A DNA stretch of 42,650 bases from Mycoplana azooxidifex. GTDB taxonomy: Bacteria; Pseudomonadota; Alphaproteobacteria; Rhizobiales; Rhizobiaceae. The notes under the pieces were generated by a model. The model worked only from the letters and a program-made list of their open reading frames with translations. It had not been told where the DNA came from and searched no databases. The translations under genes were made by a program, and so were the position numbers. The stretch is taken from the NCBI RefSeq assembly GCF_014196765.1, contig NZ_JACIEE010000017.1:1-42650 (forward strand). Reading direction: 5' to 3'. Every line of letters begins with the position of its first letter. Within the stretch, counting starts at the first letter, position 1. Shown here piece after piece: positions 1-42,650 of the stretch.

Positions 1-168
1 GCCAGTCATAGTCCGCCCGCCAATAGTCCACGAGTGCCCGGAGCTTTTCGATCTGCACGCCTTGGGAGCGGTCCTCTACAGTTTCCCGGTCGGGCGTGGT
101 GACCTTCGGCCATCTTCTGCCTACTCCTCAGTTTCAAGCCATTTTCTTGGCTCGGACGAATATGCTCA
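1..168 (-). pseudogene. Epoxide hydrolase N-terminal fragment (runs off left edge)
   Basis: Reading the minus strand out of the window gives RWPKVTTPDRETVEDRSQG and then KLRALVDYWRADYDW. This matches the epoxide-hydrolase N-terminal (EHN) domain pattern of an RWP motif, a W/R-SQGV turn and a final DYWR-x-YDW motif. The part upstream of RWP is in another frame (LKLRSRQK), and the RWP frame meets a stop just before, so the 5' end carries an indel. The catalytic alpha/beta-hydrolase part would lie beyond base 1. The enzyme would open epoxide rings to diols. Family is seen from motifs; non-functionality is inference from the frame break. Confidence 0.5.
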
Positions 169-218
169 CGGCCTCGTCTAACTCGCGCCAGCCCCCTCTC
201 GATCAATCGTTTATCTGC

Positions 219-686
219 CTATACGGCGCCTTTCTCCGCGCTATCTGTGCCGGGGGGCACGATACGTCCGTTTTCTTCGCCGTCCCAGTATTCGATTGCA
301 CGCGCGCAGACCTTGATGAGAAGGATTCCGGGCGTGTCGATTCCATCGGGAAACCACCGATCTAGCTCTTTGACCCAGTGCTTCTCAAATTGCGATTTGT
401 CGCGGATGAGACGCGCTTCGCCATCCACGGCAATGAAGATCCCGGGTTTACCAAACAGACTCGGCGGCGCGGTGAACGTCAACGCGACCCCGCTGTCTCG
501 TCCAATATCGCTCACTTTCTTTGTATCCTCGTAGGAGAAGAACCAGGAGTCACCGTCGTATTCGACTTCACCATTGTTGCTCATCGGCCGACTGGTAATC
601 CTTCCAGATCCGCCGTTGGTGTTGAGCATGCAGAAATCGATCTCGCCGATCTGTTTCGAAAGCTCTTCCATCGTCATCGTAGTCAT
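219..686 (-). CDS. Pyridoxamine 5'-phosphate oxidase-like general stress protein
   Basis: A 155-residue single-domain split-barrel flavoprotein of the general stress protein 26 family (PNPOx-like). Family hallmarks include the early F/CMLNT strand, SRPMS, the DGDSWFFSYEDTKKV strand pair, and a C-terminal GILLIKV...EYWDG segment. The length is normal for the family. Related proteins bind FMN or F420 and act as small redox or flavin-handling proteins in stress. The ATG at 686 is preceded by an AGGAG site about 8 bases upstream, which fixes the start. It is monocistronic here, with an EcfG-type promoter at 715-739, matching general-stress control. Substrate unknown. Confidence 0.9.
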   Translation of the reverse strand: MTTMTMEELSKQIGEIDFCMLNTNGGSGRITSRPMSNNGEVEYDGDSWFFSYEDTKKVSDIGRDSGVALTFTAPPSLFGKPGIFIAVDGEARLIRDKSQFEKHWVKELDRWFPDGIDTPGILLIKVCARAIEYWDGEENGRIVPPGTDSAEKGAV

Positions 687-714
687 CGGGCTCTCCTGGA
701 TGGGACAGCGTTAG

Positions 715-739
715 AACCGTCTGCGCGGACGTTGGTTCC
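715..739 (-). promoter_or_regulatory. EcfG (general stress sigma) promoter for the PNPOx-like gene
   Basis: On the minus strand GGAAC (739-735) is followed by exactly 17 bases and then GTTC (to 715 and beyond). The rhizobial EcfG/RpoE2 consensus is GGAAC-N16/17-cGTT. It lies about 30 bases upstream of the ATG at 686, leaving a short leader with the ribosome site. Same architecture and spacing as four other sites in the window. Confidence 0.7.
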
Positions 740-1190
740 GTTGTGAGAAAGAAGGGAAGCCTTCAGGTTCCCCGGATTGCTCCGGTCGGAGCTAGGGGCG
801 CTAGCTACTTGGCGGATTTGTTTGCTGCATATCGGCGTCACATTGTCGCCTGGACTTGCAACTCCAAACTTCACTAACGACGACGCGCGGGTTCTGAATC
901 TAGGTCAGCGCAGACGATTGGCCTATGTTCGCACGCTATGTTCGAATCAATATCGATGCGGCCGAACTGCGCACGGATGGTACCCGTCCTAGGAGTAGGG
1001 GAAACCTGGGGCCTGGCCACTGGAGATATTACACAATGCAATATCCGGAAATATGTAGCAAATGCCACCAATGTCCGCTTCGAGCCCGAAGCCGCCCCAC
1101 CTCCCACGATCCGGAAGGACCGCGATGGGTGGCAAGCAGTCGCTCGCAGCGACTAGCATGAAGGGACGCAATGCGGGATAAAGCCGCCGT
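740..1190. other. Gene-poor stretch
   Basis: No recognised gene. The longest plausible frame is a plus-strand reading at about 974-1156 without a convincing ribosome site or family. No tRNA, hairpin array or insertion-sequence end was recognised. Confidence 0.5.
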
Positions 1191-1661
1191 TCAGCGTGAC
1201 CTGTTCATTCGGATCTGCGAGGAGACGCACCACTTGGAACGCGATGTCGATGCCCTTTCCGCCCGATGTTGAGTAACCGCCAACACCGCCAGCTTGTGCC
1301 GCCTATCATCCCGTCCGCTCCAACCCATTGTCTGACCGGCGGACAAGAGAAGGGCAGTTCCGATGGGGGTCAGGACGGATATCCTGCCTTCGGAAATATC
1401 TGCTTCTTTCGGGAACACGAGCGTCACTGTTCGCCAATCACCGGTGTCAGCTTCATACTCAACCGTCGATCCCATTCGGACGACATTCCGAGGCGCCGCA
1501 GCGTCCGAAACTTACGCGTGCGCGTTCGAGTTCAAGCAAGAGACCATCGGAAACATCGGGAAGGCGACCAGCCGCGGCGAACGCAAGTTTATTCAATCGC
1601 TGGTGATCCGTCTCGCCCATCACGATCGAAGGCTTTGTGAGATCTGGATGTGCTTTTTCAT
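1191..1661 (-). pseudogene. rnk: Frameshifted Rnk-like nucleoside diphosphate kinase regulator (GreA/GreB C-terminal family)
   Basis: The downstream part reads PRNVVRMGSTVEYEADTGDW and then VTLVFPKEADISEGRISVL, TPIGTALL and GWSGRDDRRHKLAVL, the FKBP-like GreA/GreB C-terminal domain of Rnk. The upstream part (SIVMGETDHQRLNKLA ... LLLELERARVSF) is one frame away, and a TAA blocks the downstream frame just before the junction near 1500-1510. The possible ATG at 1661 is in a third frame relative to SIVMGETD, suggesting a second indel. Rnk proteins bind RNA polymerase. The gene follows the EIIA gene by about 13 bases, so both were probably one transcript. Family call firm; broken state seen in sequence, though sequencing error is possible. 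Confidence 0.75.
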
Positions 1662-1674
1662 TTTCCGCGTCCTC

Positions 1675-2184
1675 TTAGTTCGCCTTAGCCACCGAGTACG
1701 TGGCGTTGGTCCGCGAGGGGATATCGTTGATCGGCCCTGCCTCGCTCACCAAAATCGCCATCACCTCCTCGGGAGATCGGGCCAGCCGGAGCCCGTCACG
1801 GATCAGCGGCGCGCGCACCATACGGAATAGTCGCGAAAGCGCCGGCAACAAGGTGCGAACCTCAGAGTGCGGCCAAAGCAGTGTGAAGACGAGATCGACG
1901 GGATCACTGTCGGGACTGTTGAAATCTATCAAAGGAGCTAGTCGCGTAAACGAGGCGACAGGCGACGAGATTGAGCGCAGCAAAGCGTGCGGGACGGCGA
2001 TTCCACGACCTATGGCGGTAGAGCCGAGCCGCTCCCGTCTGCAAATGCCCCGAAGAACCGCCCGATCATCAAGCCCGGTTCTTCGCGCAAGTTTGACAGC
2101 GATCCTGGACAGCGCCGAGTGCTTTCCCTTTGTCGCAAGGTCAAGAGTAATATCTTCTTCTGACAGGTTTTTGAACGTCACCAT
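1675..2184 (-). CDS. ptsN: PTS EIIA-Ntr-like protein (PtsN family)
   Basis: A 169-residue EIIA domain (fructose/mannitol PTS EIIA fold). The phosphorylatable histidine is H66 in GRGIAVPHALL, and the preceding RERLGSTAIG segment is the usual approach strand. Later features are LIDF, DPVDLVFTLLWP and the helix beginning LLPALSRL. Nitrogen-PTS EIIA proteins receive phosphate from NPr and regulate potassium transport, carbon/nitrogen balance and stress rather than transporting sugar. Length is a little above the usual 150-155 residues because of a C-terminal tail (INDIPSRTNATYSVAKAN) with no recognised function. Likely an accessory paralogue of the chromosomal rpoN-linked ptsN; rnk follows in the same direction. 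Confidence 0.85.
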   Translation of the reverse strand: MVTFKNLSEEDITLDLATKGKHSALSRIAVKLARRTGLDDRAVLRGICRRERLGSTAIGRGIAVPHALLRSISSPVASFTRLAPLIDFNSPDSDPVDLVFTLLWPHSEVRTLLPALSRLFRMVRAPLIRDGLRLARSPEEVMAILVSEAGPINDIPSRTNATYSVAKAN

Positions 2185-2343
2185 GGTTGCCTATAAGCCG
2201 ATGCGCGCGAGCGCAAACGAAGTGCGTTTGGCACCGTCTGCAGCGCTTTCTGATTGAATCGACGATGGGGCTGACCCGGACGCGAAACCAGTAGAGTTCA
2301 CGTCCGGGTTAGAGGCCTGCTTTGAGGCGTTGTGGCTCTCTTT

Positions 2344-2760
2344 GTGAAATCGCCGCCAGCCGCCCCTTCTCAGCAGGTCAGCAAGCTGGTGAAGTTGCCC
2401 GACTTCCTCCCTGGCATGGGTCTGCTCTTCGTTGGCCCGGCGACACTGCCGGCCGGACCGTTCCTCGCATATGATCATGATGGAAAGCTTGTCAGCACGA
2501 TCTAGATGTTGCCCACAAAGGATCTCAATCCGGACAAGTCATTCGATAATCTTTCTGCGCCCGGCGGCAATGTTGACCATGTCGACATCTACTACAAGGC
2601 CGGCCACCCAGGCGTGGAAGAGCCGCATGTCCATGTGGTCCGGTGGCATGTTGCAGCGGCAGACGTGAGACGCGTCATCGTCCTGTCGATAGGCTTCGTT
2701 TCTACGATCACGCCACCGACACAACGAGCAGGATTGCCCCAAGACGATCGGCAGCGACCA
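2344..2760 (+). pseudogene. Broken gene of a conserved small-protein family (nonsense codon)
   Basis: An open frame reading SKLVKLPDFLPGMGLLFVG, PATLPAGPFLAYDHDGKL, then VSTI, a TAG at 2503-2505, and on in frame as MLPTKDLNPDKSFDNL, DHVDIYYKAGHPGVEEPHVH and VVRWHVAAADVRR. The reading on both sides of the TAG is protein-like (repeated GP, DH and HP motifs), so the TAG looks like a single-base change from a sense codon such as TGG. Near 2690 the likely continuation (RFYDHATDT) is in another frame. The His-rich HPGVEEPHVHVV segment resembles TTHB210/DUF5602-type secreted proteins, but I would not assign function. A secretion signal is not visible. Confidence 0.5.
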
Positions 2761-2842
2761 CGACCCCGTCTCGTCAACAGAAGTCTTCATGCATCAGTAC
2801 GGAAAACTCCAAGTACTGTTTGATAGAGTGGCGATATTCATT

Positions 2843-4099
2843 TTAAATTTGGTCTTCCTCCGCGGCATCTGGTTCCCAGCCGAACACGCTGCGGCCACCG
2901 AACTGACTGGATCGTCGGAATTCTCCGGCCACAATCTCCTTCAGATCGGGTCCAGTCACATACCGCTCGATACGGCGACTCTGCTCGTCCAACCGCTTCA
3001 ACGCCTGCAGTTCTTCATCCAGACCCAGTCTGGCCTTCTGGACGGCAGATTTCATGACGCCGATCGTCTCATCGTAGACTTTCAGCGGGACAGGAAATGG
3101 ATGCCGATCCTTCCCCCCGTGCGCGAGCGAGAAACGGGCAGGATCGGCAAACCGATAGGGAGCGCCATGTACGACTTCTGCAACCATCGCCAATGCCTGC
3201 ACGGTCCTGGCCCCGACTCCGGGCGTTAGCAGAAGGTTCTCGAAATCCACCGGACCACGGTCGGCGGCGGCAGCCAGATTGCCATGCAGACGGCGCATGT
3301 TGACGTCGGCCGGGCGGACGTCATGGTGAGACGGCATGAGCAGATGCGGCAATTCGAACTGCGCCTGCCCCTCTGCAGTGTTTGGCGGCTCTTTCTCCAA
3401 CAACGCAAGTTCGCGAACGATTTTGTCCGGTCCCAGTGACGTGAGCAGTTCGAGCTGACCCTTACGGGACAGGTTGGCGCGTGCGTCAGCCAAATTGACA
3501 ATCTGCCCTTGGGTTCTGCCCTCGATGGCAGCATGCGGTGAATCAAGGAAATTGGTCAGGCCCTCGGAGAACCAATGATAGCGGCGTGCTTGGCGCTTCT
3601 CGCCATTCATCCCTTGCTGCACGACGACCCACTTGCCGTCGTTCGTCACGACAAACCCATGTAAGTAGAGATCAAATCCGTCCTGGACCGCAGCACTATC
3701 GACCTTCGCGACAAGCCGACTGGTGGTGGAAAGGTGATCTCCGTCGAGCCCTACGCGGTTAGCTATTGAGACGAGCTCGTGCGGCGTCCTCCGCGATTGG
3801 GAACCACGGCCGCCGCAAATATGGATGCCTAATTCCCCGGAAAGAGGCTGCAGGCCTCGTCTCAGCGCGCCGATGACGCTGGTGGTGATGCCGGATGAAT
3901 GCCAGTCCATCCCCATTACCGCACCGAACGACTGAAACCAAAATGGATTGGCTAACCTGCGCAGATACTCATCCCGACCATAGTGATGGACGATCGCTTG
4001 GGTGATGACCGCTCCCAAACGGGTCATTCGGTCTCCAAGCCATCTTGGAACCCGACCGCCATGCAATGGCAGATCGGCACTGCCTGCCCGTGTCGCCAT
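2843..4099 (-). CDS. DUF763 family protein
   Basis: An intact 418-residue protein beginning MATRAGSADLPLHGGRVP, the family's standard opening; the upstream ATG at 4114 adds only five residues and is less likely. Family features seen are GSADLPLHGG, GMDWHSSGITT, DSAAVQDGFDLYLHGFVV, WVVVQQGMN and a C-terminal helical region containing LLTPGVGARTVQALA, which resembles a helix-hairpin-helix (nucleic-acid-binding) element. DUF763 has no established biochemical function; it occurs in archaea and scattered bacteria. It stands alone between degraded genes, and its intactness there suggests selection. A DNA-related role is inference from the GVGARTVQAL motif only. Confidence 0.85.
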   Translation of the reverse strand: MATRAGSADLPLHGGRVPRWLGDRMTRLGAVITQAIVHHYGRDEYLRRLANPFWFQSFGAVMGMDWHSSGITTSVIGALRRGLQPLSGELGIHICGGRGSQSRRTPHELVSIANRVGLDGDHLSTTSRLVAKVDSAAVQDGFDLYLHGFVVTNDGKWVVVQQGMNGEKRQARRYHWFSEGLTNFLDSPHAAIEGRTQGQIVNLADARANLSRKGQLELLTSLGPDKIVRELALLEKEPPNTAEGQAQFELPHLLMPSHHDVRPADVNMRRLHGNLAAAADRGPVDFENLLLTPGVGARTVQALAMVAEVVHGAPYRFADPARFSLAHGGKDRHPFPVPLKVYDETIGVMKSAVQKARLGLDEELQALKRLDEQSRRIERYVTGPDLKEIVAGEFRRSSQFGGRSVFGWEPDAAEEDQI

Positions 4100-4218
4100 T
4101 TCGTTGTACCTCACTGCTTCTCGCGTCCGGGGACCGAAGGCTCGGTAAGCGTAGTTTAGTGCGTCATTCGCCGCTTAGTGATATTGTTCCGTGTTTGTTC
4201 ATGGTATAGGGCCGGATC

Positions 4219-4490
4219 ATGACGGAGACAATAGGCGAAGCTCATGACCGGGGGTGGCGACTGACGGCGCGCTGCGCATACGGGAACCGCGAGGGCCTAA
4301 AATCAATCCGCCGCTGTTCATGGAGCTACGAGTTGGATTTGCCCACGTTAGTCGCCACGCGCGGCCGGGACGTCCCGATGGGATGCTGGCCCGTCGACTT
4401 CGTTGTCCCAGATGTGGCTCGCGAACCGGGACTGTCATGTTCACCCCGCCTGCAGACGGTGACAGGCGGCGAGGGGGCGGCGTGATTTAA
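4219..4490 (+). pseudogene. Frameshifted small zinc-ribbon protein
   Basis: Frame 1 from ATG 4219 reads MTETIGEAHDRGWRLTARCA, then REGLKSIRRC and ELDLPTLVATRGRD. Frame 2 continues from about 4380 as GMLARRLRCPRCGSRTG and TVMFTPPADG to a TAA at 4490. Together they form an about 90-residue rhizobial small protein with one cysteine in the first half and a C-P-R-C-G-S zinc-knuckle at the end. A one-base indel in CCCGATGGGATG separates the halves. Function unknown; zinc binding is inference from CxxC. Confidence 0.6.
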
Positions 4491-5110
4491 GAGTCTGCAT
4501 CGCCGGGGACTGGGCAGATCGCAGGCCACCCCACGATTCGACTAAATTTATCAATGATTCCGGCACCACGCCGTCAAAGGTCACAGTATCGGAGCGGCCT
4601 CGCTCGCCATGGCTTTCGCGAGGGGATTCGGGTGGGGACGTCCATGCGACCTGGAGGCTGCAATCGCAGATCCGGCTACCTAAAGCAAGGCGCTATCCTT
4701 TTTCAGCGCCAGCCCTATTTGAAATCTGGCGATAAGTCGGCGACCAGCCCGCCATAGATGCCGGAGCACGTCCGCTCCAAAGCCCTCATTGCTCCGCCGG
4801 CATTCGCACCGCCGCAAAAGCCTCGCGGCCGACCGCCGAAAAATCCTCAGTTCTCCTTGGCGTCCACGTCGGCATAAGTGGGGAATTTTACTTCGGTACT
4901 ATTGGGGAAAATTCACGCGGCATTGAGATATGGATCGGAAGGGGCTGGGCCGCGCAAGTTCATCATTTTCCTAGCCGGGATCGCCACCAAGGCAGCGTCA
5001 CCACTCTCAAGTCCGCAACAGCCCATGTGCCACGTTTTTTAACGGGGTCGAACGTCTCCAATAAGCAGTCGGCAACTCCCCTCCGGCGGCAACTGTAGCA
5101 CGGCCTGTTT
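4491..5110. other. Gene-poor stretch with insertion-sequence debris
   Basis: No intact gene recognised. A short plus-strand reading near 4787-4873 contains an AT-hook-like PRGRPPKNP ending at a TAA, followed at once by the IS21-like end listed separately. The remainder up to the IS3 OrfA remnant shows nothing I can assign. Confidence 0.4.
4877..4925. mobile_element. IS21-family-like terminal end (remnant)
   Basis: Two spaced similar blocks, AGTGGGGAATTTTA (4877-4890) and ATTGGGGAAAATTCA (4901-4914), separated by CTTCGGTACT. Multiple GTGGGGAA-TTTTAC-type repeats with short spacers are typical of IS21-family ends, where they are transposase-binding sites. No istA or istB was recognised beside them, so only an end would survive. 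The match is from memory of the pattern. Confidence 0.4.
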
Positions 5111-5407
5111 CTACCGCGCGCAGGCGGGCCGAAGCACGTGATCGTTTTTTAGGATATCTCGCTCCTCGGTGACGCGAGCCAGTTCCTTCTTCAGCCGCCT
5201 GATCTCCTCGGCCTCGTCGTTGCCCTTGGCGTTCGACGCAGCAAACTTCTTCTTCCATTCATACAAAGAATGCTGGCTGACGCCGAGACGCTGCGAGACC
5301 TCCGCAACCGGATAGCTCGAGTCCGTCACAGCGTGCTCTGAGACCGAAGCGTGGACCGCCGGCGTCGCACCATCCTCGTCCTTCGTAACGAAGCTGTAAC
5401 GCGGCAT
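5111..5407 (-). pseudogene. IS3-family OrfA remnant (helix-turn-helix plus leucine zipper)
   Basis: The core reads YPVAEVSQRLGVSQHSLYEW, a helix-turn-helix, and then EEIRRLKKELARVTEERDIL, the leucine zipper of IS3-family OrfA. After DILK the usual KKATAYFAR tail appears only in the next frame (as KTITCFGPPAR), so an indel in the A-run near 5148 breaks it. The first about 25 residues do not look like OrfA, suggesting a degraded or foreign 5' end. No matching OrfB follows. It is a different IS3 subgroup from the 5989-7420 element. Its start abuts the stop of the 5408-5758 gene. Confidence 0.7.
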
Positions 5408-5758
5408 TTAACGGCCTCCGTCTATTTTTGACACGAGCAAAGGTACTGTGCCAGCACCTGCAGGCCCAAGCCTAAGGTAACATACAGCCGCGCTAAGAAC
5501 CAAAGTCGCTGCGACTGACCCCGCTATATGCAGCCAAAAGCGAGTGTTGCGCGTCTCTTCCGAAACGAGCGGCAACCTCGTCCTCGTCTGGACCACAAGC
5601 TTTCGTAACTCTCGGACTTCGGTTCGAAGGCGCGCAATTTGATCTTCTATGTCTGTGCTAAGAATATCTCGCCGTTCGTTCTGAGCGTCCTCGAGCTCGT
5701 CCAAATGCTCACGAAGTTGCGCGGGGTTGTCGAAGCCGCTGGAACGTATGTTGGTCAC
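5408..5758 (-). CDS. Small membrane protein with N-terminal coiled coil, unknown function
   Basis: A 116-residue protein. Start chosen at GTG 5758 because GGTGGAGG lies five bases upstream; the TTG at 5773 is too close to that site. Residues about 15-75 are charged and heptad-like (LREHLDELEDAQNERRDIL, IEDQIARLRTEVRELRKL), suggesting a coiled coil. One hydrophobic segment (HIAGSVAATLVLSAAVCYL) near residue 90 is a likely single transmembrane helix, leaving a short C-terminus. No family recognised. It sits between two IS3 remnants on the same strand, so it may be cargo left between insertions. Confidence 0.55.
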   Translation of the reverse strand: MTNIRSSGFDNPAQLREHLDELEDAQNERRDILSTDIEDQIARLRTEVRELRKLVVQTRTRLPLVSEETRNTRFWLHIAGSVAATLVLSAAVCYLRLGPAGAGTVPLLVSKIDGGR

Positions 5759-5988
5759 GGGAACCTCCACCAATTTGTGAATTTCGTACCAATAATTTCC
5801 CCGGCTCTCTAAAGTTCCCTTGGTTCGGCTACCTTGAAGCCGTGGGCGGTCGCGAGCGGCGGTCTGCGGTAGGCGTACGGTTGTCAGAGTACGCCCATTC
5901 CTGTTGCCAGTACGCGTCCAGTGGCACGGCCGTTGCGGGCACTGACCAATTTAACCGCCGTCATCAACGGGTAGGTGAAGTGCATGGT

Positions 5989-6731
5989 CTAAAGCATGTT
6001 GAAGCCGAACTGTGCTCCTGCCTGGCAATAGCTAGCAATCTCGCTCGGATCGTCGTCGGCAGCGCCAGTTGAGGCCAGGCCCCAGTCGACTAAAAGCAGC
6101 CGCCCGTCGAAGGCGGCTACTTTAGAATGGACGAGTGTGGTGCCCTCGCCGTCGGTAACCGTCTCAATGGCAGCGTCCAGCATCGTATTGACTAGCCCCG
6201 CATCTGGTTGCGTTCCAATCGACCAACTGATCACCATGCCATCGAAGCAATCTATGATAGGCGACAGATACACCTTGCCGGCTGGGATTTGGAATTCGGT
6301 GATATCCGTGAGCCATTTCTCGTTCGGTGTTTTCGCATGGAAGTCGCGGTTGATCAGGTTCTCAGGCGCAGGACTGATTTCCCCCAAGTACGAGCCAAAA
6401 CGTCGTCGCCGCGGTCTGGCGACGACCAAACGCTCCTGTTTCATCAGTCGCTGCACAACCTTTTCCGAGATTGTCACACTCTGCCTGGCCAGCGAGGCCT
6501 GCAGTCTACGATAGCCGTAGCAGCGATGGTTGCTTTCGAAGATTTCCGTCAGTTCGCGGCGGATGGTGACATACTTGTCTTCCAAGTTCACTCGGGCGCG
6601 TTGGTAGAAGTAGGAGCTTCGCGCAATCCCCAACTGCGCAAGCAGTTCTGGCAATCGATAGGTATCTTTGAGGGCGTCAACCAGCTGTGTCTTCTCCCGA
6701 TTACTCAGGAGTTGCAGATCGACGCCCAGGC
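5989..6731 (-). pseudogene. IS3 OrfB transposase (DDE), C-terminus lost
   Basis: Reached by -1 frameshift from OrfA: the frame reads GLGVDLQLLSNREKTQL, ALKDTYRLPELLAQLGIARS and SYFYQRARV, then the HTH_21 region (YGYRRLQASLARQ) and the rve integrase core. The first catalytic aspartate is in WLTDITEF and the second in PIIDCFDG. After TTLVHS the family sequence (normally DRG...) stops at about 6130 and is replaced by an unrelated tail ending AGAQFGFNML at 5989. The third catalytic residue (Glu) and about 80 residues are missing, so the enzyme cannot be active. Confidence 0.8.
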
Positions 6732-7358
6732 CTTTTTTTGGAGTTCATTGGCCTTCTTCAGCAGATCATGCTCAAGCTGCAATTGGCGGACATCGCGTTG
6801 GAGGGCTTCAAGCTGTCGCTCGAGTTCCTCGCGCTCGGGCGCTGGCGCAGAGGTGTTGCGGCGTTTCATGGATGAGGCAGCCTCATGACCGAGTAACAGA
6901 TCTCTCCAGTTGTACAGCGTCGGCCGGCACACGCTCAGCCGGTCGGCTACTTGTTGGGCACTTTCCTCGCCGCTGCAAAGCCCGATGACAGCGACCTGCT
7001 TCAACGCCTCCGGATACGCCGGACGCCAGGATCGACCGACCAGCGAAGTCCTCGTCTCCGGAAACGCGTCTCGAACCCATGCCGTCAAAGTTCCACGACC
7101 GGGATAACCCAACGCCCTCATCGTCGCAGAGATACAGCGATCGTGAGTGCGGTAGTGCTCAAGCGCCGCTTGCTTCTGGGCCTCAGAAAACTTCGGCGCG
7201 CGAGCCACACAACGAACGCGCAGGTCTCGATGCTCCTCGTATTCGCGGTACCAGTTCTTCAGCGCATTCTTGGTCGGATAACCCAATTGGCGGATCGTCG
7301 CCTTAACCCGCTTGCCGAGCTTCATATAAAGTTCGACCGCGCGAATTGCTGTCTGCAT
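6705..7358 (-). pseudogene. IS3 OrfA with extra N-terminal helix-turn-helix
   Basis: The open frame from ATG 7358 (MQTAIRAVELYMKLGKRV) has two helix-turn-helix units (ATIRQLGYPTKNALKNWY; SAQQVADRLSVCRPTLYNW) and a C-terminal zipper (EREELERQLEALQRDVRQL), ending at a TGA after the slippery run. A good AGGAGG site at 7375-7380 is instead spaced for ATG 7369, whose frame reads MYSHAD and then leaves OrfA. Removing one base near 7353 would give MYSHADxIRAVELYMK, the usual start, so a one-base insertion probably breaks the original start. That reconstruction is inference. Confidence 0.7.
6732..6738 (-). promoter_or_regulatory. Programmed -1 ribosomal frameshift site (A_AAA_AAG)
   Basis: In the OrfA frame the codons are CAA AAA AAG, so the heptamer A AAA AAG sits at 6738-6732. 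Slipping back one base turns the OrfA ending (KKAWASICNS, stop) into KKGLGVDLQLLSN, the standard continuation into IS3 OrfB. This is the canonical signal that makes the OrfAB fusion transposase. Confidence 0.8.
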
Positions 7359-7568
7359 GGGAATACATGAATTACCTCCTGGTGGTCCAAGTTTTCGTCC
7401 GCATCCCCCATGCTCAATTCTCAATGGAAATTATGCGCCTAACCGGCTCAGTTCTGCGCGGAAACCAACAGGCGGGTAGAGGACAGCGGCTGACCAGTCA
7501 GATTTCTCGGATAGGACTGGAACAAAGGTATGGTCCGACCATTCGGTGAGATAGCTGGAGGGTTATCC

Positions 7569-8063
7569 ATGTCTCCCGATCAAACTGAACAAATGCGTAT
7601 CGAAATTGTTGGAGCCATTCCAGCGCTGCGTCGCTTCGCAAGGACATTCGTCCACAACGACAACGACGTTGATGACCTCGTGCAGGAAACGCTTTTAAAA
7701 GCGCTGGCGAGCATCGCGTCGTTCACGCCGGGCACCTGTTTAAAGGCGTGGCTGTTTACCATTCTTCGCAACACCTTTTTTACCCGCTACAGGCTGGCAG
7801 CGCGGGAGCAGCCAGGGCACGTCGAGGATTGTGCGGCTATTTCTATTCCTTCCCAACCGACGCAAGAATGGTCTCTCCAGGGCAAGGAACTGGCGCGAGC
7901 TGTTGAACGGCTTACGGGTAGCAAACGAACGGTATGCGAACTGATCTTGATCGAGGGGCGCTCTTACGAGGCTGCGGCGCTCGAGATGAAATGTGCGACG
8001 GGCACGATCAAGAGCCGGGTCAATCGGGTTCGAAAAATACTTGCCCAAGAACTAGATTACTGA
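7569..8063 (+). CDS. EcfG-like RNA polymerase sigma factor (ECF family)
   Basis: A 164-residue sigma-70 family protein. Start set at ATG 7569 (MSPDQTEQ), with GGAGG 8-12 bases upstream; the 7530 ATG lacks a site. Sigma region 2 covers about residues 15-80, with the DLVQETLLKAL motif and FTPGTCLKAWLFTILRNTFF, which is characteristic of EcfG/ECF15 sigmas. Region 4 covers about 110-160 with a helix-turn-helix (YEAAALEMKCATGTIKSRVN). EcfG sigmas drive the alphaproteobacterial general stress response from GGAAC-N16/17-GTT promoters. Five such promoters occur in this window, which makes this protein or a chromosomal paralogue their likely reader. No NepR anti-sigma or PhyR is adjacent, so it may be an accessory paralogue. 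Confidence 0.88.
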   Translation: MSPDQTEQMRIEIVGAIPALRRFARTFVHNDNDVDDLVQETLLKALASIASFTPGTCLKAWLFTILRNTFFTRYRLAAREQPGHVEDCAAISIPSQPTQEWSLQGKELARAVERLTGSKRTVCELILIEGRSYEAAALEMKCATGTIKSRVNRVRKILAQELDY

Positions 8064-8098
8064 CGGAAGCGCAGGTCACCTAATTTTACAAATTCGAG

Positions 8099-8124
8099 GG
8101 AACACCGGTCCTTCTCTTGGGTAG
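8099..8124 (+). promoter_or_regulatory. Possible EcfG-type promoter (imperfect) for the Gln/Gly microprotein
   Basis: GGAAC (8099-8103), 17 bases, then GTAG (8121-8124) instead of GTTN. The -35 element and spacing are right; the -10 has one mismatch. It is 26 bases upstream of the ATG at 8150, which has its own AAAGGAG ribosome site. Confidence 0.45.
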
Positions 8125-8149
8125 TAAGTATCCAGAAAGGAGACCCGCG

Positions 8150-8293
8150 ATGCAGAACCAGGATCAAAGAGATCAATTGCAATCTGGTCAAACACCTGGT
8201 CAAGGTGACCAAGGTGGCGGCCAGCAAGGTGGCGGTCAGCAGGGTGGCCCGCAAGGAGGTCGTGACGCTGGCGATAGTCAAGGCGGCCCCTGA
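8150..8293 (+). CDS. 47-residue Gln/Gly-rich microprotein
   Basis: Starts MQNQDQRDQLQSGQTPGQGD, continues in imperfect GGGQQ and GGQQGG repeats and ends DAGDSQGGP with a TGA at 8291. Nearly all residues are Q, G, D, P, R or S, so it is expected to be disordered and very hydrophilic. An AAAGGAG ribosome site lies 7-8 bases upstream. A near-EcfG promoter lies just before it and a terminator-like hairpin after it (8333-8357), making a compact one-gene unit directly downstream of the sigma gene. Gly/Gln-rich hydrophilin-like proteins are often desiccation or osmotic stress proteins; that role is inference. Confidence 0.65.
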   Translation: MQNQDQRDQLQSGQTPGQGDQGGGQQGGGQQGGPQGGRDAGDSQGGP

Positions 8294-8332
8294 AACCACT
8301 GTCAGAACGATAAAGTGAGTTTGAGCACGGAG

Positions 8333-8357
8333 CGCGGTGGCAATGCCACCGCGTTTC
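8333..8357 (+). terminator. Terminator-like hairpin after the microprotein
   Basis: A nine-base-pair stem, CGCGGTGGC (8333-8341) with GCCACCGCG (8345-8353), around a three-base AAT loop, followed by TTTCCCC. The T tract is short, so termination strength is uncertain. Confidence 0.5.
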
Positions 8358-8393
8358 CCCGAATTGAAGCTATTGGTGAGAGGCGCTCGCTCC

Positions 8394-8762
8394 TCATCCT
8401 CTCCCAGTGATCACCATGCCAATCCGGCGGAGCGCATCGGCGAAGGTGACGCCGAGCACCATCCCCCGATGCCGATCACGCCGAGGGCGCCGATCCCATT
8501 AGCTTCCAGCGTTTCACGTCGTCGGTGACCGGCTTCATCTCCGACACATCTACCTTCATTTCGGACATGCCCGTCTCGAGGTGCCCAACCCGAGACACGA
8601 TCTCGTCCATGCGGCGGCGCACGACCGAACGACTCTCGGCCGACTTGTCTTCCGAGCGACGGCCATTTTCCTCCGCCCGCTGCAGGGATTGCTGCACACC
8701 CCGCATCCCTGCAAGCTCGCCAAGTTGGCGGAGACATAGGCGTCATTTTTGGTTGGCGACAT
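8394..8762 (-). pseudogene. DUF1515 protein broken by three indels
   Basis: Pieces in three frames join to a normal DUF1515 layout: MSPTKNDAYVSANLA; then MRGVQQSLQRAEENGRRSED, RMDEIVSRVGHLETGMSEMK and VTDDVKRWKLM; then GIGALGVIGIGG; then MVLGVTFADALRRIGMVITG to a TGA at 8394. The breaks are near 8715, 8490 and 8443. DUF1515 proteins are rhizobial, with a charged helical body and a C-terminal membrane helix, and are often found near phage lysis-type genes. Function unknown. It precedes a holin-like gene and an endolysin, supporting a phage origin. Confidence 0.65.
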
Positions 8763-8870
8763 CTCTGCTCCTGAAATTCAGGGGATATTGACGCCCGCGG
8801 CACGAATATTTCCATCTTTGTATCGTTTTTGGGGCGCCATGGGCTGACGCCCCGAAGAGGGAGAAACGAC

Positions 8871-9104
8871 ATGATCCATCGTCACCTACCGAAGGAAAGT
8901 TACATCGATCCTGCAGGTCTCTCGATGCTGGGGGACGCGTTCGACGAGATATGCCGGCAACGGCAAATCGAAGCTGAGAGCGAGGCAGCATTCGCGCTGG
9001 CCAAGCAGCTGCTCAGCCTTTACCAGCAGGGCATCCGCAATCGCGAGAAACTGCTCGCGGTGGTCGAACCGCCCGATCAGGGCTTGTTCGCAGGCGCGAG
9101 GTAA
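8871..9104 (+). CDS. Small conserved protein, unknown function
   Basis: A 77-residue protein from ATG 8871 (MIHRHLPKESYIDPAGLSML) with a GAGGGAGAAACGAC leader providing a ribosome site. It is predicted mostly helical (DAFDEICRQRQIEAESEAAF; ALAKQLLSLYQQGIRNREKL). Rhizobial small proteins with an N-terminal ldPe-type segment followed by two helices look like this, but I cannot name a family. Its 3' end overlaps the convergent holin-like gene by 28 bases. Confidence 0.5.
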   Translation: MIHRHLPKESYIDPAGLSMLGDAFDEICRQRQIEAESEAAFALAKQLLSLYQQGIRNREKLLAVVEPPDQGLFAGAR

Positions 9105-9244
9105 GTCAGCACGGCCGGCAGCAGCGTCGTGATGGCATAGAGCGCGAGATAACCAGGCGTGCCTTCCGGCATGAACGGCAGGCCGATGGTTCCGGTAGCG
9201 GCACCGCCTGCGGGGGCAGCAATGGCTTTCGAGATCTTGTTCAT
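9077..9244 (-). CDS. Holin-like small membrane protein
   Basis: A 55-residue protein (MNKISKAIAAPAGGAATGTI ... PANKP). It has a charged start, a Gly/Ala-rich hydrophobic stretch and one clear transmembrane helix (YLALYAITTLLPAVLTYLA). An AAAGGAC-type ribosome site precedes ATG 9244. It follows the endolysin by 19 bases on the same strand. Small membrane proteins paired with endolysins usually release the lysin or depolarise the membrane; the holin role is inferred from context. Confidence 0.5.
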   Translation of the reverse strand: MNKISKAIAAPAGGAATGTIGLPFMPEGTPGYLALYAITTLLPAVLTYLAPANKP

Positions 9245-9263
9245 GCGAGGTGTCCTTTCGAGG

Positions 9264-9970
9264 TTAGGAGAACTTCGCGCGCACTTCTGCACGCATCTTG
9301 TCGCCGCAGGCTTTGCCCCCCACGGCAGTCGGGTCGAATGCGAGGCGAGTGAAATCCCACTTGCCGCGCTGTTGGATGCCGAGGTTGTTCTGCACCTCCG
9401 CATGGCTGAGGACGGTGGTATCCGTGGCGGGGATCGAGTAGCGACGGCAGAGATCGGCGACGGCCGAGGTCATCGTGTCCCCTGTTCGCGTCATCGGATA
9501 CTTTGCGGCTGAGAACGGGCTTTCGACTGCCCCGCCCATGCAGCACATGGAAACGCCGATGGCACCGGTATTGCAGTTCAGGGTATGCCCCGCATAGGGG
9601 CTCCCCACTTTCACCACCTCGTTGAGTTTGATCGAAGGGATGCCGCGCACAGGCTTTCCAGAGCCCTCAATCAGAATGTGATAGTGCGATCGGTCATTCT
9701 CGCTGGCCGTATGAGTTCCGGCCGTCCAGTGCACGATGACCCACTGCATCTTCGCTGCTGGCATCCAGTCGGACGGAATGATGGAAGCGGTGATCGGCTT
9801 TGCCGGCGCCGGCACGGGCTCATGCTGCCACGACGCGTCACCAACTCGTCTAGCGCCTTACCCATGGCAGCAACGGTTTCGCCGCCAGGATCGCCGTCAG
9901 CGCCGAACCTCGGAAGCGGGAAGCCGAGCGCGATCAAGCGCCGCTGCAGATCAAGCACGGTCGTGTTCAT
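9264..9970 (-). pseudogene. Phage-type endolysin (PG-binding + amidase), split by a frameshift
   Basis: Frame 1 from ATG 9970 is a peptidoglycan-binding domain (MNTTVLDLQRRLIALGFPLP ... ALDELVTRR). Frame 2 from about 9820 is an N-acetylmuramoyl-L-alanine amidase (Amidase_2): VIVHWTAGTH carries the first zinc histidine, SHYHILIEG the second region and VLSHAEVQ the late histidine, with GKWDFTRLAFDP at the end. The linker (PVPAPAKPIT) lies in frame 2, and an indel near 9820 separates the domains. The amidase half alone is open from 9815 and might be made from an internal start. The enzyme would cleave the stem peptide from MurNAc during lysis or wall remodelling. Confidence 0.75.
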
Positions 9971-10235
9971 TATAGATGTCCTTCGATGGAACCGGATGCC
10001 TTGGCTCAACCGCGCGCAGGTGGCGCTGCGATTGTTCTGGGTGTATCTCTGATCCTAAGCGGACGTGTTGCGGTGCAAGTCCCGGCTTGCGCAACCTGTT
10101 GCTGGATTGTTTGAGAACCGCGGCACGTCCGTGCTGTCGCTAGTGGAGTAGCGATTGCGATCGATGTAGGTTTTGAAACCGGCACTGACGTGCGGCAACT
10201 TGAATCTGTCGCTTGCCACATCGACACTGTGCCCG

Positions 10236-10265
10236 TGCCCCGCGCCCTCGCGGGGCTCTTTTTCT
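10236..10265 (+). terminator. Intrinsic terminator A
   Basis: Eight-base-pair stem GCCCCGCG (10237-10244) with CGCGGGGC (10249-10256) and a CCCT loop, followed by TCTTTTTCTT. Strong GC stem and T tract. No plus-strand gene ends nearby, so it may close an unannotated short RNA. Confidence 0.75.
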
Positions 10266-10361
10266 TGCGGATACCAACCATTCTCTGATGATTGGTCCAC
10301 CGGGTTGGGACCTCGGCTGCGAAAGGGGGTTTAATGAGGCTATCCCTTGGAGTAAGCCGCG

Positions 10362-10439
10362 ATGTACGACGGGTTTGTCGAGCTATCGATCTTCGGAATT
10401 GCCGTGCTGGTCGTGCTGCTGGTGGTCGTCCTCATCTGA
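10362..10439 (+). CDS. 25-residue single-helix membrane peptide
   Basis: ATG 10362 to TGA 10437-10439 encodes MYDGFVELSIFG followed by AVLVVLLVVVLI. After a polar N-terminus almost the whole peptide is one hydrophobic helix. TTGGAG lies 9-14 bases upstream. Such peptides are common as toxin-like or accessory membrane peptides, often beside regulatory RNAs. No family recognised; the coding call rests on composition and the ribosome site. Confidence 0.4.
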   Translation: MYDGFVELSIFGIAVLVVLLVVVLI

Positions 10440-10490
10440 TCGGGCGTTAACTGAAGTAGCCCCTGGCCGCCTGAACCACCCCTAGACACC

Positions 10491-10640
10491 GGACAACCGC
10501 AGAGGTGTGGAACTGCGATGCCCGATACGGTAACATTAGAATGCGCTGAAATGTCGAAGCTTCCATTGTCGGAAAACATGAGGCACGACAGGTCCGCGGA
10601 GAATGAGCCCCGCCCCGGCCCCCTCGGCGGGGCTTTTCTC
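10491..10640 (+). repeat. Direct repeat copy 1, ending in an intrinsic terminator
   Basis: Begins GGACAACCG (10491-10499), then GA-CTGC-ATG-like bases, and ends with GAGAATGAGCCCCGCC (10599-10614) forming a terminator: AGCCCCGCC (10606-10614) pairs with GGCGGGGCT (10626-10634), followed by TTTCTC. Copy 2 has the same landmarks 203-207 bases later. No coding frame is shared between copies. Confidence 0.5.
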
Positions 10641-10697
10641 CGTCAGCCCTTTTAAATTTTCAACCGCTCCGAGAGGGTCTAACCGCCCTGACTGTTT

Positions 10698-10845
10698 GGA
10701 CAACCGACGGCTTGTAGAGCCTGCAATGAAGCAGGGTACTGTGATCAGGCGCCGAATGTTGCAGGCGGTAATGCTTGACGATCGCCATGCGACAGAAGCG
10801 TGAGAATGGGCCCCGTTCTCCCCGAGCGGGGCTTTCTCTGTCCGT
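10698..10845 (+). repeat. Direct repeat copy 2, ending in an intrinsic terminator
   Basis: GGACAACCG (10698-10706), GA-CCTGCAATG, and GAGAATGGGCCCCG (10802-10815). The terminator stem is GCCCCG (10810-10815) with CGGGGC (10827-10832), then TTTCTCTG. The landmarks keep the order and spacing of copy 1 while the sequence between is diverged, as expected for a duplicated small-RNA or cassette unit. A 25-codon ORF in this copy is not conserved in copy 1. Confidence 0.5.
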
Positions 10846-10886
10846 ACTCCTTAGATTTCAGCAAGATCCGCCTTGCCGACTTTGCG

Positions 10887-11279
10887 TCAGAGCGAGGGGG
10901 CAGACACCCACATTTCGTCGATCATGACGGAGGTCAGCCCGAGCGCCGAGCCCACCTGTTCAATGAGGGGATGCGACCGCTCGAACTGTGCTGCGTGCTG
11001 CCATTCGATCTGCGCGACGGCGCGGGCGGCTTCGTCCTCGATAGCGCTGATGGCCGCATCGATCTGCGATGGGAGGATGCCGCCATAGACCAGACCGAGG
11101 CGGAACTGACGCGCTGTCAGTGACGGGAGCGGTTCGGGGGCAGGTCCGCTGACGACCGGCGGCGCGTAATACGTGCCGTCAAAGGTCCACCCGATCGCCA
11201 CCTCGTCTGGGCATGCCTCGCCGACCGAGACGAGCACGATGTTGACGACGATGCCATTTTCGATGATTGCCTGACGCAT
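10887..11279 (-). CDS. Phage tail-associated protein
   Basis: A 130-residue protein (MRQAIIENGIVVNIVLVSVG, GWTFDGTYYAPPVV, ARQFRLGLVYGGILPSQID, FERSHPLIEQVGSALGLT, MIDEMWVSA). A beta-type N-terminus followed by a proline linker and a helical C-terminus (xxARQFRLGL ... FERSHPLI) is typical of small proteins encoded right after tail-fibre genes. Its ATG overlaps the stop of the glycine-rich tail-fibre remnant by four bases (ATGA-type), so the two were co-translated. Probable tail-fibre assembly or accessory protein; inferred from context. Confidence 0.6.
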   Translation of the reverse strand: MRQAIIENGIVVNIVLVSVGEACPDEVAIGWTFDGTYYAPPVVSGPAPEPLPSLTARQFRLGLVYGGILPSQIDAAISAIEDEAARAVAQIEWQHAAQFERSHPLIEQVGSALGLTSVMIDEMWVSAPSL

Positions 11280-11785
11280 CAGAATAGCTCCGTAATGATG
11301 ACAACGCCGTTTTGGCCGGCAACACCGGCAGCACCAGCCCCGGCGCTACCGTTGCGGGCGGACCCGGATCCGGAGCCAAAGCCGGAGCCCGACGTACCTG
11401 TGTTGGTGTTCCCCGTACCGGAGGCAAGCTGAGCGTTGCCGCCTACGCCGAACCGGGAGTTTGCCCCGCCGCCGCCGAACGCCGTAGCGCCGCCGGCCAC
11501 AATTCCTTGGCCGCCATAGTCCCCGCGGATATCGACGTTTCCGCCGCTGGCGGTTCCACCAAGGCAACGGCGCTTGCAATCACAGCAGCGGATGTGGTCG
11601 ACAGGTGCACTCCACCCGCTCCGCCGCTGTGACGGTAACGGTTCCCTCTGCGAACGACGAACTGCCCCCCATCATTGCCATTGTTGGCCCCGACGCTGGG
11701 AGTCGTGCCGCCCGCTAGTCGTGGCTATACGTCGGCGAACTGGATCCCTCGCGACGGAACGCCGACAGTCAGCCGGAAAGCCATG
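11279..11785 (-). pseudogene. Glycine-rich tail-fibre C-terminal remnant (frameshifted)
   Basis: The 3' part is open and reads GGTASGGNVDIRGDYGGQG, then ATAFGGGGANSRFG, GNTNTGTSGSGFGSG and AGVAGQNGVVIITELF. The ending GxxGxxGVVIITE is the classic terminal pattern of phage or tailocin glycine-rich fibre proteins. Further upstream the homology (GANNGNDGG; SSSFAEGTVTVT; SAAVIASAVAL) jumps frames at least twice and meets a TAG near 11722. Only the distal receptor-side repeat region is left; the shaft is absent. Same family as the plus-strand fibre at 11895, which lies head to head with it. Confidence 0.6.
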
Positions 11786-11894
11786 ACTTTTTCGCCCGAG
11801 TCCAGATGCAGGGAACCAATCCCGCCTCAACGCGGTGGTTCATGTACGACATGATGCAATCCATCACCATGCACTTTTCAGCAGGAGCGTGACC

Positions 11895-12462
11895 ATGGGA
11901 TCCATCATCATCGCAGGACAAGAGGTCCCGGTCGTCCGCTTGGACGAGCTTCCAATCATCGATCCGGCTTCTGGCAATTCCATACCCATCATCGCTGACG
12001 GTGCGGCGGCCCAGTCGGCGCTCGCCGTCATTCTCGGCCTCATCACGAAGGCTCACCTTGCCGGCAAGCTCCTTGCGGAGGACATCCCATTCGATCCGGA
12101 TGCTGCCGATATCCTAACCATGCTGACCGCACAGGGCGCGATCGACGAGCTCGCGATAATGGTGATCAAACGCCTGCGGTTCGATGCGGCGCAAAGCCTG
12201 ACCATCGGCCAGAAAAATCAGGCCAAGGACAATCTGACGGTCGGGTATGCCCAACGCAGCTCCCCGATCCTGTTTACCGTGGGCGGGACCTACACCCCCA
12301 CGGCGGGATGTCGCGCCGTCATCATCGAGGTGCAGGCGGCCGGGGGCTCAGGCGCTGGGTCGTCCAACTCTGGCGGGGCGGCATCTTGCGGCGCCGGTGG
12401 CGGCGGTGGCGGTTACGCCACGAAGTTCATCACCAACCCGGTTACTGCAACCGTCCCGGTTT
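11895..12462 (+). pseudogene. Tail-fibre-like protein, cut off in its glycine-rich domain
   Basis: ATG 11895 follows a GCAGGAGCG ribosome site. The product starts MGSIIIAGQEVPVVRLDELP and has an N-terminal attachment-type region, a helical middle (LITKAHLAGKLLAEDIPFDP) and a beta/glycine-rich part (FTVGGTYTPTAGCRAVIIEV, QAAGGSGAG, GGGGGGYATKFITN). The glycine-rich fold is entered but the expected GSGT...ATTF repeats never follow: at about 12460 the sequence becomes part of an unrelated lipocalin-like gene. The frame runs on to 12560 as non-homologous residues. Truncated by recombination. Confidence 0.6.
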
Positions 12463-12678
12463 TCGACCCGCGCCGACCGGACGGGCGAAATCTTCAGCGA
12501 ACCGGGCGGCAGGACCGTCGCCTGGCGCGTCCGCATATCGGAGCGGGGGCTTCGACGTGACGACCAGTCCGTTGAACGACCAGGCCTGGATGAAGACCAT
12601 GACCCCTTACTGGGAAGGACCGATCGCCTTCGAGGGGAGTGTCAAAGGGCAGGGCTATCTGGAAATGACAGGTATGAG
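12462..12678 (+). pseudogene. C-terminal fragment of a lipocalin-like AttH/CrtC-type hydratase
   Basis: Two frames combine to EIFSEPGGRTVAWRVRISER and GFDVTTSPLNDQAWMKTM, then TPYWEGPIAFEGSVKGQGYL and EMTG. The pattern W-R-V-x-I-P/SERG, then T-x-L-N-x-Q-x-WM, YWEGPI and GxGYLEMTG is the distal barrel of the carotenoid 1,2-hydratase/AttH family. A one-base difference in a G-run near 12548 splits the frames. The N-terminal two-thirds are missing; the fragment is fused to a tail-fibre remnant. Confidence 0.6.
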
Positions 12679-12798
12679 TGACGCGCGAAAGTGTGCTTTC
12701 GACTGCTAACTGCTGTTAAGAATTGGCTAAATGCGAGACACTACGGCTGCGGCTCCAGTCTTGCTTCCAAGATATGTTTCGTTAATCCCCTATTACAC

Positions 12799-12824
12799 GG
12801 AACATTATCGCTCAGCTTCGGTTT
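12799..12824 (+). promoter_or_regulatory. EcfG promoter of the hydrolase/PQQ dehydrogenase operon
   Basis: GGAAC (12799-12803), 17 bases, GTTT (12821-12824). Perfect match to the EcfG consensus at 17-base spacing, 30 bases ahead of the ATG at 12854. Confidence 0.75.
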
Positions 12825-12853
12825 GATACGCAACAAAACCGGAGATTTTTACA

Positions 12854-13912
12854 ATGTTTTTCAAGAATTTCAGGCGCACCGCGCCTTTGACGGTGGCCGT
12901 GCTCATCTCGTTGGCATCAGCGTCTTCGGCCCTGGCGCAGGAGATGGCCAAGCCGACCGCCGAGATGCAGGCCGTTCTCGACAAGCTCGGCGCGCTGGAT
13001 GCAAAGCCATTTTCGACGCTGAGCGTGCCCGATGCCCGCACCCAGGCAAGCCCGGCGGATGCCGCCCACGCCGTCCAGTGGGAGAAGCGGATTTCGTCGA
13101 ACCCGGAAGCCCAGGTCACGACGAAGGACATCTCCATTCCAACCAAGGCCGGTACGCTAGCCGCCCGCGTCTATATTCCCGGCGGCACGGGACCTTTCCC
13201 GGTGGTCGTTTATTATCATGGTGGCGGCTGGGTTGTGGCCGACATCAATGTTTACGATGGCGCACCGCGCGCGTTGTCCCTCGGCGCCAATGCCATCGTC
13301 GTTTCGGTCGAATACCGGCACGCACCCGAGCACAAGTTTCCCGCAGCCCACGACGACGCCTGGGCGGCATACGAATGGGTGGTCGAGAACATCCACGAAC
13401 TGAACGGCAATTCCGACAAGATCGCGGTCGCCGGCGAAAGCGCCGGCGGCAATCTGGCCGCCAATGTCGCGCTGATGGCGAAAGAGATGAAGACCAAGCA
13501 GCCTGTCCACCAGCTTCTGGTCTATCCCGTTGCCGGCAATGACATGGACACGCCGTCCTACAAGGAAAACGCCAACGCCAAACCGCTCGGCAAGGCCGAT
13601 ATGGAATGGTTCGTGAAGAATTCGGTCTCGTCCATGGAAGAAACTAAGGACCCTCGGATCAACCTCAACGGTCGTTCCGATCTGGCCGGTGTCGCGCCTG
13701 CCACCGTCATCCTGGCGCAGATCGATCCGTTGCGCTCCGACGGCGAAATCTATGCCGGCAAGCTGAAGGATGCCGGTGTTGGGGTCGACCTGAAGAATTT
13801 CAACGGCGTCACCCACGAATTCTTCGGCATGGGCAAGGTCGTCCCAGAGGCCAAGCAGGCACTTGATCTCGCCGTCGCCGACCTCACCGCAGCCTTTGCC
13901 AAAGCCAAGTAA
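12854..13912 (+). CDS. Secreted alpha/beta hydrolase (HSL/acetyl-esterase type)
   Basis: A 352-residue protein with a Sec signal peptide (MFFKNFRRTAPLTVAVLISL...SSALA, cleavage likely after residue 28). Catalytic features: oxyanion motif HGGGW (122-126), nucleophile S196 in GESAGG, Asp291 in QIDPLRSDG and His321 in THEF. These define the hormone-sensitive-lipase/carboxylesterase group, hydrolysing short acyl esters or lactones in the periplasm. It is first in an operon, followed 11 bases later by the DUF4142 gene. A PQQ sugar dehydrogenase downstream would make aldonolactones, so a lactone-type substrate is possible; that is inference. Controlled by the EcfG promoter at 12799. Confidence 0.9.
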   Translation: MFFKNFRRTAPLTVAVLISLASASSALAQEMAKPTAEMQAVLDKLGALDAKPFSTLSVPDARTQASPADAAHAVQWEKRISSNPEAQVTTKDISIPTKAGTLAARVYIPGGTGPFPVVVYYHGGGWVVADINVYDGAPRALSLGANAIVVSVEYRHAPEHKFPAAHDDAWAAYEWVVENIHELNGNSDKIAVAGESAGGNLAANVALMAKEMKTKQPVHQLLVYPVAGNDMDTPSYKENANAKPLGKADMEWFVKNSVSSMEETKDPRINLNGRSDLAGVAPATVILAQIDPLRSDGEIYAGKLKDAGVGVDLKNFNGVTHEFFGMGKVVPEAKQALDLAVADLTAAFAKAK

Positions 13913-13923
13913 GGAGAGCTCTC

Positions 13924-14447
13924 ATGGACAAGATGATATCCGCCTCGCTTCTGTCGCTCTTCCTGATGACCACGCCGAGCCTTGCCGCCATGCCGGCGAC
14001 CGCCGACAAGGCTGACGCCCCGATGAATGTCGACAAGGCTTCCTTCGTCAAGGTCGTCACTAGTTCGAACGCGTTCGAGATCGAATCCAGCAAATTGGCC
14101 GAGGAAAAGGCAAAGGGCGCCGATGTCAAAGAATTCGCGGCCGCGATGATCAAAATCACACCATGGTGGCCGACGAGTTGAAAAAGGCCGCCAAGCTGGA
14201 CGACACGCCGCCCAAGCTGTCGCCCAAACACGCCGCCATGCTGGATCTTCTGAAGGGCGCGTCCGAACAGGATTTCCAGCCGCTCTATATCGAGATGCAG
14301 ACGACGGCGCATATGGAGGCGGTCACGCTTTTTGCCACCTATGCCAAGGGCGGTGACGACGAGGCCGTCAAGGCGTTTGCGGCAAATACGCTGCCCAAGC
14401 TGGAAATGCACAAGATGCACGTGATGCATCTGGTGGCCGCCCACTGA
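13924..14447 (+). pseudogene. DUF4142 secreted protein with a one-base frameshift
   Basis: Frame 1 from ATG 13924 (AAGGAG upstream) has a signal peptide (MDKMISASLLSLFLMTTPSL AA) and the start of a four-helix DUF4142 domain (FVKVVTSSNAFEIESSKLA, VKEFAAAMIK). Frame 2 from about 14150 continues HTMVADELKKAAKL, SPKHAAMLDLLKGASEQDF and AHMEAVTLFATYAKGG to the stop at 14447. Inserting one G after ATGATCAAA gives the usual MIKDHTMVADEL, so a single-base deletion explains the break. DUF4142 proteins are ferritin-like periplasmic or exported proteins of unknown function, often stress-induced. Could be an assembly error, given the intact neighbours. Confidence 0.8.
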
Positions 14448-14464
14448 CCCGATGATCCGCGACG

Positions 14465-14500
14465 AAGCCCGGTGTCATCGACCGGGCTTTCCTTTTTATT
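14465..14500 (+). terminator. Intrinsic terminator inside the operon
   Basis: Stem AAGCCCGGT (14465-14473) pairs with ACCGGGCTT (14481-14489), followed by a T-rich tract (TTTCCTTTTTATT). It sits between the DUF4142 gene and the PQQ dehydrogenase and would reduce or stop read-through from the EcfG promoter. Confidence 0.75.
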
Positions 14501-14520
14501 CCAGTGGTCCGGGAGGTCCC

Positions 14521-16329
14521 ATGAACATCCGTCTGTCCGCGCTTTTATTATCCGCTTCCGCCTTGGCCTTGTCGCTGCCGTCGATATCGTTCGCACAGGT
14601 CAAGGGAGAGGTGGGCCGAGCCTCCGATGTCGTCATCCAGGGCTCGATCCTGGAGCCGGAAAAGCTTCAGGTGAAGGACGACGCCAAGCTCACGGCGCTG
14701 ATCAAGGCGCCCGAAGGCTTCAAGGTCGAGGTCTTCGCTCGCGACCTAATCAATCCGCGCATGCTAGCGGTCTCCGACAAGGGCATTGTCTACGCCACGC
14801 GCAGGTCTGTCGGTGATGTCATCATGCTCAAGGATGATGACGGCGACGGCAAGGCGGATGGCACCGTTACGGTTGCGAGCCGCCCCGGCATACATGGCAT
14901 TACCTTCGACGGGAATACTGTTTTCCTGGTGACGATCCATGATGTCTACACCGCCGACGTCAAGGAAGACGGAACGTTCGGCCCGCTGAAACGCATCATC
15001 AACGATCTGCCGGATGCGGGACAGCATGCCAACCGCACGCTCGGCATTGGCCCCGACGGCATGCTCTACATCGGCTCGGGTAGCACCTGCAACGAATGCC
15101 AGGACGACAATCCGGAAAACGCCACGGTCCTGCGGGCAAGCAAGGATGGAGCATCGCGGTCGATCTTCGCCAGCGGCCTGCGCAACACCATCGGTTTCGA
15201 CTGGGAACCGACCACCGGTGCGCTTTACGGTATGGATCACGGCATCGACTGGCTCGGCGACGAGGTCCAGGTCGAGGAACTGAACCGGATAGAGCAGGGC
15301 AGGAAATATGGCTGGCCCTATGTCTATGGCATGAGCGGGCTGAACCCCCGTATGGATCCGCCAGAAGGCGTCACGCTGGAGGATTGGGCCAGGCAATCGA
15401 CCGAGCCGGTCCTCGGCTACACCGCCCACAGCGCGCCGATGCAGATGGCATTCTACTATGGCGAGGCTTTCCCGGCGGACTATCATGGCGATGCCTTCAT
15501 CGCCATGCGCGGCTCGTGGAACCGCCGTCCGCCTAGCGGCTACGAGATCGTCCGCATCAATTTTGAAAATGGCAAACCCGTCGCGTTCGAGAAATTTCTC
15601 GAAGGCTTCCTGCTGCAGCAGGAAAACGGCAAGTACGGCTATCTAGGACGCCCGACGGGCGTGGCAGTCGGCAACGATGGGTCTCTGTTCTTCGCCGACG
15701 ACAGCAACGGAGTGGTCTACAAGGTCTCCTACAGCGCCGGCGCAACGACACAGGCCGCGGAGGCCGGCACCATTCCCAATGTCGTCACCGACTTGCCGGC
15801 ATCCAAGATCGCGATCGATCTGGTCGATGCCAAAGGTCGCGATGCAATCTCCGTGAAATCCGCTTTCGACAAGGACGGCCCGATCCCGCTGCAATACGTT
15901 GCTGATGGCGACAATGCATCGCCGGCGATCGAGTGGAGCGGCGCACCTGAGGGTACCAAGTCGTTTGTGATCATCTGCGACGATCCCGACGCCGCTAAGC
16001 CAAAGCCGTTCACGCACTGGGTCGCCTATGACGTCCCGGCGGGAACCACAAAGCTGCGTGAAGGAATTCCTGGCGCACCGGTCCTGCAGGAGCCGAAGGA
16101 CATGAAGCAGGGCGCCAACAGCATGGGTTCGCTTGGCTATACCGGTCCGAAGCCGCCGGTCGGCGATCCCGCTCATCATTATCATTTCCAGGTGTTCGCG
16201 CTGGACGCCGAAACGCTTGGCCTTGAGCCCGGCGCGAAACGTGATGCTGTGCTGAAGGCTATGGAAGGCCACGTGCTCGCCGAGGGCCAGATCGTTGGCA
16301 CGCTCGAGCGAAAGCTGGCATCGAAATAG
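14521..16329 (+). CDS. PQQ-dependent sugar dehydrogenase fused to a YbhB/PEBP domain
   Basis: A 602-residue exported protein. Start ATG 14521 is preceded by GGGAGG; the signal peptide ends near SISFA-Q. Residues about 55-415 form a sorbosone/soluble glucose dehydrogenase-like six-bladed propeller ([60 protein letters not shown]). Residues about 445-600 are a Raf-kinase-inhibitor-like PEBP domain ([49 protein letters not shown]). The propeller oxidises sugars with PQQ in the periplasm; PEBP domains bind anionic ligands. No cytochrome c motif (CxxCH) is present, so electrons leave by another carrier. The ADH follows 10 bases later. Confidence 0.9.
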
Positions 16330-16339
16330 GAGACGCGAC

Positions 16340-17509
16340 ATGAAAGCACTGACCTGGCACGGCAAGCACGACATTCGCTGCGAGAGCGTTCCCGACCCAA
16401 CGATCGAAGACGGGCGTGACGCCATCATCAAGGTGACGGCGTGTGCAATCTGCGGCTCCGACCTGCATCTCTACAATGGGATCATGCCGGACATGCACAG
16501 GGGCGATATCATGGGCCACGAAACCATGGGCGAGGTCGTCGAAGTCGGCAAGGACAACAAGAAGTGGAAGGTCGGCGACAGGGTGGTCGTGCCCTTCACG
16601 ATCGCCTGTGGCGAATGCTTCTTCTGCAAACGCGGCTTCTTTTCCGGTTGCGAACGGTCCAACCCCAAGCCGGAAAAAGTCAAACAGATGTGGGGTAACT
16701 CGCCGGCCGGCCTGTTCGGCTACACCCATCTTCTCGGCGGCTACAGCGGCGGTCAGGCCGAATATCTCCGCGTGCCTTACGCCGATGTCGGACCGATCAA
16801 GGTGCCGGACGGTCTGAGCGACGAGCAAGTGCTGTTCCTGTCTGACATTTTCCCGACGGGCTACATGGCCGCCGATTTCTGCAACATTCAGCCGGGCGAT
16901 ACGATCGCCATATGGGGCTGCGGTCCCGTCGGGCAGATGGCCATCAAGTCCGCGTTCATTCTCGGAGCCGAACGGGTCATCTCCGTCGACACCGTTCCGG
17001 AACGGCTGGCGCTTGCTGAACAATCGGGGGCGATCACCCTCGACTACATGGACAAGGACATCTACGACCGGATCATGGAGCTGACGAACGGCCGCGGTGC
17101 GGATGCCTGCATTGACGCGGTCGGAACCGAGTCCGATCCATCGGCAAGCTGGGATGCCCGCATCGATCGCATCAAGGTCGCGACCTTCATGGGAACCGAC
17201 CGACCCCATGTCTTGCGTCAGGCGATCCACTGTTGTCGCAATTTCGGCACGGTCTCGATCGTAGGCGTCTACGGCGGTTTCCTAGACAAAATCCCTATGG
17301 GTTCGGCGATCAACCGGGGCCTGACATTCAGGATGGCCCAGACCCCGGTTCAACACTATCTGCCGATCCTGATGGATCGCATTCAGAACGGCGAGATCGA
17401 CCCTTCGTTCATCATCACTCATACGGGCAGTCTGGAAGACGGTCCGGACCTCTACAAGACATTCCTCGAAAAGAAGGACGGCTGCGTCAAAGTCGTTCTC
17501 AAGCCGTAG
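16340..17509 (+). CDS. Zinc-dependent alcohol dehydrogenase (formaldehyde dehydrogenase-like MDR)
   Basis: A 389-residue medium-chain dehydrogenase. Start ATG 16340 ([12 protein letters not shown]) with GGAG upstream. Catalytic zinc ligands C38 (AICGSDLH) and H60 (GHE); structural zinc cysteines C90, C93, C96 and C104. Rossmann motif IWGCGPVG. The [20 protein letters not shown] insert is typical of the glutathione-independent formaldehyde dehydrogenase-like group. It oxidises alcohols or aldehydes with NAD(P) in the cytoplasm. It is in tight series with the PQQ dehydrogenase and the SDR, suggesting a shared alcohol, aldehyde or sugar oxidation job under stress. Substrate unknown. Confidence 0.9.
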
Positions 17510-17526
17510 ACTAGAAGGAAACGATC

Positions 17527-18321
17527 ATGGGAAACGCACTTAATCAGCTCGCCGTCGTCACGGGGGCATCGTCAGGCATCGGCCTGGAGCTTGCAAAGAT
17601 CGCAGCTGAAAAGGGCTACGACCTCGTGATCGCCGCCGACGAAGGCGATATCGACGTCGCTGCCGAGATCCTGCGTTCGATCGGCGTATCGGTCGATGCG
17701 ATGCAGGTCGATCTTTCCACCAAGGAAGGCGCTGCGGACTTCGCGCGGTTCATCGCTGACAAGGGGCGACCGGTCGACATCCTGTTGGCCAACGCTGGCA
17801 GAGGGCTTGGCAAGGGTTTCCTTGATCAGAACCTCGATGAGGCGCTGCATGTCATAGATACCAACGTGACCGGGACCGTTGCCCTCATCCACTCCATCGG
17901 CAACGAGATGCGCGCCCGTGGTGCGGGCAAGATCCTGATCACGGGATCGATCGCAGGCTTCATTCCCGGCACCTATCAGGCGGTCTACAACGGGACAAAG
18001 GAGTTCCTGAACTCTTTCTCGTTTGCCTTGCGGCATGAACTAAAGGATTCCGGCGTCACCGTGACCTGCCTGATGCCGGGCGCAACGGAAACCCGGTTCT
18101 TCGAGCGGGCGGACATGCTCGACACCGAAGTGGGTCAGTCGGAAAAGGACAATCCCATCGATGTTGCCAAGGTTGGGTTCGACGCTTTGATGAAGAACGA
18201 GGGCGACGTCGTTGCAGGCTGGAAGAACAAGCTCCAGACGGTGATGGCTAACGTCACGCCGGCGGGAATGCTGGCCGAGCAACACGCCAAGATGGCTGCT
18301 CCTGGAACGGCGAAGAAATGA
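17527..18321 (+). CDS. Short-chain dehydrogenase/reductase
   Basis: A 264-residue classical SDR. Nucleotide motif TGASSGIG (12-19), NAG motif LLANAGRG near 87, and catalytic S141, Y154 and K158 (YNGTK). The AAGGAAACG leader gives the ribosome site, and it starts 17 bases after the ADH, so it is in the same operon. The C-terminal tail (WKNKLQTVMANVTPAGMLAE) matches rhizobial SDRs of the DltE/YqjQ-like cluster. Substrate not deducible. Confidence 0.9.
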   Translation: MGNALNQLAVVTGASSGIGLELAKIAAEKGYDLVIAADEGDIDVAAEILRSIGVSVDAMQVDLSTKEGAADFARFIADKGRPVDILLANAGRGLGKGFLDQNLDEALHVIDTNVTGTVALIHSIGNEMRARGAGKILITGSIAGFIPGTYQAVYNGTKEFLNSFSFALRHELKDSGVTVTCLMPGATETRFFERADMLDTEVGQSEKDNPIDVAKVGFDALMKNEGDVVAGWKNKLQTVMANVTPAGMLAEQHAKMAAPGTAKK

Positions 18322-18440
18322 TCGTCGTGACTTGAATACGAAAACGAGGAAGTTCGCCGGTCCCTCGTCATCCAGATCCGCTGGCAGCTGCGCGGGGAGG
18401 CAGCCGCCCGCCACTTTGGACCTTGAGCGTGCGGTGACCG

Positions 18441-19296
18441 ATGTTTGAAGGATTTAAATTGGAGATGCTTCCAGTGGCATCGGGTGATATGCGGGTGCGA
18501 CACTGTGGCTCCGGCCCACCCGTGCTCCTCCTTCACGGTCATCCCGGACGCACATGACATGGGGTCGCGTCGCGGACCTGTTGTCTTCGCATTTCACAGT
18601 GGTCTGCCCCGATCTGCCGGGAATCGGTCGCTCATTCCAGCCTGCCGATGCTCCGGATCATCGATCCTCCTCCAAGCGCCAAAAGGCCCATGCCTGTGTT
18701 GAAGTGATGGCCCATCTTGGACATGAGACGTTTGCCGTGATCGGCCATAACCGCGGCAGCTACGTCGCCTTCCGGATGGCGATGGATCGACCGGACGTCG
18801 TCTCCAGGCTCGTGGTAATAGACGGTGTTCCTATCACGAGGTCCTTGAGCGCGCCGACGAGAAATTTGCGCGTCTCTGGTGGCACTGGTTCTTTTTTGCC
18901 GTGCCTGGAAAACCCGAGCGCGCAATCCTAGCCGATCCGTTAGCGTGGTACGGAACGCTCGATCCAGGGCAGATGGGGCAGGAAGCCTACGACGATCTGG
19001 TCGAGGTGATCCACGATCCAGCCATAATCCACGTCATGATCGAGGACTACCGAGCGGGTCTAACCGTCGATCGTCAGCATGATCTCGAAGACCGCAACGC
19101 CGGCAGGCGGGTCCAGTGCCCAACCCTGTGCCTTTGGTCGTCAAAGGTTGACACGGAGGAATTGTACGGCGATCCGCTTCAGGTTTGGCGGCCCTGGCTA
19201 TCGCGGGTCGCGGGACATAGCATCGAGAGCGGTCATCATGTTGCCGAGGAAGCTCCGACCGAATTGGCCAACTCATTGTTGCACTTTCTGTCCTGA
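18441..19296 (+). pseudogene. Haloacetate dehalogenase/epoxide hydrolase-like alpha/beta hydrolase, two frameshifts
   Basis: Three frames combine: ATG 18441 (MFEGFKLEMLPVASGDMRVR ... VLLLHGHP), then THMTWGRVADLLSSHFTVV, CPDLPGIGRS, VIGHNRGSYVAFRMAMD and LVVIDGVP, then YHEVLERADEKFARLWWHWF, FFAVPGKPERAILAD and a C-terminal SGHHVAEEAP to the stop at 19296. Breaks are near 18545 and 18832, each a missing base. The nucleophile elbow reads GHNRG where dehalogenases of this family have GHDRG, so the key Asp is Asn. The late His (SGHHVAEE) is present. It is last in the plus-strand gene series. Confidence 0.75.
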
Positions 19297-19316
19297 ACAG
19301 ATCTTGAGCAACTGGT

Positions 19317-19613
19317 CTACCGATCTCGCGGAAATCCAAGGCCAGGCTGCCGTGGTCGCGTATATCGTTCTTCCCGCGGAAGGCCGTCGTTCATCTCGAC
19401 ACATGGCAAACGTTGTTCCCAATAGCCATGCGCTGCAGGTCGGAATCTTTCCGGTGCGTCCATGAACCCGATGGAAAGATAGACCTCTGCCGGCAAGCCT
19501 TCGATTGCCTTGCGGCAATCGTCGCCGTGATCCCAGTTGATCCAGAAGGGTTCGCCGACCGCTTCGGCCGTGATCGCGCCACAAAAACAGGACGCGGGTT
19601 CAATCCGCGACAT
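19317..19613 (-). pseudogene. GFA-family protein with an internal deletion
   Basis: A 98-residue open frame (MSRIEPASCFCGAITAEAVG, GDDCRKAI, then EVYLSIGFMDAPERFRPAAH, RLPCVEMNDGLPREERYTR, GFPRDR). GFA (glutathione-dependent formaldehyde-activating-like) proteins run about 125-140 residues and bind two zincs through CxCG, CHCxxC and a later FCxxCG motif. Here the start and end are right but about 35-45 residues after DDCRKAI, including the FCxxCG motif, are absent, and the CHC position reads DHGDDC. The frame is open, so a short protein could be made, but without a complete zinc site. Confidence 0.6.
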
Positions 19614-19673
19614 GACGCCTCCTTGCGAAAAATAGACGAGACGCGGCAGAAGTGCGAAGCGGCGCCCGAGTGA

Positions 19674-21106
<1,433 letters not shown>

Positions 21107-21145
21107 GGGGAGGATCCTTCAAAGTTCACAAGTTCGTGATTGCTG

Positions 21146-21170
21146 AACTCGGAGGTGCGGCATTTGTTCC
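21146..21170 (-). promoter_or_regulatory. EcfG promoter of the PhnA-like gene
   Basis: On the minus strand GGAAC (21170-21166), 17 bases, GTT (21148-21146) and then C. It is 40 bases upstream of ATG 21106. Matches the consensus and the spacing of the other sites. Confidence 0.7.
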
Positions 21171-21439
21171 GCGCTCGACGCCTTCTTCAGGTCTCGAAAG
21201 CGTTATCTAGGCGTTACCAGAAACGTCGTCACGTGAGCGAATCGTAACACGTCGCAGCGCATTCCAAGGCACGCTTCTTGCTGTATTATTCGCTCAATCC
21301 GGGCTACCATGTCTGTTCCGCATACCCAGACAAATACACGGGCCGCTATCGGAGTGGCCAGATCATGCGAATTCCGAGAACGCGGCAACGAAATGGCTAA
21401 GGCGTGTCTGCGCCGTGCCGCCCGACACCGGAGTGTTGC

Positions 21440-22903
21440 ATGAGTTCGTCCTTACCATCGCGGAGCAATGCCGTTTCCGATCAGCCGGAGATCACCGACG
21501 CGGTCACCGCTCTCAACTCAGCCACGCAAACGAGTGTCTCCGCCGCTGACGTCTTGAGAGCGCTGCCCGAAGCGGTTTACATGACGGACGAAGCTGGCCG
21601 GATCACCTTTTTCAATGAAGCCGCAGCAACGTTGTGGGGCCAGAGACCGGAGATCGGCGAAACCGAATTCTGTGGTTCGTGGAAGATTTTCTGGCCAGAT
21701 GGCCGGCCGCTTGCCTTCGCGGAATGCCCGATGGCGATCGCCCTTAGAGAAAAACGCCCGAACCGGGATCATGAGATCGTGGTCGAACGGCCCGACGGCA
21801 GCCGTGTTTTTGCCTTGGCATTTCCAACGCCGCTCTTTGATATCCATGGCCAGATGATCGGCGCGGTCAACATGCTGGTCGATGTAGGCCATCGTTCGCA
21901 GGTGTTCGAGGAGGCCCAGCGTTTCGCCGCCATCGTCGAGTCCTCGGACGATGCCATTCTGGCCAAGGATCTCGATGGCACGATTGTCAGTTGGAACAGG
22001 GGCGCGGAAAAACTGTTCGGCTACACCGCCGCCGAGATCATCGGCAAGCCAATCGCCACGCTCATTCCTCTGGACCGGCATGATGAGGAACCGAACATCC
22101 TGGCGCGCATCCGGGCGGGCGAGCAAATCGACCACTATGAGACCGTCCGCCGGCGCAAGGATGGAAGCCTGATCGAGATTTCCTTGTCAGTCTCTCCGAT
22201 CCGGAACCGCCAAGGCCTCGTCGTCGGCGCCTCCAAGATCGCCCGAGACATCACCGAACGCCGCCGTGCCGAGGCGCAGCAGCACATGCTGATCCGGGAA
22301 ATGGATCATCGGGTAAAGAACCTGTTCACGCTGGCCAACAGCGTCGTGTCCCTGAGCGCGCGGTCTGCGATAACAGCCGAGGAGCTGGTATCGGACGTCG
22401 GCTCGCGGCTCAAGGCGCTGGCACAAGCGCATGCCCTCACGATCGCGGCCACAACCGACGCCGGCTCCCGCACCGAGCAAGAGACGACACTTCATACCCT
22501 GGTCCGAACAATTATCGCGCCCTATGATGGGCGTGTCGAGCACCAGCCGACGCGGGTCAATCTGTCCGGCCCCGACGTCACAATTTCTGGAAGCGTGGTC
22601 ACCAGTTTTGCTCTTCTGTTGCATGAGTTCGCCACCAACGCAGCCAAATACGGCAGCCTTTCGACGGTGGACGGGTGTGTCGAGATTACCTGCATGCACG
22701 ACGCTGACATGTTCGTCCTGACCTGGAGCGAGAGCGGTGGACCATCCGTCGCTCAAACCGAGGACGGAGATGGCTTCGGGACCTTGCTCGGGCGGGCGAC
22801 AGTGCGAAGCCAACTTGGCGGCGAGATTTCCCGTGAATGGAAGCGAGAGGGCCTCGTCATACGGCTCGCGGTGCTGTTCAGCCGACTGACGGGCAGATAT
22901 TAG
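21440..22903 (+). CDS. PAS-PAS HWE-family histidine kinase
   Basis: A 487-residue cytoplasmic sensor kinase. ATG 21440 ([12 protein letters not shown]) has GGAG upstream; the 21404 ATG is less likely. PAS 1 spans about 35-153 and PAS 2 about 160-278 ([36 protein letters not shown]), followed by the HWE dimerisation segment with phospho-acceptor H290 in EMDHRVKNL. The ATPase domain has [14 protein letters not shown] (N400) and WSESGG, then GFGTLLGR. There is no membrane helix, so the signal is internal (PAS ligand or redox). HWE/HisKA2 kinases feed PhyR in the alphaproteobacterial general stress response; with EcfG promoters all around, that partner is a reasonable guess. Confidence 0.88.
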
Positions 22904-22912
22904 ATTGAGGCT

Positions 22913-22940
22913 GCGGTCGCGGCATAGCTGCCGCGACCGC
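22913..22940. terminator. Perfect hairpin between convergent genes
   Basis: A twelve-base-pair perfect stem, GCGGTCGCGGCA (22913-22924) with TGCCGCGACCGC (22929-22940) and loop TAGC, placed between the kinase (plus) and catalase (minus) stop codons. There is no clear T tract on either side, so it may act as a bidirectional stop or an RNA-stabilising hairpin. Confidence 0.55.
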
Positions 22941-22961
22941 TCAGCCGGGTTATTGAGGCAC

Positions 22962-25094
<2,133 letters not shown>

Positions 25095-25144
25095 TGGTTC
25101 GCTCCTCGAGCAACTGCTCGGATTGAATGGGGAAGCAGCTGGAA

Positions 25145-25173
25145 AACAAAAAGGCCGCCTCTAAGGGGCGGCC
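25145..25173 (-). terminator. Terminator after yciE
   Basis: GGCCGCC (25153-25159) and GGCGGCC (25167-25173) form the stem; on the minus strand it is followed by TTTTTGTTTT, a strong intrinsic terminator between yciE and katE. Confidence 0.85.
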
Positions 25174-25193
25174 TGATTGGTATCGGTGATGGC

Positions 25194-25703
25194 TTAGCTG
25201 GCTTTCTTCTGCTGCAACCCCTTGGGGTTCGCGGAGGCCTCGCCAAGCGCAGTCAGCTTCTGGTCGGTGGCAATCTCCTCCTGGAGATTGGCGTCCAGCA
25301 GCGGGATGGCGTCCTTGAGGCCGAGCTGCTTTGCCCAGGACTTCAGCGTGCCATAGCGGGCGATCTCATAATGCTCGACGGCCTGCGCCGACGAAATGAG
25401 GCCTGCATCGAGGGCGGCGGTGCCCTTGTATTCTTCCATGATTTCTTCGCCTTCGGCGAGGATGCCCTGGATGGCTTCGCAGGTCTTGCCGCGCGGCGAC
25501 TTGCCAAGCAGTTCGAACACCTGCTCAAGGCGCTCGATCTGGCCCTGCGTTTCGTCGCGGTGCTGCAGGAAGCCGGCCTTGCCTTCTTCCGACTGGGCCG
25601 CTCGCGCCATTTTAGGCAGAGCCTTCAGGATCTGCTTTTCGGCGAAATAGATATCCTTGAGGGTATCGAGGAAGAGGTCGTTCAGAGTTTTTTCAGCAGG
25701 CAT
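25194..25703 (-). CDS. yciE: YciE/YciF-type ferritin-like stress protein (DUF892)
   Basis: A 169-residue four-helix ferritin-like protein, start MPAEKTLNDLFLDTLKDIYF. Conserved features: AEKQILKALPKMARAA, HRDETQGQIERLEQVFELLG, GKTCEAIQGILAEGEEIM, AQAVEHYEIARYGTL and AKQLGL near the end, with Glu/His residues placed for a di-iron site. It is a general-stress marker in proteobacteria and may handle iron or peroxide, though its reaction is not established. ATG 25703 is preferred over 25718. It has its own EcfG promoter and terminator, and katE lies downstream on the same strand. Confidence 0.9.
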   Translation of the reverse strand: MPAEKTLNDLFLDTLKDIYFAEKQILKALPKMARAAQSEEGKAGFLQHRDETQGQIERLEQVFELLGKSPRGKTCEAIQGILAEGEEIMEEYKGTAALDAGLISSAQAVEHYEIARYGTLKSWAKQLGLKDAIPLLDANLQEEIATDQKLTALGEASANPKGLQQKKAS

Positions 25704-25740
25704 CTTCGTTCCAATCAACTATTTGTGAATGTCGTTGTAG

Positions 25741-25766
25741 AAACCCTCTCGCCGCAGTTATGTTCC
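25741..25766 (-). promoter_or_regulatory. EcfG promoter of yciE
   Basis: On the minus strand GGAAC (25766-25762), 17 bases, GTTT (25744-25741). Perfect match, about 40 bases upstream of ATG 25703. Confidence 0.78.
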
Positions 25767-25852
25767 GCGCGGGTCGCAAGTTTACTTGTCCTGCATCGAC
25801 CTCTCGCTACAGGCCAATATTTCCACGTTGCGTTCCTCTGATAGGAGGCTCC

Positions 25853-26500
25853 ATGCCATCTGAACCTCGCTCGCCCCGCCTGGCTGTGCTGATCGATGCC
25901 GACAACGCCTCTGCCAAGATCGCCGACGGTCTGGTCGAGGAGATCGCCAAGATCGGTGAAGCCAGTGTCCGGCGTATCTACGGCGACTTTTCTAGCGCGC
26001 GATCGAAGGGTTGGGCTGAAATCCTGTCCAAGCATGCGATCATTCCGCAGCAACAGTTCGCTTACACGCCGGGCAAGAATGCGTCCGATATTACCCTGGT
26101 GGTCGACGCAATGGACCTGCTTCATAGCGGCCGTTTCGACGGGTTCTGCCTGGTATCGTCCGACAGCTATTTTACCCGTCTCGCCGCGCGTATCCGGGAG
26201 CAGGGTGTGGATGTGTTCGGCTTCGGCGAACAAAAGACCCCTGAGAGTTTCCGCCAAGCCTGCCGGCGGTTCGTCTACACGGAGAATCTCCTGACCTCTG
26301 CGCCTGCAAACGAGGTGTTCGCTCCGAGCGCGAAGCCCTTGCAACAGCCGTCGGCCGCCGTGCCGATTATCCGCAAGGTGATCGCGCAGATGGAGAGCGA
26401 GGACGGCTGGGTGCCTCTTGGAGCGGTTGGCACGCATCTGGCCAACCTCGCATCTGATTTCGACCCGCGCACATATGGCTTCCGCACCAAGACTGTGTCG
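25853..26500 (+). pseudogene. NYN-domain RNase-like protein with truncated LOTUS (OST-HTH) domain
   Basis: ATG 25853 follows an AGGAGG site. Residues 1-160 are a PIN-like NYN domain with the acidic metal-site motifs LAVLIDADNA (D at 12 and 14), ASDITLVVDAMDLL and FCLVSSDSYF. A LOTUS/OST-HTH domain begins near residue 170 (AVPIIRKVIAQMESEDGWV, LGAVGTHLANLASDFDP, YGFR). After YGFR the family sequence normally continues KLSDLV..., but here it stops at about base 26497 and is replaced by part of another gene in reverse. The open frame runs on to 26662 as unrelated residues. NYN-LOTUS proteins cleave or bind RNA; the nuclease half could still be made. Confidence 0.75.
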
Positions 26501-26576
26501 TCAGCTCGTCGAAAATGCCCTTCAACGCATCAAGTTCGGCGGGTTCGAACGTGCCCTTGGAAGCAAAGCTGCCCAT
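26498..26576 (-). pseudogene. 5' fragment of a small conserved gene (reverse strand)
   Basis: On the minus strand, from ATG 26576 with a GGGGTTGGAG ribosome site, the frame reads MGSFASKGTFEPAELDALKG and IFDELTTQSW, then leaves into NYN-gene sequence at about 26498. FEPAELDALKxIFDEL looks like the start of a small helical rhizobial protein. Its 3' part is missing. Supports a deletion or rearrangement joining three genes between 26498 and 26680. Confidence 0.45.
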
Positions 26577-26680
26577 CTCCAACCCCCAACAAAAGATTCA
26601 GGCTACTCCACCAAATGTTGTGTCGCCACGGCCGCTTTGCAATGCCGTCATCAAGTCGATGACCAAAGATTGACCAATCG

Positions 26681-29032
26681 GTGGCGAAATATGGCGCCGG
26701 CACTGTCATGCTGTGGGATCGCGGTTATTGGGAGCCTGAGGGCAACAAGTCCCCGGAAGAGGCTTTGAAGAAGGGTGACATCAAGTTCGTACTCCACGGC
26801 AAGCGCCTGCAGGGCGGCTTCGTGCTCGTCAGGATGCGCAACGATCGCGACGGCGGCAAGCGGACAAACTGGTTGCTAATCAAGCACCACGACGACCATT
26901 CCGTCGAGGAGAACGGCGCGGCCATTCTGGACGAGAACATGACGTCGGTCGCGTCCGGCCGGACGATGGAGCAGATAGCCGCCGGCAAGGGGCGGAAGCC
27001 GGTAGCGTTCATGACGGCAAGCGGCGACGTCGAGGTCGATGCTGTGTGGGACAGCAAGCACGGCCTTGCGGCTGACGAGCAAAAGAAGAAGGCCCGCAAG
27101 GATGTAGCGACATCGACGGCAGCCGATCTGCCCGACTTTATTCCCCCGCAGCTCTGCGAGACGGTTGAACGCCCACCAGCCGGCGACAAGTGGCTGCACG
27201 AGATCAAGTTCGACGGATATCGAATTCAGATGCGGGTCGCCGACGGCGGGGTGACGCTCAAAACCCGCAAGGGCCTGGACTGGACCGCCAAGTATCCGGA
27301 GATAGCCGAGGCCGCCGCATCACTTCCCGATTGCATCATCGACGGGGAGATTTGCGCCCTCGACGACAACGGCGCCCCGGACTTCGCCGCTTTGCAGGCA
27401 GCGCTATCGGAGCGCAACACCGGCAATCTGGTCTATTTCCCGTTCGACCTCCTGTTCTATGGCGGACAGGACTTGCGCGAAAAGCACCTGGTCGACCGAA
27501 AAGCTCGGTTGCAGGAGCTGCTTGCGACCAAGGATCCGCATCTGCGTTTCGTCGAGCATTTCGAGACGGGCGGCGATGCGGTTCTACGCTCCGCCTGCAA
27601 GCTCTCGCTCGAAGGCATCGTCTCGAAACAGGCGGATGCGCCCTATCGATCCGGGCGGACCGAAACCTGGGCGAAATCGAAATGCCGAGCGGGGCATGAG
27701 GTTGTCATCGGCGCCTATGCCAAGACGAACGGAAAGTTCCGCTCCCTCCTCGTCGGCGTCAATCGTGGCGACCACTTCGTCTATGTCGGCCGGGTCGGCA
27801 CGGGCTATGGCGCGAAGAAGGTCGAAACGCTTCTGCCCAAGCTGAAGGCGCTCGAAACCACAAAATCGCCCTTCACAGGGATCGGCGCACCGAAAAAAGA
27901 GAAGGAAGTCTTCTGGCTGAGGCCCGAGTTGGTCGCCGAGATCGAATTCGCCGGATGGACCGCTGATGGTCTCGTCCGCCAGGCCGCCTTCAAGGGACTT
28001 CGGGAAGACAAGCCGGCAGCAGAGGTCGAAGCCGAGAAGCCGGCCCCGCCAGCGAAGACGGAGACGCCCGAGCCCGCGCCGGAAACCAACAGAAAACCCG
28101 CGCGCCGCAAGGGAGCCAAAGCGGAGGTCATGGGCGTTTTCATCTCCAATCCGGACAAGCCGCTTTGGCCAGACGCGGGTGACAATAAGCCGGTTACCAA
28201 GGAGGATCTGGCCCGGTATCATGAGGCGGTTGGTTCCTGGCTCATCGAGCATGTGAAGGGCCGACCGTGCTCGATCATCCGCGCGCCGGATGGGATCGGC
28301 GGTGAACAATTCTTCCAGCGCCACGCCATGCCGGGTACCTCGAACCTTCTGGAACTGGTCAAGGTCTTCGGCGACAAGAAGCCATACCTGGAAGTTGAAC
28401 GGATCGAAGGCCTCATCGCCATCGCGCAGATCGGCGGCATCGAGCTGCATCCGTGGAACTGCGAACCGGGAAAACCCGAAGTGCCGGGCCGGCTGGTGTT
28501 CGACCTCGACCCCGGCCCGGACGTGCCGTTCGCGTCGGTGGTGGCGGCCGCGCGCGAGATGCGCGACCGACTGGACGACCTCGGCCTTATCAGTTTTTGT
28601 AAGACGACAGGCGGCAAGGGGCTGCATGTCGTGACGCCGCTTGCGGTCAATGCCCGCAAGCCGCTCTGCTGGTCCGAGGCCAAGGGCTTTGCCCATGACG
28701 TCTGCGCGGAGATGGCCCGGGACAATCCTGACGCCTACCTCATCAAGATGACCAAGAGCCTGCGGGGAGGGCGCATCTTCCTTGACTATCTGCGCAACGA
28801 CCGAATGGCGACTGCCGTCGCCCCCTTGTCACCGCGGGCGAGGCCCGGCGCCACCGTGTCGATGCCGCTCACTTGGACACAGGTCAAATCCGATCTCGAT
28901 CCGAAGCGGTTCACGATCCGCACCGTGCCGGCGCTTCTGGCGAAGACGAGCGCATGGGAGGACTACTGCGATGGCCAGCGCCCGCTGGAGCATGCGATCA
29001 AACGGCTCACCAAACACAGGGCTGCTGCATGA
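26681..29032 (+). CDS. ligD: LigD-type ATP-dependent DNA ligase/polymerase, 5'-truncated
   Basis: A 783-residue frame from GTG 26681. Order is phosphoesterase remnant, ligase, polymerase. Residues 1-70 begin in mid-domain ([35 protein letters not shown]), so about 110 residues of the 3'-phosphoesterase domain with its metal-binding His and Asp are missing. The ligase domain (about 150-460) has the AMP-accepting lysine K176 in HEIKFDGYR and SLEGIVSK. The polymerase domain (about 495-780) has the catalytic FDLDPGPD and TTGGKGLHV motifs. LigD works with Ku in nonhomologous end joining. No good ribosome site precedes the GTG, so expression is uncertain; ligase and polymerase modules look complete. 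Confidence 0.88.
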
Positions 29033-29060
29033 CAATTAAACGGCAGGGTTCAGAGGTCAC

Positions 29061-29448
29061 ATGGAAAGAATGAAAAAAGCTTCTATTCCCATCGAGCACC
29101 TGGCGCGCCTGCGGCGGATCCGCGGTCTGGCGCGGCTGATGGACACGGCGCTTCGGGTTCCCGGAACGCGGATTTCGCGGGGTGCGGACTCGGTCCTCAG
29201 CCTCGTCCCTGGCGTCGGTGATTTCGCGGCCGCGGCTATCAGCCTTGTCATCGTCAAATGAGGCTCGGCGTCTCGGCGTGCCGAACGACAAGCTTGTGAA
29301 GATGCTGGTCAATGTCGGCTTCGATACGGCTGCAGGCAGCGTGTCTTTGCTCGGCGACGTGTTCGACGTCTATTTCAAATCCAACCGCCGCAATCTGAAG
29401 CTGGTGTTGGATCATTTCGGTCTCAAGCACGCAGATCTCGATCGATAA
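29061..29448 (+). pseudogene. DUF4112 membrane protein with a one-base frameshift
   Basis: From ATG 29061: HLARLRRIRGLARLMDTALR, SLVPGVGDFAAAAISLVIV and TGA; the next frame continues at once with NEARRLGVPNDKLVKMLVN, FDTAAGSVSLLGDVFDVYF and KSNRRNLKLVLDHFGL. DUF4112 has exactly this GVGD...EARRLGVP...GSVPLLGDxFD...NRRN series. Removing one A from GTCAAATGAG restores VNEARRLG. Two hydrophobic helices are predicted. Function unknown. It sits 28 bases after ligD and ends seven bases before the convergent second ligase. Confidence 0.8.
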
Positions 29449-29454
29449 AGACCA

Positions 29455-30507
29455 TCACTTGCCGGCCAAAGTATCCATATCGAACACCGCGGCATTGTCC
29501 TGCACTTCGCGCAGGCCCTTGTAGGAGGCGTGACGCAGGTTGCCATCGTCGGTCCAGCCGCGGAATTCGATCTCGGCGATCAGGGTGGGCAGGGCGAAGA
29601 CGTAGTTCTTACCCTTGAGCGGCACGACCGGTTTCTTCGTCTTCAGCTTGTCGAGCGTCTTGCGCAGGTATTCGGCATCCGCCGTCTTGAACCCGGTCCC
29701 GACCGACCCGACCGAGACCCAACCGTCTCCCTTGCGGGCAGCGAGAAGCAGGCTATCGATCCCGCCACGCGCTGCAGAAGATTGCTCGTAGCCGACGATC
29801 ATGAAGCTCTCACTCTGGACGCATTTGATCTTGACCCAATCACCCGCTCGTCCCGACCGGTTTGGCCGCTCGCGGTGCTTGGCGATAATGCCTTCAAGGC
29901 CCATCGAGCAGGCATTCGCGAGCAAGTTCGGCCGACGCCGCGCGCCTCCTTCGAAAGCTGTACCGCGCCGACTGCGCCCTCCAGGAAATCCGAAAGCAGA
30001 TGCCGTCGAACCAAAAGCTCCGTCTTCGTCAAATCGTGGCCATCGAAGTAGAGGAGATCGAAAGCGAAAAAGACGGCCTCCGTTGAGGCGCGCTTGCCGC
30101 CGCGGCCGCCGAGCGAGCGCTGCAGCGCCCCGAAATCCGCGTAGCCCTGCTTGCTGAGAACCACCGCCTCACCGTCGAGGATGGCGGTCCCGACGCCGAG
30201 CTTCTGGCAGCTTCGGCAATCTTGAGAAACCTATGTGTCCAGTCATGGCCACCGCGGTGATGATCCGCACCGCGTTGGGCTCGATGTGGATTGCCAGGCG
30301 ATGCCCGTCCCATTTGATCTCGTAGAGCCATTCCGGCCCTTCCGGTGGTGTCGGACGAAGAAGGGCGAGACAGGGCTCGACGCGCTGGGGCATCGGATCG
30401 AAAGGAAGGCTTGGCTGCTCAGGATCGCGTTTGCGAACCGGGCGAGACTGCAGTGTCTCGCCGGACTCATCGTACAACGGTATGGCAGATCGGCGCTTCT
30501 GTTTCAT
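29455..30507 (-). pseudogene. Second ATP-dependent DNA ligase (LigD-like ligase domain), frameshifted
   Basis: Three frames combine: ATG 30507 with PMPQRVEPCLALLRPTPPEG and LYEIKWDGHRLAIHI (AMP-accepting lysine in EIKWDG), RIIT; then GGHDWTHRF, MVLSKQGYADFGALQRSLGG, EAVFFAFDLLYFDGHDL and DFLEGAVG; then SMGLEGIIAKHRERPNRSGR, DWVKIKC and the OB-fold part GDGWVSVGSVGTGF ... AEIEFRGWTDDG. It would be about 350 residues, a stand-alone LigC-type ligase without polymerase or phosphoesterase. At least two indels lie near 30240-30160 and 29930. Same strand as, and 52 bases after, ku1. Confidence 0.8.
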
Positions 30508-30559
30508 CGATATCCATCACATGCGGAGAGTTCGAACATAGGTGACGTCCGTGAAGATT

Positions 30560-31369
30560 TCAGGCGCGCTTGCCTTTTCCACCGGCGGCCAGGCTCTTGC
30601 GCAAAGCGTCCATGATGTCGATGACATTGCTCTCGGTGGCCGCGCCGTCATCGTTGGCCTTGCCCTTTTTCGAGGGTTTCAGAGCCTTCTTCTTTTTCGC
30701 GATGATGTCGAGCAGCGCGTCCTGTACGGGGTCTGAAACCATATCCGCCGACCAGGTTTTGGTGTACTGCTTGATGAATTTCTGAACGAGGGGAATGAGG
30801 TCGGGGTCCGATTTGGTGTCGATGTCCTCGAAGTAGGACTCTTCCGGCCGGACCTCGTCGCCGAAGCGCAGCGTCCAGAGGACGATCCCTTCGCCCCGCG
30901 GTTCGAGCACGACAGCGCGCTCGCGCCGGCCGATGACGAGCCGTGATACGCCGAATACCTTGTCGGACGCCATGGCGTCACGAATGACGGCGAAAGCCTC
31001 GTGGCCGACCGGATCGTCCGGCACGAGATAATGCGGCTTTTCGAGATAGATCCATTCTATGCTGTCGCGCGGGACGAACTTGTCGATGTCGATAGTCTTC
31101 ACCGTATCGAGCGCGACGGCGTCCAGTTCGTCGTCGGTGAGCAGGACATAGTCGTTCTCGCCGCGGGCATAACCCTTGACCTCGTCCTCATCCTTCACCG
31201 GCTTGCGCGTGACGGCATCGACATATTGCGAGACGACACGATTTCCAGTCTCCCTGTTCAAGGTGTGGAAGCGGACCTTGTCGCTCTCCGAGGTCGCCGG
31301 TGACATGGAGACCGGGCAGGTGACGAGGGAGAGCTTCAGATAGCCTTTCCAATAGGGACGCGGCGCCAT
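30560..31369 (-). CDS. ku: Ku DNA end-binding protein, copy 1
   Basis: A 269-residue bacterial Ku. Start ATG 31369 (MAPRPYWKGYLKLSLVTCPV). Hallmarks: RPYWKGYLKLSLV, the DKVRFHTLNRETGN strand pair, KPHYLVPDD, and the Lys-rich C-terminus (KKKKALKPSKKGKAN ... KGKRA). Ku forms a homodimer ring on double-strand ends and recruits LigD. It follows the other ku gene by 11 bases and precedes the ligase remnant, so a ku-ku-ligase operon is evident. Confidence 0.93.
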   Translation of the reverse strand: MAPRPYWKGYLKLSLVTCPVSMSPATSESDKVRFHTLNRETGNRVVSQYVDAVTRKPVKDEDEVKGYARGENDYVLLTDDELDAVALDTVKTIDIDKFVPRDSIEWIYLEKPHYLVPDDPVGHEAFAVIRDAMASDKVFGVSRLVIGRRERAVVLEPRGEGIVLWTLRFGDEVRPEESYFEDIDTKSDPDLIPLVQKFIKQYTKTWSADMVSDPVQDALLDIIAKKKKALKPSKKGKANDDGAATESNVIDIMDALRKSLAAGGKGKRA

Positions 31370-31380
31370 GATCGTTCTCC

Positions 31381-32286
31381 TCAACCGGCTTTGCGCTGTG
31401 CTGCCGTCGAGCCGCGCGCCTTCGATGCCGTTGCACGCGCCGCGGGCTTGCGCCCGGCGCCCTTGTTGGCGTTGACAGCGGCGCGCTTCGGCTTGTCTCC
31501 GCTGGCCTTCAGCATCTTGGCGCTTTCGCGCAGCGCGGCAAGCAGATCGTCGGGCTTGGAGACCTTGACCGCCTTGCGCTTCGGCAGGGCCTTGCCTTCG
31601 ATCTTCGCCTTCACCAGTTCAGCGACCGCCGTCTCGTAGCGATCGTCGAACGCGGCGGGATCGAAGGTTCCTTTCTTGGTGGCGATGATGTGCTTGGCGA
31701 GATCCAGCATCTCGCCCTTGATCCGCAGCTTCGGCACTTCCTCAAACGCCTTCTCCGAAGAGCGGACCTCGTAGTCGTACTGCATCGTGGTGGCGATCAG
31801 GCCCTTGCCATGGGTGCGGATCAACACGGTGCGCATGCGCCGGAACAGGACGGTGCGGGCGACTGCGGCGACCTTCGACTTCTCCATCGCATCACGCAGC
31901 GCGGTAAAGGCGTCCGAAGAAACCCGGTCGGTCGGCACGAGATAGTAGGGCTTGTCGAAATAGACGTCATCAACGTCGGAGCAGGAGATGAAGGCTTCGA
32001 TTTGCAGCGTCTTGTTGCTGTCAGGAATGGTCGCCGCCACCTCTTCCGGATCGATCATGATGTACTGGCCGTTCTCGATCTCGAAGCCCTTGGTCTGGTC
32101 CTCGCGCTCGACCTCCTTGCCGGTGTCGCTGTCGACGAACACGCGGTTGACGCGGTTGCCTGTCTTTTTATTGATCGTATGAAACGAAATGCGCTCAGAA
32201 GTGCTGGCGGCCGTATAGAGGCCGACGCCGCAGCTCACCTCGCCGAACTTGATGAAACCCTTCCACTGAGCACGATGACCGGCCAT
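31381..32286 (-). CDS. ku: Ku DNA end-binding protein, copy 2
   Basis: A 301-residue Ku. ATG 32286 (MAGHRAQWKGFIKFGEVSCG) matches the family start; the frame stays open upstream but that part is not Ku. Motifs: AQWKGFIKFG, ERISFHTINKKTGN, KPYYLVPTD and MRTVLIRTHGKG. The C-terminus is an extended Lys/Ala-rich tail (about 245-301) for non-specific DNA contact. Rhizobia often keep two or more ku genes, and divergent copies may form heteromers. It is divergent from the HARP-like gene across a 202-base shared promoter region. Confidence 0.93.
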   Translation of the reverse strand: MAGHRAQWKGFIKFGEVSCGVGLYTAASTSERISFHTINKKTGNRVNRVFVDSDTGKEVEREDQTKGFEIENGQYIMIDPEEVAATIPDSNKTLQIEAFISCSDVDDVYFDKPYYLVPTDRVSSDAFTALRDAMEKSKVAAVARTVLFRRMRTVLIRTHGKGLIATTMQYDYEVRSSEKAFEEVPKLRIKGEMLDLAKHIIATKKGTFDPAAFDDRYETAVAELVKAKIEGKALPKRKAVKVSKPDDLLAALRESAKMLKASGDKPKRAAVNANKGAGRKPAARATASKARGSTAAQRKAG

Positions 32287-32488
32287 CTTGAACACTCCCG
32301 ACTCGACGCAACCAAAACGAGTCAAGCGAATCAGAAAGGAATTTGTTTCGAGTCGAATAGAATCGGAAATCAATAACTTAGGTGCTTCTCGTCTCCCTTT
32401 TTGCGAGTCTCGAATATGCCCTTGATTCGCTGCATCTTTTATGCGGCCGGTGCGTTCTTCCGGGACCGCAACCGAGAGGGGCAATGTC

Positions 32489-33574
32489 ATGCCCGAACGT
32501 GAACTCGATACCGGAACCGCCAATGTTCGGCGCGACGAGAAAGGCCAGTTCAGGAAGAGCGTAGATGTCAGCCGGCTCTTGTCCGCCGACCAGCGCAAGA
32601 AGGCGGATAATGAGTCCGAGCCCAGCGAAGGCGACCGCGGTGATCGGCGCACGAAACACCGAGGAGCGGGTCGCCTCGCGAGTGGTGACGTTATGACGGA
32701 GGATGTCGAGAGTGCCGATGGGGCCGAGGATGGCGGCGAGCGTGCCTCTGTCTCGTTTCCATTTGACCGCATGACAGTGCAGCGGTTTCGCGAGACCTTT
32801 CCGCGCGCCCGCTGGAGCGACTGGCGAAAGGCCTGGGTCGTTCCCGGCAAGACGGCGCGCCGGCGTATTGATCGCTGGCTGGCCAAGGAAGAATCCCGTG
32901 CCGATCCCTACGCAGAGGCGAAGGGCAGGGATGCTTTTGCCTTCGAGCCGATCCTCAGCCCCTACCTCGGCGTCGATAAGGACGGGCTCCGCATCACGAC
33001 GCCCTATTCCCGCAAACTGGTCGAGGAAATCCGGCAGGTGCCCTTCGCCCGCTGGGACGGCCACCACAAGGCCTGGCGGGTGCCTTTCTCCTCCTATGAC
33101 GATCTTGTCGACCACTGGCAGGCCATCGAGATGGAAGCACAGCGGTGCGAACCCGAAGAAAGGCGCAAGCGCGCTGCGGCGCGCAAGGGGACCGAGGAGG
33201 AAAGGACGTCCCGCCGCCGGACGGCCGAGCGCAAGCGTCGTCGCATCCCACTTCCCGCCGATGATCTGCCCCCGTTGGACCGGCCGATCGCGACGACACC
33301 GCACGGGATTATCGTCGTAGCCGACATCACCGGCGAGCTGGTCGAGCACGAAGAGATTGCCGACCTCTATCCCGGCATCGCCGACGATCATGTCTGGGGA
33401 TCATGGCGAATGCCGTCGCTGGATGAATTGGTGCAGACCTGGCCCTCGCGAACTGAACCCGGCGACGACGAGCGCCAGCGCGGCTGGTGGCTGCCGACCC
33501 TCGAAGAATTACGCGCCGCGCGGCGAACTGCGAGGGCGCGCGAGCGTCGGGCGATGCAGCAGGCGCCGGTCTGA
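32489..33574 (+). CDS. HARP-like repeat protein linked to Ku (unknown function)
   Basis: A 361-residue protein from ATG 32489 with a GAGAGGGG ribosome site. Two related modules resemble the HARP domain of SMARCAL1-type annealing helicases: residues 95-133 (FRETFPRARWSDWRKAWVVP, then basic RRRIDRW) and 172-213 (VPFARWDGHHKAWRVP, YDDLVDHW). The shared core is P-x-A-R-W-(x)4-KAW-x-VP. A third weak echo lies near 300-345 (VWGSWRMPSLDELV; RGWWLPTLEELR). The start (1-90) and middle (215-255) are very basic and probably disordered. No helicase motifs. Divergent from ku2 and convergent with exonuclease III; a DNA-annealing or end-bridging role is inference. Confidence 0.6.
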   Translation: MPERELDTGTANVRRDEKGQFRKSVDVSRLLSADQRKKADNESEPSEGDRGDRRTKHRGAGRLASGDVMTEDVESADGAEDGGERASVSFPFDRMTVQRFRETFPRARWSDWRKAWVVPGKTARRRIDRWLAKEESRADPYAEAKGRDAFAFEPILSPYLGVDKDGLRITTPYSRKLVEEIRQVPFARWDGHHKAWRVPFSSYDDLVDHWQAIEMEAQRCEPEERRKRAAARKGTEEERTSRRRTAERKRRRIPLPADDLPPLDRPIATTPHGIIVVADITGELVEHEEIADLYPGIADDHVWGSWRMPSLDELVQTWPSRTEPGDDERQRGWWLPTLEELRAARRTARARERRAMQQAPV

Positions 33575-33576
33575 CC

Positions 33577-34359
33577 TCAATCCGCGGGCGGCTCGATCTC
33601 GATCATCACAGGCGCGTGGTCGCTGGTGTGGTCCCAGCTTCGCGGCCCGCGGCGAACGCTGGCGGACCTCAGCCAAGGGGCCACGGTGGGGCTGAGCAGA
33701 AGATGGTCGATGCGCAGGCCCGCATCGCGCTCGAAGGAATTGCGCCAATATTTCCAGAAGGTGTAGATGCGTTCCTTCGGATGGAGGTGGCGGACGGCAT
33801 CGGTCCAGCCTTGGGCGAGGAGATCGGCGTAGGCTTTCCTGACTTCCGGGCGAAACAGCGCATCGTCACGCCAACGTTCTGGTGCATAGACATCGAGGTC
33901 CGTGGGCATAACGTTGTAGTCGCCGACCAGCAGGGCGGGTATGCCGAGTTCGATCAGCTCGGCGGCGTAGGCCTGGAGGCGCTGGAACCAGCGCAGCTTA
34001 TAGTCGAACTTCGCGCCGGGGGCCGGGTTGCCGTTGGGAAGATAGAGGCAGCCGACCAGCATGCCGTCGATGGCGGCCTCGATATAGCGGCTATGCGCGT
34101 CGTCTGGATCGCCCGGCAGGCCGCGTCGCGTAAGGACAGGCATCCTGTCCCTGGCGAGGATCGCGACGCCATTCCAGCTCTTCTGTCCGTGCCAGACCGC
34201 CTCGTATCCGACCCGCTGAAGTTCGCGCCGCGGGAAGCGCTCGTCGGGCGATTTTAGTTCCTGCAGGCAAACGACATCGGGGGCATCGTCTTCCAGCCAC
34301 CGCAGGAGGTTGGGAAGGCGACCATTGATGCCATTGACGTTGTAGGTGGCGATCTTCAC
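33577..34359 (-). CDS. xth: Exodeoxyribonuclease III (AP endonuclease family)
   Basis: A 260-residue EEP-fold nuclease: MKIATYNVNGINGRL, LQELKSPDERFP, the WNGVAIL strand, GDYNVMPTDLDVY, RIDHLLLSP and SDHAPVMIEIE. Metal-binding Glu (QELK), Asp/Asn (GDYN) and the terminal Asp-His (SDH) are all present. It cuts abasic sites and trims 3' blocking groups, useful with a LigD that has lost phosphoesterase. Ends two bases from the convergent HARP-like gene. Probably a second xth beside a chromosomal copy. Confidence 0.92.
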   Translation of the reverse strand: MKIATYNVNGINGRLPNLLRWLEDDAPDVVCLQELKSPDERFPRRELQRVGYEAVWHGQKSWNGVAILARDRMPVLTRRGLPGDPDDAHSRYIEAAIDGMLVGCLYLPNGNPAPGAKFDYKLRWFQRLQAYAAELIELGIPALLVGDYNVMPTDLDVYAPERWRDDALFRPEVRKAYADLLAQGWTDAVRHLHPKERIYTFWKYWRNSFERDAGLRIDHLLLSPTVAPWLRSASVRRGPRSWDHTSDHAPVMIEIEPPAD

Positions 34360-34467
34360 GAGTAGCCTCGGGGAGCGGTGATTGTCCGGAGACGAAACCG
34401 CCCGGGAATCTCAAAGGTTCCAGCTGCGCTTGAACGACCGAAGGCCGGGCGGAGCCGGAACCGGACG

Positions 34468-34617
34468 CTATCTATTTTGAGACGGCCTTTGTCGCGACAG
34501 AAGCTCCAGGGTACGCTCATCCGGCTCGTCTTCGAAATAGCTTTCCAGCGCAGCACGAAACCGTGGGCTTTCGTGGCCTGAAGCCTCATAGAACAGCGTC
34601 ATCCAGGCGCATTCCAT
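34468..34617 (-). CDS. 49-residue acidic small protein
   Basis: ATG 34617 to TAG 34468-34470 gives MECAWMTLFYEASGHESPRF, RAALESYFEDEPDERTL and ELLSRQRPSQNR. Composition and codon use look protein-like (helical acidic middle), but no strong ribosome site is seen and no family is recognised. It lies in the gap between exonuclease III and the glycan operon and could be the 3' end of an older gene. Confidence 0.4.
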   Translation of the reverse strand: MECAWMTLFYEASGHESPRFRAALESYFEDEPDERTLELLSRQRPSQNR

Positions 34618-34634
34618 GAAAGAAGCCGACGCGT

Positions 34635-36896
34635 CTATTTCGAGTACGTAAGCCCACCTTGCGAGATCTCGCCTAGCACCCGCGCCAGGGGCTCGTACAC
34701 GCTGCGTCCTTCCTCTGATGGAACCGCTGATAGCAGACCGTTTTCACAGGGTCGATCATCGTCCCATCCCGGATGGTTTACGATCGGATACAGGCAGATC
34801 GCCTCGATGGGCACTCCAGCGTCCGCCGCTGCATTTACTTCATCGTAGATATACCTCATCCACGGCCCACGTTTTTCCGCCTCAATTCCCGTTTCGGCAA
34901 TAAGCATGGGCCTGCCATAACGAGCATAGGTCTCGTACAGGATTGTTCGGAGTGGTTTATGGAGTGGGTGATCTACATCGATCGCAGTGGCGCCATGAAC
35001 CCACTGGTTGTTGTGATAGTAGTTGACGCCGACAATATCGAGATATCGTTTAGAACCACCGATCTGCGGCCACATGCGCCCTGCAAGCAGGTCCCAGCCT
35101 TGATATTGTGAGTGACAATGACCTTGCGAGACCTGTCGGTCCCATGGACGGGATGGGTCAGCCACAACGTTTATCACGGGATCGCAATGAACAAATCGCG
35201 CTCGGGAATCGACGGCAAGAACAGCTTTCATTGCTGCGATCGAGGCCCGCGCCAGTTGAACTTTCAACTCAAAGCCACGTCCGCGAGTGAAGGGATTGAG
35301 ATAGCCCACGTCGCCTCCGGCCCATGCGAAGAACGAAATTTCGTTGACCGGCACATAGAACGGTACCACATCGCTAGCTTGGCGCACGACGGATGCCGTC
35401 GCTCCTGCAAACGCGGCGAAACGGGTCACGAATTCTGGCGACCAGATATCAATGTCGTCGGGCCAGCCGTAATGGAGCAGATCCCAGATCACTTGCGTTC
35501 CAGTCTCCCGTGCGGCCGTGAGCATCGGCAGGAAGCTTGCCCAATCATATTTTTCGGGAACCGCCTCGATCAAATGCCACCGCACACCGTCGCGAACGGT
35601 GCGGATGGCATGGCTGGCAAGCTGGGCATAGTCGGCCGCGGCATTGATGTCGTGTCGAGTCGCGGCGATCATGTCAAGACGTTTGCCCGAGACCTCGCCC
35701 TCGCGCGGTTGTAGACGGTGGGTCGAACATTCGAAACCGCCCTGAAAGAAGGACTTGAATATTCCCGTGGGCTCCGCCTTCCTTCTCTCGGCGATGACCT
35801 CCCGAATGACCCGTTCCCATTGAGGCAACACCGCTGCCACGCTGAAGCTTCTCTCGACTTGCGACCGGAGGGTCTGACCAAGTCTCTTGCGCAAATCTGG
35901 CGACGAAGTCAGCCTGTTCATCGCGCGAGCAACAGAAACTGGATCGCTATAGGGCACGAATAGGCCCGAAACCTCGTCCTCGATCTGTTGCCTAGCACCG
36001 TTGTCGGGTGTCGCAATCACAGGCAAGGCGGCTGCTCCTGCCTCTGCGATCACATGCGGCATGCCTTCGCCCTTCGACAACCACGCGAAGATATCGAACG
36101 CAGACAAAAGCGCCGGTACGTCCTTTCGGTCGCCCAGGAAGATCAGGGCGCCGCCCAGTCCGAACTTCTTGGCAAGCGCGTGCAATCGCAAAGCGTAATC
36201 AGGCATAAACGCGTCCGGTCCCCCGGCAATCACAAAACGCGTGCTCTTTTCGTGTGCATGCACGAGCGCAGCCGCTTCGATGAAATCTTCAACATTTTTC
36301 TTGGGATCAAGGCGCCCCGCCCAACCAATGAGAACGCTGTCTTCCGCCACACCAAGCGACGCGCGCATCGCGAGACGCTGACTAGCGTCGAACTCCGACA
36401 GATCGACCATTGACGGAATTTCAAGCGCGTCTTGCTCTCGTCCCAACATTATCGATGCGGCAGCATCTCGGATGGAGCGGCAGACGCCAATATAGCGACT
36501 GGTAAAATGCTTAGGTCCGGCCAGCGCCTCACAGACAAGTCCGCCATGCTCGATCAGAGGCGGACGCAGGTGAATGCGGTCCAGTGCCGGATAGATGTCG
36601 GCAACATTCTGGCATGAGATCACGACGTCGTAGCCTGGTATCTTGCATGCCAGGTAATCAATGGTGTCTTCCAATGACAGCTCGTACGGCGTCGTATCCA
36701 CATCGACGCCGAGTGCGGTCAACTGATCATGCGTCAGAAGCGGCATGTTGGGACTACGGAAGCATGCGACAACATCGATGCGATAACGCGCGCGATCGAG
36801 ATTGCCTGCCAGGAGACGGACCTCCGTCTCCTCGCCGCCGACAACCAGCCAGGCGAATACGAACAGAATACGCACGGGCGGTCCGCGAGAGCTCAT
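34635..36896 (-). CDS. Fused GT4 glycosyltransferase and glycoside hydrolase (GH-A clan)
   Basis: A 753-residue fusion. Residues 1-370 are a GT-B transferase of family GT4 (GWAGRLDPKKNVEDFIEA; EX7E motif E277/E285 in KGEGMPHVIAEA). Residues 377-753 are a (beta/alpha)8 hydrolase opening GIFKSFFQGGFECSTHR, with acid/base in VPVNEISFF (E519) and nucleophile E668 in MLIAETGIE, as in beta-glucosidase-like GH-A enzymes. No signal peptide or membrane helix, so it should act in the cytoplasm on a nucleotide- or lipid-linked product, or as a transglycosidase. The hydrolase begins at an ATA where homologues are expected to have ATG (inference), hinting at a lost start. Last in the operon; its ATG overlaps the previous stop (ATGA). 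Confidence 0.85.
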   Translation of the reverse strand: MSSRGPPVRILFVFAWLVVGGEETEVRLLAGNLDRARYRIDVVACFRSPNMPLLTHDQLTALGVDVDTTPYELSLEDTIDYLACKIPGYDVVISCQNVADIYPALDRIHLRPPLIEHGGLVCEALAGPKHFTSRYIGVCRSIRDAAASIMLGREQDALEIPSMVDLSEFDASQRLAMRASLGVAEDSVLIGWAGRLDPKKNVEDFIEAAALVHAHEKSTRFVIAGGPDAFMPDYALRLHALAKKFGLGGALIFLGDRKDVPALLSAFDIFAWLSKGEGMPHVIAEAGAAALPVIATPDNGARQQIEDEVSGLFVPYSDPVSVARAMNRLTSSPDLRKRLGQTLRSQVERSFSVAAVLPQWERVIREVIAERRKAEPTGIFKSFFQGGFECSTHRLQPREGEVSGKRLDMIAATRHDINAAADYAQLASHAIRTVRDGVRWHLIEAVPEKYDWASFLPMLTAARETGTQVIWDLLHYGWPDDIDIWSPEFVTRFAAFAGATASVVRQASDVVPFYVPVNEISFFAWAGGDVGYLNPFTRGRGFELKVQLARASIAAMKAVLAVDSRARFVHCDPVINVVADPSRPWDRQVSQGHCHSQYQGWDLLAGRMWPQIGGSKRYLDIVGVNYYHNNQWVHGATAIDVDHPLHKPLRTILYETYARYGRPMLIAETGIEAEKRGPWMRYIYDEVNAAADAGVPIEAICLYPIVNHPGWDDDRPCENGLLSAVPSEEGRSVYEPLARVLGEISQGGLTYSK

Positions 36897-39800
36897 TGCT
36901 GAACCTGAAAGACGATCTGGAGGAACTCCGGCCGGTTCTGCAAAAGATCAGCGAGGAAGGCTGGCCCGTCGTTGAAGGGAACAACATGGGTGATCATGTG
37001 CTCGCGAATGACCTCACCGTGGCTCTTTAAGAGAAGGACCGTCTCGTCGGCAAGCCGGCGCCTGTTCCAAAGGGGTGTCAATCCGCGTGGCACGCGGTCG
37101 ATCTGCGCGCACCGTACGGTGAGGCCGTTATGGTGGAATTCCTCCCCGAGCCTTAGTGCCTCAGCGCCGCCTTGGTAAAAGGCGAGATCGATGACAGTGC
37201 CCTGCGGTCGCAGTGCCTTGAGCGCCATTTGCAGGCTGTGTGCATGTGCCCGCGTCTGAAAGACGATATCGGCTCCGCGGTCTCTGCCGCCATTGTGCCA
37301 CCGCGCTTTCGCATGCTGCCATACTTCGTCCTCGCTCATTGCCGTCAGGCCCATAGCCTGCACTTTCTTGCGCCGGTACGCGGAGGGATCGGAGACAACG
37401 ACGCTCGCGGCACCGAGCTTCTGCGCAAAAAGGGCCGTGATCAGTCCGACTGTACCGGCACCAAGGACAACCACGTGGCACCCTGCGACACCAGCACCGA
37501 GATAGGGCACAGAGCTGCCGAGAGCATCCGCATCGGCATGCAGAATTCCATTGGCGGCGATTGGACCCATCTGTGCCACGAAGACGCCGAGAATGGGATC
37601 GATCCCGGCGGGCAGCGGTACAAGCATGTCGTGGAACGGGTCGGCTGTATGGCCGCTTTTGTGCGCATAGGTGGTCGCGACGACATCGCCGACTGCAATG
37701 TCGGGGGCCCGCGATTCCGAGACCTGCGCCACCTCCATGTAGCCAAGAAACGGCACGGGATACTGCAGCTGCGGTTCGTTTTCGAGAAAGACGCCACGGC
37801 CATCATCAAAGCGGGAATGGAAAAAGGGGTTAGTGTGTTTCAGGAAGGTGAGTTCCGTGCCTGCCGAAAAGCCGGTATAGAGGGTTTCGAGTCTGACATG
37901 CCCGTCGGGTGGCGGCCCCTCTTCATACTCATAGAGGAGGGCCTTTCCGGGACCTTCGACGCCGAGCGAGCGGATTGTGCGATGGTTCAGTGGCGGGCCG
38001 AAAGGGCCCTCTGAATTTTCTTCATGCCGCAATGGCGCGATCGCATTCTGGACGATCACAGGCGGATCCAGCTTTACCGGCACGCCGCTTTCCGCCGAAG
38101 ACACGACGGCGAGCGCGAGCCGGTGCGTCGCCAGTGCGTCTGAATAAGTGCAGCGAATATGGTTGTCGTCGCCGCGAACGGCGTCAACGAAATCACGGTC
38201 TTCCCGCCAAACAGGATCTCCCTTGGCCTGCCGTACCGGCCGCCCTGAGCCCACATCGACCATAATGTCATGATCCGTGACTTCGATCGCCAGACGATCG
38301 GCGAAAATGTTCAGTCCAACCTTGTGGCTCCAGCCGAGGAGACATGTTGATGATATGCTTGCAATGACACCGGACTGGAATGTGAGGTTCGCGGTCGTCA
38401 CAGCCGGTACATCGAAACCCGGAAACTCGGGGCGTTCCCTAAAGCTGGTGCGGCCATATACGTCTGTGACCTCGCCTACGAGGTATCGCGCCAGATCAAT
38501 GATGTGCGTCGTTTGCTCAACAACCTGCCCGCCTGAGTTTTCGGTTTTCCACCACCACGTCGGCGGCGGCGTCTGATCGAGCCAGTAGCCCGAGAGCAGC
38601 TGGGCTGGGTTATCGGCGAGGAGCGAGCGCGCCTCCTCCACCGTGTCCAGATAGCGCCAATGATATCCGACGGCAGTGATCAAATTTGCGGCCCCAACGG
38701 CAGCATTTATTTGCTCGGCAAGAGACAGCTCGAGCGTGATGGGCTTCTCGATGAAGAAGGGAATGTTGCGGGATATGAGATCCCGTTCGGCATCGCCATG
38801 GGCGAACGGCGGTATGCAAATATAGACCGCATCCAACGCCACGTTCTCCAGCATCTCGCGGTGGCTGTCGAAAGCCTTTCCGCCGAACTGCGAAACGGCA
38901 AGTTCGGCCTGACCAATGTCTGGGTCCGCGAATCCGACGAGTGCCACGTCGTGGAAGCCCCCCAAGATATCAAGATGACGGCCAGCAATGCCACCAACTC
39001 CGATGAATCCCATCCGTGTCTTGCCCATCAATCGGTCCCCTTTGTTAGTTCCCGAATGGTGGCGAAGAACGCGTCGGTACACCGAAGCCGTCTCCTGAGC
39101 CATTCGTTCAGCCGTAAACTCGGTTTGGAATCGTCTGCGGCCCGCCTCGCCAACCTCTCTTGCTCGTTTCGGATCGTCGAGTGCGGCAATCATCATCCGT
39201 GCCAAGGAGGTGGGATCTCCGCATTCGGCCAGAAACGGGTGGTCAAATCCTAGCGCTTCGATGGTGCCGCCGATCCGGGTCGCAACTATCGGGAGTCCTA
39301 GAGACATGGCCTCGAGTAGGGCCAGGGGAAGCCCTTCAAACCGCGACGGTAGGACAAACAAATCGGCACACGCGATCAATTCGCAGATTTCGATGCACTG
39401 TCCCAAAAACTGAACATGCGAACCCAGCGACAGTGTTTTAACGAGGCGCTGGATTGCCTCCATTTCCTCACCCTGGCCGACAAGCAGCAAAATAACCGAA
39501 GGGTGCTCGGCGACGACCTCCGGCATCGCCAAGATGAGAGAGGCATGGTCCTTCTGCTTGGTAAAACGGGCCACCGTCACCAGTGTGCGCCGCCCGTCGA
39601 GCCCGAGCATTTTTTTGAAGTTGCAGGGCCGTATACCTCCCTCGAGACCGAAGATCCCATTGCGAACAACCGAAATGCGGTCGGCCGCGACACCATTGAG
39701 TTCGAAACTGCGCCGCGAGGATTCCGATACGACGATATGATGAGCGAGTGCCGCGCATTCCATCGCGTAGGTTTCCCTCTGCTTCCTCTCAGTAAGAAGA

Positions 39801-40135
39801 TAGGGCAGATGATCCGTGCGAACCACCGGTATGCCGGACGCTACGCCGGCACGGGCTATCCCATGTCCCTCCCAGCCGATGCCAGCATGAATGTGGAGAA
39901 GGGAGCAGGCGCTGGCACGCAACCAAGCCTCGAACGAGACGTCGTCGTCGATCCGTTTTACCTCTAACCCCCGGCGTGTGGCGCGATCGAGGAGGTCATA
40001 TGTGCCCCTCACCGCTGCTAACGTAACTTCAAATTCCGACGAGAGCGCCTGTCCGAGGATGAGCATATGCTCTCCCATCCCTGAAGGATCCAGGCTGTCT
40101 GTGGCAAGCACTATCCGGACATGTGGTTTGATCAT
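36893..40135 (-). CDS. Fused GT4 transferase, Gfo/Idh/MocA oxidoreductase and MDR dehydrogenase
   Basis: A 1080-residue triple fusion. ATG 40135 (MIKPHVRIVLATDSLDPSG) overlaps the previous stop as ATGA; the longer frame upstream is inside the mutase gene. Residues 1-368: GT4 (EX7E E267/E275 in RFEGLPLALLE). Residues 370-705: Gfo/Idh/MocA oxidoreductase (GFIGVGGIAG, FIEKPITL, GYHWRYL). Residues 715-1080: zinc-type MDR dehydrogenase (YTGFSAGTELTF, VVVLGAGTVGLITA) lacking obvious structural zinc cysteines. Gfo plus MDR pairs modify nucleotide sugars or glycan keto groups. M370 (39028) has AAAGGGG and a TGATG just before it, so the oxidoreductase part was probably a separate gene. Confidence 0.85.
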   Translation of the reverse strand: MIKPHVRIVLATDSLDPSGMGEHMLILGQALSSEFEVTLAAVRGTYDLLDRATRRGLEVKRIDDDVSFEAWLRASACSLLHIHAGIGWEGHGIARAGVASGIPVVRTDHLPYLLTERKQRETYAMECAALAHHIVVSESSRRSFELNGVAADRISVVRNGIFGLEGGIRPCNFKKMLGLDGRRTLVTVARFTKQKDHASLILAMPEVVAEHPSVILLLVGQGEEMEAIQRLVKTLSLGSHVQFLGQCIEICELIACADLFVLPSRFEGLPLALLEAMSLGLPIVATRIGGTIEALGFDHPFLAECGDPTSLARMMIAALDDPKRAREVGEAGRRRFQTEFTAERMAQETASVYRRVLRHHSGTNKGDRLMGKTRMGFIGVGGIAGRHLDILGGFHDVALVGFADPDIGQAELAVSQFGGKAFDSHREMLENVALDAVYICIPPFAHGDAERDLISRNIPFFIEKPITLELSLAEQINAAVGAANLITAVGYHWRYLDTVEEARSLLADNPAQLLSGYWLDQTPPPTWWWKTENSGGQVVEQTTHIIDLARYLVGEVTDVYGRTSFRERPEFPGFDVPAVTTANLTFQSGVIASISSTCLLGWSHKVGLNIFADRLAIEVTDHDIMVDVGSGRPVRQAKGDPVWREDRDFVDAVRGDDNHIRCTYSDALATHRLALAVVSSAESGVPVKLDPPVIVQNAIAPLRHEENSEGPFGPPLNHRTIRSLGVEGPGKALLYEYEEGPPPDGHVRLETLYTGFSAGTELTFLKHTNPFFHSRFDDGRGVFLENEPQLQYPVPFLGYMEVAQVSESRAPDIAVGDVVATTYAHKSGHTADPFHDMLVPLPAGIDPILGVFVAQMGPIAANGILHADADALGSSVPYLGAGVAGCHVVVLGAGTVGLITALFAQKLGAASVVVSDPSAYRRKKVQAMGLTAMSEDEVWQHAKARWHNGGRDRGADIVFQTRAHAHSLQMALKALRPQGTVIDLAFYQGGAEALRLGEEFHHNGLTVRCAQIDRVPRGLTPLWNRRRLADETVLLLKSHGEVIREHMITHVVPFNDGPAFLADLLQNRPEFLQIVFQVQQ

Positions 40136-42471
40136 CGCGTGCTGGCTGAGATGGCATCTCTCAAACCAGTCCTTGTCAGTTGCCGGTAGGTCGCCAATGC
40201 CTGGCCTACAACCTGATCCATGTTGTAATATTTGTAGGTTCCCAGCCGTCCAACAAACGTGACATCGGTGAGATCGCGAGCGAGCGACTCGTATTGTTTG
40301 TAAAGCGCTTGGTTTTCGGGGCGCGGGATCGGATAGTAGGGATCGCCGTCGGCGCAAGCAAATTCAAAGGATATGCTCGTTTTCGGATGGATTTGGCCGG
40401 TCAGGTGCTTGTACTCTGTTATCCGAGTATATGGCACGGCCTCCGAGGGATAGTTGACAACCCCGACCGGGAGCATGCGCTCCATATCATGCGTCTCATG
40501 CTGAAAATTGAGGCTACGGTAGGGCAAGCGACCGAAGCAATACTCGAAGTATTCATCTATCGGGCCGCTGAAAATTGTGTGCGCCGCAACGTTTTCGCTG
40601 CGAATATCCGCATACTCGGTGCCGGTCATAACGGTGATGTTGTCGTGATCCAGCATTTTCTCGAACATTGCGGTATATCCGTCGCGCGGCATCGCCTGAT
40701 AGGTATCGAGAAAATACCTGTCGTCGACGCTGGTGCGGGTCGGAACTCGCGCCGTTACGGATCTGTCCAGCTCAGAGGGGTCGAGACCCCATTGCTTGCG
40801 CGTATAACCCTCGAAAAAAGTACGATAAAGATCACTGCCGACCTGGGCCAACACCACATCCTTCGACGTCACGATCGTTCTGCAGGGTTCGGCGCGGCTG
40901 GCGAGAAAGATTGCGGCTTCCGCTTCGTCGCTCAGATTGAGCCCGTAGAGGTTATTGATCGTCGTTCTGTTAATGGGAATGGGTAGGAGTCGTGCGTTTA
41001 CATCCGCCAGGACACGGTGTTCGTAGGGACGCCAGACAGTAAACCGCGACAAGTATTCGAAGACGCGCTGGCTGTTGGTATGGAAGATATGCGGCCCGTA
41101 TTGGTGTACGAGAATGCCGGCTTTATTGTAGAAATCATAGGTGTTACCTGCGATATGCGGTCGCCGGTCGCAAAGAAGCACGCGTTTGTTGCGGCCGGAA
41201 GCAAGCCGTTCCGCGAGCACCGACCCAGCGAATCCGGCCCCGACGATCAGGTAATCATATGCCGCAGAAGTCCCCTTGCCTTTGCTGGGACAATGGCACT
41301 GCTTCGGCGATCGCTCGGAAGCGAACCGCCGGGTGACGACCTCATCCAAGAGCGTGTTCATGCCTTGGAATGTCTTGTCCCATGAGGATTTCGCTAGAGC
41401 CAAATCGGCCAACGCAAGCCAGTCGCTTCCAGAGTTCTTGAGGGCCAGCGCTCGATCGCATGCAGGGGCGAAGTCACAGGCATCTGCCAGAAACACACCG
41501 TCCACATCGCCATATTGACGCACCACATCCCTAATCGCCGTGCTGACGACGGGGCGTCCGGCTGCGAGGTATTCCGGCGTCTTGGTCGGGCTGATAAACT
41601 TCGTTGCCTCATTGAGCGCAAACGGCATAAGGGCGACGTTCCACCCTGAAACGTAGGCGGGCAGTTCGTCATAGTGTTTCTGCCCAAGGTAATAAATATT
41701 GGGTGCTTTAGGCAGGATTTCAGGATTGATCTTTGCTACCGGCCCGATGAAAACGAATGACATGTTGGGCCGGGCCCGGGCTACAGCGTCTATTAAATCC
41801 AGATCAATACGCTCGTCGATGACGCCATAGTACCCCAACTTGGGGCCTGGAATCGACCTTTGATCAGGCGGCTCCGTGCAACAATACCTTGCAGTCTTGA
41901 AATGTGCCGCGTCTACGCTAGATGGAAATGAATGAATGTTCTGGTGCAAATGGCGCTTGGCCTCATAGAGGCTGTGCCCACCTGTGAACACGGCATCGGC
42001 CCGGGCGATGAGGCGCGCCTCGTTTTCCTTTAATCTAGGCATTGCGAACTTGAAGTTCGCCAGTTCGTCCATGCAGTCATATATGATGGCAGATGCCTCC
42101 ACATGACCTGTAAATTCGTACATCATCGGCGTGTAAAACCACAGCACGGGGCTTGCGGCGTGGCTCAACTTCAGCAGCTCGTCAAGAAGCGATCGAAGCG
42201 CTTTAACTCGCTGGTTTGTCTCCCACCCTCTTGGAATTCGCGGCCGTACGGCCTTGACCGTCGTTCCCTCGAAAACGTGAATCTCGAGATAGGGGAGATG
42301 ATGTTCAGTCGGAATGAATTCTTCAAAAAAGAACACCTCGCGATCTCTGGAGAACCGCTTCATAAGATGTTGGGGGCGCTGCAGAACAAAATCCCAGCGT
42401 AAGTGGGAAAAGCAAATCAGCGGCGCATTTCGCGCAGGAACTGATGGGGAAAAGGAACTGGAGAGATACAT
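40132..42471 (-). CDS. glf: Fused glycosyltransferase and UDP-galactopyranose mutase
   Basis: A 779-residue fusion. Residues 1-385: GT-B-like transferase (CFSHLRWDFVLQRPQHL, YDCMDELANF, KLGYYGVIDERIDLDLI, SPTKTPEYLAAGRPVV). Residues 405-779: UDP-galactopyranose mutase with FAD motif YDYLIVGAGFAGS (405-417), QYGPHIFHT, FEGYTRKQWG, the arginine loop before DDRYFLDTYQAMP, and RLGTYKYYNMDQV at the end. The mutase makes UDP-galactofuranose; the fused transferase may use it directly. Linker 386-404 (SERSPKQCHCPSKGKG) is low-complexity. First in a three-gene operon with an EcfG promoter about 30 bases upstream. Galactofuranose is typical of cell-surface polysaccharide. Confidence 0.9.
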   Translation of the reverse strand: MYLSSSFSPSVPARNAPLICFSHLRWDFVLQRPQHLMKRFSRDREVFFFEEFIPTEHHLPYLEIHVFEGTTVKAVRPRIPRGWETNQRVKALRSLLDELLKLSHAASPVLWFYTPMMYEFTGHVEASAIIYDCMDELANFKFAMPRLKENEARLIARADAVFTGGHSLYEAKRHLHQNIHSFPSSVDAAHFKTARYCCTEPPDQRSIPGPKLGYYGVIDERIDLDLIDAVARARPNMSFVFIGPVAKINPEILPKAPNIYYLGQKHYDELPAYVSGWNVALMPFALNEATKFISPTKTPEYLAAGRPVVSTAIRDVVRQYGDVDGVFLADACDFAPACDRALALKNSGSDWLALADLALAKSSWDKTFQGMNTLLDEVVTRRFASERSPKQCHCPSKGKGTSAAYDYLIVGAGFAGSVLAERLASGRNKRVLLCDRRPHIAGNTYDFYNKAGILVHQYGPHIFHTNSQRVFEYLSRFTVWRPYEHRVLADVNARLLPIPINRTTINNLYGLNLSDEAEAAIFLASRAEPCRTIVTSKDVVLAQVGSDLYRTFFEGYTRKQWGLDPSELDRSVTARVPTRTSVDDRYFLDTYQAMPRDGYTAMFEKMLDHDNITVMTGTEYADIRSENVAAHTIFSGPIDEYFEYCFGRLPYRSLNFQHETHDMERMLPVGVVNYPSEAVPYTRITEYKHLTGQIHPKTSISFEFACADGDPYYPIPRPENQALYKQYESLARDLTDVTFVGRLGTYKYYNMDQVVGQALATYRQLTRTGLRDAISASTR

Positions 42472-42500
42472 CGCACACCCGCGTTTGAGACACGGACAGT

Positions 42501-42525
42501 AACCGGGAGCCGAGTGGATGGTTCC
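42501..42525 (-). promoter_or_regulatory. EcfG promoter of the fused-glycan-enzyme operon
   Basis: On the minus strand GGAAC (42525-42521), 17 bases, GTT (42503-42501) then AC. It is 30 bases upstream of ATG 42471. Consensus match at the same spacing as the other sites. Confidence 0.7.
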
Positions 42526-42650
42526 GCGTGTTGCTAATTATTTCCTAATATGGTCAGTGACCTGCCACTGAACTTTCATCCAAAGGCGATTAGAGTTTCG
42601 GCGTTTTTTGATACGCCAGTTGGCGCGGTGTGAGCAACCGGTGGCAACGC

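Follow-up and report, generated by a model that had tools for sequence, protein, structure and literature searches.

A putative general-stress operon for a galactofuranose glycoconjugate, with a GH1-like domain, in Mycoplana azooxidifex and related bacteria

Introduction

UDP-galactopyranose mutase (UGM, or Glf) and the β-glucosidases of glycoside hydrolase family 1 (GH1; clan GH-A) are the described enzymes closest to two of the modules encoded by the locus considered here. The structure that best matches the first of these modules (PDB 3hdq) aligns with it over its full length and is presumably that of the Deinococcus radiodurans enzyme. The D. radiodurans glf gene also follows a glycosyltransferase (GT) gene of the type found here, but in our locus the mutase is fused to the GT and is part of a seven-module operon with a predicted stress promoter. 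The GH1 β-glucosidases have their fold and catalytic glutamate pair in common with the second module, which differs from them in that it is about 15% identical, is about 60 residues shorter, matches no Pfam family, carries 'GW' for 'EW', and is linked, in the observed clusters, to a UGM and a GT.

With respect to regulation, the nearest described system is the EcfG/PhyR/NepR general stress response of Sphingomonas melonis Fr1, for which the accessible text gives the motif GGAAC-N17-20-GTT, as here, and in which Ku was examined as a possible direct target of EcfG (PMC6599016). With respect to the product, a precedent for a four-sugar glycolipid tipped with galactofuranose (Galf) is described, in the accessible part of the source, for Thermus thermophilus NGL-C, Galf-Gal-GlcNacyl-Glc-diacylglycerol (PMC3398001); the likeness is by analogy only. 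The plant galactolipid galactosyltransferase SFR2, a GH1-family protein according to a title in the reference list of the source, is a precedent for such a protein working as a transferase in stress lipid remodelling (PMC11525325). SFR2 is a plant chloroplast envelope protein, however, and here too the comparison is one of analogy.

The closest likeness in gene layout is found in Sinorhizobium meliloti RCAM1115 (CP050559), where three ORFs occur in the identical order with 4-bp overlaps, as in the DNA analyzed here, and are annotated only generically as 'glf', 'glycosyltransferase' and 'glycosyltransferase'. Among the titles and abstract openings covered by a literature search, no description of the operon was found. 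The whole stretch of DNA analyzed, termed the window, is one complete contig of 42,650 bp from Mycoplana azooxidifex (NZ_JACIEE010000017.1).

Results

Seven modules in three overlapping ORFs

Three ORFs on the minus strand (779, 1080, and 753 aa), joined by two ATGA overlaps and preceded by a GGAAC-N17-GTT sequence, were found to carry seven modules, exactly where an earlier note made from the sequence alone had placed them. The modules are lettered here in order of transcription. ORF1 (40132..42471, minus strand, 779 aa) fuses module A, a TuaH-like GT (41287..42471, minus), to module B, a UGM (40174..41265, minus). An ATGA stop/start overlap (40132..40135, minus) leads into ORF2 (36893..40135, minus, 1080 aa), which encodes modules C (a GT of family GT4), D (Gfo/Idh/MocA), and E (MDR); a length of 1154 aa is obtained from an upstream TTG, but this start was rejected for the ATGA-coupled ATG. 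A second ATGA overlap (36893..36896, minus) precedes ORF3 (34635..36896, minus, 753 aa), in which module F, another GT4, is fused to the GH1-like module G (34638..35774, minus).

Module A matched PF13692 and scored 84 bits against the TuaH model NF047676, below its cut-off of 550, and the GT domains in general matched polysaccharide-type GT families, all under cut-off. Module B scored 368.6 bits against TIGR00031 (cut-off 303.75), matched PF03275 with an E value of 6.2e-79 and gave PDB 3hdq as its best structural match (E 1.8e-161); the curated score and the full-length alignment place it, by prediction, in the UGM family. When the sequence of module E was read by eye, GHE and the catalytic Cys, which we take to be the motif of zinc MDRs, were absent. 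The earlier expectation of a UDP-Galf enzyme accompanied by several transferases is supported by these profile matches. As judged by such matches, the set combines one enzyme for UDP-Galf with three or four GTs, a pair of oxidoreductases, and a GH1-like domain that is cytoplasmic. Comparison with PHROGs yielded nothing useful.

A scan of 19-residue Kyte-Doolittle means, used in place of a dedicated predictor, revealed no signal- or anchor-like stretch in the operon proteins. The highest mean, 1.98, was located in the Rossmann motif of the MDR, in agreement with the earlier claim that signal peptides and membrane anchors are missing.

A GH1-like domain at the end of the operon

Module G matched no Pfam family even at E ≤ 10, and in NCBIfam there was a weak match to a GH35 family (E 3.3e-4), far under cut-off. 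The best PDB matches to its profile were a reconstructed ancestral glycosidase (E 7.8e-18) and a β-glucosidase (E 1.6e-13). An AlphaFold model prepared from a 30-sequence alignment (pLDDT 93.5) had β-glucosidases as its top structural matches, with a TM score of 0.76 by query length. Residues N144, E145, and E294 were invariant across the 30 sequences, and the NE and ETG motifs, with their conserved glutamates, align with what we take to be the GH1 acid/base (NE) and nucleophile (the E of ETG). The GH1 'EW' motif, presumably a sugar-binding motif, is replaced by 'GW'. The model and the profile alignments predict a TIM barrel with the catalytic Glu pair, and no curated GH1 family model recognized the domain; module G is described here as a GH1-like relative and is not filed as GH1.

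Distribution and architecture in relatives

Related loci were gathered by comparing the module G alignment with named genomes. At least 560 stretches matched, of which the best 80 were kept, and the sample therefore leans to close relatives. Within these 80 loci, the order A-(B)-C-D-E-F-G was constant in all 59 that hold C and D; in one core locus (L142) module G comes first. If '=' denotes modules in the same open frame, 22 of the best 80 loci are arranged as A=B, C=D, E, F=G; 16 as A=B, C=D=E, F=G, identical to the window; 12 as A, C=D=E, F=G, without module B; and six as A=B, C, D, E, F=G. Core clusters take the form A, B, G (eight loci) or A=B, G (five), and the remaining 11 are cut, odd, or incomplete. 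One module was divided between frames in L110, L112, and L116, and the F=G fusion was present in all 61 named loci holding both modules.

The idea that the fused set is peculiar to the source genome was ruled out by the 16 loci with the same three fused ORFs. Homologous operons always made of separate genes and with a known product would have counted against the earlier reading; instead, these 16 loci have the fused form, and no described product was found among the titles and abstract openings covered. The fusion claim itself needs amendment, as modules C, D, and E are separate genes in some relatives.

Homologues of ORF2 were present 57 times in plasmid records, 55 of them at 60-80% identity, mostly in Sinorhizobium (27) and Rhizobium (19). 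The operon is carried on plasmids of S. meliloti, Sinorhizobium medicae WSM419, and Rhizobium leguminosarum WSM1325, and it also occurs in Agrobacterium and Sphingomonas genomes. Module G was detected in 42 of 394 genomes of the family of the window (Rhizobiaceae) and in none of six genomes of the same genus that were searched, and the trait therefore appears patchy and not a core function.

The simpler core, consisting of A, UGM, and the GH1-like domain, spans several phyla. In Azospirillum, it comprises A=B, G, and a half-exporter; in Chryseobacterium, it reads GT-glf-G; and in Mesorhizobium, G, glf, and a GT lie near a Mn catalase gene. In D. radiodurans, there is an A-glf pair, and G is encoded at another position of the replicon, in a fusion with an acyl-CoA-dehydrogenase-like domain; this fusion gene (L152, 8932-11271) adjoins a PIG-L deacetylase gene. 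One Pantoea record has G fused to A, together with a PRK07208-like flavoprotein. In Microcoleus (L128, L132), the mutase gene and the GH1-like gene are separated by a short ORF that reads as STAS-like and by a gene for a GH2 enzyme, and GalT is encoded downstream.

The link between module G and UDP-galactopyranose mutase

Among 397 genomes of the order, UGM was present in 25 of 27 with a strong G homologue vs 29 of 370 without one (Fisher 1.8e-22). For this count, two weak G homologues (E about 1e-12) were dropped, and shared handles indicate that both searches drew the same genomes. UGM lay within about 6 kb of G in 24 of the 25 genomes, as read by eye from the coordinates. The notion that operons without module B belong to genomes without UGM was also ruled out: exactly one UGM was found in each of 13 such genomes, namely those of 12 operons without B and that of L126, whose sole UGM is encoded close by on the opposite strand. 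In that UGM search, each of the 19 genomes covered held exactly one. GalE-like matches occurred in seven loci, six of them from Pseudomonas/Stutzerimonas with GalE beside A, and GalT was found near G in four cyanobacterial loci.

A probable conserved internal start in ORF2

A Shine-Dalgarno-like sequence, AAAGGGGA (39036..39043, minus), lies inside ORF2 ahead of an in-frame ATG (39026..39028, minus) at residue 370, where module D begins, and this ATG is likely to be a second translation start. In all 52 loci with C and D fused, a start codon (ATG, GTG, or TTG) was present no more than five codons from where D is expected to begin, and in 45 of them, as in the window, a Shine-Dalgarno-like sequence stood 4-11 bases before the D start. 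As a control, such a sequence preceded 186 of 2224 in-frame start codons (8.4%) elsewhere in these ORFs. The signal occurred in all three codon phases (22, 13, and 10). When the 16-mers were shuffled, a mean of 10.7 loci retained a signal, with a maximum of 20 in 500; when synonymous codons were redrawn, the mean was 27 of 52 and the maximum 35 in 500, so that the encoded amino acids alone would account for roughly half of the signal. Note that many of the loci are related, there being 47 distinct 16-mers, with the signal in 41.

Internal-start signals were not seen at the A=B and F=G junctions, where an ATG or GTG was nearby in 8 of 50 and 11 of 61 cases, respectively. At the D=E junction, the signal was present in two of 30 loci, and where C and D are separate genes in two of seven. 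A ribosome-binding site and an in-frame start codon before the oxidoreductase half are thus conserved at the C-D junction, and on this basis ORF2 probably makes two proteins, the C-D fusion coexisting with a free D(-E) product. The description of three giant fused enzymes in the earlier note is therefore overstated for ORF2, in which an internal start ahead of the Gfo/Idh domain is conserved. Genes nested within genes have precedents in Cas11b (PMC11899642) and RpnS (PMC10327210), as far as the accessible text of those reports goes. That the internal start of ORF2 is conserved suggests that a fused gene and separate production of its parts can coexist over long periods.

C and D are fused in Rhizobium mongolense (L066), and in Rhizobium tibeticum (L067) they are not in one open frame; by reading, the latter has an in-frame TGA five codons before the D start.

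Gene X and the end of the contig

An extra GT gene, X, was found directly upstream of A, in the same direction and 23-168 bp away, in 53 of the 80 loci, with two further ORFs of the X cluster (L092, L126) set aside. The assumption that A is in general the first gene of the locus was therefore ruled out, and the gene set of the earlier note was incomplete, X having been missed. Some full-type relatives have no recognized X.

In the source genome, X is located at the very end of another contig, C13 (L148). There, the gene has a frameshift near codon 337, and an IS-like end comes after it. This copy of X has its own upstream GGAAC-N17-GTT. The last ~ 93 bp of the window (42558..42650) are an IS-like repeat end that recurs at the ends of contigs C6 and C8, which explains the contig break. 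With its TGACCTGCCACT end and its MKKSRFSDEQ start, the element looks like a member of the IS3 family; it does not reach into the promoter-like site of A. A 4-bp repeat (42554..42557; CTGA on the minus strand), read by eye as a putative target-site duplication, adjoins both the IS-like end of the window and that of C13, as a 4-bp target duplication would. The IS-like ends and the CTGA suggest that C13 and the window contig are neighbors.

A candidate general-stress promoter

An EcfG-type promoter-like site, GGAAC-N17-GTT (42501..42525, minus), is located 30-54 bp upstream of the first ATG. A scan for GGAAC-N15..18-GTT within 350 bp upstream of A gave matches in 34 of 73 loci (30 of 58 full-type and four of 15 core), the remaining 28 full-type loci having none, against a background of 3.1% in 14,600 stretches drawn at random from these loci, coding regions included. 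Besides the window, 32 loci had the N17 form no more than 100 bp from A, but these rows were chosen for the motif and the 34 of 73 is therefore the fair measure. In the rhizobial set (L063-L072, L074-L089, and L101, six of which are labelled just 'Rhizobiales bacterium'), 25 of 27 loci carried the motif, 50-64 bp before A and always as N17, and the spacer was little conserved. At spacers of 15-18, the motif was missing upstream of A in sphingomonads and in most Devosia and Aureimonas loci. The Sphingomonas loci fetched also had no such motif upstream of X (spacers 15-20), unlike the S. melonis EcfG system. Upstream of X, the motif was found in 16 of 53 loci. A conserved upstream GGAAC-N16/17-GTT, such as would mark membership of an EcfG regulon, is thus seen in the rhizobial loci and is missing in most other full-type loci.

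The window contains six GGAAC-N17-GTT sites, compared with a mean of 1.04 in shuffled sequences, none of 100 shuffles reaching six. Five of the six end 24-40 bp before a listed ORF start, as found by reading a mechanical ORF list. A sigma-70 scan gave one match (shuffle mean 3.3) and a terminator scan 15 sites (7.9), neither of which was used as evidence. Two matches to NepR in the source genome were over cut-off. The proposal of general stress control made in the earlier note is supported by these two matches and by the promoter-like sites of the 25 rhizobial loci.

The same contig carries catalase (22965-25094, minus), LigD (26681-29029, plus), Ku (31384-32886, minus), and ExoIII-like (33580-34359, minus) genes. 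By its predicted genes it is an island for stress and DNA repair, and six GGAAC-N17-GTT sites lie on it. ExoIII-like, Abhydrolase_3, and GSDH+PBP fusion genes lie near the operon both in the window (12854-13909, 14452-16326, and 33580-34359) and in Devosia sp. Leaf420 (L091, 11402-16606), so that part of the island seems to travel with the operon.

Genes for DUF892 proteins were present within 19 of the 80 loci, several of which are close relatives and not independent. The background was 88 matches in about 133 Mb from 24 genomes, 15 of them chosen for having such a gene nearby, which predicts one in about 1% of such flanks. In Tianweitania populi (L095, 13118-15879), DUF892 and catalase genes lie directly downstream of the operon.

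Flanking genes and a half-exporter

Pfam searches of 32 flanking ORFs at four full-type loci (L063, L091, L095, and L109; X left out) detected no flippase, polymerase, initiating transferase, or half-exporter type. Homologues of one half-exporter, in which membrane and ATPase domains are fused, were present in 24 of 115 loci searched, corresponding to 23 distinct places as L023 and L044 are one place. Among the named loci, seven of the 19 that lack F had one and none of the 61 with F did; the other matches were in L023, L155, and 15 of 26 short loci, for which the flank covered was about 1.5 kb. Every place where the half-exporter adjoins G thus has either the simpler cluster or a short flank. 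A close exporter was sought in the source genome and not found, the best match being at 38%. The earlier statement that no flippase or export gene is in view agrees with what was seen in the full-type loci searched, but not with some core-type relatives, in which this half-exporter, of MsbA/ABC-exporter type, lies beside the GH1-like gene. Its best models were those of MsbA, at 381.5 of 780.4 and 370.4 of 602 bits, and a glucan exporter model scored 340.2, nearly as high; a 'lipid exporter' label is weak because the MsbA scores are under cut-off and the glucan exporter is nearly equal.

Discussion

One interpretation of these data, which we consider plausible though just short of probable, is that the operon is regulated by the general stress response and directs synthesis of a galactofuranose glycoconjugate that is edited by a GH1-like domain and is perhaps lipid-linked. 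Module B would supply UDP-Galf locally and module A would transfer Galf from it, while X, C, and F could build a short chain. Modules D and E may oxidize or epimerize one sugar, and ORF2 would yield both the full-length C-D-E protein and, via the internal start, D-E alone. Module G might then trim or transglycosylate the chain. The least certain step is the acceptor: the chain may stand on a lipid, as a glycolipid or a lipid-linked oligosaccharide, and the half-exporter in some core clusters allows for such a product.

It could instead be that the product is soluble and protective, a small oligosaccharide or glycoside with Galf that stays in the cytoplasm, much as trehalose does in general stress. 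This explanation is possible but doubtful. The stress-type promoter, the lack of recognizable membrane anchors in the operon proteins, the cytoplasmic GH1-like and oxidoreductase domains, and the 61 named loci with F and no exporter homologue are all consistent with it; the half-exporter beside G at 23 distinct places, each with either the simpler cluster or just a short flank, speaks against it. Rather unlikely, in our view, is that the operon adds Galf to a surface polysaccharide (LPS, EPS, or capsule) while polymerase and export genes lie elsewhere. Galf does occur in bacterial surface polymers, for example in the Kingella galactan according to the accessible text of PMC12269835, and the GT domains resemble polysaccharide-type families at scores under cut-off, but the 32 flanking ORFs of the four full-type loci scanned with Pfam included no flippase, polymerase, or initiating transferase family. 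That the operon is decaying in the source strain, a conserved but non-functional remnant with X frameshifted near codon 337 on C13 and split off by the IS-like insertion, is improbable, since none of the three ORFs is interrupted, ORF2 shares about 74% identity with Sinorhizobium homologues, the promoter-like site of A is complete and separates that gene from the IS-like end, and some full-type relatives likewise have no recognized X.

Returning to the stress-regulated, possibly lipid-linked Galf glycoconjugate, a more specific version can be drawn by analogy with SFR2. The locus might encode an undescribed stress glycolipid system, in which an EcfG-controlled Galf oligoglycosyl lipid has its sugars rearranged inside the cell by a GH1-fold transglycosidase that is fused to a GT, following an SFR2-like logic, with the oxidoreductase pair present both tethered to a GT and, through internal translation of the one ORF, free. 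In this detailed form, the proposal is speculative and its chances of being correct are low.

The operon sits in well-studied symbionts, yet the one annotated record opened says only 'glf' or 'glycosyltransferase' for its genes. If the product is indeed a stress glycan, the alphaproteobacterial general stress response would gain a testable output in cell chemistry.
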